Virus record (IMG/VR): IMGVR_UViG_3300042673_001309
Coordinates: 1 to 38,223 of that record
DNA length: 38,223 nt
Source: a virus
Strand: one strand, 5' to 3'
Shown here: piece by piece, positions 1-38,223 of the stretch
How the letters are laid out: each line of letters starts with the position of its first letter
Position numbering within the stretch: position 1 is the first letter of the stretch
Program-made: the position numbers and the translations under genes
Notes under the pieces: generated by a model
Database searches by the model: none
What the model was told of the DNA's origin: nothing
Seen by the model: the letters and a program-made list of their open reading frames with translations, nothing else

Positions 1-195
1 TTGGCCTACCGCCATCCCGAAACACTCGATCCATTCGATGGAAACAAAGTCGACGCCTTTGAGTAGCGGCCCGATCGTAAGCGAATCAATGCCAAACGCC
101 GGAATCGATTCAAGCCTAATAACCTTTTCGGCTTCGGCGTCCCACCAAACAAACGCACTTTCGACCGGCCCTGGGTCAATGCCTAGATAGATCAT
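1..195 (-). CDS. RuvC-like nuclease, 5' part, second copy (runs off window)
   Basis: This is the N-terminal 65 codons of a gene cut by the window edge. It starts MIYLGIDPGPVES, the first beta strand of an RNase H/RuvC fold with the catalytic Asp in GIDPG, and continues through VSIEWIECFGMAVG, where a conserved acidic residue is expected. It is nearly the same protein as the complete gene at 36898-37404: the first 99 bases here are identical to 37210-37308 and the rest differs at about a dozen sites. The ATG at 193-195 overlaps the stop of the upstream gene. The likely role is branched-DNA or Holliday-junction cleavage before packaging (family knowledge). Whether this is a true second gene or the other end of a circular genome is open. 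Confidence 0.7.
   Translation of the reverse strand, partial: MIYLGIDPGPVESAFVWWDAEAEKVIRLESIPAFGIDSLTIGPLLKGVDFVSIEWIECFGMAVGQ
1..195. repeat. end duplication, left copy
   Basis: Bases 1-195 match 37210-37404 at about 183 of 195 positions by eye; the first 99 are identical. Beyond position 195 the two regions diverge. Confidence 0.9.
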
Positions 196-467
196 TCGCC
201 CACCTCCTCGATCCTTTGAACCGTAATCGACCCGTCCTTTTCGACTGAGCAAACCTCGCACAAAACGCCCTCGATTCGCACCTTGCGCCCAACGTAAAAA
301 ATCGGGTTAGGTCGCCACTCGTAGGTCACTTTGATTTCTTGAGGCTCACCGAAGGCGATCCCTGGGGAACTAAACTTGATCGTGTCTTGGCCTAGTGGCT
401 CAAAATTCATTAGGTCTTGAGGCTTGAACGTAATACACACAGACCTTAGTGTTGGCTTGTCGCTCAT
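192..467 (-). CDS. hypothetical protein, small beta-rich, 91 aa
   Basis: I do not recognise this protein. It has no cysteine cluster beyond one CEVC and no membrane segment. Alternating hydrophobic stretches such as RKVRIEGVLCEVCSVEKDG look like a small beta-barrel (SH3-like) domain. Its C-terminus, EVGE, is encoded by a purine-rich stretch that is also the ribosome binding site of the next gene, and its stop overlaps that ATG. Its own ATG overlaps the stop of the DUF3310 gene by four bases, so it is translationally coupled. At the other end of the window the same position, upstream of the RuvC-like gene, is taken by a different 55-residue gene, so this is an exchangeable cassette. Confidence 0.7.
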   Translation of the reverse strand: MSDKPTLRSVCITFKPQDLMNFEPLGQDTIKFSSPGIAFGEPQEIKVTYEWRPNPIFYVGRKVRIEGVLCEVCSVEKDGSITVQRIEEVGE

Positions 468-1063
468 TCACCCACTTCCTTAATTAATCGATCCAGATAC
501 CATGCCGACTTACGCAAGTCATCTGCGCCGCCTTTTTCCTTGTACCGCCAAAGGTACTTCATGACGTTTCCCCGAAGATAATCAGGAAAGCCCTCACCAA
601 GAGCCGCCTTGATAGCCTCGATACACTCGATGCCGCCTTGCTTGTAGTGCGAAGGGTTGATGGGGTCGGCTTGGTCGATTCGCTCAATGCTTGATGATCG
701 AAAGTAGCCGAGACGCTCCCTGCAATCCGAAATGAACTCTAGCGGAAACTCATTGCTCTCGGAAACCGATACGATTCTGCCTCGAACGCCGTGCCACTTG
801 TGCGCAGGCTCGACGACTACCACCGGATCGCCAACCGCTAGCGGCTCGCTCGAACTATCCGGAATTTCCGAAGCCTTGGCCGGCTCGACGGGTCGGCACT
901 GCCCCCTGCCAGCCCAAAACCAGTTATCGTCGCCGCTCGGCGTGACCTTTATCAGGCTCTCGCAGGGTTCAATCACCTTGCACTTAACCCAGACAAAATT
1001 GCCTGCCTTCACTTCCCTGCCCTCCGTGCCGGATGGGTTTTGTTCGTCAGTTTCGTGATCCAT
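464..1063 (-). CDS. SH3-like domain plus DUF3310 protein
   Basis: There are two parts. Residues about 70-135 (PLAVGDPVVVVEPAHKWHGV, then RGRIVSV) look like a KOW/SH3-type barrel. The C-terminal 65 residues carry the DUF3310 pattern: NPSHYKQGGIECIEAI, then YLRGNVMKYLWRYKEKGG, then DDLRKSAWYLDRLI. DUF3310 is common in phage early regions and its biochemical role is not settled. The ATG at 1063 has AGGAG eight bases upstream. A GTG at 1012 makes a GTGA overlap with the previous gene's stop and also has GGAGG upstream, so a 182-residue form is possible. The barrel part resembles the protein at 37565-38223 (SEIPDSSSEPLAVGD versus SEIPNSSSESLTVGD), which has a different C-terminus. Confidence 0.8.
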   Translation of the reverse strand: MDHETDEQNPSGTEGREVKAGNFVWVKCKVIEPCESLIKVTPSGDDNWFWAGRGQCRPVEPAKASEIPDSSSEPLAVGDPVVVVEPAHKWHGVRGRIVSVSESNEFPLEFISDCRERLGYFRSSSIERIDQADPINPSHYKQGGIECIEAIKAALGEGFPDYLRGNVMKYLWRYKEKGGADDLRKSAWYLDRLIKEVGE

Positions 1064-1164
1064 TGCCTAAGCTCCTTGTTTCGTTCCTGTAGTAGTTTCA
1101 CCCGCATTTCCAACCAGTACACTTTGTCCTGGAGTTTGCGGGTTTTTTCGTGGTCGTCGGTCAT
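1009..1164 (-). CDS. short coiled-coil protein, 51 aa
   Basis: This small charged protein has a heptad-like central stretch, KLQDKVYWLEMRVKLLQERN followed by KELRQW, typical of a leucine-zipper-like coiled coil, and a basic tail. The start is chosen at 1164 because its ATG overlaps the stop of the helicase-loader-like gene in an ATGA junction; a longer reading from 1251 would overlap that gene by 90 bases. It sits directly downstream of the O-like and P-like replication genes, so an accessory replication role is possible, but nothing in the sequence proves it. Confidence 0.6.
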   Translation of the reverse strand: MTDDHEKTRKLQDKVYWLEMRVKLLQERNKELRQWITKLTNKTHPARRAGK

Positions 1165-1628
1165 CGCCTCACCTGAGCCGCTGCCAAATCCGCTAGAACT
1201 TGGTCCCGCGTCGCGTAGTGCTCCTCGCGGGTAATCTTGCCAATCTTGCATTGTTCGCCCGATTCAAGAACCCTGGCGATGTACGGCCGTAGCGAAACAT
1301 GGCTGTAGTTGCCCCTGGGTTCTTCTCGGTCTCGAATCATATCAACCAGTTGAGTTTTGCGAGCGTTGACGCGATCCTGCAAGACAACCGCTCGGAGGTG
1401 CAAAGCGAAATCGCCAAGTTCGTAGTATTGGGGCCTTGGTAGTTCGTCCTTGCTCCATCGATAGACAACGGAGATAGCCTCTTGCGTTGTAATGTCCTGA
1501 AGCGTCATTGCCCAAGCGTCGATCGTGCCGAGTACGCTGCTGGTCTCTTTGTTCAGGTAGGTGCCAAGGCTCGGAAAATGGATCATGGCGATTCTGGTAA
1601 AGAATTCTCGATTTTCAGATACTTCCAT
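1161..1628 (-). CDS. helicase-loader-like protein (G39P/P-type), putative
   Basis: This 155-residue helical protein begins ENREFFTRIAMIHFPSLGTY and continues with TIDAWAMTLQDITTQEAISV, VYRW. The spacing of aromatic residues and the W..L.....EA.S...RW pattern resembles phage helicase loaders of the SPP1 G39P type, small proteins that bring the host DnaB-type helicase to the origin. The match is to pattern and position only. It lies immediately downstream of, and overlaps by 14 bases, the initiator gene that carries iterons, the same order as lambda O then P. No helicase is encoded in the window, which fits a loader that recruits the host enzyme. It could also be a primosome protein of another family. 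Confidence 0.5.
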   Translation of the reverse strand: MEVSENREFFTRIAMIHFPSLGTYLNKETSSVLGTIDAWAMTLQDITTQEAISVVYRWSKDELPRPQYYELGDFALHLRAVVLQDRVNARKTQLVDMIRDREEPRGNYSHVSLRPYIARVLESGEQCKIGKITREEHYATRDQVLADLAAAQVRR

Positions 1629-2382
1629 TGTTCATGTCCTCGATGAGTTTAAGTGTCTTTTCTGCGTTGGTTAGCTTTCTGCCGGACTGGGTTCCTGCTG
1701 CTGGCCCGCCGACCGGCTTTAGCAAGCCTTGCCCGCCGTCATCGTGGCAAATGTTCTTCGCGCCGATCCTGATCGAAAACTCGATATCCTTTAGGGCCTT
1801 GGCTTCACCCCGTCGGAGTAGGTCCATAATCACCGCGTCGGCTTGAGCCTCTGGCATCCACTGCCCATCCTTGGCGAATCGGAAGTCCAACCATCTGACC
1901 CAATCCTTTTTTAGCCATTCGGGCAGGGTGTCTATATTTGAATACTCTTCTCTTCTCTTCTCTTCTCTAGGTAACGCACTGCTAACGCTGGAGGTAACGC
2001 TAGTAGCGTTACTTTTTGCCTTGTGCGTTGCTACCCTTTTTGCGGTCATTGCCCGTGTTTTTGCTGTTTTTCCGTTGTGCCGGTCGAAGTTTGGCAGGGT
2101 CAAGCTCTGCCCATCGTCGGACATCCACCCCGAAAGAATCATCGAGTCGCAAAAGCCGCTAACGCCAACTCTACGATCTAGTAACGCCTTGGTAACGCTG
2201 GAGGTAACGCTAGCACCGTTACCAACTGCGTTACCTTCCTGGGTCTGTTGATCGAACCACGCCCACACCCGAAGGAGCTTTCCGACCACTGCATCGGCAT
2301 CAATCCCGAGGGACTGAGCCATAGCCCAAACCTCCGGCTTATCGCTTGTCGCGGTCTCGAATTTAATCCAATCACCGGCCAT
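1615..2382 (-). CDS. replication initiator (O-like) with internal origin
   Basis: This 255-residue protein has an N-terminal domain (about 1-110) of the winged-helix type seen in phage replication proteins: GDWIKFETATSDKPEVWAMA, then VVGKLLRVWAWFD, a loop, then ILSGWMSDDGQSLTLPNFDR. A basic linker (TAKTRAMTAKRVATHKAK) and a C-terminal helical part (EWLKKDWVRWLDFR, ADAVIMDLLRRGEAKALKDI) follow. The linker regions contain two copies of the peptide SVTSSV (residues 58-63 and 128-133), encoded by iteron clusters 210 bases apart, so the gene very likely contains the origin it acts on, as lambda O does. ATG at 2382 follows AAGGA by ten bases. Upstream lies a structured non-coding element. Loader-like and coiled-coil genes follow. 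Confidence 0.7.
   Translation of the reverse strand: MAGDWIKFETATSDKPEVWAMAQSLGIDADAVVGKLLRVWAWFDQQTQEGNAVGNGASVTSSVTKALLDRRVGVSGFCDSMILSGWMSDDGQSLTLPNFDRHNGKTAKTRAMTAKRVATHKAKSNATSVTSSVSSALPREEKRREEYSNIDTLPEWLKKDWVRWLDFRFAKDGQWMPEAQADAVIMDLLRRGEAKALKDIEFSIRIGAKNICHDDGGQGLLKPVGGPAAGTQSGRKLTNAEKTLKLIEDMNNGSI
1945..1968. repeat. tcttc tandem repeat (homopurine on minus strand)
   Basis: Four full copies and one partial copy of tcttc run from 1946 to 1968, giving a pure purine strand on the coding side that encodes the charged peptide EEKRREE. It lies between iteron cluster A and an AT-rich stretch (1931-1944). A homopurine mirror-like tract beside iterons could help strand opening; that role is inference. 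Confidence 0.7.
1970..2013. repeat. iteron cluster A, inside the initiator gene
   Basis: Nine-base repeats of consensus ggtaacgct lie at 1970 (ggtaacgca), 1981 (gctaacgct) and 1993 (ggtaacgct), with an inverted copy at 2005-2013 (agcgttact). The start-to-start steps are 11, 12 and 12 bases, about one helical turn. Next to it at 1931-1968 lie an AT-rich stretch and about 4.6 tandem copies of tcttc, a candidate unwinding region. This layout repeats exactly 210 bases away. Confidence 0.75.
2158..2235. repeat. iteron cluster B, inside the initiator gene
   Basis: The repeats are gctaacgcc at 2158, agtaacgcc at 2180, ggtaacgct at 2191 and 2203, an inverted accgttacc at 2215-2223 and an inverted tgcgttacc at 2227-2235. 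The four central copies at 2180, 2191, 2203 and 2215 keep the same 11/12/12 spacing and orientation as cluster A, each shifted by exactly 210 bases (70 codons). Two arrays of phased initiator-binding sites within the initiator's own gene are a lambda-type origin design. Confidence 0.75.
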
Positions 2383-2415
2383 GATTTCGGCGTCCTTGCG
2401 TGAAAAAAGCCCCCC

Positions 2416-2498
2416 CGGTGCATAGGTTGACCGCCTTGGCGTAGATACGCCTAGAAATGCACCGAGGAGGATTGTGTGTTCGTCTGGCGGTCAAACCT
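2416..2498 (-). ncRNA. candidate pseudoknot element upstream of initiator
   Basis: Two long complementary pairs interlock. Bases 2416-2423 (cggtgcat) pair perfectly with 2457-2464 (atgcaccg). Bases 2424-2435 (aggttgaccgcc) pair with 2486-2498 (ggcggtcaaacct) over 12 pairs with one bulged A. A small hairpin, ggcgt/acgcc with loop agat (2438-2451), sits inside. The first strands of both stems are directly adjacent, so the fold is an H-type pseudoknot with an inserted hairpin, on either strand. On the minus-strand transcript it ends about 33 bases before the initiator ATG. It may be a regulatory leader, a structured RNA or a protein-binding DNA element. No known riboswitch or ribozyme family is recognised. 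Confidence 0.5.
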
Positions 2499-2539
2499 GA
2501 CGCAATCATTTTAGACATTGCTGAATCCTTGGGAGTAAG

Positions 2540-2785
2540 CTACTCAAATGAAACTTCGATCTTCTTGGGCTTCCACAATTGAAGCTCAAGAATGTTTTTA
2601 AATTCATCTGTATTCATTAGGTCGGTCTCCTGGTCTTCAATGCCGAGCCTTGCCCTGCCTGAATCGTCAACCTCGACAACCTGAAACCAAACCTTAGCCT
2701 CTGTGTCAAACGTAAAGCCAGCCTGCTTTAGGAACGCTTTTAGCCGGAATCCTTCGCCTCTAATTACGCAAGTCTTTTCCATCAT
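2540..2785 (-). CDS. hypothetical protein, 81 aa
   Basis: I do not recognise this protein. The sequence runs MMEKTCVIRGEGFRLKAFLK and then QAGFTFDTEAKVWFQVVEVD. This pattern, where a possibly DNA-linked KAFLKQAGF helix is followed by a W-containing strand, resembles small phage proteins of single-strand-binding or recombination loci, but too weakly to name. Two adjacent ATG codons (2785 and 2782) follow an AGGGTG stretch; a longer reading from 2824 lacks such a site. It is the last gene before the structured gap upstream of the initiator and has no overlap with either neighbour. Confidence 0.6.
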   Translation of the reverse strand: MMEKTCVIRGEGFRLKAFLKQAGFTFDTEAKVWFQVVEVDDSGRARLGIEDQETDLMNTDEFKNILELQLWKPKKIEVSFE

Positions 2786-2830
2786 TTCACCCTGAGTTAA
2801 AACCACCGAACAACCGCCCCACACGGAGCG

Positions 2831-2844
2831 TAAAAGAGCCGCCC
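2831..2844 (-). repeat. 14-base leader repeat, copy 1
   Basis: The sequence taaaagagccgccc here recurs exactly at 3244-3257. In the transcript it reads GGGCGGCTCTTTTA. Each copy lies about 45 bases (this copy) or 35 bases (the other copy) upstream of a gene start, so it may be a shared leader or the tail of a terminator. Confidence 0.6.
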
Positions 2845-3210
2845 CTAGCGAATACCGCCGGGTATCAATTCGTCTGCTATCCTGTAAAGCTCGTTAAGTA
2901 AAACGCCGATAGCCGCCGCATCCTGAGCCGAACAAAAATGGATCATGCAATCATCCTGGATATCGAAATGCCAATTCGAGCATCCGTCCCATTTAATCGA
3001 GCCATGCAAAAAACGCTCAGCTTTTGACAATTCGTCGGTTGGGTCTGGCCTCGTTCCGCTCGGCAAATTCCATAGGGTGGTTGGTTCGCTCGAAAGTATC
3101 TCGAACACCTCGAAGTCGCAACAGTGCTCAAACGGCTTGCAAGCAATCGTAAAAACAGCCTCACCCCTAGCCGCAACTGTCCTCAGAATCTTTTCGTTTG
3201 CGTCGTTCAT
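2845..3210 (-). CDS. hypothetical protein, 121 aa
   Basis: I do not recognise this protein. It contains an acidic, aromatic middle (SIKWDGCSNWHFDIQDDCM) and a hydrophobic helix near the end (DAAAIGVLLNELYRIADELI), an arrangement seen in small cytoplasmic phage early proteins. The start is set at the ATG at 3210 because AAAGG lies at proper distance before it; an in-frame ATG at 3231 has no such site. The reading frame stays open far upstream without an ATG, through the structured region at 3240-3440, which I treat as non-coding. Confidence 0.6.
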   Translation of the reverse strand: MNDANEKILRTVAARGEAVFTIACKPFEHCCDFEVFEILSSEPTTLWNLPSGTRPDPTDELSKAERFLHGSIKWDGCSNWHFDIQDDCMIHFCSAQDAAAIGVLLNELYRIADELIPGGIR

Positions 3211-3239
3211 TATATGCCTTTCAAAAGCCATTGGAACAA

Positions 3240-3440
3240 AACTTAAAAGAGCCGCCCGCCCGTTAGAACGGACGGCCCTGGGGCAAACGACGGAAGTTTC
3301 AACGCCACTTGCCGACGGTCGTTTGGGCCGATTAAACCCGGCACGATCCGCGCACCAGTCCGTGAGGAAATTCCTCTTGGCGGGATTCTTGCTAGGTAGA
3401 TAGCAAGCACCTTTGCCGAGGTGGACCAGCCTCTTAGTTC
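3240..3440 (-). ncRNA. structured intergenic region, possible RNA with terminator-like end
   Basis: About 200 bases with no gene hold several inverted repeats. ccgcccgtt/aacggacgg (3250-3272, one mismatch) is followed in the transcript by a U-rich tail (CTCTTTTAAGTTTT). aaacgac (3285-3291) pairs with gtcgttt (3318-3324), enclosing aagt/actt. A self-complementary gaggaaattcctc lies near 3371-3383, and cttgcta/tagcaag near 3388-3407. The density of hairpins suggests a structured transcript ending in an intrinsic terminator. No known RNA family is recognised. The 14-base motif shared with 2831-2844 lies at its 3' end. Confidence 0.35.
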
Positions 3441-3656
3441 CTATTGGCTCGCTTTCTTGGCTGTCTTCCCGCTCAGGCTCTTTTGGCTCGCCGGGTAGCC
3501 CACCCTTGAGCCAATCTCTCGAACATCGTAAATGACCTCCCAGTCAATTGACTTATGGCAACGCACTCCCTCGATCTGAACTTCGCAGGGAGTGCCGCTC
3601 TTGTCGAGAATTACGGTCTGCCCTGGTTTGAACTTAATTCCCCATTCGCGATTCAT
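3441..3656 (-). CDS. hypothetical SH3-like protein, 71 aa
   Basis: The first 50 residues (WGIKFKPGQTVILDKSGTPC, EVQIEGVRCHKS) look like a small beta-barrel of the KOW/SH3 sort that recurs in this phage's early genes (compare 192-467 and the middle of 464-1063), and the last 20 residues are a basic tail (SGKTAKKASQ). No function can be assigned. The ATG at 3656 is preceded by a strong GGAGGTGG site, the same ribosome-binding cassette found before the RuvC-like copies and at 37565. Confidence 0.65.
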   Translation of the reverse strand: MNREWGIKFKPGQTVILDKSGTPCEVQIEGVRCHKSIDWEVIYDVREIGSRVGYPASQKSLSGKTAKKASQ

Positions 3657-3680
3657 CGCCCACCTCCAAAGAATTAAAAC

Positions 3681-3842
3681 TTAAAACTTCCACCTAGCCG
3701 AAGCGATTTCGACCAGGAGCTCAATCATGCCTGCAAGCAAAGCCACGATAAGCAACGTCAGCAAGTACCATCCCTCGATCTGGTGCTTCCGCTCGATCCG
3801 GTCGAGTTGACTTTCGTCGTCCGGGGGTTGGTAGGGGTTCAT
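3681..3842 (-). CDS. small membrane protein starting MNPYQPP
   Basis: This 53-residue gene is missed by usual length cutoffs. It starts MNPYQPPDDESQLDRIERKH, then has one hydrophobic segment (YLLTLLIVALLAGMIELLV) and a short basic end. The NPYQ(S/P)P opening is typical of small planctomycete membrane proteins, the best host clue here (family knowledge). The ATG at 3842 overlaps the last base of the nuclease gene's TAA in a TAATG junction, so it is probably read by re-initiation. A charged helix before the membrane segment would sit in the cytoplasm. Function unknown. Confidence 0.75.
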   Translation of the reverse strand: MNPYQPPDDESQLDRIERKHQIEGWYLLTLLIVALLAGMIELLVEIASARWKF

Positions 3843-4237
3843 TACCAATACCTTTCCTTTGCGTGACCTTCGACAACCATTCGCCTGTTGATTGAACCCT
3901 GGAAAAAATTCTGTGTTCCTTCGGCGTCTGCGTAGTCCATATCTTGCTCCATTTCCGACTCGCTCTTATAAAGCACCGCCAGAAACCGCCCGTATTTGTC
4001 GCGCTTTGCCTTGGTCGATAGCTGGATCGTCTGGACGTAGATCGTCTGAAGGGGCTGTAGTACCTCCCATAGCCACGCCCTGGCTGCTTTGCCTGCTTCG
4101 GTTCGCATCTCCGGTGCGTCGATGCCGTAGAGCCTCATCGTTTGCTTAGTAAAGTTGCTAAAGCCCTGGTCGATAATCAGCTCCACGGTATCGCCATCGA
4201 CAACGCGGATTAGACTGGCTTTGTAGATGTAGATCAT
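3842..4237 (-). CDS. staphylococcal-nuclease-type endonuclease
   Basis: This protein of 131 residues covers the whole SNase fold. It shows VVDGDTVEL (metal-binding Asp14 and Asp16), RLYGIDAPE (Arg35, Asp40, Glu43) and KYGRFLAVLY (Arg84), all the residues used by the family for calcium-dependent cleavage of DNA or RNA, then RMVVEGHAKERYW, the usual final helix and strand. No signal peptide is seen, so it acts in the cytoplasm, perhaps in host DNA degradation or nucleotide salvage (inference). It overlaps the upstream gene by four bases and the MNPYQ gene by one. Confidence 0.9.
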   Translation of the reverse strand: MIYIYKASLIRVVDGDTVELIIDQGFSNFTKQTMRLYGIDAPEMRTEAGKAARAWLWEVLQPLQTIYVQTIQLSTKAKRDKYGRFLAVLYKSESEMEQDMDYADAEGTQNFFQGSINRRMVVEGHAKERYW

Positions 4238-4596
4238 AGCCCCTCCCCTTCCGTAACTTCGCGATCAATTTCGATGAGTGCGAAACGAGCGTGCTCGCCG
4301 CCTGCCAAAGCCGATTCTTCCGTTCGATGCATGCAGTGCTCCCCGTCTAGGTAGACATTAATCCACAACTTCACCCGCACCGTTTTCTTTGGCGGAGGGG
4401 CTAGGTTGAATGGGTGGTGAGTCTCGGCGTACATGTATCGCCCGTTGGCGTGCCATCCGCAAGCAGTGCAGTGACCTGCTTGATTGCAAACTCTGCCCGT
4501 GTACCGCCAGTCCTCTTGCCCTTCATTGATCGCGTCGATAAACGCCTCTTCGCCATTAACCAGTTTAACCGGACCCTTTTCCCATTTATTCATCAT
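4234..4596 (-). CDS. hypothetical W-rich early protein, paralogue family member
   Basis: This 120-residue protein has no named domain. Its first half (NKWEKGPVKLVNGEEAF, EDWRYTGRV, CGWHANGRYMYAETHHPFNL, APP) resembles the small proteins at 5032-5268 and 5268-5699, which all have W near the start, a central W or NGR stretch and end in a (S/H)P(F/M/Y)(D/N)L motif. That suggests a duplicated family of small beta domains in this block. A second half (VRVKLWINVYLDGEHCMH) is another strand-rich stretch. The start overlaps the upstream gene by 11 bases. Confidence 0.65.
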   Translation of the reverse strand: MMNKWEKGPVKLVNGEEAFIDAINEGQEDWRYTGRVCNQAGHCTACGWHANGRYMYAETHHPFNLAPPPKKTVRVKLWINVYLDGEHCMHRTEESALAGGEHARFALIEIDREVTEGEGL

Positions 4597-4855
4597 CCCC
4601 TCCGTTCACTTTGGCGATTGCGTCCCATTCACCCCGCGTCATTTTGCTCTGCTCGATCGTGAGGGTTGCAATATCCTCTTCGCCTTCCTCGCCGAGCCTG
4701 TCAAACATGGCGTCTAGCACTTCGTGCGCGTACTCTAGCATGTCATCCGAGTCGTCGAAAACAATCCGAGTGTTGCTTCCTACGGTGTCCGGAGTAACGT
4801 ACCAGACTTGCATTTCGATTTCGCCGTCGTCGATTTCTTCGCTGTCATTCGCCAT
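4586..4855 (-). CDS. acidic hypothetical protein, 89 aa
   Basis: This is a strongly acidic protein (SEEIDDGEIEMQ, DDSDDMLEYAHEVLD, GEEGEEDIA) with no cysteine and no membrane segment. Small acidic phage proteins are sometimes DNA mimics that block host DNA-binding enzymes; its place next to a Lar-like anti-restriction gene makes that worth testing, but this is inference only. The ATG at 4855 is preceded by the 19-base ribosome-binding cassette that recurs at 5038-5056. Confidence 0.65.
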   Translation of the reverse strand: MANDSEEIDDGEIEMQVWYVTPDTVGSNTRIVFDDSDDMLEYAHEVLDAMFDRLGEEGEEDIATLTIEQSKMTRGEWDAIAKVNGGDDE

Positions 4856-5045
4856 CTTGCACCTCCGTTGGTTTCCTTTGGTTCCACGCTCTTACTGCGA
4901 GCGTCTTAAATTTATGAATCGGCCCGTCCGCGTTGCACTTGCAGCACCGGACAGACTTTTCGTTTTCGTCGTTCACCAGAATACGCATCCATTGCTGATC
5001 GTGATTGCCACAAAACGGACAAGGCAGAAGGTTATTTTTCGCCAT
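4845..5045 (-). CDS. Lar-like restriction alleviation protein, zinc ribbon
   Basis: This 66-residue protein carries the Lar pattern: LLPCPFCGNHDQQWMRI with a first CxxC, then VRCCKCNADGP with the second, and AVRAWNQRK at the end. Lar-type proteins of prophages lower the activity of host type I restriction (family knowledge), though many members are only zinc ribbons of unknown effect. It sits between acidic and W-rich small genes. Its last residues, EVQDGE, are encoded by the same bases that form the next gene's ribosome binding site. Confidence 0.75.
   Translation of the reverse strand: MAKNNLLPCPFCGNHDQQWMRILVNDENEKSVRCCKCNADGPIHKFKTLAVRAWNQRKPTEVQDGE
4848..4866 (-). repeat. 19-base start-site cassette, copy 1
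   Basis: The sequence ttcgccatcttgcacctcc is identical to 5038-5056. In the transcript it reads GGAGGTGCAAGATGGCGAA: ribosome binding site, spacer, ATG start and first codons (M-A). It ends one gene with EVQDGE and starts the next with MA. Confidence 0.8.
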
Positions 5046-5268
5046 CTTGCACCTCCATTAAATCCATAGGGCTTTCTTTCTCGACCAAATACCGCCCATC
5101 GCTACGCCACGTTTCCCGGGCCCAGTCTAACGGATCTTCGCTAGGCGGCTCGTTGCTGTGATTGCCGACTTCCCCGCGAAGATCGTAGAACTCGGCTTCG
5201 CTGTCGATCTCTTCGATGCCGCGCACCCAATAACCGCCGCGTGTCGTTTCCTGCCATTGCCGCATCAT
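5032..5268 (-). CDS. hypothetical W-rich early protein, paralogue family member
   Basis: This 78-residue protein begins MMRQWQETTRGGYWVRGIEE and ends near RYLVEKESPMDLMEVQDGEK. It is clearly related to the first half of the neighbouring 143-residue protein (SKQWKAATRGGHDYRITG ... GESPYDLIPIE), a tandem duplication that has diverged. The fold is probably a small beta domain; no function is known. It starts at the ATG at 5268, which overlaps the upstream stop by one base. Confidence 0.7.
   Translation of the reverse strand: MMRQWQETTRGGYWVRGIEEIDSEAEFYDLRGEVGNHSNEPPSEDPLDWARETWRSDGRYLVEKESPMDLMEVQDGEK
5038..5056 (-). repeat. 19-base start-site cassette, copy 2
   Basis: This is an exact copy of 4848-4866, spanning the end of the 78-residue gene at 5032-5268 and the start of the Lar-like gene. 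Shared junctions of this kind allow genes to be exchanged by homologous recombination with the start signals kept intact. Confidence 0.8.
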
Positions 5269-5699
5269 TAAAGCACCTCCGTTTCTTCGACGAAAATACA
5301 GCCGTCCTTGTCGATCTGAAACAGGAATAAAGCGCCGTAAATAGATACCACTGCGTTATCTTTTCCGCATGCTTTCATGGCCTCGCGGAACTTCAATTCG
5401 GCTTCGGCCTCTCTTTCTGTAGCTGCGTCGGTTACGTCAGCAGCCATCTTGTATTCCCATGCCGCCAAAGCCAAATCGACTCGCACCTTCGCGGGGCTAG
5501 GGGCCTCTGGCTCGATGGGGATCAGGTCGTATGGGCTTTCTCCGTCTAGGTTGCACCTACCGCCCTCGGTCCATTGGACGAAAACCACGAATCCTGAATC
5601 CTCGACCTCGCCGCTGATCAGGTTTGTGAATTCCGCGTTTCGCCCTGTGATCCGATAATCATGCCCGCCCCTAGTCGCTGCTTTCCATTGTTTGCTCAT
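5268..5699 (-). CDS. hypothetical protein, W-rich domain plus helical tail, 143 aa
   Basis: Residues 1-65 match the neighbouring small gene (QWKAATRGG, VQWTEGGRCNLDGESPYDL). Residues 70-110 form a long, alanine- and glutamate-rich helix (KVRVDLALAAWEYKMAADVT, EREAEAELKFREAMKA), and the end is a short strand-rich piece (NAVVSIYGALFLFQIDKDG). So this gene is the small beta domain fused to an added helical section. The role is unknown; it is expected to be cytoplasmic. Confidence 0.7.
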   Translation of the reverse strand: MSKQWKAATRGGHDYRITGRNAEFTNLISGEVEDSGFVVFVQWTEGGRCNLDGESPYDLIPIEPEAPSPAKVRVDLALAAWEYKMAADVTDAATEREAEAELKFREAMKACGKDNAVVSIYGALFLFQIDKDGCIFVEETEVL

Positions 5700-5953
5700 T
5701 GCTCAACCTCGTAAAAATTGCCGTGAAACTCAATACGTTTGCCCGCTTTGGTTTTGTATTCCGCTCGGCTCCTAGATAGTCCGTGGAAATCTCGCGTCAA
5801 ATCCTGGTAGTCGATGCCATCGAAATGAACGGTATATCGTTGGGGGTCGCTGTCGCTGGAGGTGACCATGTCGAATACTGCGCATCCGGCAATAGTCAAA
5901 AGCATCGTAAGCAAAATCGACCCGTAAATAGCGTCGATCGTTTGATATCTCAC
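5696..5953 (-). CDS. putative small lipoprotein, 85 aa
   Basis: The N-terminus (YGSILLTMLLTIAGCAVFD) is a hydrophobic segment ending in IAGC, a good lipobox with Cys24, so the protein is probably exported and lipid-anchored. The mature part is polar and basic (YTVHFDGIDYQDLTRDFHG). Phage lipoproteins may be spanins or superinfection-exclusion factors; nothing here decides between them. It overlaps both neighbours by four bases. Confidence 0.65.
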   Translation of the reverse strand: MRYQTIDAIYGSILLTMLLTIAGCAVFDMVTSSDSDPQRYTVHFDGIDYQDLTRDFHGLSRSRAEYKTKAGKRIEFHGNFYEVEQ

Positions 5954-6681
5954 TGCGCCACCTCGAAGCCTTTTTCAGTGGCCGTGATCGTCTGGCCGTT
6001 AGGCAGGGTCGCTTTAAATCCTGCTCTTAACTTGAATTCGATTTGCTCTAAGCCCGGGCTCACAGCCTTAATTTTATGTCCGCTTGGCGTCTCGACCGAA
6101 TCACCAACCCGCAAAACGTAGTGCTTCGGCTCGGGCCCCGGTTGCTCGATCTTGCGCATAAACGCTTCGGCAAGCACAACCTTATTGCCCCAGTACTCGT
6201 GACCAACTTCGAGCAAAGCCCCTTTTTCGTAGTACAGATCCCCGGACTCAAGCCTATCTCCGTTAGCTAGCCATCGATGGCCGCTCAGCAGTTGCTCGAT
6301 GCGTCGGCGATACCAGTGCGTCGGCAGTTGCCCTGGGTCGAATCCAGCCTCTAACTCAAGCCAAATTTCCGAGTCCGGGCAAAAGACAGAATCGCCCAAT
6401 TGCGGCTCCTCATCGGGAAGCTTCTCAAGCAGCCTGTACCCCGGCCCCGGATCGGGCTTGTTGGTCCACCAGGAGGGCTCGCGGTAGACTTGGCAGTGAT
6501 TCCAGTAGTCTCCGTCGGTTGAATACCACTGAATTATTCCTGCCGTCCACCCGGCAAGCCCCGATATAAACCATGCCGATTTCTCATCATCCCGAAACCT
6601 AGCCTCGACCGTCTCCCCTGCCATCACCCGCGCAACATCGTCAGCCGTTGCGTCTTGCCAAAATGCTTCAACTTTACTCAT
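5950..6681 (-). CDS. hypothetical protein with repeated 'YRLL...GD' modules, 243 aa
   Basis: The middle has PGPGYRLLEKLPDEEPQLGD, followed by a stretch rich in W (SEIWLELEAGF, THWYRRRIE). This is the 'GYRLL..GE....GD..W' motif found in many small phage and planctomycete proteins of unknown role. The first 80 residues (FWQDATADDVARVMAGETVE, ARFRDDEKSAWFISG) and the last 50 (GDSVETPSGHKIKA) look like separate small domains, so this is a multi-domain protein made of beta-rich units. The start overlaps the zinc-ribbon gene by eight bases. Confidence 0.65.
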   Translation of the reverse strand: MSKVEAFWQDATADDVARVMAGETVEARFRDDEKSAWFISGLAGWTAGIIQWYSTDGDYWNHCQVYREPSWWTNKPDPGPGYRLLEKLPDEEPQLGDSVFCPDSEIWLELEAGFDPGQLPTHWYRRRIEQLLSGHRWLANGDRLESGDLYYEKGALLEVGHEYWGNKVVLAEAFMRKIEQPGPEPKHYVLRVGDSVETPSGHKIKAVSPGLEQIEFKLRAGFKATLPNGQTITATEKGFEVAQ

Positions 6682-7318
6682 CTTGAATCTCTCCCTTAAT
6701 AATCTGTTCGCACTTCAAGCAATTCGGCCTTGTCAATACGTTTCGACAACGCCCGCACCGCCAATAACTCAACGTCGACTCGACCCCGTTGGTTGTCACA
6801 ATTCTCGGCTTGCAAGGCTTGGTTGATGCCGCCAATTCCGCTAGCCGTCTGTTGATTCGGATCTGCCTTTCTGCGTCAACCGCCGATTCGATCATCCGCT
6901 GCCGGTGTTGGTCGGCCATCGCTTGATACTGAGCCGCCTTTTCAGGTCGCTTTTGAATCAAGTGCTGGCAAATCTCGTAAGGGTCGCTAATCGTTTTCTT
7001 GATTCCGAAACACTCCCGGCAACAGTTGCGATCCTTGAGCCGTGGGGGCGTTCCGCAAATCTTGCAACGCTTTTCAATGACCGGCTCAGGCATCACCTCA
7101 ACGGCAGCCTTCGGCGGTTGCTCTGTCTTAGCGTCGATCTCTCGGAAGTGTTCGACCCTGGCCAAGTACCGCTCGGCCCGTCGCGGGATTTTCTTGGCGT
7201 GCCGAAGCAGGATCGAAATCCGATCGATATTCAAGTCTGTTAAGTCTTGGCACTTCGGGCATCTGTCGACGCCAGACGCCTCGATTCCATCCGTGCATAT
7301 CGAGCATCGTTTCGCCAT
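6674..7318 (-). CDS. triple zinc-ribbon protein, 214 aa
   Basis: Three metal-binding clusters are visible: CSIC ... CPKC near residues 5-22, CKIC ... CCREC near 85-101, and CGRC ... CLKC near 187-202. Between them are basic helices (DRISILLRHAKKIPRRAERY). Such multi-ribbon proteins commonly bind DNA or RNA. No enzyme domain is seen. ATG at 7318 follows GAGGTG. A small lipoprotein-like reading frame overlaps its 5' half on the same strand. Confidence 0.7.
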   Translation of the reverse strand: MAKRCSICTDGIEASGVDRCPKCQDLTDLNIDRISILLRHAKKIPRRAERYLARVEHFREIDAKTEQPPKAAVEVMPEPVIEKRCKICGTPPRLKDRNCCRECFGIKKTISDPYEICQHLIQKRPEKAAQYQAMADQHRQRMIESAVDAERQIRINRRLAELAASTKPCKPRIVTTNGVESTLSYWRCGRCRNVLTRPNCLKCEQIIKGEIQDE

Positions 7319-7415
7319 GTTTCACCTCGATGATTTCATACGTTGCGGGTGACTTGCACCCTAGGAAAAAACCAAAACAACCAAGCACACAAAAACAAAA
7401 AATACGACTAGCCAT
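7128..7415 (-). CDS. possible small lipoprotein overlapping the next gene
   Basis: The only open frame that fills the gap between the genes at 7417 and 7318 begins MASRIFCFCVLGCFGFFLGC, a signal-peptide-like segment ending in LGC, followed by KSPATYEIIEVKHGETM. It then runs 190 bases out of frame over the zinc-ribbon gene (to 7128). The N-terminal part is convincing as a lipoprotein leader; the overlapping C-terminus is basic and low in pattern and may be coincidental. A start at 7433 is also possible. No similar gene is known to me. Confidence 0.4.
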   Translation of the reverse strand: MASRIFCFCVLGCFGFFLGCKSPATYEIIEVKHGETMLDMHGWNRGVWRRQMPEVPRLNRLEYRSDFDPASARQENPATGRAVLGQGRTLPRDRR

Positions 7416-7416
7416 G

Positions 7417-7716
7417 TCATTGAATACCTTCATGCGCCGCCAAATTCACGCAAACATCTGTAAACTCCGCCCCGCCAATCTCGAACTCAAACTTAAACCT
7501 TCCACCTAGCGAAAAGTCGTTTGACGCAATCTCAAACATCGCTTTGATGGTCTCTTCTGAGTCCTCATCGCCGGTCCAGTTTTCTGCGATCGCTCGCTTT
7601 ACATGTTCCGTGGCCGTCGCAATAACAACCTCCGGGCAGTCCGTTTCGCCCCAAAAATAGCAGAGCAAAGCATTGCCCTTTCGGTTTAATCCAATCAAAA
7701 CGCTATCGCTCATCAT
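7417..7716 (-). CDS. hypothetical protein, 99 aa
   Basis: I do not recognise this protein. The sequence alternates hydrophobic strands (SVLIGLNRKGNALLCYFWGE, PEVVIATATEHVKRAIAENW) with helices and ends with FKFEFEIGGAEFTDVCV. No membrane segment, cysteine cluster or catalytic motif is seen. It is the first gene after the tRNA-like element and has two adjacent ATG codons at its start. Confidence 0.6.
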   Translation of the reverse strand: MMSDSVLIGLNRKGNALLCYFWGETDCPEVVIATATEHVKRAIAENWTGDEDSEETIKAMFEIASNDFSLGGRFKFEFEIGGAEFTDVCVNLAAHEGIQ

Positions 7717-7752
7717 TCACCTCCATACGCCGCCTCGAAGTGGGTTGGCAAA

Positions 7753-7850
7753 AGGATCGGGCAGGATTTGAACCTGCTGTTCGGAACTCAGGAAGCTGCA
7801 CCCGATGCACCATCCGTTTTGCCAGCGTGTTCCCACCACGCCGCCGATCC
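7753..7850 (-). ncRNA. tRNA-like element (T-arm plus acceptor stem, no normal anticodon arm)
   Basis: A perfect T-arm, gcagg/cctgc around a TTCAAAT loop (7761-7777), is flanked by a perfect seven-pair acceptor-like stem, 7754-7760 (ggatcgg) with 7844-7850 (ccgatcc). A D-arm-like hairpin (GCGTG/CACGC with loop GTGGGAA) follows the 5' strand. The 98-base length is too long for a common tRNA, and no sound five-pair anticodon stem appears at the expected place. The best candidate, GGTGC-ATCGGGT-GCAGC (anticodon CGG, one mismatch), is displaced. A further eight-pair stem (7746-7753 with 7817-7824) interlocks with the acceptor. It lies in a 141-base gene-free gap. It may be a divergent or decayed tRNA, or a tRNA mimic. 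Confidence 0.5.
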
Positions 7851-7857
7851 TGGTTCG

Positions 7858-8136
7858 CTATTCCGTTGGCCCCTCCTCCTTAAAAAGCGGGTGCGTTTTC
7901 ATTTCGTCGATCAATCCATTTTTGAGCGACTTGTAAATCTCGGTCGACACAAAAAGGTTTCTTCCTTGTCGGTATGCAACATGAGCTACCTTTTCGGTAA
8001 AGTTCTTTCCTTGCTTTGCCCACTTTTTGCGGATCCTTACTTTGCTTGACCTTGGAAATCGAATTTGCTTTCGCTCAACCTTGACGCAAATACGATCGTC
8101 AACGAACACCTTGAGCCCGTAGATTGACTCGATCAT
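7858..8136 (-). CDS. basic hypothetical protein, 92 aa
   Basis: This is a highly basic protein (CVKVERKQIRFPRSSKVRIR, KKWAKQGKNFTEKVAHV) likely to bind nucleic acid. It is placed directly after RecT with an ATGA overlap (8133-8136), so it is co-translated with the recombination genes and could assist them; no family is recognised. It ends just before the tRNA-like element. Confidence 0.6.
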   Translation of the reverse strand: MIESIYGLKVFVDDRICVKVERKQIRFPRSSKVRIRKKWAKQGKNFTEKVAHVAYRQGRNLFVSTEIYKSLKNGLIDEMKTHPLFKEEGPTE

Positions 8137-9044
8137 TCCGCTGGCCCCTCGATCGCTGGTAGTTCGTTACGGGTAAGCTTGACGCGATCCAGGGGCCTGG
8201 ATTCTACGTCGATGATATCGCTCTCAACGTCCGCCGACAAAGCCCGTTGAGCGTCTGTGTCGTCAATCACACACCAGCCTCGGGCTATTGCGTAGTGCAT
8301 CGCCGTTTTCATCGCTTGCGGTGTGTACCATGCGTGCCAAGGGCTTGAGCCTTTAGACCAATCTCCCTTCGGGCTTTCGGCGTACTTGTACGAATCCGAA
8401 ACGTCTCGGCGTTCGTGAATAAGCTTCTTCGGGACCCATCCCGCATAAACAAGCGTCCCGGTATCGAGTCGCTTAACCAAGACCACAACGCCCCGCAGTT
8501 CCGCTTCGGTTGTTGGTGGGTTGTCCAGGTCCATCCACTTAATAACAACGTCGCCGGTCTCAGTTACCTCGATCTGATCTTTGTCGCTGATCGGAACCGC
8601 AACCATGTGCGCCCCCGCCCGATTCGCTAAAGCGTTCAAGCCGCGATGGGATAGCTGGTAGGTTAACTGCGGGTCTTCGCCTTGTCGCGGTCTCCTGGGA
8701 ATCGCATAGGCCAAAGCTGTTGCACCGGTCCCAGGGTAGATGCCCGTAAGAGCCGAAATTGCGACTACCCGACCAATGCTTTCGACCGTGCATAGGTCAA
8801 AGTCCTTCGGGTCTCTAGCTGCCGCCCTGGATGCCGCCAATGCCGCTGCGACGCGTCCGGATGCCTCCTTGGCCCTTTCTTCGCCTACCATGCTTTTGAG
8901 CATCGGGAAGCTAATTTCGTAACATCGCTCCCGAAACGTAAGAACCTTCCTGGCCGCCTGAACCACCGCAACGGCCCCCGTTGGCTGTTTTCCCGTAGGG
9001 ATCTCTACCGCTGCCGCTGGTTGATCTGTTGTTGTTTTTGTCAT
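8133..9044 (-). CDS. recT: RecT-family single-strand annealing protein
   Basis: This 303-residue protein carries RecT features: FRERCYEISFPMLKSMV, VESIGRVVAISALTGIYPGT, then AYAIPRR, LTYQLSHRGLNALANRAGAH and TPQAMKTAMHYAIARGW. The start at the ATG at 9044 is preceded by AAGGAG with nine bases spacing, and lies just after the exonuclease stop at 9049; a longer in-frame reading from 9158 would overlap that gene by 110 bases. RecT-type proteins coat and anneal the 3' single strands made by the partner exonuclease encoded immediately upstream. It supports recombination-dependent replication or end repair. The C-terminus (DVESDIIDVESRPLDRVKLT) is acidic. Confidence 0.9.
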   Translation of the reverse strand: MTKTTTDQPAAAVEIPTGKQPTGAVAVVQAARKVLTFRERCYEISFPMLKSMVGEERAKEASGRVAAALAASRAAARDPKDFDLCTVESIGRVVAISALTGIYPGTGATALAYAIPRRPRQGEDPQLTYQLSHRGLNALANRAGAHMVAVPISDKDQIEVTETGDVVIKWMDLDNPPTTEAELRGVVVLVKRLDTGTLVYAGWVPKKLIHERRDVSDSYKYAESPKGDWSKGSSPWHAWYTPQAMKTAMHYAIARGWCVIDDTDAQRALSADVESDIIDVESRPLDRVKLTRNELPAIEGPAE

Positions 9045-9048
9045 CGTT

Positions 9049-10032
9049 CTATTCTCCTTCGTAAACCCTTCGCCTTGGCAACCGCAACGGGACGATCCCG
9101 CTGCTGTAAGGTTGCTGCCAATCGTTTTCTTTCGTTCGTCGCTCGTACTGCCAAACAAGGTCTTGCGTGTCTTCCACCCCCATTAAAACCGACTCTTCCT
9201 CTAGTTCGTAAAGAGCCACGGTCGGCGGTATGCCTCGCGTCGATGGCTTCGGTTTTTCGACCACGGCGAACGCGAATCGATAGCCCTTCCCCGTAGCCTG
9301 TCGCAACGCCTCTTGGTAAATGATCTGCTGCCGATGATACCCGTAATCAACCGCCGACCACTTCCACCGATCCGGGCTTGCGTCGTCAGTTGTCTTGATG
9401 TCTAGGATGAGCCGCATCGAGTCAATAACGCAATCTAGCCGAGCCTTGAACCGATGCCCGAACAAATCAAAATGATGCTCCACTTCTACTCGTCGAGGCT
9501 GCGCCATGATCGTTGCAAACTCGGCATGGTTGTTTAATGCCTGGACGCAAGCCACCGCGTCGGCGTAGTCTTGTTGGTCGAGGATGGTTTTGCCTTTGAC
9601 TAAATCAACGTAATCCATCGCCTTGACAAAGTCTGAGTCGTCAACAATCTTCAAATCCTTGAGGGCGCAATCGCTGACAAACTCATCCCATTCGGCTTGA
9701 CCCGCTTTAGTTCGCCTGTTAATTCCTTTGGGCTTGGCGATCCAAGGCAAGTCTTGCCCCGTTGTCTTTTCGTCAAGAACGAATGTCGCGATCTGTCCCG
9801 CCGTCGAGTTAGCCGATAGCACTTTCTCGACGACAACAAACCGCTCATCGAACCGCTCAGGCTCAAGGGCTAGGCAATGCACCGCATGACCCATAGCGAA
9901 CGCTGCCGAGTCTTTTGGCGGTAAGCTTGGCGGATCGTCGACGTAACGCATCCGGCATTCCATCGGGTTTTGGGCCAAGCATGATAGCATCGAGTGCGAG
10001 AGGGCTTTGATTTTGTAATAGTCAGTCCCCAT
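9049..10032 (-). CDS. recE: RecE-like 5'-3' exonuclease (PD-(D/E)XK)
   Basis: This 327-residue protein has the pattern of the RecE C-terminal nuclease family (DUF3799 type). LSHSMLSCLAQNPMECRMRY and MGHAVHCLALEPERF (His49, His52) are followed by RLDCVID (Asp200) and LILDIKTT (Asp211, Lys213), the D...DxK active site, and YGYHRQQIIYQEAL (Gln235), a downstream motif of the family. It trims duplex ends to give 3' tails for RecT. It is shorter than E. coli RecE, which has a long dispensable N-terminus. A 31-codon frame overlaps its start. Confidence 0.88.
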   Translation of the reverse strand: MGTDYYKIKALSHSMLSCLAQNPMECRMRYVDDPPSLPPKDSAAFAMGHAVHCLALEPERFDERFVVVEKVLSANSTAGQIATFVLDEKTTGQDLPWIAKPKGINRRTKAGQAEWDEFVSDCALKDLKIVDDSDFVKAMDYVDLVKGKTILDQQDYADAVACVQALNNHAEFATIMAQPRRVEVEHHFDLFGHRFKARLDCVIDSMRLILDIKTTDDASPDRWKWSAVDYGYHRQQIIYQEALRQATGKGYRFAFAVVEKPKPSTRGIPPTVALYELEEESVLMGVEDTQDLVWQYERRTKENDWQQPYSSGIVPLRLPRRRVYEGE

Positions 10033-10117
10033 AAATCACCTCAGCAAAAATCTGTAAAAGAATCGCAACACAGCCACCAGCAAACAATGCTCGGCAGATT
10101 TCGGTAGGGTCAATCAC
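10022..10117 (-). CDS. very small hydrophobic protein, 31 aa
   Basis: A GTG-started frame reads MIDPTEICRALFAGGCVAIL and then LQIFAEVIYGD. Most of it is one hydrophobic segment. The GTG overlaps the stop of the preceding 52-residue gene by eight bases, and its stop overlaps the exonuclease start by eleven, so it fits tightly into the coupled operon. Such small frames can be chance; support is the context and the membrane-like sequence. Confidence 0.4.
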   Translation of the reverse strand: MIDPTEICRALFAGGCVAILLQIFAEVIYGD

Positions 10118-10268
10118 GGTAGGCCTCTTGCATCGTTGCCATCAACTCAGGGGAGGCCTTGCGGGCCTTGTTTTCCCGATCCATCATTGCCCATAGCGTC
10201 CAGCCGCAACCGAAAGCAGAGCCGAGCGTAAAGCCACCGACGAAAAAGCAAAGTAGAAGGATTTCCAT
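10110..10268 (-). CDS. small membrane protein, 52 aa
   Basis: This gene is below the usual length cutoff. MEILLLCFFVGGFTLGSAFG and CGWTLWAMM form one membrane segment, followed by a charged tail (RENKARKASPELMATMQEAY). The ATG at 10268 overlaps the last base of the upstream TAA in a TAATG junction. The layout is like other one-pass small proteins of this phage. Function unknown. Confidence 0.65.
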   Translation of the reverse strand: MEILLLCFFVGGFTLGSAFGCGWTLWAMMDRENKARKASPELMATMQEAYRD

Positions 10269-10675
10269 TATTTACAACCGCCCTTCCCGATAGCTAGCTT
10301 CCTTCGCCCGTAAGCTAATTGCTCCCATGCTCTTTTGGTCCTGCGAAAAGGCCAGCCTAACTCCATAGCTTTCGCAATCGCCGTGTCGTTTAGCTGCTGA
10401 TGGATCATGCCGTCAATTGCATCTTTTTCCCACAACTGAACTGGGTATCCGCTGTGGGTGTACCCAATCGAAGCTTTAGCTGCCACCTTCGCCGCCTTGG
10501 GTTGATCTTGCGAAAGCGAAACCGTAAGCTTCTTGGCTGGCTCTAGCTTGTCGGCAGTAGTCCAGACTTGCACCGCTGGCCGATCCTCGCCCGTCTCAAT
10601 CCAGTATTCCGCACACAACCGCTGCCACTCAGGGGGCCAGCCTTGGAACTGTGCTAACGCGTCGAATTTATTCAC
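10268..10675 (-). CDS. hypothetical protein with possible HTH, 135 aa
   Basis: The N-terminus (NKFDALAQFQGWPPEWQRLC, AEYWIE) and the C-terminus (QQLNDTAIAKAMELGWPFRR, TKRAWEQLAYGR) are helical; the latter reads like a helix-turn-helix (TAIAKAMELGWPFRRTKRAW). The middle (KKLTVSLSQDQPKAAKVAAK) is a low-complexity linker. A DNA-binding role is reasonable but unproven. It overlaps the DUF1580-like gene by four bases. Confidence 0.6.
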   Translation of the reverse strand: MNKFDALAQFQGWPPEWQRLCAEYWIETGEDRPAVQVWTTADKLEPAKKLTVSLSQDQPKAAKVAAKASIGYTHSGYPVQLWEKDAIDGMIHQQLNDTAIAKAMELGWPFRRTKRAWEQLAYGRRKLAIGKGGCK

Positions 10676-10905
10676 GATGCACCCCCTTGCTTGTCAAGCC
10701 TAGCTTTGCTGACACTGGCGATAAAATCATTAACTGCGTCAACTGTCGTAAGGTATTCGCCTGCAACAAACTTTGCTTCAATGCGAAATCCGCGAAGCCC
10801 TTTTTTCACCCACCGCCGAACGGTCTGGACGTGTGGCTCTTGGCCAGTGCATTTCTTTACCGCTTCCGCGATCGGCATGTACCCTTGCTCTGCTAATGTC
10901 TTCAT
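10672..10905 (-). CDS. DUF1580-like winged-helix protein
   Basis: This 77-residue protein matches the DUF1580 pattern: MPIAEAVKKCTGQEPHVQTV, then RRWVKKGLRGFRIEA and FVAGEYLTTVDAVNDFI. That pattern resembles MerR/excisionase-like winged helices that bind DNA, and DUF1580 is largely planctomycete (family knowledge), a second host clue. The start is the ATG at 10905 with GGAG nine bases upstream; a TTG five codons earlier overlaps that site. It could be a regulator or a recombination directionality factor, but no integrase is present in the window. Confidence 0.75.
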   Translation of the reverse strand: MKTLAEQGYMPIAEAVKKCTGQEPHVQTVRRWVKKGLRGFRIEAKFVAGEYLTTVDAVNDFIASVSKARLDKQGGAS

Positions 10906-10926
10906 CGTTTCAATCTCCAAAAAAGG

Positions 10927-11298
10927 TTAAACAACTTCCAATTCAATTCTAAGTAACGCCGCGTCTTCGGCGTCGATCGGCCCGCAGTTGGCTTCCCATT
11001 TCACGCCGCTCGCAAGGGACAAGCCCGATACCATTCGCTCGGCAAGTGCTTCCGCTGCCCTGATTCCAGGGTCGGAAGACAAGCCAACGAAAACCGCGTC
11101 AAGCATCCCTCGAAAGGGGCTGTCGTAAATCTCAATCTTAAACCATTGGCCCGTCTTAACGCCATCATAAACAGCGTCCTTGTCGAAGGTGCATTTCGCC
11201 ACCCTCGTTATCCGCGTTTTTCTCTTCGGCGTCTGGCGTAGCTTCGAGCCTTTGCCCCACTCATGCCAAGCCGTAACCAGCAAATAAAACTCATCCAT
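10927..11298 (-). CDS. hypothetical protein, 123 aa
   Basis: I do not recognise this protein. MDEFYLLVTAWHEWGKGSKL is followed by a basic stretch (RQTPKRKTRITRVAK), strand-rich sequence (TGQWFKIEIYDSPFRGMLDA) and an alanine-rich helix (IRAAEALAERMVSGLSLASG). The ATG at 11298 overlaps the upstream gene by eight bases; a longer frame from 11466 would run out of frame through that gene. Confidence 0.6.
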   Translation of the reverse strand: MDEFYLLVTAWHEWGKGSKLRQTPKRKTRITRVAKCTFDKDAVYDGVKTGQWFKIEIYDSPFRGMLDAVFVGLSSDPGIRAAEALAERMVSGLSLASGVKWEANCGPIDAEDAALLRIELEVV

Positions 11299-11551
11299 TG
11301 GACTGCCCTCGCTTTCGTTTGACCGCTGGCGCGTCTTTGGGGTTGTAGTGGACTGGCCGCCCTCGCTTTCGTTCGGGCAATGCTGCCCAGGCTTCGACGG
11401 GATCCAATTGGAGCACCCGAATAGCCCGATCGACGATCGCCAATCCGACGAAGGTTGACCACTCAATACCCTCGGCCGATGCCGCCTTGCGTCCTATGGC
11501 CTCCCAGGGTGCTGGTTGCGTTGTGTTTACGTTGACTGTTGCGTTATTCAT
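11291..11551 (-). CDS. hypothetical protein with basic C-terminal tail, 86 aa
   Basis: After an N-terminal NNATVNVNTTQPAPWEAIGR, a helical part (EWSTFVGLAIVDRAIRVLQL, DPVEAWAAL) leads to a basic tail (PERKRGRPVHYNPKDAPAV, KRKRGQ) with an AT-hook-like KRGRP motif, so minor-groove DNA binding is possible. The start at 11551 overlaps the upstream gene by eight bases, the same geometry as its downstream neighbour. Confidence 0.6.
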   Translation of the reverse strand: MNNATVNVNTTQPAPWEAIGRKAASAEGIEWSTFVGLAIVDRAIRVLQLDPVEAWAALPERKRGRPVHYNPKDAPAVKRKRGQSNG

Positions 11552-11933
11552 CAATGCGTACTCCAAAGGGGGTTCCATCGGCAAACGTAAACTGCTCGAA
11601 AGCGTCAGCCATTGAGTGATAATAGATCTTCGCTGTAGCCGCAACGTAAATGCCAATCATGCTAGTGCTAACTACGCTATCAAAGCCTGAGCCCCCCTTT
11701 TGGCGGATCGGCTTGCCCCAGTGTGGCAAGTACTCTTCCGCATCCTTAAACGGTCGATACGCTGCGGGCTTCTCGATCTTGCGGATGATGGGGTAGGCGT
11801 ACATTGATTCTTTTTCCCTCAGGCATTTTCGCACAACCCCGTCTGAGCCGATGTAATGCTCTCCATAGATCGCTTGTCTCATTGCATGAACCAACTCCCA
11901 GCCCTCCGGTACGCCCGGTATTTGTTCTGCCAT
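11544..11933 (-). CDS. hypothetical protein, 129 aa
   Basis: I do not recognise this protein. It has VPEGWELVHAMRQAIYGEHY, IGSDGVVRKC and a hydrophobic IGIYVAATAKIYYHSMADAF. The opening 'IPGVPEGWELVH' resembles a class of small phage proteins with GWE motifs of unknown role. No catalytic or metal motif. It starts at 11933, overlapping the upstream stop by one base. Confidence 0.6.
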   Translation of the reverse strand: MAEQIPGVPEGWELVHAMRQAIYGEHYIGSDGVVRKCLREKESMYAYPIIRKIEKPAAYRPFKDAEEYLPHWGKPIRQKGGSGFDSVVSTSMIGIYVAATAKIYYHSMADAFEQFTFADGTPFGVRIDE

Positions 11934-12277
11934 TATTCGCCCTCCGCTAGTGTTGCTCTCAAGTGTTGGATTGATGGGTCTTGGGCTTCGTCTGCCTCAG
12001 CAAGACCGGCCTGTAGCCACTCGATCAAGTCAAGCACCTTTTGGCGTTTTTGCTGAACAAGAAACCCACGCAAATTTTGCCCGTCGCTAATCAAGTGCAA
12101 CGCCTCGATCAAAATGGGCTGAGCGCTGTAGATCGCCGGGCGAACGAAATCAAGCACCGCTTCGGCCCAGTTTTCGTGGTCCCCTGCTTGGTAGGTCTCA
12201 AATTCTACCGCGTCGTACCTAGACTCCACGTCCATTCCGGCCTCGGTAGGCACTACGTATTCGACTCGAACTTTCAC
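11933..12277 (-). CDS. hypothetical protein, 114 aa
   Basis: The first third is strand-like (KVRVEYVVPTEAGMDVESRY) and the rest helical (ENWAEAVLDFVRPAIYS; QKVLDLIEWLQAGLAEADEA). There are no cysteines, membrane segments or recognised motifs. It lies in the early block of small genes, directly downstream of a 70-residue GTG-started gene and two bases from it. Confidence 0.6.
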   Translation of the reverse strand: MKVRVEYVVPTEAGMDVESRYDAVEFETYQAGDHENWAEAVLDFVRPAIYSAQPILIEALHLISDGQNLRGFLVQQKRQKVLDLIEWLQAGLAEADEAQDPSIQHLRATLAEGE

Positions 12278-12279
12278 GA

Positions 12280-12492
12280 TTAATCCCTCTCAGTTAGTGT
12301 TGGTTGCTGTGCTTCAAGCCGCTGCCGAAGTAGCTTGCAGTAGATCGCAAGTGCGTTGGCATGGCTTTCGATTTTTAGCAACCAGAAAATATCAACTTCC
12401 TTGCCAATGGGAAAAGCCCAGTCCCAATTCTCATCGATCGCCTGTCCGGCTCGCCGGATGTCGTCGATCAATTCTTCGTTCGTTTTTTTCAC
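12280..12492 (-). CDS. hypothetical helical protein, 70 aa, GTG start
   Basis: This small helical protein reads KKTNEELIDDIRRAGQAIDE, then NWDWAFPIGKEVDIFWLLKI and ALAIYCKLLRQRLEAQ. The GTG at 12492 is preferred: it overlaps the upstream TGA in a GTGA junction and has AAGG eight bases upstream. A longer frame from 12681 would duplicate the coding space of the zinc-ribbon gene. Role unknown. Confidence 0.65.
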   Translation of the reverse strand: MKKTNEELIDDIRRAGQAIDENWDWAFPIGKEVDIFWLLKIESHANALAIYCKLLRQRLEAQQPTLTERD

Positions 12493-12698
12493 GAATAATC
12501 CCTTTCGGTTAAGTGTAATTTCGCCAGCGTCCCGCGTGCCCAATTGGCTAGCGTCGATGGGTTGTTTCGTGCCTCTGCTGTCTTGGCCTTCGCCTGTCGG
12601 CAGGCTCGGCATTGAGTGTCTAGCCCGTCGCGAGTCCGGTTGTATTTGCGGAACTCGCAGAGGGGCTTGGTAGTCTGACATTTGGTGCAGGGTTTCAT
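12489..12698 (-). CDS. small zinc-ribbon protein, 69 aa
   Basis: It begins MKPCTKCQTTKPLCEFRKYN, then DGLDTQCRACRQAKAKT: two CxxC knuckles (residues 4-7 and about 27-30) spaced like many phage zinc ribbons, some of which are HNH-nuclease leftovers. No HNH catalytic His-Asn follows, so nuclease activity is not supported. The start at 12698 falls four bases after the upstream stop. Confidence 0.7.
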   Translation of the reverse strand: MKPCTKCQTTKPLCEFRKYNRTRDGLDTQCRACRQAKAKTAEARNNPSTLANWARGTLAKLHLTERDYS

Positions 12699-12702
12699 GG
12701 GG

Positions 12703-13077
12703 CTAGCCCAAGACCAATTCGATTTCGTCTGCGATCGCTTGGCGTGCCTTGGCAAGCTGCCTAGCGATTTCCTCGACCGAATCGCCCACAACGATATCCG
12801 CTGCATTTTCGCAAGCCCTGGCCCCTGCCTTGTGATTGCTTACACGGACCTTGACCGATATGGTCCAATCGTCATTATCGTGCCAAAGGTCGAAATACAT
12901 CGAGCCCATCGAGCCGTGTTCCCAAGTGACCGAATCGACGCCCTCGAAAGACTCAAGAGCCGCTTGCACCGCCTCGGCCAGTTGATCCGTTGCGTCCTGG
13001 ACTTGCCTTGTGCAAATCGGCAAGTGTCCGACCGCGTCCCAGGCTCCGAGCGTTGCGTGAATCATCTCTGCGTTCAT
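12703..13077 (-). CDS. hypothetical protein, 124 aa
   Basis: I do not recognise this protein. A helical N-terminus (NAEMIHATLGAWDAVGHLPI; DQLAEAVQAALESFEGVDSV) is followed by strands (GSMYFDLWHDNDDWTISVKV) and a final helix (VEEIARQLAKARQAIADEIE). The ATG at 13077 carries the 20-base leader repeat with GGAG, shared with the gene at 13148-13378; a longer frame from 13344 would overlap that gene. Confidence 0.65.
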   Translation of the reverse strand: MNAEMIHATLGAWDAVGHLPICTRQVQDATDQLAEAVQAALESFEGVDSVTWEHGSMGSMYFDLWHDNDDWTISVKVRVSNHKAGARACENAADIVVGDSVEEIARQLAKARQAIADEIELVLG

Positions 13078-13089
13078 CGTATCGTCTCC
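13070..13089 (-). repeat. 20-base gene-start repeat, copy 1
   Basis: The sequence gcgttcatcgtatcgtctcc is identical to 13371-13390. In the transcript it holds GGAG, a spacer, ATG and the codons for Asn and the start of the next. It marks a duplicated start cassette. Confidence 0.8.
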
Positions 13090-13101
13090 AAAAAAGTGTG
13101 A

Positions 13102-13123
13102 GTAAAAAGACCCCGAAGGGTTT
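13102..13123 (-). terminator. possible intrinsic terminator or attenuator
   Basis: In the transcript ACCC-TTCG-GGGT forms a short stem with a C(UUCG)G tetraloop (13110-13121), followed by C and five T residues (13104-13108). It sits between the first early gene and the second, about 25 bases before the next start, so it may lower downstream expression. The stem has only four pairs. Confidence 0.4.
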
Positions 13124-13147
13124 CGCCGTTGGTGGCTGGTCAGTGGG

Positions 13148-13378
13148 CTAGCGTGCTGGCCTTGGATACCAAGAGCCTGCGACTTCGTGCAATCGCAGCA
13201 ACTCGCTAGAATCGTACTGCCCGAGGACTTTTGGCGAAAAACACATCTTAAAAAGCATTGCGTTTTTGATCTCGTCCGACAAGTAGGCGAAAGCATTGCC
13301 GTTGATTGCCTCGAATGACTTGGCAACAATCGCCACCGTCTCAACTGCCCAGTCTGCTTGCGTTGCTATTGCGTTCAT
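13148..13378 (-). CDS. first early gene, hypothetical, 76 aa
   Basis: This small helical protein reads MNAIATQADWAVETVAIVAK, then SFEAINGNAFAYLSDEIKNA and SSELLRLHEVAGSW. No named family. It is the first gene after the predicted early promoter, and its start carries the same 20-base ribosome-binding leader as the next gene. Host-takeover roles are common for such genes, but nothing in the sequence shows one. Confidence 0.65.
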   Translation of the reverse strand: MNAIATQADWAVETVAIVAKSFEAINGNAFAYLSDEIKNAMLFKMCFSPKVLGQYDSSELLRLHEVAGSWYPRPAR

Positions 13379-13390
13379 CGTATCGTCTCC
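13371..13390 (-). repeat. 20-base gene-start repeat, copy 2
   Basis: This is an exact copy of 13070-13089, covering the ribosome binding site and start codon of the first early gene. Together the two copies could act as a recombination site that deletes or swaps the gene between them. Confidence 0.8.
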
Positions 13391-13428
13391 GGTTAGTGGT
13401 TTGCGTCAGCGACTTGCTGTACGTGTGT

Positions 13429-13458
13429 ATATTAATCGACCGGCCAAACAAAGGTCAA
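13429..13458 (-). promoter_or_regulatory. predicted sigma70-type early promoter
   Basis: On the minus strand a -35 box TTGACC (13453-13458) is followed after 18 bases by TAATAT (13429-13434). It lies in the 174-base gap between the last late gene and the first early gene. Nearby inverted repeats fit operator sites: aaggt/acctt (13451-13464) overlaps the -35, cgata/tatcg lies near 13468-13481, and ttcgtt/aacgaa at 13497-13513. The rest of the gap holds no gene. Planctomycete promoter consensus may differ. Confidence 0.5.
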
Positions 13459-13496
13459 CACCTTTACCGATAAAGATATCGAAGTTTCCCAAAATA

Positions 13497-13513
13497 TTCG
13501 TTTCGCCAACGAA
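13497..13513. promoter_or_regulatory. inverted repeat, candidate operator upstream of early promoter
   Basis: A perfect six-base inverted repeat, ttcgtt and aacgaa with a five-base gap, is centred about 50 bases upstream of the -35 box. With the smaller inverted repeats at 13451-13464 and 13468-13481 it makes this the most regulator-like gap in the window. No repressor gene is identified here. Confidence 0.35.
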
Positions 13514-13552
13514 AACGCAGGGAAAAAGATCGTGGTTTTTTTGGCTAGGTGG

Positions 13553-13870
13553 CTAGGAACGCCCGAAACCACGCGCCAAAAGCACCCTGGCAAGGTCGCT
13601 TGCGATTTCCGTCACCGCCTCTTCGGACAGGTCTGGCATTGCTGCGTGCAAGCATTCGTGAAGCGTTGTGTCCAGGTCTTGCCCCTCGTCTAGCCCTGAG
13701 CGGATGCCGATCGTTCTAGGCTGGCCTCGATCGCCTTCGAGGTCGCAATAGCCAAATTCGTCCGGCCTTGTGTCGTCGCGGATAGTCCAGGTTTGTTTGC
13801 GGATTATGGCCTTCACTATTTCGCCCTCTGCGAATCGTACCGAACGCAACCATTTTTCCAGTCCCACCAA
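13553..13870 (-). CDS. HExxH zinc-metallopeptidase-like protein, 105 aa
   Basis: The motif TTLHECLHAAMPDLSEEAVT (His71, Glu72, His75, with Glu83, Glu84 or Glu88 as third ligand) is that of small zinc metallopeptidase domains related to ImmA/IrrE or SprT in phages. The N-terminal 60 residues are strand-rich (VKAIIRKQTWTIRDDTRPDE). As the last gene of the late run it may process or modify a virion protein, or be inactive. It overlaps the phosphoesterase gene by 55 bases. Confidence 0.65.
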   Translation of the reverse strand: MVGLEKWLRSVRFAEGEIVKAIIRKQTWTIRDDTRPDEFGYCDLEGDRGQPRTIGIRSGLDEGQDLDTTLHECLHAAMPDLSEEAVTEIASDLARVLLARGFGRS

Positions 13871-14694
13871 AATTTAAGCCACGCCGAGCCGATATTCTTC
13901 GGGCCTAGCATCTTCTCAACTTCCCAACCGCCGTCGCCATCGCCCCATGCATCCTTGTATCCTGGAACTCGGATATGCAGCTGTTCATCATGGTAGATGC
14001 CGCCGTAGATCGTGATCCGTTGCCGCCTGATCGGCATTTGCCATTCGTCGTGAGTGTGCCCCGTCAATACGATATTTGCATCGGGGGTAAATACAGCAAG
14101 GCGATTGGTCTGGATTGTCCCCCGCGTCACTGGCCCGCCGCCGCCCGTCCCGTGATAGTGGTGAAGCATTACCGTGTCTTTAATCGCTTTGGCACCTGAT
14201 TGGCCCCCATCCTTAAACCGGAAGATAACCCAACCGCCGTATCCGCTAGCCTCAGCGATACCGCCGCGATGCCTTAAACGCGATGCCAATCTATCCGTCA
14301 GGTCCGTCTCATGGGCCTTGGTCATTGCTGTCTCATGGTTGCCCCTGCCAAGTACCGCTAGGTGGCTTTTGAACGGCTCATAAAAGTCTGCCGCTGTCTC
14401 GACAAGCAAATCGAAATAGTTGCTCCCCTGATGCTCTGGCCTGAGTGCTGATTTATCTGCCCGCTTATCCCAACGCCCTTGCATCGCGCAAAACAAATCG
14501 CCGTTGTCAATGATGGGGGCATCGTAATCAAGGGCCTCTTGCAAGTGCTGCCGCTCTAGGTCTTGGTCGCACTTCGGGTTATCGTGGTGAACATCCGACC
14601 GGAGCAAAACCCATTGCTCCCAGTCTTTGTTTCTGCTTAGGTCGATCGTTATTTCATGGACGTTGTTCGAGATTTGTTTTAACTTCCAAGCCAT
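13816..14694 (-). CDS. calcineurin-like metallophosphoesterase
   Basis: This 292-residue protein has a complete metal site: SDVHHDNP (Asp34, His36), DNGDLF (Asp66), LGRGNHET (Asn119, His120), MLHHYHG (His178) and LTGHTHDEW (His213, His215). The family cleaves phosphodiesters or phosphomonoesters with two metal ions; substrates vary widely. The start is the ATG at 14694 with GGAGG seven bases upstream; a frame from 14790 lacks this. It is found in late regions of many phages of environmental bacteria with unknown purpose. It overlaps the upstream Erv-like gene by 41 bases. Confidence 0.85.
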   Translation of the reverse strand: MAWKLKQISNNVHEITIDLSRNKDWEQWVLLRSDVHHDNPKCDQDLERQHLQEALDYDAPIIDNGDLFCAMQGRWDKRADKSALRPEHQGSNYFDLLVETAADFYEPFKSHLAVLGRGNHETAMTKAHETDLTDRLASRLRHRGGIAEASGYGGWVIFRFKDGGQSGAKAIKDTVMLHHYHGTGGGGPVTRGTIQTNRLAVFTPDANIVLTGHTHDEWQMPIRRQRITIYGGIYHDEQLHIRVPGYKDAWGDGDGGWEVEKMLGPKNIGSAWLKFWWDWKNGCVRYDSQRAK

Positions 14695-15058
14695 CTGATT
14701 TCCTCCAGATTTTATAGGCTTCGTCGATCGTGATTTCAGGCTTGCCAAGCTTCGCGTTGACTGCGTTGTGCAGCCGAACGCCCCAGGCAAAGAATGCTTC
14801 GGGGGATGAGAAGTCGGGGGGATTAGCCGCTTTCCATTCGGCGTAGAATCGTTTGCAAGAGCAACCGTATTGGGGGATGAGCAGTTCCCATTCGGTTAGC
14901 TGCTCGATGGTTTTTATGCTGCCATCGTGCAATAGGATCCAAGGGTTAGGCTTTCGCTCAATCACCACGCCACTAATCGTTATCCTTGGCTCTGACCTTG
15001 GTCTTGTCCCTATTGTCGACGATAGATTAAAACCTTTTAGCGTGTCCCTTGGAAACAT
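14654..15058 (-). CDS. small protein with Erv/Alr-like sequence, possible thiol oxidase relative
   Basis: This protein has 134 residues. The C-terminal half has YGCSCKRFYAEWKAANP, then SSPEAFFAWGVRLHNAVNAK and LGKPEITIDEAYKIW. The FF.W....HN.VN.KLGKP pattern is the central feature of the Erv1/Alr sulfhydryl-oxidase helical bundle. The usual CxxC is CxC here (residues about 76-78), so oxidase activity is doubtful. The first half is strand-rich (PRITISGVVIERKPNPWILL). The ATG at 15058 overlaps the stop of the 37-cysteine protein by one base (TAATG), a link that suggests joint work on that protein (inference). It could also be a minor tail protein. Confidence 0.5.
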   Translation of the reverse strand: MFPRDTLKGFNLSSTIGTRPRSEPRITISGVVIERKPNPWILLHDGSIKTIEQLTEWELLIPQYGCSCKRFYAEWKAANPPDFSSPEAFFAWGVRLHNAVNAKLGKPEITIDEAYKIWRKSDGLEVKTNLEQRP

Positions 15059-16452
15059 TAGACAAGCTCCAGCGTGACAGTTGGAAGCGACAAGCAAAAC
15101 GCCCCGGCAGAGTAATCAGTCCTGACGTGATCGCATTCGTAATCAACGATCTTTCGCCCGCAGAACTGCCCTAGGTACTGGCAGTTTGTCTCGATCGAAA
15201 AGCCGTTGTCGATATAGCTAACGCAGCAATTCGGTACAGTGCAAAGGCCTGGAGGGGGTGTACTCCCGTCGCAGTCTGCGCCCGCTACGTTTCCAGGATT
15301 CACGTAGTCAACATCGAGAGCGTTGCACATACTACCGCCTTCGAGTCCGTTGCCCAATGGGTTGGCTGTGTAGTCGTAAGCATCCTTAACGAATCGATCT
15401 ACGCCTAGCGTAGTTCCTTCGCATTCTGGCTCTGGCGAATAGCACCCAGATTCCGCGACTCTGGTAAAACAGGTAGATGTAAAAGGAGCGGGTTCGTACA
15501 TTCCGTTTGCTTGAACCTCAAAGCACTTTAGCTCTCCGGTATCTTCGTCTAGCCACAATGGACCCCCATCTAAGAACAAATTACAAACCGACAAGTAGCC
15601 GAACTCAACTTCGTCGTACAAAGGTACATTGCCAAAGCAATTGCTGCCGCCGATATTTAGCCCGCAAGGTACTTGGGAAATGCCGCAATTAACTTTCCCG
15701 TCGCAACACGAAAACGGTACGCCATCATCGGCAGTGATCTCGATTTCTCCCGTCGGCAATTCATCGAAGAATTTAGCCCGCGTGATTTCGACCGTACTTA
15801 GTTCGGTGTATTGAATTGCATCATCCGGGCAAGTGTCCGTATCTTCGCCGAACTCAGTAGACCAGCTAGCGGAGATGGAGCAATCGCCCGGGCGAAAAAC
15901 ACCTGTGCAAGACTGGGCTGATACCGAGTGGTCTATCTGTGGGCTCATCCCCTCTTCGACGATAAATTCATAGGTTGCCGCTATGTAGTATTTGCAAGTC
16001 GGCTCTTCGTCCCCGTCGCACTTTATAAGCGTCTTTCCTATCGTAATCTTGATCGCGTTTAGTGTTCGCTTCGTGCCAAAAAACCGCCTTGCCGTAGCCG
16101 TCCCTGAGTTAGATTTCGATTGAACCAGGGTGCATTCGCAGCACCCCTCCGGCTCGGGGTCTGTAGTCGTCAGAAATGCGTTTTCTTTTTGGTAGTAGTT
16201 TACCGTAAATGAATTGGTAACAACCCTTTTAGCCCAAAGGCTACAGCTTTCGGAAACCGGCTGGCACTGCAACAAAAACCTCCCCTCGAAACAGCAATCT
16301 GTTTCACTCGGGTTGATTCCAAATTGAGGGTAAACCGGGTCGCCTGGACTGCCGTTGCAGTTTTCGTAAGGGGTTTTGAGTTTGACGCCGCTGAAAGGTA
16401 TTTCAGCACCTGTCAAGCAACATGGGCAACCGCACTTACCGAAGCATCCCAT
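15058..16452 (-). CDS. cysteine-rich virion (distal tail) protein, 464 aa, 37 Cys
   Basis: It starts MGCFGKCGCPCCLTG and keeps cysteines throughout (TDCC, EGCCEC, SCCDGKVNCG, VPNCCVS), 37 in my count, about 8% of residues, against a few in other tail proteins here. The sequence is strand-rich with no catalytic motif and no signal peptide. Its place two genes after the tape measure fits a distal tail or fibre protein. Such a density means either many disulfides formed in the mature virion or metal binding; disulfides are favoured since CxxC knuckles are not regularly arranged. Low lysine and frequent Gly/Asp/Asn fit an extracellular structural protein. Confidence 0.7.
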   Translation of the reverse strand: MGCFGKCGCPCCLTGAEIPFSGVKLKTPYENCNGSPGDPVYPQFGINPSETDCCFEGRFLLQCQPVSESCSLWAKRVVTNSFTVNYYQKENAFLTTTDPEPEGCCECTLVQSKSNSGTATARRFFGTKRTLNAIKITIGKTLIKCDGDEEPTCKYYIAATYEFIVEEGMSPQIDHSVSAQSCTGVFRPGDCSISASWSTEFGEDTDTCPDDAIQYTELSTVEITRAKFFDELPTGEIEITADDGVPFSCCDGKVNCGISQVPCGLNIGGSNCFGNVPLYDEVEFGYLSVCNLFLDGGPLWLDEDTGELKCFEVQANGMYEPAPFTSTCFTRVAESGCYSPEPECEGTTLGVDRFVKDAYDYTANPLGNGLEGGSMCNALDVDYVNPGNVAGADCDGSTPPPGLCTVPNCCVSYIDNGFSIETNCQYLGQFCGRKIVDYECDHVRTDYSAGAFCLSLPTVTLELV

Positions 16453-16788
16453 TTAGCAAATCTCCACGGCTAGCCAACGATTACCAACCCGAAAGCAAAT
16501 CAAACTAGCCCCGTTTGGTATCGCCGATCCAGCGTTCAAAACCTCGATGTCTGACCCGAACAAATTTGACAATACCCTAGCATCCGAAATCTGCTTTGCC
16601 GATGCCGTCCCTACGCCCAACGTGGTTCCCGCCCTAGCCGTGATCGCCGACGTAGCCACAGCCACAAGGATATCGGCAGTTGATACCAAATCCGAACTAA
16701 TAGAGCCGCTTGGCTTCGTCGCTCCGATCATGCCAAGCAAGGCCTGGCTGTCGGCATTGTTAAAAGCGTAAAGCGTTGTATCGGCCAT
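16453..16788 (-). CDS. putative virion protein, 111 aa
   Basis: This small protein of alanine, serine and threonine-rich sequence (STADILVAVATSAITARAGT, TLGVGTASAKQI) ends in strand-rich GASLICFRVGNRWLAVEIC. Such composition is common in phage tail accessory proteins. It lies between a distal tail protein and the cysteine-rich protein, with no gap. Function unknown. Confidence 0.6.
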   Translation of the reverse strand: MADTTLYAFNNADSQALLGMIGATKPSGSISSDLVSTADILVAVATSAITARAGTTLGVGTASAKQISDARVLSNLFGSDIEVLNAGSAIPNGASLICFRVGNRWLAVEIC

Positions 16789-16789
16789 T

Positions 16790-17662
16790 CTAGGAAGTCC
16801 TGATTATGGTGGAGAATTCGACTTCCTTTTTGCACCGAAAAACCAACTCGGCTGGATTCGCCGCTTTTGCCCCTGATCCGTTTAAGGCCCCTATCATTGG
16901 GAAGTGCTTAGTATCGTCCATGTATCGCACTTTATTGCCACCGTCGAGATAAAACGGCCCAATGTCGGCCCGCTTCTCATCGTGCGTGTCAGGGTCATAG
17001 GTGACCTTGTATTTGGCTCTCCACGCTGCATAGCCCGCATATGAGCCTAATTCGGCCTCTTGAACCTCCAGGAGTAGGGTTCTAGCCGCAAACGTCTGGC
17101 CGAGAGCCGTGAATGCCGTTGTGTTTACAATGTCGTTTCGGTCGAGGAAGTCTTTTAGCTTTAGCCCTGGGTCGTCGAACTGCACGAAAGAGAACTGGCA
17201 AAAACTCGATGTATCGGTTAGCGGTTGGTCGAAAGGCGTACCCGCTGAATTGACCGGGTATTTAGATGGGCTTGATCGATCCTTGGCTAGAACCTTTTCT
17301 TTCGTCACAAACGAATCGATTTTGAAAATCGGTATCCACGTTGCCGGGTCTGGATTGGATTCGCTGTTCTGTTTTTGTTCTTCCGTCCCGGTTTGGAATC
17401 GAGCCGTGACATTCCAGTAAAGAGCGTGCTTTTCCTCTCGATCGCAGTCCACGCTATCGCAAATCAAGCCTAGTGGCCCGTAGAGCAATCCGGCCCGAGG
17501 GAGTCCAGGCGTATCATAGAGGATGCTTTGGCGGTTGGATGTAACTTGATCGGTCTTTACCCGGTAGTTCCAAGTTTCGCCGAGGATGAGTTGAAAGCCT
17601 TGGCCCTTGCGAGCAAAACCTGAACCCTTGCGAAGTTCCGCGCCGACCAATTCGTTAGACAT
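16790..17662 (-). CDS. distal tail protein, putative, 290 aa
   Basis: This protein is encoded directly after the tape measure (the stop and start overlap by one base), the place of distal tail proteins in siphoviruses. It is strand-rich: KGQGFQLILGETWNYRVKTD; HALYWNVTARFQTGTEEQKQ; AELVFRCKKEVEFSTI. No clear family match by eye. It is expected to bind the end of the tail tube; this rests on order alone. Confidence 0.6.
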   Translation of the reverse strand: MSNELVGAELRKGSGFARKGQGFQLILGETWNYRVKTDQVTSNRQSILYDTPGLPRAGLLYGPLGLICDSVDCDREEKHALYWNVTARFQTGTEEQKQNSESNPDPATWIPIFKIDSFVTKEKVLAKDRSSPSKYPVNSAGTPFDQPLTDTSSFCQFSFVQFDDPGLKLKDFLDRNDIVNTTAFTALGQTFAARTLLLEVQEAELGSYAGYAAWRAKYKVTYDPDTHDEKRADIGPFYLDGGNKVRYMDDTKHFPMIGALNGSGAKAANPAELVFRCKKEVEFSTIIRTS

Positions 17663-19929
17663 TACCTTGCCCTCGCTACTTGCTGCTGAGTCTCTGCTAA
17701 TCGGTTAGCCTTTTGCGCTTCGAGCAATAGCGAATCCTGCCATTTCTTCCGCTCTGCTTTTTCGGCTGCGTCGGTTCGCTGAGACAAGAGGAACGCTGCC
17801 GCCTCTTTGGATCCGGCTTTGAGGGCAGGGGCGATGTTTTTGGCAATGTCAACCGCCGGGTCGGATAGCTTTTGCTGGACCTGAGCCTGCTTGGCAATGT
17901 TCGCCTGCCCCATCGATCCGGCTTGCTGCTCAGGCGTCAACTGAGCAAACAAAGCCCGTAACCTTTGGATTTCCGCTGTAGCCTTTTGCTTGTCGCTCAT
18001 CATTTCTTTTTCGATCGCTGCCGATTCGCTCATCGCGTCTTTGCGTTGCCTCTCCGCGTCCACTAGCTTTTTCATGTTGTCGAAACGCTCGATGTCTTGC
18101 TGCTTGTACCCGTCGCGGGCCTGCTTTTGCCGCCTTGCTTCATCGTCGCCTAGTGTGAGCTTGTCGTATTCTTCGCGTAACTTGGATAGGTCGCCAAAAG
18201 TCTTTTTTTGGAATTCGATATCAGACTTGAGCGTGTTCACTCGAAGATTTTCGGCCCTGGTTCGCTCCATTTCAGCTTCGGCCAGTCGCTTTGATTGCTC
18301 GACTTGCTCGGCTTTCTTTTTGGCTATTTCGCCCTCTTGGTTGGCCGCCCTAATCAACGCCGCTTCCCGGTCTAGTTCCGCGTCTTTGATTTCTTGGCTC
18401 TTGTCTAGCGTCGCATTGAGGCCATCCATCACCGCGCCGACAAGGCCCGAAGTTAGGTCCAGATTACGAACTGACTTGGACGCACTCTCGATGCCCGTAC
18501 CGATCCCGGCAAAAAGCGAAGCGTAAGCATCCGAGGCTAGCTTGATGTTGAATCCAACAATACCACGTTCGCCGCCGCCCTCGCCTCCAATGCCCTCCCG
18601 AAGCATTCCAGTAACTTGCTTGAGCATCGGCATCAAGTCGGTTCCAAGGCTGATCGCCGCCGCTTTGATTTCGCTTTCCATCTTGGCGAACTGGCCCGAC
18701 ATAGATTGAGACAGCCGCTCATTCATGCCGTAAAACAACCCGCCTTCCGACGTGGCCGTCTGGAATGCCCTGGCCACCATCTCAGCGGATATCTGCCCGT
18801 CCTCCATCCGCTTCTTTAGCTCGACCATGCTGATACCAGTGGTCCGGCTGATCTCCTGCAGCGGATTGAACCCGCTGTTGATCATTTGCAAGACTTCTTG
18901 CCCCATCAATCGGCCCGCTGCTTGGGTCTGACCGAATGCCAACGAAAGGCTTTGGAACTTGTCGCGATTGCCAAGGCTGATCGCTGCTAGCCGCTCAAGG
19001 TGCTGAGATACCCGCGTCGATTCAACGCCGAACTGCATCAACGTCTGCCCGGCCCTGGCGAATTCGCCGTAATTCAAAGGGCTTTCAACGTCGAGAAGCT
19101 TGAATTCTCTCAGGAGCGTATTGGCCCTGGATGCCGAGCCCGTCATAACCTCGAAAGCGATCGCGTTATTCTCTAGTTCCGTCGCAAGCAAAACGGATTT
19201 CTTGATTGCCTGAAACCCTGCCGCAATGCCGATGTATTGGTTCGCAATCATCTGTAGCGATCGCATTGACGACGCTTGAGAATTCATCGCCAGGGATTGC
19301 TTGTTTGCCGCCGCCGTTGCTGCTTCGGTTTCCCTTGCGAATCTCTTATTGGCGTCTGCTACCCAGTTGGCGTAATTGGCCGCCTCTTTTTCCGCTTGAG
19401 CTAGCTTGCGGTTCGCCTCTGCCGCTCGATCGGCATAGATCGCCGCTACGCCATGTTTCTTGGCTAGAGCATCCACCGCCGCGTTGTACGTGTTCGCGTC
19501 AAGTTTTCCCGCTTGGTATTGCTTGTCCAGGAATGCAACGTCTTGGGCCATCCGTTGAAATGGCGTGTGGCTTGCCTCGATGATCCTTTCAAGCCTTGCC
19601 GCGCTGTCGGCTAGAGCCTTTTTCGCTTCTGCCGTCCTGATTGCTTGGTCCGCTAGCTTTTTTTCGGCTTGTAGCTGCTCTTCCATTTTGTAGGTAAGAA
19701 CGCCGAATTTTTTGGCTAAGAACTCTTCGCTTTGGGCGAACTGCTCGGCACTAATCGCACCCTCTTTGAAAGCCCTGTCCATGAGCTTCATCTGCTCATG
19801 GAACTTATCGAGAGGCGTTTCAGATTGCTTAAGAATCGACGTAATGCTGCGAAGTTCGCCTCGCATGAACTCGCCGCCGTCGGCATTCATCCCGATTCGG
19901 ATATTCGCTACGTTAATCGTTTGCGCCAT
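17662..19929 (-). CDS. tail tape measure protein, 755 aa
   Basis: The longest late gene. Residues 1-225 are coiled helices rich in Ala, Glu and Lys (QLQAEKKLADQAIRTAEAKK; YADRAAEANRKLAQAEKEA). Residues about 240-430 carry the conserved tape-measure block (NAIAFEVMTGSASRANTLLR, QTLMQFGVESTRVSQHLERL, LAFGQTQAAGRLMGQEVLQM, MSGQFAKMESEI). A second long coiled region (KKKAEQVEQSKRLAEAEMER) ends the protein. It sets the tail length; by the common estimate of 1.5 angstrom per residue this is roughly 110 nm. It follows the chaperone frameshift cassette by two bases. Confidence 0.9.
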   Translation of the reverse strand: MAQTINVANIRIGMNADGGEFMRGELRSITSILKQSETPLDKFHEQMKLMDRAFKEGAISAEQFAQSEEFLAKKFGVLTYKMEEQLQAEKKLADQAIRTAEAKKALADSAARLERIIEASHTPFQRMAQDVAFLDKQYQAGKLDANTYNAAVDALAKKHGVAAIYADRAAEANRKLAQAEKEAANYANWVADANKRFARETEAATAAANKQSLAMNSQASSMRSLQMIANQYIGIAAGFQAIKKSVLLATELENNAIAFEVMTGSASRANTLLREFKLLDVESPLNYGEFARAGQTLMQFGVESTRVSQHLERLAAISLGNRDKFQSLSLAFGQTQAAGRLMGQEVLQMINSGFNPLQEISRTTGISMVELKKRMEDGQISAEMVARAFQTATSEGGLFYGMNERLSQSMSGQFAKMESEIKAAAISLGTDLMPMLKQVTGMLREGIGGEGGGERGIVGFNIKLASDAYASLFAGIGTGIESASKSVRNLDLTSGLVGAVMDGLNATLDKSQEIKDAELDREAALIRAANQEGEIAKKKAEQVEQSKRLAEAEMERTRAENLRVNTLKSDIEFQKKTFGDLSKLREEYDKLTLGDDEARRQKQARDGYKQQDIERFDNMKKLVDAERQRKDAMSESAAIEKEMMSDKQKATAEIQRLRALFAQLTPEQQAGSMGQANIAKQAQVQQKLSDPAVDIAKNIAPALKAGSKEAAAFLLSQRTDAAEKAERKKWQDSLLLEAQKANRLAETQQQVARAR

Positions 19930-19931
19930 AG

Positions 19932-20617
19932 CTACTTGCCTCCGAATCCGAACATCGATTTCACTTGGTTCGCCATCGCCTTACAGGATTCCGCCGATTG
20001 CTTGAGAATCGAGGCTGCGCTAACCTTGGGCCTATAGAAGCGATCCGGCATAAAATCCGATGCGTCAGGCGGTTCTTCATCGGCCCGTGCGTAGAGGGGC
20101 AAATAGAGGGCTTCTAAGAGCTTCGCAGTCTGCATCCAGCGTTCCCCCATCGGTTCCACCATGTCCCACGCTAGCCACTGATTTAAAGCCCCAGCGGGTA
20201 GACTTTGCATCCACGCCGCCGGATCCTGGATTCCCCATTTCAAGCAGAGCCTAAACGCCACTTTCAGGCGTCGGCTCTTTCTGATTTTTTTGCTAAGGCC
20301 TCGATCTCCCCTTGGTCGTACTTGTTGATATCCAAGCATTGATCGTAAAGAGGCCCAACAACCGAACGCGGAAGGTCTCGCAGTACGTTAGGATCCGTTA
20401 CAACCCGCTGCCCTGATTCATCCCGAAGACAGTAGGCAACCATCACCCGCCGATGTGCTGTCCAGTCATAGCCCTTTTTGGTTTGTAGCTCGACTTCCAT
20501 GTTTGCCGCATCCGATTCGGATAGCTCATGGATGAAATACTGCTTGCCCTTGACCGTGACCGGCTCGACGGCCAAATCACGCCTTGCCAGTGCAAGGAAT
20601 TCGTCTTGGTTACTCAT
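19932..20617 (-). CDS. tail assembly chaperone, -1 frameshift fusion product, about 228 aa
   Basis: The zero-frame chaperone (20617 to 20264) and a second open frame in -1 (ending at 19932) overlap. At 20285-20291 lies a slippery A AAA AAA in frame GCA AAA AAA. A six-base spacer later, a two-part hairpin (20246-20278) encloses the zero-frame stop. After slippage the product continues IRKSRRLKVAFRLCLKWGIQ, to ESCKAMANQVKSMFGFGGK. The second frame has no separate ribosome binding site of its own. This matches the gpG/gpGT scheme of lambda-type phages, where both products guide tail assembly on the tape measure. Confidence 0.85.
20246..20291 (-). promoter_or_regulatory. programmed -1 frameshift signal
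   Basis: Slippery heptamer AAAAAAA (20285-20291) read GCA AAA AAA in frame zero; spacer of six bases (20279-20284); then stem AGAGCC/GGCTCT (20273-20278 with 20246-20251) topped by ACGCC/GGCGT (20267-20271 with 20255-20259) and a seven-base loop. The zero-frame TGA (20264-20266) lies in the upper stem-loop. All parts are where the known tail-chaperone frameshift signals place them. Confidence 0.85.
20264..20617 (-). CDS. tail assembly chaperone, short (zero-frame) product, 117 aa
   Basis: The sequence is NQDEFLALARRDLAVEPVTV, KGKQYFIHELSESDAANMEV, then YCLRDESGQRVVTDPNVLRD and ends KKSERADA. The middle, where a query domain (QYFIHELSESDAANME) is followed by 'V.YCLRDE.G.R', is typical of the first tail-assembly chaperone of siphoviruses. 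Its residue 109 Ala and two following Lys codons are the slippery site. It starts at 20617, overlapping the upstream gene by eight bases. Confidence 0.8.
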   Translation of the reverse strand: MSNQDEFLALARRDLAVEPVTVKGKQYFIHELSESDAANMEVELQTKKGYDWTAHRRVMVAYCLRDESGQRVVTDPNVLRDLPRSVVGPLYDQCLDINKYDQGEIEALAKKSERADA

Positions 20618-20927
20618 CGTCCTCTTCGCCCTTTGCTTGTGCGATTGCTTCGAGTGCTGCCTTAACGAAGGTGCGCGAAACTTGCTCAGGCGGCTGAACC
20701 TTGGCTGGATAGCCTTGGATCGCTTCGAGTTGTGCTCCGAGCGATGCGATTTCCTCAGCCGTCAAAGCATCATGCGGGAATTCAAAAATCGCTTGAATTT
20801 GAGGCGATTCACCAAACGGCAAATAACCAACAAGCTTACCGCCAACGCGGATCTGGCACTGATTCAAATCCCGCTCGATCCCGGTAGCCAACGATATTCC
20901 GCGCTGGCGATTCAATTCAAAAACCAT
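20610..20927 (-). CDS. hypothetical tail-region protein, 105 aa
   Basis: I do not recognise this protein. It starts MVFELNRQRGISLATGIERD, continues IRVGGKLVGYLPFGESPQIQ and has a helical end (ALTAEEIASLGAQLEAIQGY). It sits between tail tube and tail chaperone genes, a place where small tail-completion or regulatory proteins occur. No catalytic residue is evident. Confidence 0.6.
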   Translation of the reverse strand: MVFELNRQRGISLATGIERDLNQCQIRVGGKLVGYLPFGESPQIQAIFEFPHDALTAEEIASLGAQLEAIQGYPAKVQPPEQVSRTFVKAALEAIAQAKGEEDDE

Positions 20928-20940
20928 CTTCGATCATTCC

Positions 20941-21363
20941 TTACGCAGGAGTAAATGTAACGTCAGTGGCACCGTCGAATTGCAGTTTGTAGCTGCCCTT
21001 CATTACCTCGCCCTTGGCAAGCTTTGGCGTCTTGGCTTCCTTGACGAAAGCCGTCCCCTGGAGCGATCCGGCTCCAGGAAGAGTGATCGTAACGGAGATT
21101 CCAGCGTAAGGCTCCGAGGTTGGAATCATCGCGGTAGTGATCGGAATCGCCGCCCCAAGCCAGTTAAACACAACGTCAACCTCTGGATTCTTGCGAAGGT
21201 CCGAAGGCCGAAGGGCTTCAAAGCCGGTTGTGTCCAGGCTCGTAATGTCGAGCGTATCGACGCTGATCGTCATTTCGCCGATCGAAACAACCTGAGTAGT
21301 AATCAATCCGGTCCCCGAAATGGTCGCTCCGAGTCCGGTATCTGCAACTGTCAATGCTGCCAT
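20941..21363 (-). CDS. major tail tube protein, 140 aa
   Basis: This beta-rich protein of the siphovirus tube type reads SIGEMTISVDTLDITSLDTT, then GFEALRPSDLRKNPEVDVVF and ISVTITLPGAGSLQGTAFVK. Its final piece, TPKLAKGEVMKGSYKLQFDG, gives the hairpin-rich fold of tube proteins. Length and place (after the DUF3168-like gene and before the chaperones) fit the major tail protein. Expected to be among the most abundant virion proteins. Confidence 0.8.
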   Translation of the reverse strand: MAALTVADTGLGATISGTGLITTQVVSIGEMTISVDTLDITSLDTTGFEALRPSDLRKNPEVDVVFNWLGAAIPITTAMIPTSEPYAGISVTITLPGAGSLQGTAFVKEAKTPKLAKGEVMKGSYKLQFDGATDVTFTPA

Positions 21364-21365
21364 GT

Positions 21366-21782
21366 TTAAGGCTCCTTGTAATGGACCAACATATCAAACG
21401 AAACTATGTACCTGTGCTCTTGATTGCCGTCTGTTGGCGGCTCCTGCATGTATTCATCACCGGAATCAAAATCGATCCCGCAAAAGGTGTGCGAACTAAC
21501 AACGCCCCGAAAGGCGTCGATTCCAGTGTCCCTAATGGCTCGACTGATCGAACTTGCCGTAGTTCGCGTCAGTGCGTAGCATTCAATGGTAAATCGTGCG
21601 TGAGCTAGCTTACTGAGGCCCTGTAGGTGGCTTTCGCGTTCGGTCGATGTGACGTAGTAAACCACGGCTGGAAGCGTTGCGTTTTGAACCAACGCATCGG
21701 GATACATACGCTGCCCGATGAGCGTAGATACCGCCGAATAGCTTAGTAGCTTGGTTCGCAATGCTTCGCCGATTGCCGACAT
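21366..21782 (-). CDS. tail terminator / DUF3168-like protein, 138 aa
   Basis: It begins SAIGEALRTKLLSYSAVSTL, IGQRMYPDALVQNATLPAVV, YYVTSTERESHLQGLSKLAH, ARFTIECYALT. The opening helix, 'IG.R.YPD......LPA.VY', and following strand with 'RFTIECYA' are those of the DUF3168 family, phage tail completion or terminator proteins that cap the tube at the head end. Order in the late block agrees. Confidence 0.8.
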   Translation of the reverse strand: MSAIGEALRTKLLSYSAVSTLIGQRMYPDALVQNATLPAVVYYVTSTERESHLQGLSKLAHARFTIECYALTRTTASSISRAIRDTGIDAFRGVVSSHTFCGIDFDSGDEYMQEPPTDGNQEHRYIVSFDMLVHYKEP

Positions 21783-22115
21783 TTACAGCTCCCCGCTCAC
21801 AATGTTAATCGTCCTTGCTGCCGCTTCGCTTGACCCGCTGACAACCTTGAGGAATCGCACCCCGGCCATCACTTCGGTATTTAAAGCGATGTACCGCGAC
21901 GCCGCAACAGTCACCGCGTATTCGGTCGATCCGTTGTACAAGGCGAAAAAGTTATCGCCATCGGTCGAGGCCTGGAACTTGAATTCGGTCCCGGTTAGCG
22001 TCGCTGGCGTCCTGAGTGCAAGCACCGTCCGACCGCCCTCGATGGTAATTGCCGTCGATACGGTCCCGCTCGATGCAATCGTGACTGTCCCGGTCAATGA
22101 AAGGTTTTTAGCCAA
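21783..22115 (-). CDS. putative virion protein, 110 aa
   Basis: This is a strand-rich, threonine-rich protein (LSLTGTVTIASSGTVSTAIT, GTEFKFQASTDGDNFFALYN, AVTVAASRYIALNTEVMAGV). This kind of sequence, 'GT.F.FQ.S.DG..F..L', is seen in carbohydrate- or coat-binding jelly-roll-like phage proteins near the head-tail genes. Compare the protein at 23663-24121, which has a similar 'DGQT' strand pattern. A decoration or stopper protein is possible. Confidence 0.6.
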   Translation of the reverse strand: MAKNLSLTGTVTIASSGTVSTAITIEGGRTVLALRTPATLTGTEFKFQASTDGDNFFALYNGSTEYAVTVAASRYIALNTEVMAGVRFLKVVSGSSEAAARTINIVSGEL

Positions 22116-22656
22116 TTCGTAGCTCCTTTACTTCCTTTTGCAGTTGATCGACAAAAGCCGCTTCGGCAGTTCCCGAGGTTTGGCGGTAAGCCCGCATGGG
22201 TGCGCGTTGTTCTTTAGGGAATGTCGCGACCGTCGCTTTCGATCGGTTGATTCGGGTGTATTGCCGACCGGATCGGCCCGTATAAATCACAGGCGATCCA
22301 GGCTTGCCCCAATGGTATCGCGTGTAGCTTTCGCCTTTGCGGTATGGCATGACGAATTGCTGTTTATTGCCCTTCGGGTAGGTCGCTCCAGTGACAACGC
22401 CGATACCGCCCTTAAAAACCTTGTGGCTAAAATGCTGCCTTGAATCGTTTTGGAACGCTGCGTTATTTTTGAATTTCTTGGACCACTTTAGCCGCGATCC
22501 TGTAGCCCTCGATGATTGGGCGTGACCCTCGCAAGCCGCCGCAACAGGCTTTGCAAAGGCTCCAAGGCATCGACCAAACGGAGCATTGCGAAGCATCAAG
22601 GGGATTTGGCCGATCTGCTTGATAAGATCCTCATTGATTTCGATTTTGGTACTCAT
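22108..22656 (-). CDS. HK97 gp10-like head-tail protein, 182 aa
   Basis: The N-terminal half (DLIKQIGQIPLMLRNAPFGR, AKPVAAACEGHAQSSRATGS) and the K/R-rich stretch (SRLKWSKKFKNNAAFQNDSR) look like the HK97 gp10 family, in which a helix, a basic loop and 'V..G..Y...' follow (GVVTGATYPKGNKQQF). Proteins of this family sit between the head closure and tail terminator proteins. The match is by pattern and order. Confidence 0.65.
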   Translation of the reverse strand: MSTKIEINEDLIKQIGQIPLMLRNAPFGRCLGAFAKPVAAACEGHAQSSRATGSRLKWSKKFKNNAAFQNDSRQHFSHKVFKGGIGVVTGATYPKGNKQQFVMPYRKGESYTRYHWGKPGSPVIYTGRSGRQYTRINRSKATVATFPKEQRAPMRAYRQTSGTAEAAFVDQLQKEVKELRIG

Positions 22657-22991
22657 GGCAACACCGCCGCGCAGATTATATCGATGTAGTTTCGCAAGCC
22701 ATCGACCATGTTTACGGCCGTGATCCCGTAGGTTTCGCCCTGGTAAACAACTCGCATCTGAACCGTGTAGCCAGATCGGTATCTGACTCGAAAAACCGCC
22801 CTTGTGCCTGCCTCAAGTTGTCGGCCCCTCATCGATTCGATTCCTGCCGTCGGCGTGAACTGACAAGGCTCATCGACAACGTAAGCCGCCCACGAAACTA
22901 CAGGCTGGCCCGCTGCGTCGACCGTTTCTGTCGGTTGTTGAATTGTGCATCGATGCCGTAAGGCCCCGGTGCGCTGGTTCTTTGTCCTCAC
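22653..22991 (-). CDS. phage head-tail adaptor (head closure), 112 aa
   Basis: It has the pattern of SPP1 gp16/HK97 head-closure proteins: TGALRHRCTIQQPTETVDAA, GQPVVSWAAYVVDEPCQFTP, TAGIESMRGRQLEAGTRAVF, RVRYRSGYTVQMRVVYQGET, YGITAV. 'L.hR..I......D..G.....W' at the front and 'G..Y.I..v' at the end are typical. It joins the connector to the tail. Confidence 0.85.
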   Translation of the reverse strand: MRTKNQRTGALRHRCTIQQPTETVDAAGQPVVSWAAYVVDEPCQFTPTAGIESMRGRQLEAGTRAVFRVRYRSGYTVQMRVVYQGETYGITAVNMVDGLRNYIDIICAAVLP

Positions 22992-23557
22992 GGGTAGCTG
23001 CTCCGCATGTATCGAAGAACCAAGGCCTCGTAGGGCTTCATAGTCTGCATTGATTCGGACATTAGCATGTCGCGATTTTCAAAGTAATGAGCGACCAGCA
23101 TCAGCATTGCGTTTTTGGCGATCGCTGGCACTTTTGAGCCGTCTTCGGAATAGCCGACTTTGTAGGTTATCGTCCAGGCGTCCCACCTTGCCACCGTCCC
23201 GGGCAAGACTTGCAAATAAGCAAGCCTCACCGCGTCAACGTGTAACTGGTACTGATTCGCCGGATAGGTCTGGAGCGTGTTGGCCCCATCGTAGTATTGA
23301 ATCGAGGTGATCGAGTGAATCGGGCTTTTTGGTAGCTCGACGCCATCGGCCCATTGCGCAAGCCGGATGCGGTACGTAGCGAAACAGGTAGCCGAATCGG
23401 TATCGTGCTCCCACTGCTCCCTAGCCGCCTGAATCAAGCCTGCCAAGTGCGTATCGTGGGTCGTGTCACTTATGCCGATTTCTAGCTGCTTTTTCGCTTC
23501 GCTTAATGTGATCGGGTCCGCTGTCGGCCCTGTCACTAACTCCGGTATCAATCGCAC
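22988..23557 (-). CDS. head-tail connector (gp6-like), 189 aa
   Basis: This is the helical connector pattern: PITLSEAKKQLEIGISDTTH, DTHLAGLIQAAREQWEHDTD, then strands (SPIHSITSIQYYDGANTLQT, VARWDAWTITYKVGYSEDGS) and a final helix (VPAIAKNAMLMLVAHYFENR). This is the standard gp6/DUF-type head-tail connector made of one helical bundle, here with the inserted beta part seen in many environmental phages. Its start overlaps a 65-residue gene by 92 bases. Confidence 0.8.
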   Translation of the reverse strand: MRLIPELVTGPTADPITLSEAKKQLEIGISDTTHDTHLAGLIQAAREQWEHDTDSATCFATYRIRLAQWADGVELPKSPIHSITSIQYYDGANTLQTYPANQYQLHVDAVRLAYLQVLPGTVARWDAWTITYKVGYSEDGSKVPAIAKNAMLMLVAHYFENRDMLMSESMQTMKPYEALVLRYMRSSYP

Positions 23558-23663
23558 TGGCGATGCCCCTTTCGATCAGTATCAACGCTACGCCGTCTTG
23601 CAGGTCTTCCAGCCTATGGCCGACTGGAAAACCCTGCCAAATTTTAAGTAGCTCGACTCGCAT
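23466..23663 (-). CDS. small conserved-looking head-region protein, 65 aa
   Basis: It begins MRVELLKIWQGFPVGHRLED, then LQDGVALILIERGIASAID. The 'L..W.G...G......DGVA..LI.RGIA' pattern occurs in many small phage proteins near capsid genes and suggests a real gene. The ATG at 23663 overlaps the stop of the upstream gene in TAATG. Its C-terminal 30 codons overlap the start of the connector gene out of frame, an unusually long overlap for this window. Confidence 0.65.
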   Translation of the reverse strand: MRVELLKIWQGFPVGHRLEDLQDGVALILIERGIASAIDTGVSDRADSGPDHIKRSEKAARNRHK

Positions 23664-24121
23664 TAGACCACGATGCAAACGTCACCGTCTGCCATTCCGG
23701 TCGATGTGATCGGAGGGAACTTTGCTCGGCTCAAGATCGCAACCGCTGCGGAAAAACCGCCCGTTGACCCATCGCCAAAAGTTACAACCAATTTCAGAAA
23801 CGGATCGAGCCCGCGAAGGTCGATTTGGAAAACGCAGGTTTGGCCGTCATCGGTCGCACTTGGCAAGGCAAGCGTAGCCCCGCCAAGCCCAGTACCGCCT
23901 GCGAAGGTGGCTCCGGTAATGTCGGCATAGCTGCCGCCGCTCGTTGCCGAGTTTTGGACCTTCAATGCCGTCAATGCAATGTCAGTGGCCCCTAGCTGGA
24001 CCACAAACGTAACGAAATCAAAGCCTCGACAGTCAACAACGTCAGCCGTAGCCGTCGCGTTATCCGTGATGGCCGTCGGCTTGACCGCCGAGACAAATTT
24101 GCAGTGTTGCAAGTCGTTCAA
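23663..24121 (-). CDS. putative head decoration or accessory protein, 152 aa
   Basis: This strand-rich protein follows the capsid gene: VKPTAITDNATATADVVDCR, GFDFVTFVVQLGATDIALTA, QTCVFQIDLRGLDPFLKLVV. It has a jelly-roll-like look and no motif. Its position next to the major capsid protein suggests a decoration protein or a minor head protein. Not assigned to a named family. Confidence 0.6.
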   Translation of the reverse strand: MNDLQHCKFVSAVKPTAITDNATATADVVDCRGFDFVTFVVQLGATDIALTALKVQNSATSGGSYADITGATFAGGTGLGGATLALPSATDDGQTCVFQIDLRGLDPFLKLVVTFGDGSTGGFSAAVAILSRAKFPPITSTGMADGDVCIVV

Positions 24122-24155
24122 AATGTCACCTGTGTCTTTCTTTGTTGGTTGTGAA

Positions 24156-25481
24156 TTAGGCTGCTGCTTGGACCGTCAGGATTGGACCGGCTTCGCTAGC
24201 CGTTCCGCGCTCGTGGCAATTCCAGTCCCATCGCATGGTGGATCTGTAAGCGATTTGGTCAAGCTCGAAGTACCGCGAAGCGTCCGCAGCAATCGACAGC
24301 CGACGACGCATCCCGAGCGTTGCCGACATGCCCAAGTCTCCGAAGTGTGCAAACTTGGACGATCCGGTAATCGTCTTGGGCATTACGTTGACGAAAACAA
24401 CTGGGTAGCCAAGGAATTGAACTACCGGACCATTGCCAAGGTCGTCTTTGTTGTTGCCACCGGAAGCTAGTTGCAAACGCCCGAGGACGTTGGACCAAAT
24501 CGCCTTGTGACAAAACCACACCGGATTGATTCCAGGGAAGTCAGGAAGCTTTCCGACTGCCTCTTGAAACACCGCGATTGTTTGCGTTGCCATCGTATTG
24601 CCGACGCTAGCCGTCACAACGGATCCAGCATTCAGCACGTTCGCTAGCCCCTGTACGCCGTGATTCGTTGCTTCGCCGTTGCCCAAGAATCCAGCCGTGT
24701 CGGCTTTGAGTGCCTGGGCCCGAGCGATCGACGTAGCGAGCATTTCAGCGATCGAAATAACTGCATCGTCATTGAGTTCGCTTGGCACCCTGGTAAGAGT
24801 ACCGAACTTGCGAGCGACCAAATTGACTGGACTGAACGTCGCATCGCTTGCCGTGATTTCGTCAGATTCGCCGACAGCATACGCCGTAACGTCTGACAAT
24901 TGCCGAGGTACGCTCAGGGTATCCGATGCCATCGGATAGAGCCTGGAATATCGCGGAATCACGCCGTAGGACTCGAACAACGCGATAACGGCGTTCTCGA
25001 ATTCAGGGGGAACAAGCGTACCGCCTCGGAGGTCGTCGCTGCCGCTCATCACTGCTTGAACGCCGTGATCCTTGCACCATTGCTCAGCTTTGGCATCCTT
25101 GTAAATCGTCGCAAGGATGTACTTGCCGCTTCGGTAGGCGTTTAATTCGGCATCTTCGCCCTTGAAGGCGACGAGGGGCTTGTGGGCCTTTGCCTGCGCT
25201 GGAATCTTGAACGGCTTGCCGGTCATCTCGGAGTCGGCTTGGGTCTCTCGGACCTGTCGAACCGAATTCGAGACGGCGGATTCAATCCGAATCGCTCGTT
25301 CGCGTTGCGTTGCAAGAGCCGTGATTTGGCCAGGGTTCTTGTCATCGCCAACGATCGAATCAATCTCGGTTTGCTCTTCGGTCGAAAGCTCTCGATTGTC
25401 TTCTTTGGCGATTGCTTGAATCGCTCCTACTTTGGCTTGTAGAGCCTCGATCTCTTTTTGTAGCTGCGTTGCACTCTTCAC
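24156..25481 (-). CDS. major capsid protein, HK97 fold, 441 aa
   Basis: The N-terminal about 110 residues are a coiled-coil 'delta' scaffold (TQLQKEIEALQAKVGAIQAI, AKEDNRELSTEEQTEIDSIV), expected to be cut off by the neighbouring protease. The HK97 core then begins: SDDLRGGTLVPPEFENAVIA, LFESYGVIPRYSRLYPMASD, AVGESDEITASDATFSPVNL, ARKFGTLTRVPSELNDDAVI, VVQFLGYPVVFVNVMP. The start is a GTG at 25481, with AAAGGG eight bases upstream. A structured 149-base leader precedes it. Confidence 0.9.
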   Translation of the reverse strand: MKSATQLQKEIEALQAKVGAIQAIAKEDNRELSTEEQTEIDSIVGDDKNPGQITALATQRERAIRIESAVSNSVRQVRETQADSEMTGKPFKIPAQAKAHKPLVAFKGEDAELNAYRSGKYILATIYKDAKAEQWCKDHGVQAVMSGSDDLRGGTLVPPEFENAVIALFESYGVIPRYSRLYPMASDTLSVPRQLSDVTAYAVGESDEITASDATFSPVNLVARKFGTLTRVPSELNDDAVISIAEMLATSIARAQALKADTAGFLGNGEATNHGVQGLANVLNAGSVVTASVGNTMATQTIAVFQEAVGKLPDFPGINPVWFCHKAIWSNVLGRLQLASGGNNKDDLGNGPVVQFLGYPVVFVNVMPKTITGSSKFAHFGDLGMSATLGMRRRLSIAADASRYFELDQIAYRSTMRWDWNCHERGTASEAGPILTVQAAA

Positions 25482-25630
25482 TTGGACTGCCCTTTGTGGG
25501 TTGTGTGGCAGTCGTTAAACCAAGATAGCGGCATGACTGCCACGGGAAACAAAATCGTTTTTACCGTGTGTCACTGCCGCTAATAAGTTGCAGAGTTGTT
25601 GGCACTTCTGGCCGACGCAATAAATCTAGG
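25482..25630 (-). promoter_or_regulatory. structured leader of the capsid gene
   Basis: The 149-base gap holds no gene. A nine-pair stem, gtggcagtc (25505-25513) with gactgccac (25535-25543), has a 21-base loop. Within the loop, tagcggca (25526-25533) is perfectly complementary to tgccgcta (25575-25582) outside it, so the loop can pair with upstream transcript and form a pseudoknot. An alternative pairing, actgcc at 25573-25578 with ggcagt at 25507-25512, would compete. No good promoter boxes are visible. The most likely role is translational or processing control of the most highly expressed late gene. Confidence 0.5.
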
Positions 25631-26266
25631 CTACTGGCCCGGGCTTGTCAAGTGTTTTGAAAACTGAGCCATTTTTGCCTGAAGTAAATTCGCTTTAGCT
25701 TGGTCAAATTGCGATGCCATTTTCTTTTTCTTCCGGTCGTCTTTGTCTTTGCCATAGCGAGCCGTTGCAAGGCCCGAAGCGATAGCCTCATCGACGTTGT
25801 ACCATGTCTCGGCATCCATCATGGCTAGGATTTCGACAGGATCCTTCCCGAGAAAATCGGCGTAGATTTCGACCAGGGATTGATCGTAGCTTTCGAGTGC
25901 CGCTAGCGTCTTTTTGATTTCGGTCGCGTTTCCGAAAGCCATGCCCATTGCTCGATGGATCATAATCCGCGATCCATCACCCATGAGCCGCTTGGACCCG
26001 CCAAGGAAAATCACGCTAGCCGCCGACGCTGCAAGGCTGTCGTTGACGGTTGTAACCTCCCCTGCGTAGTCTTTGAGTAGGTTATGGATCGCAATCCCCT
26101 CATCGGCCGCGCCGCCTGGGCTGTTGATCCGAATAGTCACCGCTTGCGAGCCGAAAGCCTTGAGGGCCTTTAGTACGCCGTCTTTGGTGATCGGATCTTC
26201 TGCCCATCCATCGCCGACGACGCCAGATAGGTGGATTTCGTTGGTTTCGTTGAATACTTCGATCAT
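25631..26266 (-). CDS. ClpP-like head maturation protease (S14), 211 aa
   Basis: This is a ClpP-fold serine protease: VTIRINSPGGAADEGIAIHN (the SPGG loop), VNDSLAASAASVIFLGGSKR (nucleophile Ser81), GDGSRIMIHRAMGMAFGNAT (His104). A third acidic residue should follow near 138-151. This type in a portal-protease-capsid cassette cuts the capsid delta domain and other head proteins during maturation. The C-terminal tail (DKDDRKKKKMASQFDQAKAN) is basic and helical. It overlaps the portal gene by four bases. Confidence 0.9.
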   Translation of the reverse strand: MIEVFNETNEIHLSGVVGDGWAEDPITKDGVLKALKAFGSQAVTIRINSPGGAADEGIAIHNLLKDYAGEVTTVNDSLAASAASVIFLGGSKRLMGDGSRIMIHRAMGMAFGNATEIKKTLAALESYDQSLVEIYADFLGKDPVEILAMMDAETWYNVDEAIASGLATARYGKDKDDRKKKKMASQFDQAKANLLQAKMAQFSKHLTSPGQ

Positions 26267-27822
26267 TCTGGCAAGCCTTTCAAGCTAAAGAGACGATTTT
26301 CCCACGTTTTAACCTCAGTTTCGACGGCTTTTTGAAGCGATTCACCACCGTATTTAGCCGCCAATCCCGCTAGGATTCGCGTTGATTCCTGGCAGTGAAT
26401 CCTTGCTAGGTCACGGTCAAGCCCGATCGCTTCAATACTGTCGGCCAATTTCGCTTCCCATTGCGGGTACTTTTTGCCGATCCAAGCGACAAACTGAGCC
26501 TTTTTCGATGCATTAATAGCGTTATTGCCCTCGGTCTTGATAAGCCCCCGAAGCATCTGCTCGACGGCTCGATCGTTTCGGGCTTGCTCTTGCGTGTCCT
26601 CTTGGTCGTCTTCGGGCGTGTCTTCTGGTTCGGGCTCCGGATCGTCACCCGATCGCTGAATGTTCGGGTTGATGAATTCTTCGCCGCCCTCATAGGGGTT
26701 CAGGTCTAGCTTAGACCGGCATTCGTTGGGGTTCATAATCCGCGACGATACCGCCACGGAGAACGCGTCGATGGTTTCCTTTAGGGCGGTTCTCAGGATC
26801 GCTCCGGTGTTGAACTTGAAGTACGCTTTGTTTTTTCTGATTTCCAGTGGGGTCAAGAGCTTCATATCGCATTGCTCCTCGAACTGGACTAGCCATCGAT
26901 CAAGGCATTGAAGGTAAGCTATCTGCGTTTGCTCTCTGGAGTTGTACGAATCCGTTTCGCCATCGCCGGGCATTCCCTCAAGACCAAAGAGCATACCGAT
27001 ATCCGCTCGGTTGAACTTTTGCAGGTCGACGAATTGAGCGTCTGAGTTGGACATTGAAACCGCGTTGGCCTTGATGCCTTCGCGCAATAGTCCAGCCTTG
27101 CCAGCGTTATCCGATCCTGCCTCGGACGCATTAAACGCATCGATAAACTTTTTTGCGTCGGATTCGCTGCGAAACATTGCCGGAGGGGCTTCCAGGAATA
27201 GCTTAGCCCGAAAGCCTTTTGCGATTTGCTGATTCTGGAACTTTATCGCCTCTTTGGATGTACTAAAAACCACGTTCGCCAAGTCCAGCAATCCTAGCCC
27301 GTCAACGCCATTCCAGGAAAAGCCGCTTATGTGCAAAACGTCGGAGTCTCGAAATACGATGTAGCCGTTATTGTCGGTATCGTAGGTATCGAATAGCTCG
27401 GTCTTGTTTTGGTCTTCAGGCTTGTAGGCATGGTACTTCAAGCCCTCATGAATTACCGTCCAGGTTCGTTCAGGCATCATAGGAATCAATTCCTCGACGC
27501 CGCTGCCGTTGCGGATAATTGCCGCTCTGCCATTGCCCCGCATGATTGCATGGCTCAATAGCTGCTGCTTAAATACCGTGGGGCTTTGAATCTTGTTTGG
27601 CTGTTTCCTCAGTAGCCTGTAGCCATCATGCTTGAGGTCGTTTTCAGCTCCTTTGCCGACCACCTTTTTTACGTCGATCGGTAGCCTAGCAAAGTCCCCG
27701 GTAAGCTTGTTGTGGGCGAAGAACGCCGGAGGTATGCCCATTGCATCCTTGATGCCGACCCTAGCCGGATTAACATCCCAGCCGAATCCAGCCCATTGAA
27801 CCAATCGAGAAAGCATGTCCAT
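26263..27822 (-). CDS. portal protein, HK97 type, 519 aa
   Basis: The long protein has the portal pattern of HK97-type phages: FFAHNKLTGDFARLPIDVKK at the front, YRLLRKQPNKIQSPTVFKQQ, LLSHAIMRGNGRAAIIRNGS, and VEELIPMMPERTWTVIHEGL, plus DVLHISGFSWNGVDGLGLLD, ANVVFSTSKEAIKFQNQQIA. The stretch SYNSREQTQIAYLQCLDRWL is the wing region, and acid-rich linker (GDDPEPEPEDTPEDDQEDTQ) and helical C-terminus (NAINASKKAQFVAWIGKKYP) follow. It forms the twelve-fold channel for DNA entry. Confidence 0.9.
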   Translation of the reverse strand: MDMLSRLVQWAGFGWDVNPARVGIKDAMGIPPAFFAHNKLTGDFARLPIDVKKVVGKGAENDLKHDGYRLLRKQPNKIQSPTVFKQQLLSHAIMRGNGRAAIIRNGSGVEELIPMMPERTWTVIHEGLKYHAYKPEDQNKTELFDTYDTDNNGYIVFRDSDVLHISGFSWNGVDGLGLLDLANVVFSTSKEAIKFQNQQIAKGFRAKLFLEAPPAMFRSESDAKKFIDAFNASEAGSDNAGKAGLLREGIKANAVSMSNSDAQFVDLQKFNRADIGMLFGLEGMPGDGETDSYNSREQTQIAYLQCLDRWLVQFEEQCDMKLLTPLEIRKNKAYFKFNTGAILRTALKETIDAFSVAVSSRIMNPNECRSKLDLNPYEGGEEFINPNIQRSGDDPEPEPEDTPEDDQEDTQEQARNDRAVEQMLRGLIKTEGNNAINASKKAQFVAWIGKKYPQWEAKLADSIEAIGLDRDLARIHCQESTRILAGLAAKYGGESLQKAVETEVKTWENRLFSLKGLPE

Positions 27823-27832
27823 TCATTCGCTC

Positions 27833-29554
27833 CTAAATGACGTAAAGTTTCCCGGTTGATCGCTCAGGCTGTAGGCTTGCGATTCGATAAGCCATAACCG
27901 CCGCAACGATCGGATCGATCTTGTCTTTGCTTTTGGCCTTGTCAAACATCCACCTATCTTGCCGATCCTTGGCAATTATAGCGTTATTCGCGCACCAGCG
28001 TAGTAGCTTTGAGTCGGCAAATACTAGCCGCCCGTTTTTCATTAAGTCGATAAAGCCGCGAATAGCCTCGTTGAAGTTGGCTTGGTTCTGCGCCATTCGA
28101 GCCGCGACGACGCCCGCCTTAGTTAGCTTTTCTCCGAGTTGCTGCCCGTTGTATGGGTCATACGCCGCCGTCCCAATGTCGTTGGCCTCAAGGTCTGCCA
28201 AGAGCGATTCGGTAAGATCCTCGATAGGATAGGTCGCCTTGGTTATTTCCTCATCGAAGATGAATTGCGAAAAAGGCATCGCCGTCAAGTCGCGATTGCA
28301 ATTCGCCGCGATGTAAGCCTTGGTCCGAATTTCATAGCGGTAGATTGTTTTACCGTCGTCTGTAATGTCGATCGGGAATCGAGCACAAAGAGCGTAAGCC
28401 GCTAAGTCGTCGCGTGCTCCAAGGTCAATGCCAGCCCCGTAGCCGTCGGCCTGCGACCAGTCCGAGTAGGGCTTAACGCATCGCTCAAAATCCTCAAGGT
28501 CGAACGCTTTTTCGGTCGATGATACGATACGGTTGCCGTGGAAACGATCGAGCAAATTCCGTCCGATTGCGGTGTGGCGAAACTTGTTGACCTGTTCGCG
28601 AAGGTACTCCCGCTTAACTGAAATACCCAGGTTCGGATTGGCCTTAATCCAAGTCAATTCGTCCTCGAAATCATCGTTTTTGTCTAGCTCGTAGATTAGA
28701 ACGAATAGGGTTTCGTCCTTGCTAACGCCCGATACCACGTTGGTAGCATAGTTGTATTCCTGTAGCCACAAATCGGATTTATCATCCCCTGCGGTTGTGA
28801 TAATGACATGCAAAGGCTGGGACCGTGAGCCGCTGCCCGTAACCATCGTGTCGTAGAATTTCCGATGGTGTTGGCCCCATGCGTGAACCTCATCCATGAC
28901 TACGCAATGCGGGTTCAATCCGTCGAAAGGCTTGTCCGAGGATACCTTGCGGATATAGCTGCCATTGTGCGTGTACGTGATCGTCTCGTTCCGGATGTCG
29001 GTTCGCGTTTGCATGGTCTTGGATTGCTGGACCATCCGTTCGCATTCGCCGTAAGCGATGTTTGCCTGTTCTTTCTTGGTCGCTGTCAGGAGGATCTGCC
29101 CGATAGCTTCCGGCTTGCCTGTTCGCGGGTCTATATCGGCCATCGCTAGGTAGTGAGACAGTCCCGCTACGAATGTAGTTTTGCCATTTTTCCGGGCCAT
29201 CGACCAGTAGACTTTGCGAAACCGCCTAGTCCGATCCTCATCGCGCCGCCATCCGAAGATATTCCATAGCCCGAAAATCTGCCAATCCTCAAGGGTCAGC
29301 GGTTTGCCCGCATACTCCCCGATCGAATGCCGAAGGATGAGCGGGAAGAATTCGCAGACGCTAGCTGCCTTAACCGCATCGAAGTAATACGGGAAGTCCG
29401 GCGTTGATTGCCTGCCCATGTCCAGCCGATAGCGGAGGACGGCATCCTTGACGCGATCGCAAGCAACTACCGAACCGTCTTCGACGGCTTGGCAGTAGTC
29501 CTCGACACGTAGCGGGATGCCACTTGCGATCAACTTGTTGACCTCGCTAGCCAC
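27833..29554 (-). CDS. terL: terminase large subunit, 573 aa
   Basis: The ATPase half has VYWSMARKNGKTTFVAGLSH (Walker A near residues 120-127) and LNPHCVVMDEVHAWG (Walker B and catalytic Glu near 218-222), then IITTAGDDKSD (coupling motif region). The nuclease half begins YGAGIDLGARDDLAAYALCA (metal-binding Asp377) with NDIGTAAYDPYN and later KDKIDPIVAAVMAYRIASL (acidic residue near the end). It pumps and cuts DNA at the portal. The order small subunit, large subunit, portal, protease, capsid is the HK97 arrangement. Confidence 0.93.
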   Translation of the reverse strand: MASEVNKLIASGIPLRVEDYCQAVEDGSVVACDRVKDAVLRYRLDMGRQSTPDFPYYFDAVKAASVCEFFPLILRHSIGEYAGKPLTLEDWQIFGLWNIFGWRRDEDRTRRFRKVYWSMARKNGKTTFVAGLSHYLAMADIDPRTGKPEAIGQILLTATKKEQANIAYGECERMVQQSKTMQTRTDIRNETITYTHNGSYIRKVSSDKPFDGLNPHCVVMDEVHAWGQHHRKFYDTMVTGSGSRSQPLHVIITTAGDDKSDLWLQEYNYATNVVSGVSKDETLFVLIYELDKNDDFEDELTWIKANPNLGISVKREYLREQVNKFRHTAIGRNLLDRFHGNRIVSSTEKAFDLEDFERCVKPYSDWSQADGYGAGIDLGARDDLAAYALCARFPIDITDDGKTIYRYEIRTKAYIAANCNRDLTAMPFSQFIFDEEITKATYPIEDLTESLLADLEANDIGTAAYDPYNGQQLGEKLTKAGVVAARMAQNQANFNEAIRGFIDLMKNGRLVFADSKLLRWCANNAIIAKDRQDRWMFDKAKSKDKIDPIVAAVMAYRIASLQPERSTGKLYVI

Positions 29555-30009
29555 TGGGCGAATTCGTCTTCCTCTTCGGTCTGTGGGGCCTTGAGTCGCG
29601 ATCGGCTCGATGGGGTTAAGCCTAACTCTGCTTCCCGTTTTAGGATCCGGTCGCTGTAGGTGTGGAATTGATTCGCCTCGGGCTTGAGTTTAGTCCGCCC
29701 TTTTTCATCCGTATCCGAGACATTGCCGCCCTTGATAGTGTCCCACAAGGCAAGCATCATCGAATAATCAAGGCAATACCCAGCGATTAGACCCTGATCG
29801 GTCACGGCCAGGAGGTTCATGGATTCGAGTTGATCGCAAACCCAGTGCCAGCGGGATTTTGCAGTCGGATCGTCCTCCACCGCCGCTGGAATCTTCGGCC
29901 TTCCTAGTTTCGGTTTTGGCTCATCTGCGTTGCGTCGCTGCGGGTCTTTGATAAATGCACCTGATGCCTCTTTGGTAGCGTTGGAAAGCGGTTTTCGGCC
30001 CTTGACCAT
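29530..30009 (-). CDS. terS: terminase small subunit, P27-like, 159 aa
   Basis: It starts at the ATG at 30009, with GGAGG and a seven-base spacer. The P27-type pattern is KGRKPLSNATKEASGAFIKD, then AKSRWHWVCDQLESMNLLAV, TDQGLIAGYCLDYSMMLALW, and EANQFHTYSDRILKREAELG, LTPSSRSRL. The last piece (LGLTP.SR.RL) is a hallmark. It binds the genome start for packaging. A longer frame from 30087 overlaps the HNH gene. It overlaps TerL by 25 bases. Confidence 0.85.
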   Translation of the reverse strand: MVKGRKPLSNATKEASGAFIKDPQRRNADEPKPKLGRPKIPAAVEDDPTAKSRWHWVCDQLESMNLLAVTDQGLIAGYCLDYSMMLALWDTIKGGNVSDTDEKGRTKLKPEANQFHTYSDRILKREAELGLTPSSRSRLKAPQTEEEDEFAQWLARSTS

Positions 30010-30011
30010 GC

Positions 30012-30479
30012 TCAAACCTCCAATTTTGCGGAGACTCGCGAAAGCGATAACGAAGGATCGACGCCGTAAGGTATAAGCTTTTCGCATACCCCCGGGTTTG
30101 GCCCGCTGGACGCCTCTAGCGTTTCGCTATACAAGCGCACCGACCACGCTTTGATTTCCATACCCTCTAGCTCTCGGCCCTCTATAGCCTCATGGCAGGG
30201 GCCGCAAACGGCAAGCCAATTGTTCCAGTCCATCCTCAGATGGGGAGCGTTCCGAATGCTGTGAATATGGTGCATGTCCTCCGACGGCTTGGCATCAATC
30301 GCCCCATAAAGCATAACGCACCGTTCGCACAATGGATGCTTTGCTCTGTACCGTTCCGATGCTCGCCTGTGATCGGTGCCATGCCCTTCGGCCGTAGTGT
30401 CTCGACGTTGCGTACTCGCACCGCCCTGGCACTCGCATCGATCGGCAACAATCTTTCCGCATCGGCAGAGCTTAGCCAT
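30012..30479 (-). CDS. HNH endonuclease, 155 aa
   Basis: This is a zinc-bound HNH nuclease: HPLCERCVMLYGAIDAKPSE (CxxC near 51-54), DMHHIHSIRNAPHLRMDWNN (His70, His71, Asn87), WLAVCGPCHEAIEG (CxxC near 92-95, His96). HNH proteins next to terminase are needed for cos cleavage in HK97-type phages (known), so packaging with cohesive ends is plausible, but no cos is identified. It shares a four-to-eight base overlap with the upstream virion gene. Confidence 0.88.
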   Translation of the reverse strand: MAKLCRCGKIVADRCECQGGASTQRRDTTAEGHGTDHRRASERYRAKHPLCERCVMLYGAIDAKPSEDMHHIHSIRNAPHLRMDWNNWLAVCGPCHEAIEGRELEGMEIKAWSVRLYSETLEASSGPNPGVCEKLIPYGVDPSLSLSRVSAKLEV

Positions 30480-31875
30480 TGCTTGCTGCCTCCTGGACGC
30501 TAAAGACGCCCCTTGCTATTACGCTGTTGGTCCCGCCGGTAATGTCACGCAATGCCCACCGCTTATTGCCGACGCTCGCAGTGACGTCCGTACCAATCGA
30601 TACGGTAAAGGTCTGGTTCGATCGAGTGATCGAGCCGTTAGCAATCGTCAGTAGGTCAGTCCCTTCGGCATCCTCAATGGTAAAGCTTAAGGTTAGGTTT
30701 GTCAGAGTGAAATCAGTAACCACCGATACCGATCGGATTTCGTTTCGGTAGTACGTAATCGTAGTTCCGGCCACTCTCTCAGGGGTCGACGCCGACACAG
30801 GGTAGACGTTGATCGTTTGATTGCCTGTGATCGTATCGGTCTTGGCCTTAACTTCATTTAGAATGTTCCCCGCCTCAGTCCCGCTGTACCCTGTAGCAAG
30901 ATCGGTCGACCAAGGATTACCCGCTGCCCCTGAATCGATAAGAGCCTTGCCCGTTGTGCCTGCCGTTGTGTGTCCGCTGGTTGCCTCATCCCAAACGCCA
31001 TCGGCTATTTCGCCAAGCGCATCCGCTGCCAAAGCCCGAGCCGACAACGCACCATCAACAAAAGCATCTTCTGGTATCGAATTCGGCTCGGCATCGTGAA
31101 GCACTGCGAAGATATGATTACTGCCGCCGCCGGTCACCTGGACCGTGTTGTTCGAGTTGGCCGACCGAATGATCCGAGCCCCAAAGCTATTGGCTGCTGT
31201 GTGGTTAGCAAGCAATGCACCCCAAACGTAAGTCTCGATCGAATCGCCTGCGCCGTTAGCCGTGAGAGCACCAGCCCCAAGCTCTGCAATTGCCCCGCCG
31301 ACCGTGATATCGAGACTTCCGAAGTTGGCCGGAAATGCCACAATCAAATCAGTCTTGTCCTTGATCGCCGCCACCTCGGTATCGATGAAATCATCGATCG
31401 CGTCAACGCTGGTTTGCGTCGCTCGGCTTCCGATTGTCGCATCGATTCGACCTAGCTCCGTTGCAAGCTCCGTCCTCACGCCGCCGGCCGTCAGTGTGCT
31501 TACCGCTCCTGCAAGAGCCGAGATTGTCCCGGTTGCTGCTGGTAAGCCGCCTGTTGTGTTGGTCGCGTTAGCTATAATCGCATCGTAAACGCTCGCTGGA
31601 ACAACGTTTCGCTCCATTTTTGGCATCTGGTAGGTAGCCTTGTTGCAAGTGACCTGAACCGCTCCTAGCGTGTCCATATTGCCCGTCGTTGTGACAAGCG
31701 TATACATGCCGTTGTCGATATAGGTAAGCGTCGCTGCCGATGCCATTGCCGTCAGCGTTCCGCCGTTCTTACTGATCGAAAGATCGCCGATTACCGCCGA
31801 TGCGTATTCTGCCCCTGTGGAATCTAGGATTGGACCGACGATGACGGTTAAGGCTGTGGATTGTCTTGCTAGCAT
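30472..31875 (-). CDS. putative virion/adhesin protein, 467 aa
   Basis: It is rich in Ala, Thr, Gly and Asn with no catalytic motif. The N-terminal domain (IGDLSISKNGGTLTAMASAA, TLTYIDNGMYTLVTTTGNMD, TYQMPKMERNVVPASVYDAI) has a fibre- or baseplate-like beta fold, then a helical spacer (DAIDDFIDTEVAAIKDKTDL), a repeat-like region (IADGVWDEATSGHTTAGTTG) and a C-terminal beta domain (DFTLTNLTLSFTIEDAEGTD). The 'GVWDEATSGH' phrase is common in phage tail appendage proteins. It could be a fibre or head spike. Confidence 0.65.
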   Translation of the reverse strand: MLARQSTALTVIVGPILDSTGAEYASAVIGDLSISKNGGTLTAMASAATLTYIDNGMYTLVTTTGNMDTLGAVQVTCNKATYQMPKMERNVVPASVYDAIIANATNTTGGLPAATGTISALAGAVSTLTAGGVRTELATELGRIDATIGSRATQTSVDAIDDFIDTEVAAIKDKTDLIVAFPANFGSLDITVGGAIAELGAGALTANGAGDSIETYVWGALLANHTAANSFGARIIRSANSNNTVQVTGGGSNHIFAVLHDAEPNSIPEDAFVDGALSARALAADALGEIADGVWDEATSGHTTAGTTGKALIDSGAAGNPWSTDLATGYSGTEAGNILNEVKAKTDTITGNQTINVYPVSASTPERVAGTTITYYRNEIRSVSVVTDFTLTNLTLSFTIEDAEGTDLLTIANGSITRSNQTFTVSIGTDVTASVGNKRWALRDITGGTNSVIARGVFSVQEAASNG

Positions 31876-31876
31876 G

Positions 31877-32611
31877 TCACCCTGCCGTTAGTAGGACTCT
31901 TCGTCGTCTGTTAAATGCCGCTGCAAACCCTTCATCAAAATCAGGCTCGGGGAATACGCCGTAGCCACGCCCGAGCCGGTAAATTTCGCGTGCTTCGTTA
32001 GCAGTTAATCCGGTGTTGTAAATGGTAACATCATCGATTTGGCACGCTGCAAACGCACCGAACGAACCGAATCGACCGAGATTGATTTCGCTGGATGTAT
32101 ACGCAGTGTCTAAAGTTCCGGTATTTGCCTGAGACGCAACTAAGGTCCCATTCACGAAAAAAAATACTCTCGTTCCGTCACAACCACCGCACAGGTGATT
32201 CCATGAGCCGCGAATATCTACGCCCGAGGTCAACGCAACTAATCCGCTTTGCATCACAACGTCAAAAATGACATTCGACGGAGACCGAAAGTCAATGCCG
32301 TTGGACCCGGCTGAGTCTTTCGGAGCACTGACAATGTAGCCGGTGCTGCCGCTCCCGGGAACGCCTCGCACCCACGCCGAAAGCGTTGCTTTAATCCCAG
32401 ACAGGTTCGGGATCGGTGCGAATACAAAATCATTCGAGCCATCGAAATCTAACGCGCCCTTACCACCGTTTACCACCCAATCGCTAGTCGGGTCCATGCC
32501 GGTTAGCGTGCCATGATTCGAGCGAACGCGATCGACTAAACGAAAGCCCGTCGCGCCCGCTGAAGGTACCCATCTGCCAACGATACGATGCGATCGTGGT
32601 AGGCTTGGCAT
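31877..32611 (-). CDS. LamG/concanavalin-type receptor-binding protein, 244 aa
   Basis: Jelly-roll lectin features run from residue about 45: WVVNGGKGALDFDGSNDFVF, LSGIKATLSAWVRGVPGSGS, then a double strand (IRGSWNHLCGGCDGTRVFFF, VNGTLVASQANTGTLDTAYT) and SSEINLGRFGSFGAFAACQI, DDVTIYNTGLTANEAREIYR. The 'DDVTIYN..LTA.E.......' end is a hallmark of LamG-type domains (Laminin_G_3). It probably recognises a host-surface glycan. Upstream of terminase, this is an unusual place for an adhesin. Confidence 0.8.
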   Translation of the reverse strand: MPSLPRSHRIVGRWVPSAGATGFRLVDRVRSNHGTLTGMDPTSDWVVNGGKGALDFDGSNDFVFAPIPNLSGIKATLSAWVRGVPGSGSTGYIVSAPKDSAGSNGIDFRSPSNVIFDVVMQSGLVALTSGVDIRGSWNHLCGGCDGTRVFFFVNGTLVASQANTGTLDTAYTSSEINLGRFGSFGAFAACQIDDVTIYNTGLTANEAREIYRLGRGYGVFPEPDFDEGFAAAFNRRRRVLLTAG

Positions 32612-33108
32612 TAAACGGTCCTGTAGACTGGCTGGACTCGGATAACGTGATTTCCTGCCGTTGCGTTAAGTGCAACGCCCGTATTATGCGTCACGAACAA
32701 AACGAATTTAGGAGGCACTGAGCCGAACAACCGAGCAATCGAAACGCCTGCGAAATAGTAGTCCTCGTTGCTAGTTGATGTCGTCGATAACTCATCGACC
32801 AATCGGCAAACCGAACTGTTTTTGACGTTTGCCAAGCTAATCAATTCAGCCGAATCGGTCCCGTCAAACACATCTGGCCAGCTTGTTCCATCGAAGGAAG
32901 CAACCGCCCAAATCTGAATTGATCTTGCTGTCGTTGGGCTTGTCCCTGTTGTGATCTTGCCGCTGACGAGGTAGTCAAGCATCTTATCGGTAGTGTTGTC
33001 GATCGCTGCCGATTCTCGACCATCGAGCAGGTTGGTATCACTAGCCAGACTAGCCAAAGTGATCGTCAGGTCAAACGCTGAGCCGTAGGCAATTTTGATG
33101 TCGGGCAT
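32611..33108 (-). CDS. putative virion protein, 165 aa
   Basis: This is a strand-rich protein with no catalytic motif (SAFDLTITLASLASDTNLLD, ARSIQIWAVASFDGTSWPDV, NEDYYFAGVSIARLFGSVPP, KFVLFVTHNTGVALNATAGN). It resembles proteins that accompany fibre and LamG proteins in environmental phages. It starts at 33108, next to the 146-residue gene, and overlaps the LamG gene by one base. Function unknown. Confidence 0.6.
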   Translation of the reverse strand: MPDIKIAYGSAFDLTITLASLASDTNLLDGRESAAIDNTTDKMLDYLVSGKITTGTSPTTARSIQIWAVASFDGTSWPDVFDGTDSAELISLANVKNSSVCRLVDELSTTSTSNEDYYFAGVSIARLFGSVPPKFVLFVTHNTGVALNATAGNHVIRVQPVYRTV

Positions 33109-33549
33109 TTATTGGACCCCCATTTTCTTTCGAGCATTGCGAACCAACCCGACGCCTAGCGTGCCGATGCCGTTATGGTCGACCCATCGAACGGTCTGAT
33201 CTGCCAAAGCTAGCAGTTCATCGGCCATTGCTTGCGTAGCGAAGTGGCATTGAATCAAGGCTTGCACCATCCCGCGCGTAGACGGCAAATCCATGTCGAC
33301 CGTTTGGAGTCTTGGCGAATTGATGTACTCAAGAATGTTGATTGCCGTTTCCTGGCATGGATGATTGCCGTTTGTCCTTGCAAGCTCCAACTTGGCCCTG
33401 TAGCCGTTCCGAGACGAATGCTCTACTACCATCCAAAGGTCAACAGGCTTTCGAATCGTCACCGTCTTGGCGTTGATCGCGTCCGCTGCCGCTTGGTCGC
33501 TCATAGAAGCGTATTCGGGCTTTGAAAGCTCGTCGATTAGTGCTTGCAT
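33109..33549 (-). CDS. hypothetical phage protein, 146 aa
   Basis: It begins MQALIDELSKPEYASMSDQA, AADAINAKTVTIRKPVDLWM. The opening 'L..EL..PEYA..SD..AA...N......' is found in many phage structural-region proteins of unknown function. A helical C-terminus follows (TRGMVQALIQCHFATQAMAD, ELLALADQTV). Its place among virion genes suggests it belongs to the head or tail assembly. Confidence 0.65.
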   Translation of the reverse strand: MQALIDELSKPEYASMSDQAAADAINAKTVTIRKPVDLWMVVEHSSRNGYRAKLELARTNGNHPCQETAINILEYINSPRLQTVDMDLPSTRGMVQALIQCHFATQAMADELLALADQTVRWVDHNGIGTLGVGLVRNARKKMGVQ

Positions 33550-33804
33550 CTACTGATTCCTTTTCACCTGAGCAACTTGCATCGCCAGCTCATGGAACTT
33601 GCTGTGCAAAACGTCTCGATCCTCTCGGCACTCTTTTAGGTCTGCCTTGGTTTCAATCGCAAGCTTTTCCAGGTTGTCTTGCGTCTTTGCATTTGACTTC
33701 ATAAGCCACAAAAACAGCGTTGTGATTACTCCCGCCATCGTGGTTAGCAGTGCGGTCGTAACGCCTAATTGAGCCTCTTGCGACAGTTGAGCCAATAGAT
33801 TCAT
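33550..33804 (-). CDS. membrane plus coiled-coil protein, spanin- or holin-like, 84 aa
   Basis: One membrane segment (VTTALLTTMAGVITTLFLWL) near residues 15-36 is followed by a long charged helix (DNLEKLAIETKADLKECRED, RDVLHSKFHELAMQVAQVKR). This looks like an inner-membrane spanin component or a membrane-anchored coiled coil. It lies directly beside the CPPC thioredoxin-like gene and just downstream of the papain-like peptidase, in a likely lysis or virion-maturation group. Class is not certain. Confidence 0.6.
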   Translation of the reverse strand: MNLLAQLSQEAQLGVTTALLTTMAGVITTLFLWLMKSNAKTQDNLEKLAIETKADLKECREDRDVLHSKFHELAMQVAQVKRNQ

Positions 33805-34301
33805 CGCACCGCCTCCGCTGCTTGCTCTAGCGTTGTGTAGCCCTTCAGTGTCACTTTCTTATCGCCGGACTCGACTTCAAAGGTCGGCGTGAGCCCGTAG
33901 GAATGAACCTCGACGATTCCGACCGCCCAGCCCGCATCCATGAAACGTTGCATTTCACACCGCTTCCATCGATCGCACGGGGGGCAATTCGCAGAGACGA
34001 AAATCAGGATTTCGCGCTTAGTCTTTTCGTGGGGCTTGTCCGAGGGGCTTGGCATGGGATCGACCATTTTGTTGGCGTCGGCAATATGGTTTTCTGTGAG
34101 CGATCGAGCAAGCGAAATGGAAACCGCCGCGTCTTTTGCTGCGTCAAGAATTATTGAGTCTTTAGCCTTCGCCACCTCCTCGATCAACGGCTTCGAGTCC
34201 GTCAAATCGCATTGCGTCGGATCTTTAGCCGGTTCACTACAAAGCCAAAACAATCCAAACAACAAAGCAACCATGATTACCGGCCCTCCTTTTTCGTTCA
34301 T
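33801..34301 (-). CDS. membrane-anchored thioredoxin-like protein with CPPC
   Basis: From the ATG at 34301 (ATGA overlap with the peptidase stop) it has 166 residues. A hydrophobic N-terminal segment (VIMVALLFGLFWLC) anchors it or acts as a signal peptide, then a helical spacer (about 20-95), then the redox domain: ILIFVSANCPPCDRWKRCEM (CPPC at 106-109) and YGLTPTFEV (cis-Pro139). The C-terminus (KGYTTLEQAAEAV) fits the final helix. Such a domain outside the inner membrane would exchange disulfides in exported or virion proteins. A possible target is the 37-cysteine virion protein (inference). A longer frame from 34505 overlaps the peptidase gene. Confidence 0.75.
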   Translation of the reverse strand: MNEKGGPVIMVALLFGLFWLCSEPAKDPTQCDLTDSKPLIEEVAKAKDSIILDAAKDAAVSISLARSLTENHIADANKMVDPMPSPSDKPHEKTKREILIFVSANCPPCDRWKRCEMQRFMDAGWAVGIVEVHSYGLTPTFEVESGDKKVTLKGYTTLEQAAEAVR

Positions 34302-35122
34302 CCTAGTGGCTTCGCTTCCTTCCAAGATACTGCCCTTGGCCCTGGCGTAGACAAATCCGATACGCCGACGATCGTGGTGTGTTCGTGCCGACAGAGTTGC
34401 TCGATAACCTCTGGGGCGATTTCGGTCCAAGAATCGTTGTGGCTGTTGATTCGCCAAATATAGTTCCGGCCCTTGGAGTCTTTGCGTTTCGAGTAGCCGA
34501 GCCACGCCGTAGCATGTCCGCCGCCACCGCGAAGGCTGATTGATCTGAGTACGCCATCGCTGGCGTAGAACGAATCATTCCAGAGTGTCCCGGTGTGAAC
34601 CGCGCCGACGCCGCTAGCTAGATACTGGAAGATTGCATCATACGAATCTAGCCAAGTATGCGAACGGATTTTGAACTGGCCTGCCTTAGCCCGCATTGCG
34701 TCGGTTACGATCGTTCGAGCGTTGTTTGGATAGGGTGTCCGATAGGGCAAATCCGACTCGGGCAACATTCCGATCGTCGTTGCTACCTTTAGCCCGCTAT
34801 TGATTGTCGAGCCCTTATCGACCCCAAATAGCCTGCCGCCGTCGAGCCGCTGGGATTCGAGGTAGGCGAATAGCGTCGATAGTTGACGCTCGGCAGAAAA
34901 GCCACCTTGGGCTAATGCCCAAACATATTCGCAAGCATTGGCAAGACTGAACCCTTGGCAGGAACTCATGTTAAGTTGCTTGTCGTGCCTCATCAATGGC
35001 CGAGGGTCGATCTCTTCCGGGACTGCATAATCGCCAACGCGAAACCCAAGTTCGGTCGAAGTCGCTCGGATCTCGTCGCGGTTTTCGATTGTCGGGTCGT
35101 AGCCTGTGAACTCAGTCGTCAT
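34298..35122 (-). CDS. papain-like cysteine peptidase (C1), 274 aa
   Basis: The mature enzyme motifs are in order: MRHDKQLNMSSCQGFSLANA (Gln49 for the oxyanion hole, catalytic Cys55), RGGGGHATAWLGYSKRKDSK (catalytic His203), YIWRINSHNDSWTE (catalytic Asn226). There is no signal peptide and no propeptide of usual length. C1-type peptidases occur in phages as endolysin-linked or virion enzymes; peptidoglycan or protein substrate cannot be told from sequence. A peptidoglycan-free or thin-walled host would suit a protein-cutting enzyme (inference). A 52-residue membrane gene overlaps its start. Confidence 0.85.
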   Translation of the reverse strand: MTTEFTGYDPTIENRDEIRATSTELGFRVGDYAVPEEIDPRPLMRHDKQLNMSSCQGFSLANACEYVWALAQGGFSAERQLSTLFAYLESQRLDGGRLFGVDKGSTINSGLKVATTIGMLPESDLPYRTPYPNNARTIVTDAMRAKAGQFKIRSHTWLDSYDAIFQYLASGVGAVHTGTLWNDSFYASDGVLRSISLRGGGGHATAWLGYSKRKDSKGRNYIWRINSHNDSWTEIAPEVIEQLCRHEHTTIVGVSDLSTPGPRAVSWKEAKPLG

Positions 35123-35270
35123 TGGCGATTACCTCCAGGCTTTCGAGCATGGGAATAGCCAAGCTATCAACCAGCCATTCCGTCGACACTCTGATAACTG
35201 CAAACGGCAGAAACACGAACCAAACGAAGACGTAAGCCACAACCGCCGATATCCGCCTTGCCCGTTTCAT
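35112..35270 (-). CDS. small membrane protein, 52 aa, holin-like
   Basis: It falls below usual length cutoffs: MKRARRISAVVAYVFVWFVF, then LPFAVIRVSTEWLVDSLAIP, MLESLEVIANDD. A basic start, one hydrophobic stretch of about 20 residues (VVAYVFVWFVFLPFAVI) and a polar tail make a one-pass inner membrane protein. Its ATG overlaps the upstream stop (ATGA at 35267-35270) and its stop overlaps the peptidase start by eleven bases, so it is tightly coupled to the peptidase. Holin or release-helper are reasonable guesses. Confidence 0.7.
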   Translation of the reverse strand: MKRARRISAVVAYVFVWFVFLPFAVIRVSTEWLVDSLAIPMLESLEVIANDD

Positions 35271-35509
35271 TCCGGCCCCTCCAGCCCTCTTGGGTCGCCT
35301 GGGCCTAGTGTTCCATTGGGAAGTATATCGTATTTGATATGATCAAGTTTCGCGGCTCCCATCGGCTTATCGCTTCGCTTGGGTCGCATCGAGTAGCCTG
35401 CGTAGAACGATCCTGCCGCGATCGCTGTCAAGAATGCCGCGATGCCCAAAGGCCCTGCCCATAGAACCAATTGAACGGTGTACCAAGTGAGTAGTCCGAT
35501 TTCAGTCAT
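35267..35509 (-). CDS. membrane protein, 80 aa, holin candidate
   Basis: One or two membrane segments: TEIGLLTWYTVQLVLWAGPL and GIAAFLTAIAAGSFYAGYSM, then a polar tail (RPKRSDKPMGAAKLDHIKYD). A short hairpin of two segments would fit a holin. It is in the group of small membrane genes just before the papain-like peptidase. Function is not shown. Confidence 0.6.
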   Translation of the reverse strand: MTEIGLLTWYTVQLVLWAGPLGIAAFLTAIAAGSFYAGYSMRPKRSDKPMGAAKLDHIKYDILPNGTLGPGDPRGLEGPE

Positions 35510-35893
35510 TTACCACGCCCCCGCTATTTCTCGATTGATTTTCGCTATCTCGGATTCCTTGCCAGTGAACGTCACCGGCAAATTTAATTGATCGATCGCC
35601 GAGTAAACCTTGTCGAGAGCCTCGCGATTCTTGCCGCCCGCATTGTCCGAGATGAACTTGGTCCATTGCTCTTGGTTGGCGATTTCACCCGCTTCGATCT
35701 TCGCCGCCGCATCGAGAAAGGCTTGTTTGTAAGCCGCCCTGATCGATGGAATCGTCGACCGGACTACGGCCGTCACCCCGGCAGGCTTAGATGGATCACC
35801 CCCTCCCTTTGGTTGTTGGCTAGCCGCGTAGAGGACTAGCCCCGCGATGATAGCCCAAGGAATCCAGTTGTTTTCTTTCTTCGCCATCGTCAC
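35510..35893 (-). CDS. membrane-anchored helical protein, 127 aa
   Basis: It has a single N-terminal membrane segment (NNWIPWAIIAGLVLYAASQQ) and a helical exterior (STIPSIRAAYKQAFLDAAAK, ANQEQWTKFISDNAGGKNRE, VYSAIDQLNLPVTFTGKESE). The external part contains no catalytic motif. Two start codons are possible (35893 and 35887). It may act in envelope passage or as part of a virion-associated complex. Confidence 0.6.
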   Translation of the reverse strand: MTMAKKENNWIPWAIIAGLVLYAASQQPKGGGDPSKPAGVTAVVRSTIPSIRAAYKQAFLDAAAKIEAGEIANQEQWTKFISDNAGGKNREALDKVYSAIDQLNLPVTFTGKESEIAKINREIAGAW

Positions 35894-36060
35894 TAGTAGA
35901 CCTTGTGCTTTTGCGTAGGGTCGAAATCTGCCAGGATCTCATGCAGTTGCCGAGAGTTTATCTTGCCGTCGCTGTAGGCCCTGCAAATCAGCCTAGATAT
36001 CTGCCGATTCCATAGCCGATGCGTTAATTGCAGTATCAATTTTTCTAGTTTCGCTTTCAT
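35893..36060 (-). CDS. small hypothetical protein, 55 aa
   Basis: MKAKLEKLILQLTHRLWNRQ, ISRLICRAYSDGKINSRQLH, EILADFDPTQKHKVY: a basic amphipathic helical protein with an ISRLICRAYSDGKINSRQLHEI helix pair. The ATG at 36060 has GGAG six bases upstream; the frame open to 36093 has none. Function unknown. The last gene before the run of membrane proteins. Confidence 0.6.
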   Translation of the reverse strand: MKAKLEKLILQLTHRLWNRQISRLICRAYSDGKINSRQLHEILADFDPTQKHKVY

Positions 36061-36134
36061 CCGTCTCTCCGTATTTGCCCCCTGCCAACTCACCGAGCCC
36101 CATACATCGGAAAAGTTCGGGTTGGCTAGGGGGG

Positions 36135-36458
36135 TTATTCGTCGTCGCTTTCGTCGTCACCATCGTCGAATTCGCCCGCATCCCACGCCGTTTGGAGGAT
36201 GTACCCCATTGGGGCATCGGACGGATTGTAAGACGAAAGATAGCCGTTGTCCTTGGCCCATTTCCAGACCTTGAACGCCAGTTGAATCAACGCGAAAATC
36301 ATCGCAATCGTCGCGGGGTCGATGCCGTAGACGCCCCTAAGTTTCGACCGAAGGATTCTGCGAGCCGCCCTGGTGTTACCGCCAGCTTCCTCGAAAGCGT
36401 CAGCAAAATCGAACTCGTGCTTTTTGGCTAGCTCTTGGAGCCGTGGTAATCCAATCAC
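36135..36458 (-). CDS. hypothetical protein, GTG start, 107 aa
   Basis: It starts at GTG 36458, which makes a GTGA overlap with the upstream TGA. The sequence IGLPRLQELAKKHEFDFADA, FEEAGGNTRAARRILRSKLR, then a hydrophobic helix (ATIAMIFALIQLAFKVWKWA), and an acidic tail (EFDDGDDESDDE). One membrane-like helix with charged sides suggests a membrane-associated protein. Function unknown. Confidence 0.65.
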   Translation of the reverse strand: MIGLPRLQELAKKHEFDFADAFEEAGGNTRAARRILRSKLRGVYGIDPATIAMIFALIQLAFKVWKWAKDNGYLSSYNPSDAPMGYILQTAWDAGEFDDGDDESDDE

Positions 36459-36643
36459 GATGCCACCTCGTCGGGCTTGGGCAGGGGTCGGACCGAATCG
36501 CCTACGATCCAAGCCCCGATAACCCAAACAAGTTGCTGGATCTGATCTTCGGACAACGGTACGCGATCCTTCAAAACGACAACGGCAATCGTAGCCGCCG
36601 CCGCCCAAAATCGCTTGCTTTTGACAAGTTCGCCTAAGTTCAT
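36455..36643 (-). CDS. small membrane protein, 62 aa, holin-like
   Basis: It starts at the ATG 36643 with AAGGAG seven bases upstream. MNLGELVKSKRFWAAAATIA, VVVLKDRVPLSEDQIQQLVW, VIGAWIVGDSVRPL: two hydrophobic helices with a charged turn, a common design of small phage holins ('SKRFWAA..A....' and 'V.GAWIVGD'). The short loop and basic N-terminus place both ends in the cytoplasm. It sits directly upstream of the gene at 36135-36458 with GTGA overlap. Confidence 0.7.
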   Translation of the reverse strand: MNLGELVKSKRFWAAAATIAVVVLKDRVPLSEDQIQQLVWVIGAWIVGDSVRPLPKPDEVAS

Positions 36644-36691
36644 GATTTTTCTCCTTTCCAACATCTTATCCACCGTCAGGGGGCTTGACAA

Positions 36692-36898
36692 TCACCGGGG
36701 CCACGAATTTCGCTTTTGCCGCTTCGGAGCCACCGGCTTGGACTTTGGCCGCCTTTTGGTTTTGCGCGTCAGGAATAGCCCAAGATGCTCGTTCATTGCC
36801 TCGAAAATGAGCCCGCTCAGGGTTATATCCATCGCCGCCGCTTGCTTGTCCCATGCCGCCCAAGCTTCCTCGGGCTGGGAAATGTTCTTGCGTTCCAT
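36692..36898 (-). CDS. ribbon-helix-helix-like DNA-binding protein, 68 aa
   Basis: NISQPEEAWAAWDKQAAAMD, ITLSGLIFEAMNEHLGLFLT is the helix-helix part of a ribbon-helix-helix protein (AAWDKQAAAMDITLSGLIFEAMN), followed by a basic tail (RKTKRRPKSKPVAPKRQKRN). These form dimers that bind DNA operators. The ATG at 36898 overlaps the last base of the RuvC-like stop codon (TAATG). It may regulate late genes; a target is not shown. A frame at 36666-36863 on the same strand is a shadow. Confidence 0.65.
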   Translation of the reverse strand: MERKNISQPEEAWAAWDKQAAAMDITLSGLIFEAMNEHLGLFLTRKTKRRPKSKPVAPKRQKRNSWPR

Positions 36899-37404
36899 TA
36901 TTTTCCTGCCTTGTTCCTCAAATCCTCGATCCAAAACTGCGACGGGTCGAATACGTCAGCCGAGTACACCGCCACGCCAAGAGCCGCCCAATAGTGAGTC
37001 GCAACGCCGTAGAGCTTGCCCGGTTGTTTCTTGGTCCCAACCTTTCCGAAGCGATCGATAAGAGCCTGCCGGACGTTGGCATCTTTGGCCCGCATCGAAT
37101 TGCACAAGTGCATCTTAACTGATCGACGCGGGACAAGTCGAATTGACCAAGTGCGATCGTACAAAAGCGATGCGAACCAGCCGATACCTGCCACTGTGCG
37201 AAATGTCTCTTGGCCTACCGCCATCCCGAAACACTCGATCCATTCGATGGAAACAAAGTCGACGCCTTTGAGTAGCGGCCCGATCGTAAGCGAATCAATG
37301 CCAAACGCTGGAATCGATTCTAGCCGGATAACCTTCTCGGCTACTGAGTCCCACCACACAAACGCACTTTCAACCGGCCCTGGGTCGATGCCTAAATAGA
37401 TCAT
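36898..37404 (-). CDS. RuvC/RNase H-like nuclease, complete copy, 168 aa
   Basis: MIYLGIDPGPVESAFVWWDS has the first catalytic Asp7 in a 'GIDPG' strand; VDFVSIEWIECFGMAVGQET holds a second acidic residue near 54-58; MRAKDANVRQALIDRFGK, then WAALGVAVYSADVFDPSQFW, is the final acidic helix. This pattern is that of small phage RuvC-type resolvases. It would clear branched DNA before packaging. Its 5' 195 bases are near-identical to 1-195. It overlaps the upstream gene by four bases. Confidence 0.8.
   Translation of the reverse strand: MIYLGIDPGPVESAFVWWDSVAEKVIRLESIPAFGIDSLTIGPLLKGVDFVSIEWIECFGMAVGQETFRTVAGIGWFASLLYDRTWSIRLVPRRSVKMHLCNSMRAKDANVRQALIDRFGKVGTKKQPGKLYGVATHYWAALGVAVYSADVFDPSQFWIEDLRNKAGK
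37210..37404. repeat. end duplication, right copy
   Basis: This is the right-hand match to 1-195. If the contig is circular, the genome unit would be about 37.2 kb, with 37405-38223 being an alternative version of the genes at 196-1063. Confidence 0.9.
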
Positions 37405-37568
37405 TCGCCATCCTCCTTTCGTCGCTCGCGCAAAATCCTCATCGCTTCTGCATACCTAGAACCAAGAGCCTTGTCGTAGGTCTGCAACTTGATTCGTGAA
37501 AAATACTCGTTCGCCTTCCGGCCAGATACTGCACGCCGAAAGATTTTCCTTGCTTGCCTGATCTTCAT
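37401..37568 (-). CDS. small basic helical protein, 55 aa
   Basis: From the ATG at 37568 (ATGA overlap with the upstream stop), KIRQARKIFRRAVSGRKANE, YFSRIKLQTYDKALGSRYAE, AMRILRERRKEDGE: strongly basic and helical, so nucleic-acid binding is likely. It takes the place that the 91-residue gene has at the left end, directly upstream of the RuvC-like gene. A longer frame from 37700 would overlap the upstream gene. Confidence 0.6.
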   Translation of the reverse strand: MKIRQARKIFRRAVSGRKANEYFSRIKLQTYDKALGSRYAEAMRILRERRKEDGE

Positions 37569-38223
37569 TCGCCCACCTCCCTGAACTTTCGATAGAACAC
37601 CCATTTTTCGCCGTGAGCCTTGCCCCGCTGGATTGCTTCGTGTACCCGCATCCCGATCGTGAAATTGCATAGCCGGTATTTGCCGTCTCTGTCGGTCCAT
37701 TGCAAATCACCCGCTTGAATCGTGTCGGCGCCGTCGAGCGATTGCATCGAGCTTTTGATGTCGATAGGGTCGGATTGGTCGGCTCGATCCAATTCCGCGA
37801 TTGCGCAATAGCGATGGAATTGGCCGCAATCGGAAACGAATAGGTAAGCATTCCTCGGTCCGTGGTGGATCGATTTTAAGGCGCCTTTCGTCCCGTGCCG
37901 ATCATGACCGGGCGAAACAAATCGCACCGCATCGCCAACCGTCAGCGACTCACTCGAACTATTCGGGATTTCCGAAGGGTTGAATTCAGTTGTTAAGCAA
38001 TCCTTAATAACTGGCGTTCTGTTCATCGCATCATTCGCCGCCCAAATCGCGTTCATGGTTCGCTCGGCTAGCTTCTGCCCTTGGGTTGGCCCTTTGGGCG
38101 TTGTCTCTTTGGGGGCTTGCTCGACGGGATGATCATCATGCTTGACGCCGCCGAGCTTGTACGAAACCTGCTCACGCATCGAATGCCTTACAGTGATCGG
38201 AAAGCCTTCGATTTCGTTGATTG
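37565..38223 (-). CDS. SH3-like domain protein, 5' end outside window
   Basis: The reading frame is open to the window edge; an internal ATG at 38179 would give 204 residues, but INEIEGFPITVRHS upstream of it is also coding-like. The middle (SEIPNSSSESLTVGDAVRFV, SPGHDRHGTKGALKSIHHGP, VSDCGQFHRYCAIAELDRAD) matches the barrel part of the DUF3310 protein at 464-1063, whereas the N- and C-termini differ: here DLQWTDRDGKYRLCNFTIGM, RVHEAIQRGKAHGEKWVFYR ends the protein. So the same domain is used in two mosaic proteins. Function unknown. Confidence 0.65.
   Translation of the reverse strand, partial: INEIEGFPITVRHSMREQVSYKLGGVKHDDHPVEQAPKETTPKGPTQGQKLAERTMNAIWAANDAMNRTPVIKDCLTTEFNPSEIPNSSSESLTVGDAVRFVSPGHDRHGTKGALKSIHHGPRNAYLFVSDCGQFHRYCAIAELDRADQSDPIDIKSSMQSLDGADTIQAGDLQWTDRDGKYRLCNFTIGMRVHEAIQRGKAHGEKWVFYRKFREVGE

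Follow-up and report, generated by a model that had tools for sequence, protein, structure and literature searches.

A predicted phage replication origin inside its own initiator gene, with a purine tract found also in replication genes that carry other iterons

To our knowledge, the replication origins of most sequenced phages are not known, and the locus considered here raises the question of whether such an origin can be read within the coding sequence of a replication gene. The sequence analysed, hereafter the window, is one virus record taken whole (IMGVR_UViG_3300042673_001309, 38,223 bases), in which a predicted replication initiator gene (1615–2382, minus strand, 255 aa) carries two clusters of short repeats and a purine tract. 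The evidence supports a lambda-ori-type origin inside the initiator gene as the best reading of the window, and we put the probability that the phage origin is written inside its own initiator gene at about 0.88. The GC skew showed no inflection across the 38,223-base record, nearly all genes of which lie on one strand. Among its other genes, 3842–4237 (minus strand) encodes a staphylococcal nuclease-like domain (Pfam SNase, E=1.3e-6), while two genes close to either end of the record, 464–1063 and 37565–38179 (both minus strand), encode proteins with a common stretch similar to SEIPxSSSExLxVGD and may be related; the protein of 464–1063 has a DUF3310 C-terminus.

The assignment of the initiator gene is based on a profile match and an AlphaFold model. 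Residues 1–155 of the product match PHROG 2509, a replication initiation protein family (E=3.5e-59), and the protein is 39% identical to YdaU of the Rac prophage, while homology to lambda O was not detected (hhalign probability 7.8%); it is a relative of YdaU and not detectably a homolog of O. The model, although weak (mean pLDDT 65), suggests an N-terminal domain (approximately residues 1–120), a linker (121–143) and a C-terminal domain. Searches of the PDB with the initiator, by sequence and by fold, gave no significant match. Both repeat clusters lie under low-confidence segments of the model, and they are probably placed where the protein is unstructured, i.e. cluster B under the loop 47–64 and cluster A, together with the purine tract, under the linker 121–143.

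The first-pass annotation had described nine-base repeats in two clusters inside the gene with 11/12/12 spacing, and this description holds. Cluster A comprises three direct sites on the plus strand, at 1970–1978 (GGTAACGCA, which abuts the purine tract and is read by the gene as (S)ALP), 1981–1989 (GCTAACGCT) and 1993–2001 (GGTAACGCT), and an inverted site on the minus strand at 2005–2013 (AGTAACGCT), which forms a dyad with 1993–2001. Cluster B comprises plus-strand sites at 2180–2188 (AGTAACGCC), 2191–2199 and 2203–2211 (both GGTAACGCT), and two inverted, minus-strand sites at 2215–2223 (GGTAACGGT) and 2227–2235 (GGTAACGCA); a possible outlying, partial site (GCTAACGCC, plus strand) is found at 2158–2166. 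Iterons of the GGTAACGCT type thus number four in cluster A and five in cluster B, 11–12 bp apart. Cluster B had been regarded as an exact copy of cluster A at a distance of 210 bases, including the fourth, inverted site; the similarity and the inverted site are real, but the blocks 1971–2012 and 2181–2222, which lie 210 bp apart, are only 88% identical over 42 nt, and cluster B has five sites. Moreover, 210 bp is not a fixed distance, because relatives carry insertions between the clusters.

Next to cluster A lies the purine tract (AGAGA)n (1945–1968, minus strand, 24 nt), which codes for REEKRREE and is the sole pure purine/pyrimidine run of at least 16 nt in the 38,223-base record. Together with the adjoining AT-rich stretch (1931–1944) it forms the proposed opening site, and the segment 1931–1970 has the weakest predicted duplex stability among all 40-mers of the record. 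A TCTTC tract and an AT-rich stretch beside cluster A had been pointed out before, and both are present; the tract, however, emerges as a central element and not as a mere neighbor of the repeats. In the mechanism that we propose, the N-terminal domain would bind the iterons of clusters A and B, the assembled complex would melt the purine/AT-rich stretch 1931–1968, as in lambda, and the C-terminal domain would recruit the helicase via the overlapping downstream gene, as suggested by covariation.

A set of 80 related viral loci was assembled, most of which exhibit the same iteron in both clusters as well as the tract. In 35 of 45 family genes the core of the last iteron lies on the strand of the tract and precedes it by 4–5 nt, measured from the center of the core, and a dyad with the spacing of 1993–2001/2005–2013 (3-nt spacer) occurs 75 times in these 45 genes. 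The pattern running from the last iteron to the tract was matched in genome contigs of Pseudomonas, Achromobacter, Duganella and Pseudohongiella, as well as in a gammaproteobacterial MAG and a Verrucomicrobiales MAG. The iteron is not private to the window phage, but common to its family and to Rac ydaU. Likewise, the second array did not arise by a recent duplication in this phage alone, given that the two clusters occur throughout the family and also in initiators with other iterons. In three initiator genes (L029–L031), whose proteins are still related and whose tract is partly degenerate, CTAACG replaces GTAACG throughout both clusters, which suggests that the copies are kept alike by concerted change. 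Vibrio phage 1.211.A (L372) carries iterons of the GTCAC/GTGAC type at both cluster positions and a tract that is not purely purine, and PAN70 possesses the sites without a pure tract; because of these two cases the pure tract must be regarded as common, not universal.

Comparison of the relatives revealed a modular organization of the initiator. L006 is 34% identical to the window in the N-terminal domain, 95% in the C-terminal domain and 92% in the next gene, and has GGGGACA iterons; L007 shows the reverse arrangement (N-terminal domain 97%, C-terminal domain 27%), keeps the window iterons and is followed by a DnaB-like helicase gene. Where the C-terminal domains are similar and the N-terminal domains divergent, the iteron differs in all 7 gene pairs listed; where the N-terminal domains are similar and the C-terminal domains divergent, a crude match test finds the iterons to agree in 952 of 1096 pairs, and the mismatching pairs listed include shifted versions of one word. 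The overlapping downstream gene (1161–1628, minus strand, 155 aa), which occupies the position of lambda P, gave no PHROG match; it is 91–95% conserved in L006 and L008–L010 and 77–79% in L012–L017, all of which share the C-terminal domain of the window, and a DnaB-like helicase gene stands in for it where the C-terminal domain differs. Its position and covariation suggest a putative helicase loader. Iterons thus seem to follow the N-terminal domain, and the C-terminal domain the downstream loader or helicase gene. Since the iterons sit inside the DNA of the N-terminal half itself, the joint exchange indicates a module and does not prove recognition.

Could the repeats and the tract be features of the protein, i.e. 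repeated SVT motifs and the charged helix REEKRREE, which the DNA merely follows? SVTSSV does occur twice in the initiator, as had been claimed, and REEKRREE is common in the family, but the repeats are not reproduced when the protein is preserved: the gene contains 8 GTAACG cores, compared to a mean of 1.6 and a maximum of 5 in 2000 protein-preserving codon shuffles. Five cores fall within 60 bp, versus at most two in 500 first-order Markov resamplings of the window. Synonymous sites are frozen, with differences from 14 relatives in 7.3% of comparisons under the sites and the tract and in 46.4% elsewhere (the 14 pairs have one common reference and are not independent); relatives with the same protein but without repeats at synonymous sites, which the first-pass annotation had named as evidence against its origin, were looked for in this comparison, and the result came out opposite. 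Codon usage in the family genes is similarly skewed: valine of the SVT-type motif is encoded by GTT in 133 of 140 cases (193 of 712 elsewhere in the same genes), leucine in ALP is TTA in 41 of 41 (100 of 811) and arginine in the tract is AGA in 120 of 120 (45 of 593). Besides, a single DNA word yields different peptides depending on frame and strand (in L019 successive copies of the octamer GCGTTACC give ALP, RY and GVT, in three frames), and the peptides of the tract vary (REEKR, KERKG in GGAAA tracts, EEEEE in Rac) while the purines are constant. These tests show selection on the DNA as such: the conserved unit is a DNA word, not a peptide, and we find the protein explanation extremely improbable.

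It is also conceivable that the repeats are operator sites, through which the initiator or another phage regulator controls early transcription, with the origin located elsewhere. With their short inverted halves and 3-nt spacer, the dyads do resemble operator sites of dimers, and cluster B lies about 200 bp away from the tract; nonetheless, the sites are found within the gene and not at a promoter, the last of them abuts the tract in most relatives, and they change whenever the N-terminal domain of the gene itself changes, which makes this explanation quite unlikely, even though binding of the initiator may possibly serve both origin function and regulation, especially at cluster B. Another explanation concerns the tract only, which could be chiefly a short recombination seam for swaps of N- and C-terminal modules and not a melting site. 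Nucleotide identity to the window indeed switches at the tract in both directions, and the tract is common to unrelated initiators. A seam alone, however, would explain neither why this 40-mer is less stable than any other in the record nor why lambda has a purine run at the same place beside its iterons; we consider it unlikely as the chief role, and the roles in recombination and melting can coexist. An origin opened at the tract remains our preferred reading.

A scan with a 22-mer of (GAGAA)n extended the analysis beyond the family; among the matches listed, 80 loci were examined, 79 of which gave an ORF. Scanned as a whole set, 55 of these 79 ORFs fall in PHROG 9474, and of 30 less obvious ones that were scanned singly, 21 match a replication family, again among the matches listed; one of these 21 is a DnaC-like loader and not an initiator. 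Both scans combined place the tract in replication genes for 70 of the 79 ORFs among the matches listed (7 of the 55 fall among the 30; the other 49 are 48 members of PHROG 9474 and L082, which belongs to PHROG 2562). L139 carries the tract close to the N-terminal end of its ORF, which matches DnaC-like loaders, not an initiator. Among the listed GAGAA ORFs with enough upstream sequence, 50 of 70 exhibit a heptamer repeated beyond 60 codon shuffles (p<=0.05, uncorrected for multiple tests). These heptamers differ between ORFs (GCGTTAC, GCGTGAC, GCGGACA, CGTAACG, CGTCTAC and others) and usually form two clusters. In 76 of 80 loci among the matches listed, the purines lie on the coding strand; this fits an RNA–DNA hybrid, but both the constraint of coding and the fixed side on which the iterons lie are confounding factors.

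GGAAA, a unit of the same period and composition, was considered as a null control for the tract and dropped, since it was found in initiators too: at least 61 of 74 ORFs among the matches listed match PHROG 2562. GGAAA tracts therefore represent a second class rather than a control. In Lin1244_N initiators (L213, L216, L218, L220, L226 and others) they follow repeats of the GCAATGC/GCATTGC type. As for other periods, the period-4 contrast (GGAA) yielded just 31 stretches, for which at least 5 initiators were counted among 24 scanned ORFs, and the period-6 contrast (GAGGAA), which is biased by poly-Glu coding, consisted mostly of poly-Glu runs, with 7 of 75 in PHROG 9474 among the matches listed. 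The abundances of GAGAA, GGAAA and GAGGAA are not comparable, as the figures are for the matches listed.

At the level of sequence, the same layout recurs in many unrelated phages, with repeats that vary together with the predicted DNA-binding half and a purine stretch that stays constant. We tentatively propose, at somewhat less than even odds, that phage origins lying inside initiator genes commonly open at a tract with purines on one strand, in most cases with a 5-bp period (GAGAA or GGAAA), and that this element depends little on the iteron and the N-terminal domain in use; its conserved feature would be purine asymmetry on the RNA-like strand of the gene, not AT content, and it might act via a triplex or via a stable RNA–DNA hybrid formed by the transcript of the gene itself. 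We found no description of the tract, of its peptide or of polypurine/homopurine phage origins in the open-access literature; the iteron word GGTAACGC may already be described there. If the linker of replication genes can be recognized by the tract, and repeats specific to the initiator lie just upstream of it, origins could be read from the sequence in many phages.

In lambda, the neighboring A+T-rich region opens upon binding of O, and the origin is activated by transcription (PMC5043065); this region is required for unwinding, not for binding of O (PMC7466680). Its strand asymmetry has been noted, and it is an open question why it keeps purines on one strand although the duplex thereby becomes stiffer (PMC5043065). 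The phages described here are natural material for this question, because purine asymmetry persists in their GA-rich tract, so that strand asymmetry and AT content can be separated in tests.

How does the window compare to known systems? In Rac ydaU of E. coli, both clusters likewise contain GTAACG/CGTTAC sites, and a purine tract lies at the same place, but there the tract has a 6-bp period (GAGGAA) and codes for poly-Glu, and the next gene is the DnaC-like ydaV. The Rac prophage is reported to possess an active origin, oriJ (PMC3945230), which is assigned here to the prophage as a whole. Initiators of the epsilon15/phiPSA1 type share the (GAGAA)n tract and the layout, with GCGGACA as the iteron instead. 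In phage initiators of the Lin1244_N family (DUF4373), too, the linker contains a purine tract with a 5-bp period that is preceded by repeats, whereas the unit is GGAAA, the repeats are of other kinds, such as GCAATGC, and the N-terminal domain belongs to another family. In lambda, as in the window, iterons lie inside the initiator gene, between the two halves of the protein, and are followed by a purine-asymmetric, easily melted stretch (AAAAGAAAAAAGAAAAGA after iteron 4), and a loader gene overlaps downstream, for which the 155-aa gene of the window is only a candidate counterpart. The window differs in its sites (9 bp, 11–12 bp apart, versus about 18 bp at 20–24 bp), its second cluster within the region coding for the N-terminal domain, its GA-rich tract (~40% GC) and its protein, without detectable homology to O. 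From the earlier claim of a lambda O/ori design with a new iteron and a duplicated array, the design can thus be retained, without O homology, while the iteron is shared with the family and Rac ydaU, and the array is not peculiar to this phage. This design is already known from lambda; what goes beyond the first-pass annotation is the (GAGAA)n tract in replication genes with differing upstream iterons.

Follow-up and report, generated by a model that had tools for sequence, protein, structure and literature searches.

A pseudoknotted leader RNA with exchangeable stems before operons of related uncultured phages

Structured immunity leaders which precede the replication or antirepressor operon of a phage and show allelic variation include the CI RNA of P4 and the c4 RNA of P1 and P7. 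Transcription attenuators (trp-type, riboswitch terminators, pT181 repC) carry a terminator-like hairpin between the promoter and the first ribosome-binding site. The put RNA of phage HK022 is about 70 nt long and consists of two adjacent stem-loops which contact RNA polymerase by binding the beta-prime zinc-binding domain; it lies directly after the early promoters, in two copies per genome, putL and putR (PMC9378689). IsrK of Gifsy-1, a single prophage locus, is a leader RNA with a terminator and readthrough into the mRNA (PMC4825925). The STAXI motif, a pseudoknot in tandem repeats, occurs close to genes for DNA-handling proteins (PMC2864571). The pseudoknot described here is a real RNA element which recurs in front of operons of related uncultured phages.

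The element in the window

The window is the whole stretch of viral DNA analysed, 38,223 nucleotides in length (IMG/VR record IMGVR_UViG_3300042673_001309, positions 1 to 38,223). It contains a 208-bp repeat of 93% identity at 1-208 and 37210-37417. The related records L117 and L137 continue from 37417 directly into the sequence after position 208, and the contig therefore looks circularly permuted with an end variant. A 399-bp stretch at 2845-3243 with a 128-aa ORF (phrog_33479) is absent from L117, a record of 99.4% identity.

The element is flanked by a 94-aa gene and the replication initiator gene, among genes of the minus strand. Its position ahead of the initiator ATG (at 2382), described in a first-pass annotation of this DNA, was borne out. 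The features, in the sense of the minus strand, are:

2508-2513, minus strand: -10-like hexamer TAAAAT, with the predicted transcription start some 7 nt further on
2486-2498, minus strand: P2 5' strand, AGG-T-TTGACCGCC, with the core at 2486-2494 and the bulge at 2495
2471-2485, minus strand: A/C-rich single-stranded linker L1, AGACGAACACACAAT
2457-2470, minus strand: P1 5' strand, CCTCCTCGGTGCAT
2452-2456, minus strand: joint J1/3, TTCTA, containing the near-conserved TCT
2438-2451, minus strand: P3 hairpin, GGCGT-ATCT-ACGCC
2424-2435, minus strand: P2 3' strand, GGCGGTCAA + CCT
2410-2423, minus strand: P1 3' strand, ATGCACCGGGGGGG
2403-2409, minus strand: U-tract CTTTTTT, terminator-like, adjoining P1
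2393-2397, minus strand: Shine-Dalgarno-like AAGGA, outside the structure
1615-2382, minus strand: replication initiation protein (phrog_2509, E = 3.5e-59), first gene after the leader

The minus strand thus reads P2 5' strand, A/C-rich linker, P1 5' strand, TTCTA, P3 hairpin, P2 3' strand, P1 3' strand, CTTTTTT, AAGGA and ATG. Both long stems annotated earlier are present where they had been placed, CGGTGCAT (2416-2423) with ATGCACCG (2457-2464), and AGGTTGACCGCC (2424-2435) with GGCGGTCAAACCT (2486-2498) and its single bulge at 2495; the intervening hairpin was found at 2438-2451. On the minus strand P1 comprises 14 bp, G-U pairs included (2457-2470 with 2410-2423), instead of the 8 first reported, and P2 is a 9-bp core (2486-2494 with 2427-2435) followed by 3 bp past the bulge. 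The proposed pseudoknot is supported by the presence of these pairs and by compensatory changes in relatives. As had been claimed, such stems are not expected by chance: two crossing perfect helices, each of 8 bp or more, occurred in 4 of 20,000 shuffles of the 111-nt region. The fold z-score was -4.3 for the minus strand and -2.7 for the plus strand.

Several readings of the region were rejected. As a plus-strand HDV-like ribozyme (P1-P2-P3-P1'-P2') it would have a variable P1 of 13-16 bp, where about 7 bp and a conserved catalytic core on the strand that is transcribed would be expected, with the promoter-like site on the opposite strand and no Rfam match. A test for self-cleavage had been suggested; nothing pointed to a self-cleaving ribozyme, as Rfam gave no match and almost no nucleotides are fixed outside the short joints. 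The plus-strand heptamer AAAAAAG (2404-2410) followed by the pseudoknot resembles a -1 frameshift signal, but no plus-strand ORF crosses it, the nearby one ending at 2403. Translational sequestration was dismissed because the ribosome-binding site is in no stem. A coding reading was set aside, because the 48-aa ORF concerned, on the minus strand (2372-2518), starts upstream of the predicted transcript and is not conserved in most other alleles. This ORF overlaps the leader, has a good Shine-Dalgarno-like site, and its stop overlaps the initiator start; it is also open in the L083, L084 and L020 alleles, in which the distances from P1 to the ATG differ by multiples of three.

No Rfam 15 family was matched at its gathering threshold or above by the window or nine relatives (ten sequences scanned), a permissive Rfam search of the window region returned a chance microRNA match only, and a limited full-text literature search found no description of the element. 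It is apparently a regulatory RNA not described before. It counts among the phage leader RNAs; new to us were the fold, the freely exchanged stems and the cassette-like movement.

Like P4 CI and c4 RNA, the element is a structured leader with allelic variation before a phage replication operon, but it has a different fold, no Rfam c4 match and no separate complementary target in the genomes tested (none of at least 11 nt in the window genome, at most 13 nt in five other records). It shares the terminator-like hairpin of the attenuators but lacks an antiterminator overlapping the P1 5' strand and a conserved leader peptide, and no consistent antisense promoter was found: inside the leader, pT181-type antisense matches were weak and inconsistent in position. 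One P1 of phage contig L176 ends AGCCC...GGGCTTTTT, which we take to resemble a trp-type terminator. With put RNA it has in common the structured RNA directly after the promoter and, in some phages, the two copies; it differs in having, instead of two adjacent stem-loops, a pseudoknot whose stems are exchangeable, and a U-tract. IsrK differs in structure. STAXI is likewise a pseudoknot near genes for DNA-handling proteins, but the window element is single and promoter-linked, and Rfam gave no match.

Recurrence and exchange of stems

Related elements were sought with a structural descriptor consisting of P2 5' strand, A/C-rich linker, P1 5' strand, UCU-type joint, small hairpin, P2 3' strand, P1 3' strand and U-tract. 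Scans covering 0.5 to 1.6 Mb detected the same fold in 24 distinct sequences, and a protein search added 2 more in L212. The full descriptor had 0 matches on either strand of a shuffled control matched to the 1.58 Mb of loci. At least 13 stem alleles were distinguished, in which the stem sequences are largely unrelated and all stem pairs are kept.

The compensatory changes that were proposed as a check on the fold were found. In 13 alleles all P1 cells (186/186) and all P2 cells (140/140) are paired, a result which is partly by construction as the descriptor demands pairing, so that a fair test has to come from retrievals made without regard to structure. For strands combined across alleles, the paired fraction was 0.49 for P1 and 0.40 for P2. 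Mean stem identity over the 13 alleles was 0.35, and the majority of pair positions have at least three Watson-Crick types. MAFFT misplaced P1, and the pair counts were taken from a segment-wise alignment in Python instead.

Three retrievals were independent of structure. For a TcmP-like protein, nine of nine viral relatives carry the element immediately ahead of the gene, with five stem alleles. Contigs with the upstream 20-mer GAAAAGTACAATTTAGCGAA carry the element in 23 of 25 cases. The distant L172 and L175 were retrieved by the sequence of joint and P3 alone, and their P1 and P2 then pair fully. A gene of L172 (7092-8114) with cysteine-motif repeats looks planctomycetal, which hints at the phylum that hosts this distant phage. 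Upstream of initiator homologues, L003, L083 and L084 have near-identical copies, L020, L030 and L031 share the arrangement while their stems differ entirely, and others, among them L002 and L010, have no element.

Looser descriptors gave no further convincing element in the records covered. When TCT was no longer required, 18 additional record pieces yielded no element without it, and a second P3-based pattern yielded 0 new alleles. A relaxed descriptor allowing mismatches (852 kb) returned the same elements and two weak chance matches only, and recovered none from phages that seem to lack the element. In blastn searches of phage and plasmid records only one 26-nt chance match was obtained; a genome scan with the 20-mer gave one Flavobacterium match, which is without the element and was judged to be chance.

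Outside the short joints almost no nucleotides are fixed. TCT is present in nearly every joint before P3 (the second L212 element has CTTCGT instead), and the P3 loop mostly has four bases. Over the 13 alleles, A makes up 57% and C 27% of the L1 linker, outer P1 is biased in its bases (5' arm 69% C, 3' arm 71% G), and the first 7 nt after P1 are 67% T, declining past position 7 in most elements. The U-tract is short in many members (GTTTAG, CTTATC, and GTCTCA in L097), some having only three U's.

The genes behind the element encode several initiator types, a TcmP-like protein whose gene is followed by a DUF5131 gene, and HNH-, GIY-YIG- and helicase-like proteins; the HNH, GIY-YIG and helicase names are our reading of the sequences. 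The sensing of initiator level that had been suggested is thus unsupported as a general function, since TcmP-, HNH-, GIY-YIG- and helicase-like genes also head such operons. The TcmP-like and DUF5131 gene pair is itself conserved (L022, 457-2662; L176, 1748-3998), with a pseudoknot leader heading every relative found. L176 and L212 each carry two different alleles, and in one phage contig two alleles stand before two operons. At one locus the stems are swapped allelically (L030 versus L031), and between homologous loci the whole cassette is gained or lost: L011 has the element, L007, L009 and L018 a short spacer. The window is 99.8% identical to L137, but this identity breaks off at 2386, 4 nt upstream of the ATG of the initiator.

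Promoter, start codon and mode of action

In all 15 elements tested, P2 is preceded by a -10 hexamer whose end is 9-14 nt away; the control position has none. The -35 region is weak in the window, whereas both elements of L176 are preceded by TTGACG-N16/17-TATAAT, the two best promoter matches of 3.2 kb. P2 would begin at roughly +3 to +8 of the predicted transcript. The first start codon usually follows P1 by about 16-27 nt (the automatic start call picked an earlier alternative start in a few cases), and the ribosome-binding site is unpaired. In L030, L031, L089 and L093 the palindromes GGCATATGCC and GGCATTCC..GGAATGTC lie just upstream of the -10 hexamer and are possible repressor operators.

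The regulatory role proposed in the first-pass annotation is supported. The element is the 5' leader RNA of a phage operon, close to the promoter, and most likely a transcription attenuator, to which we assign a probability of roughly 0.5. The pairings with their compensatory changes, the placement of the element after promoter-like hexamers and ahead of a start codon, the U-tract and the gain or loss of the cassette are observed; we infer that P1 terminates, that P2 controls P1 and that the leader senses a factor of phage or host. RNA polymerase would start just upstream of P2; the P2 5' strand, the A/C-rich linker, the P1 5' strand and the P3 hairpin would emerge first, and the P2 3' strand would then close P2. 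The P1 3' strand, emerging last, would close P1 through the loop of P2 and complete the pseudoknot. P1 would act as an intrinsic terminator releasing a share of the transcripts ahead of the first gene, and P2 would gate or help this terminator, its state setting the amount of readthrough. P1 most likely has this role because its G/C-rich base runs into the U-tract and it is positioned just before the ribosome-binding site. P2 and P3 shorten the loop of about 30-40 nt which P1 must close, and the state of P2 would therefore set readthrough.

A G/C-rich hairpin followed by a U-tract does lie between the promoter-like site and the first gene, as an attenuator should have it, with U-tracts short in several members. 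The P1 loop, at about 30-40 nt, is long for a terminator. No alternative antiterminator sequestering the P1 5' strand was found; P2 does not overlap P1 and is compatible with it rather than exclusive. The main weakness of the attenuator reading is the short U-tracts, some of only three U's, at which termination might be weak or absent.

Put-like antitermination, in which the folded leader binds its own RNA polymerase and makes it ignore the downstream pauses and terminators of the early operon, is a tentative alternative of low probability. The element is placed as putL is, directly after an early promoter, two copies serve two operons of one phage as putL and putR do, and the near-conserved UCU joint and A-rich strand could contact polymerase or form a triplex. 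Put, however, has two stem-loops, and a pseudoknot is not mentioned in PMC9378689; the stem sequences are freely exchanged here, and a U-tract adjoining P1 would be odd for an antiterminator.

Similarly doubtful is a role in mRNA protection or translation, in which the 5'-terminal pseudoknot would block 5'-end-dependent decay or keep the ribosome-binding site open. The start of P2 close to the predicted 5' end, the retention of stability while stem sequence is free, and the unpaired ribosome-binding site would fit, but a plain hairpin would suffice, and such a role explains neither the U-tract nor the base bias of P1 nor the near-conservation of the joint.

A stand-alone sRNA of about 105 nt that has a promoter and a terminator to itself and acts in trans (its target could be the host or a rival phage, or it could confer allele-specific immunity) is distinctly unlikely. 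Promoter-like hexamers, compact fold and U-tract do resemble sRNA genes, the L030/L031 stem swap is allelic, and IsrK sets a prophage precedent as a terminated sRNA that doubles as mRNA leader (PMC4825925); yet a free sRNA gene does not need the near-constant 16-27 nt to the start codon, and outside the element complementary targets are missing at the lengths given above. More speculative still, and improbable, is a mobile promoter and leader cassette whose interchangeable stem alleles serve as specificity tags, the leader RNA of one allele excluding an incoming phage of the same allele. If this were true, the terminated leader RNA would promote termination on the same-allele phage, an RNA-based immunity of new design.

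A DNA-level site near the origin, whether the self-folding strand suggested in the first-pass annotation or initiator-binding inverted repeats, is very improbable although the element adjoins the initiator gene in the window: it is found in a single orientation, on the coding strand each time, with a promoter-like site just upstream and a ribosome-binding site downstream, which argues for an RNA leader, it also precedes non-initiator genes, its stems are not conserved as binding sites would be, and a more origin-like repeat cluster is found inside the initiator gene. In that gene, 8 of the window's 18 GTAACG hexamers occur within 264 bp (1966-2234) in an iteron-like arrangement, a candidate replication origin.

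The element represents a structured RNA family unmatched in Rfam, is supported by stem replacement instead of sequence conservation, and heads replication and DNA-modification operons in phages whose close isolates are absent from the collection searched. Its free stem sequence and fixed topology provide a clean natural test of the effect of a pseudoknot beside a U-tract on termination or polymerase behaviour, and the element offers a handle on early-gene timing in these phages.
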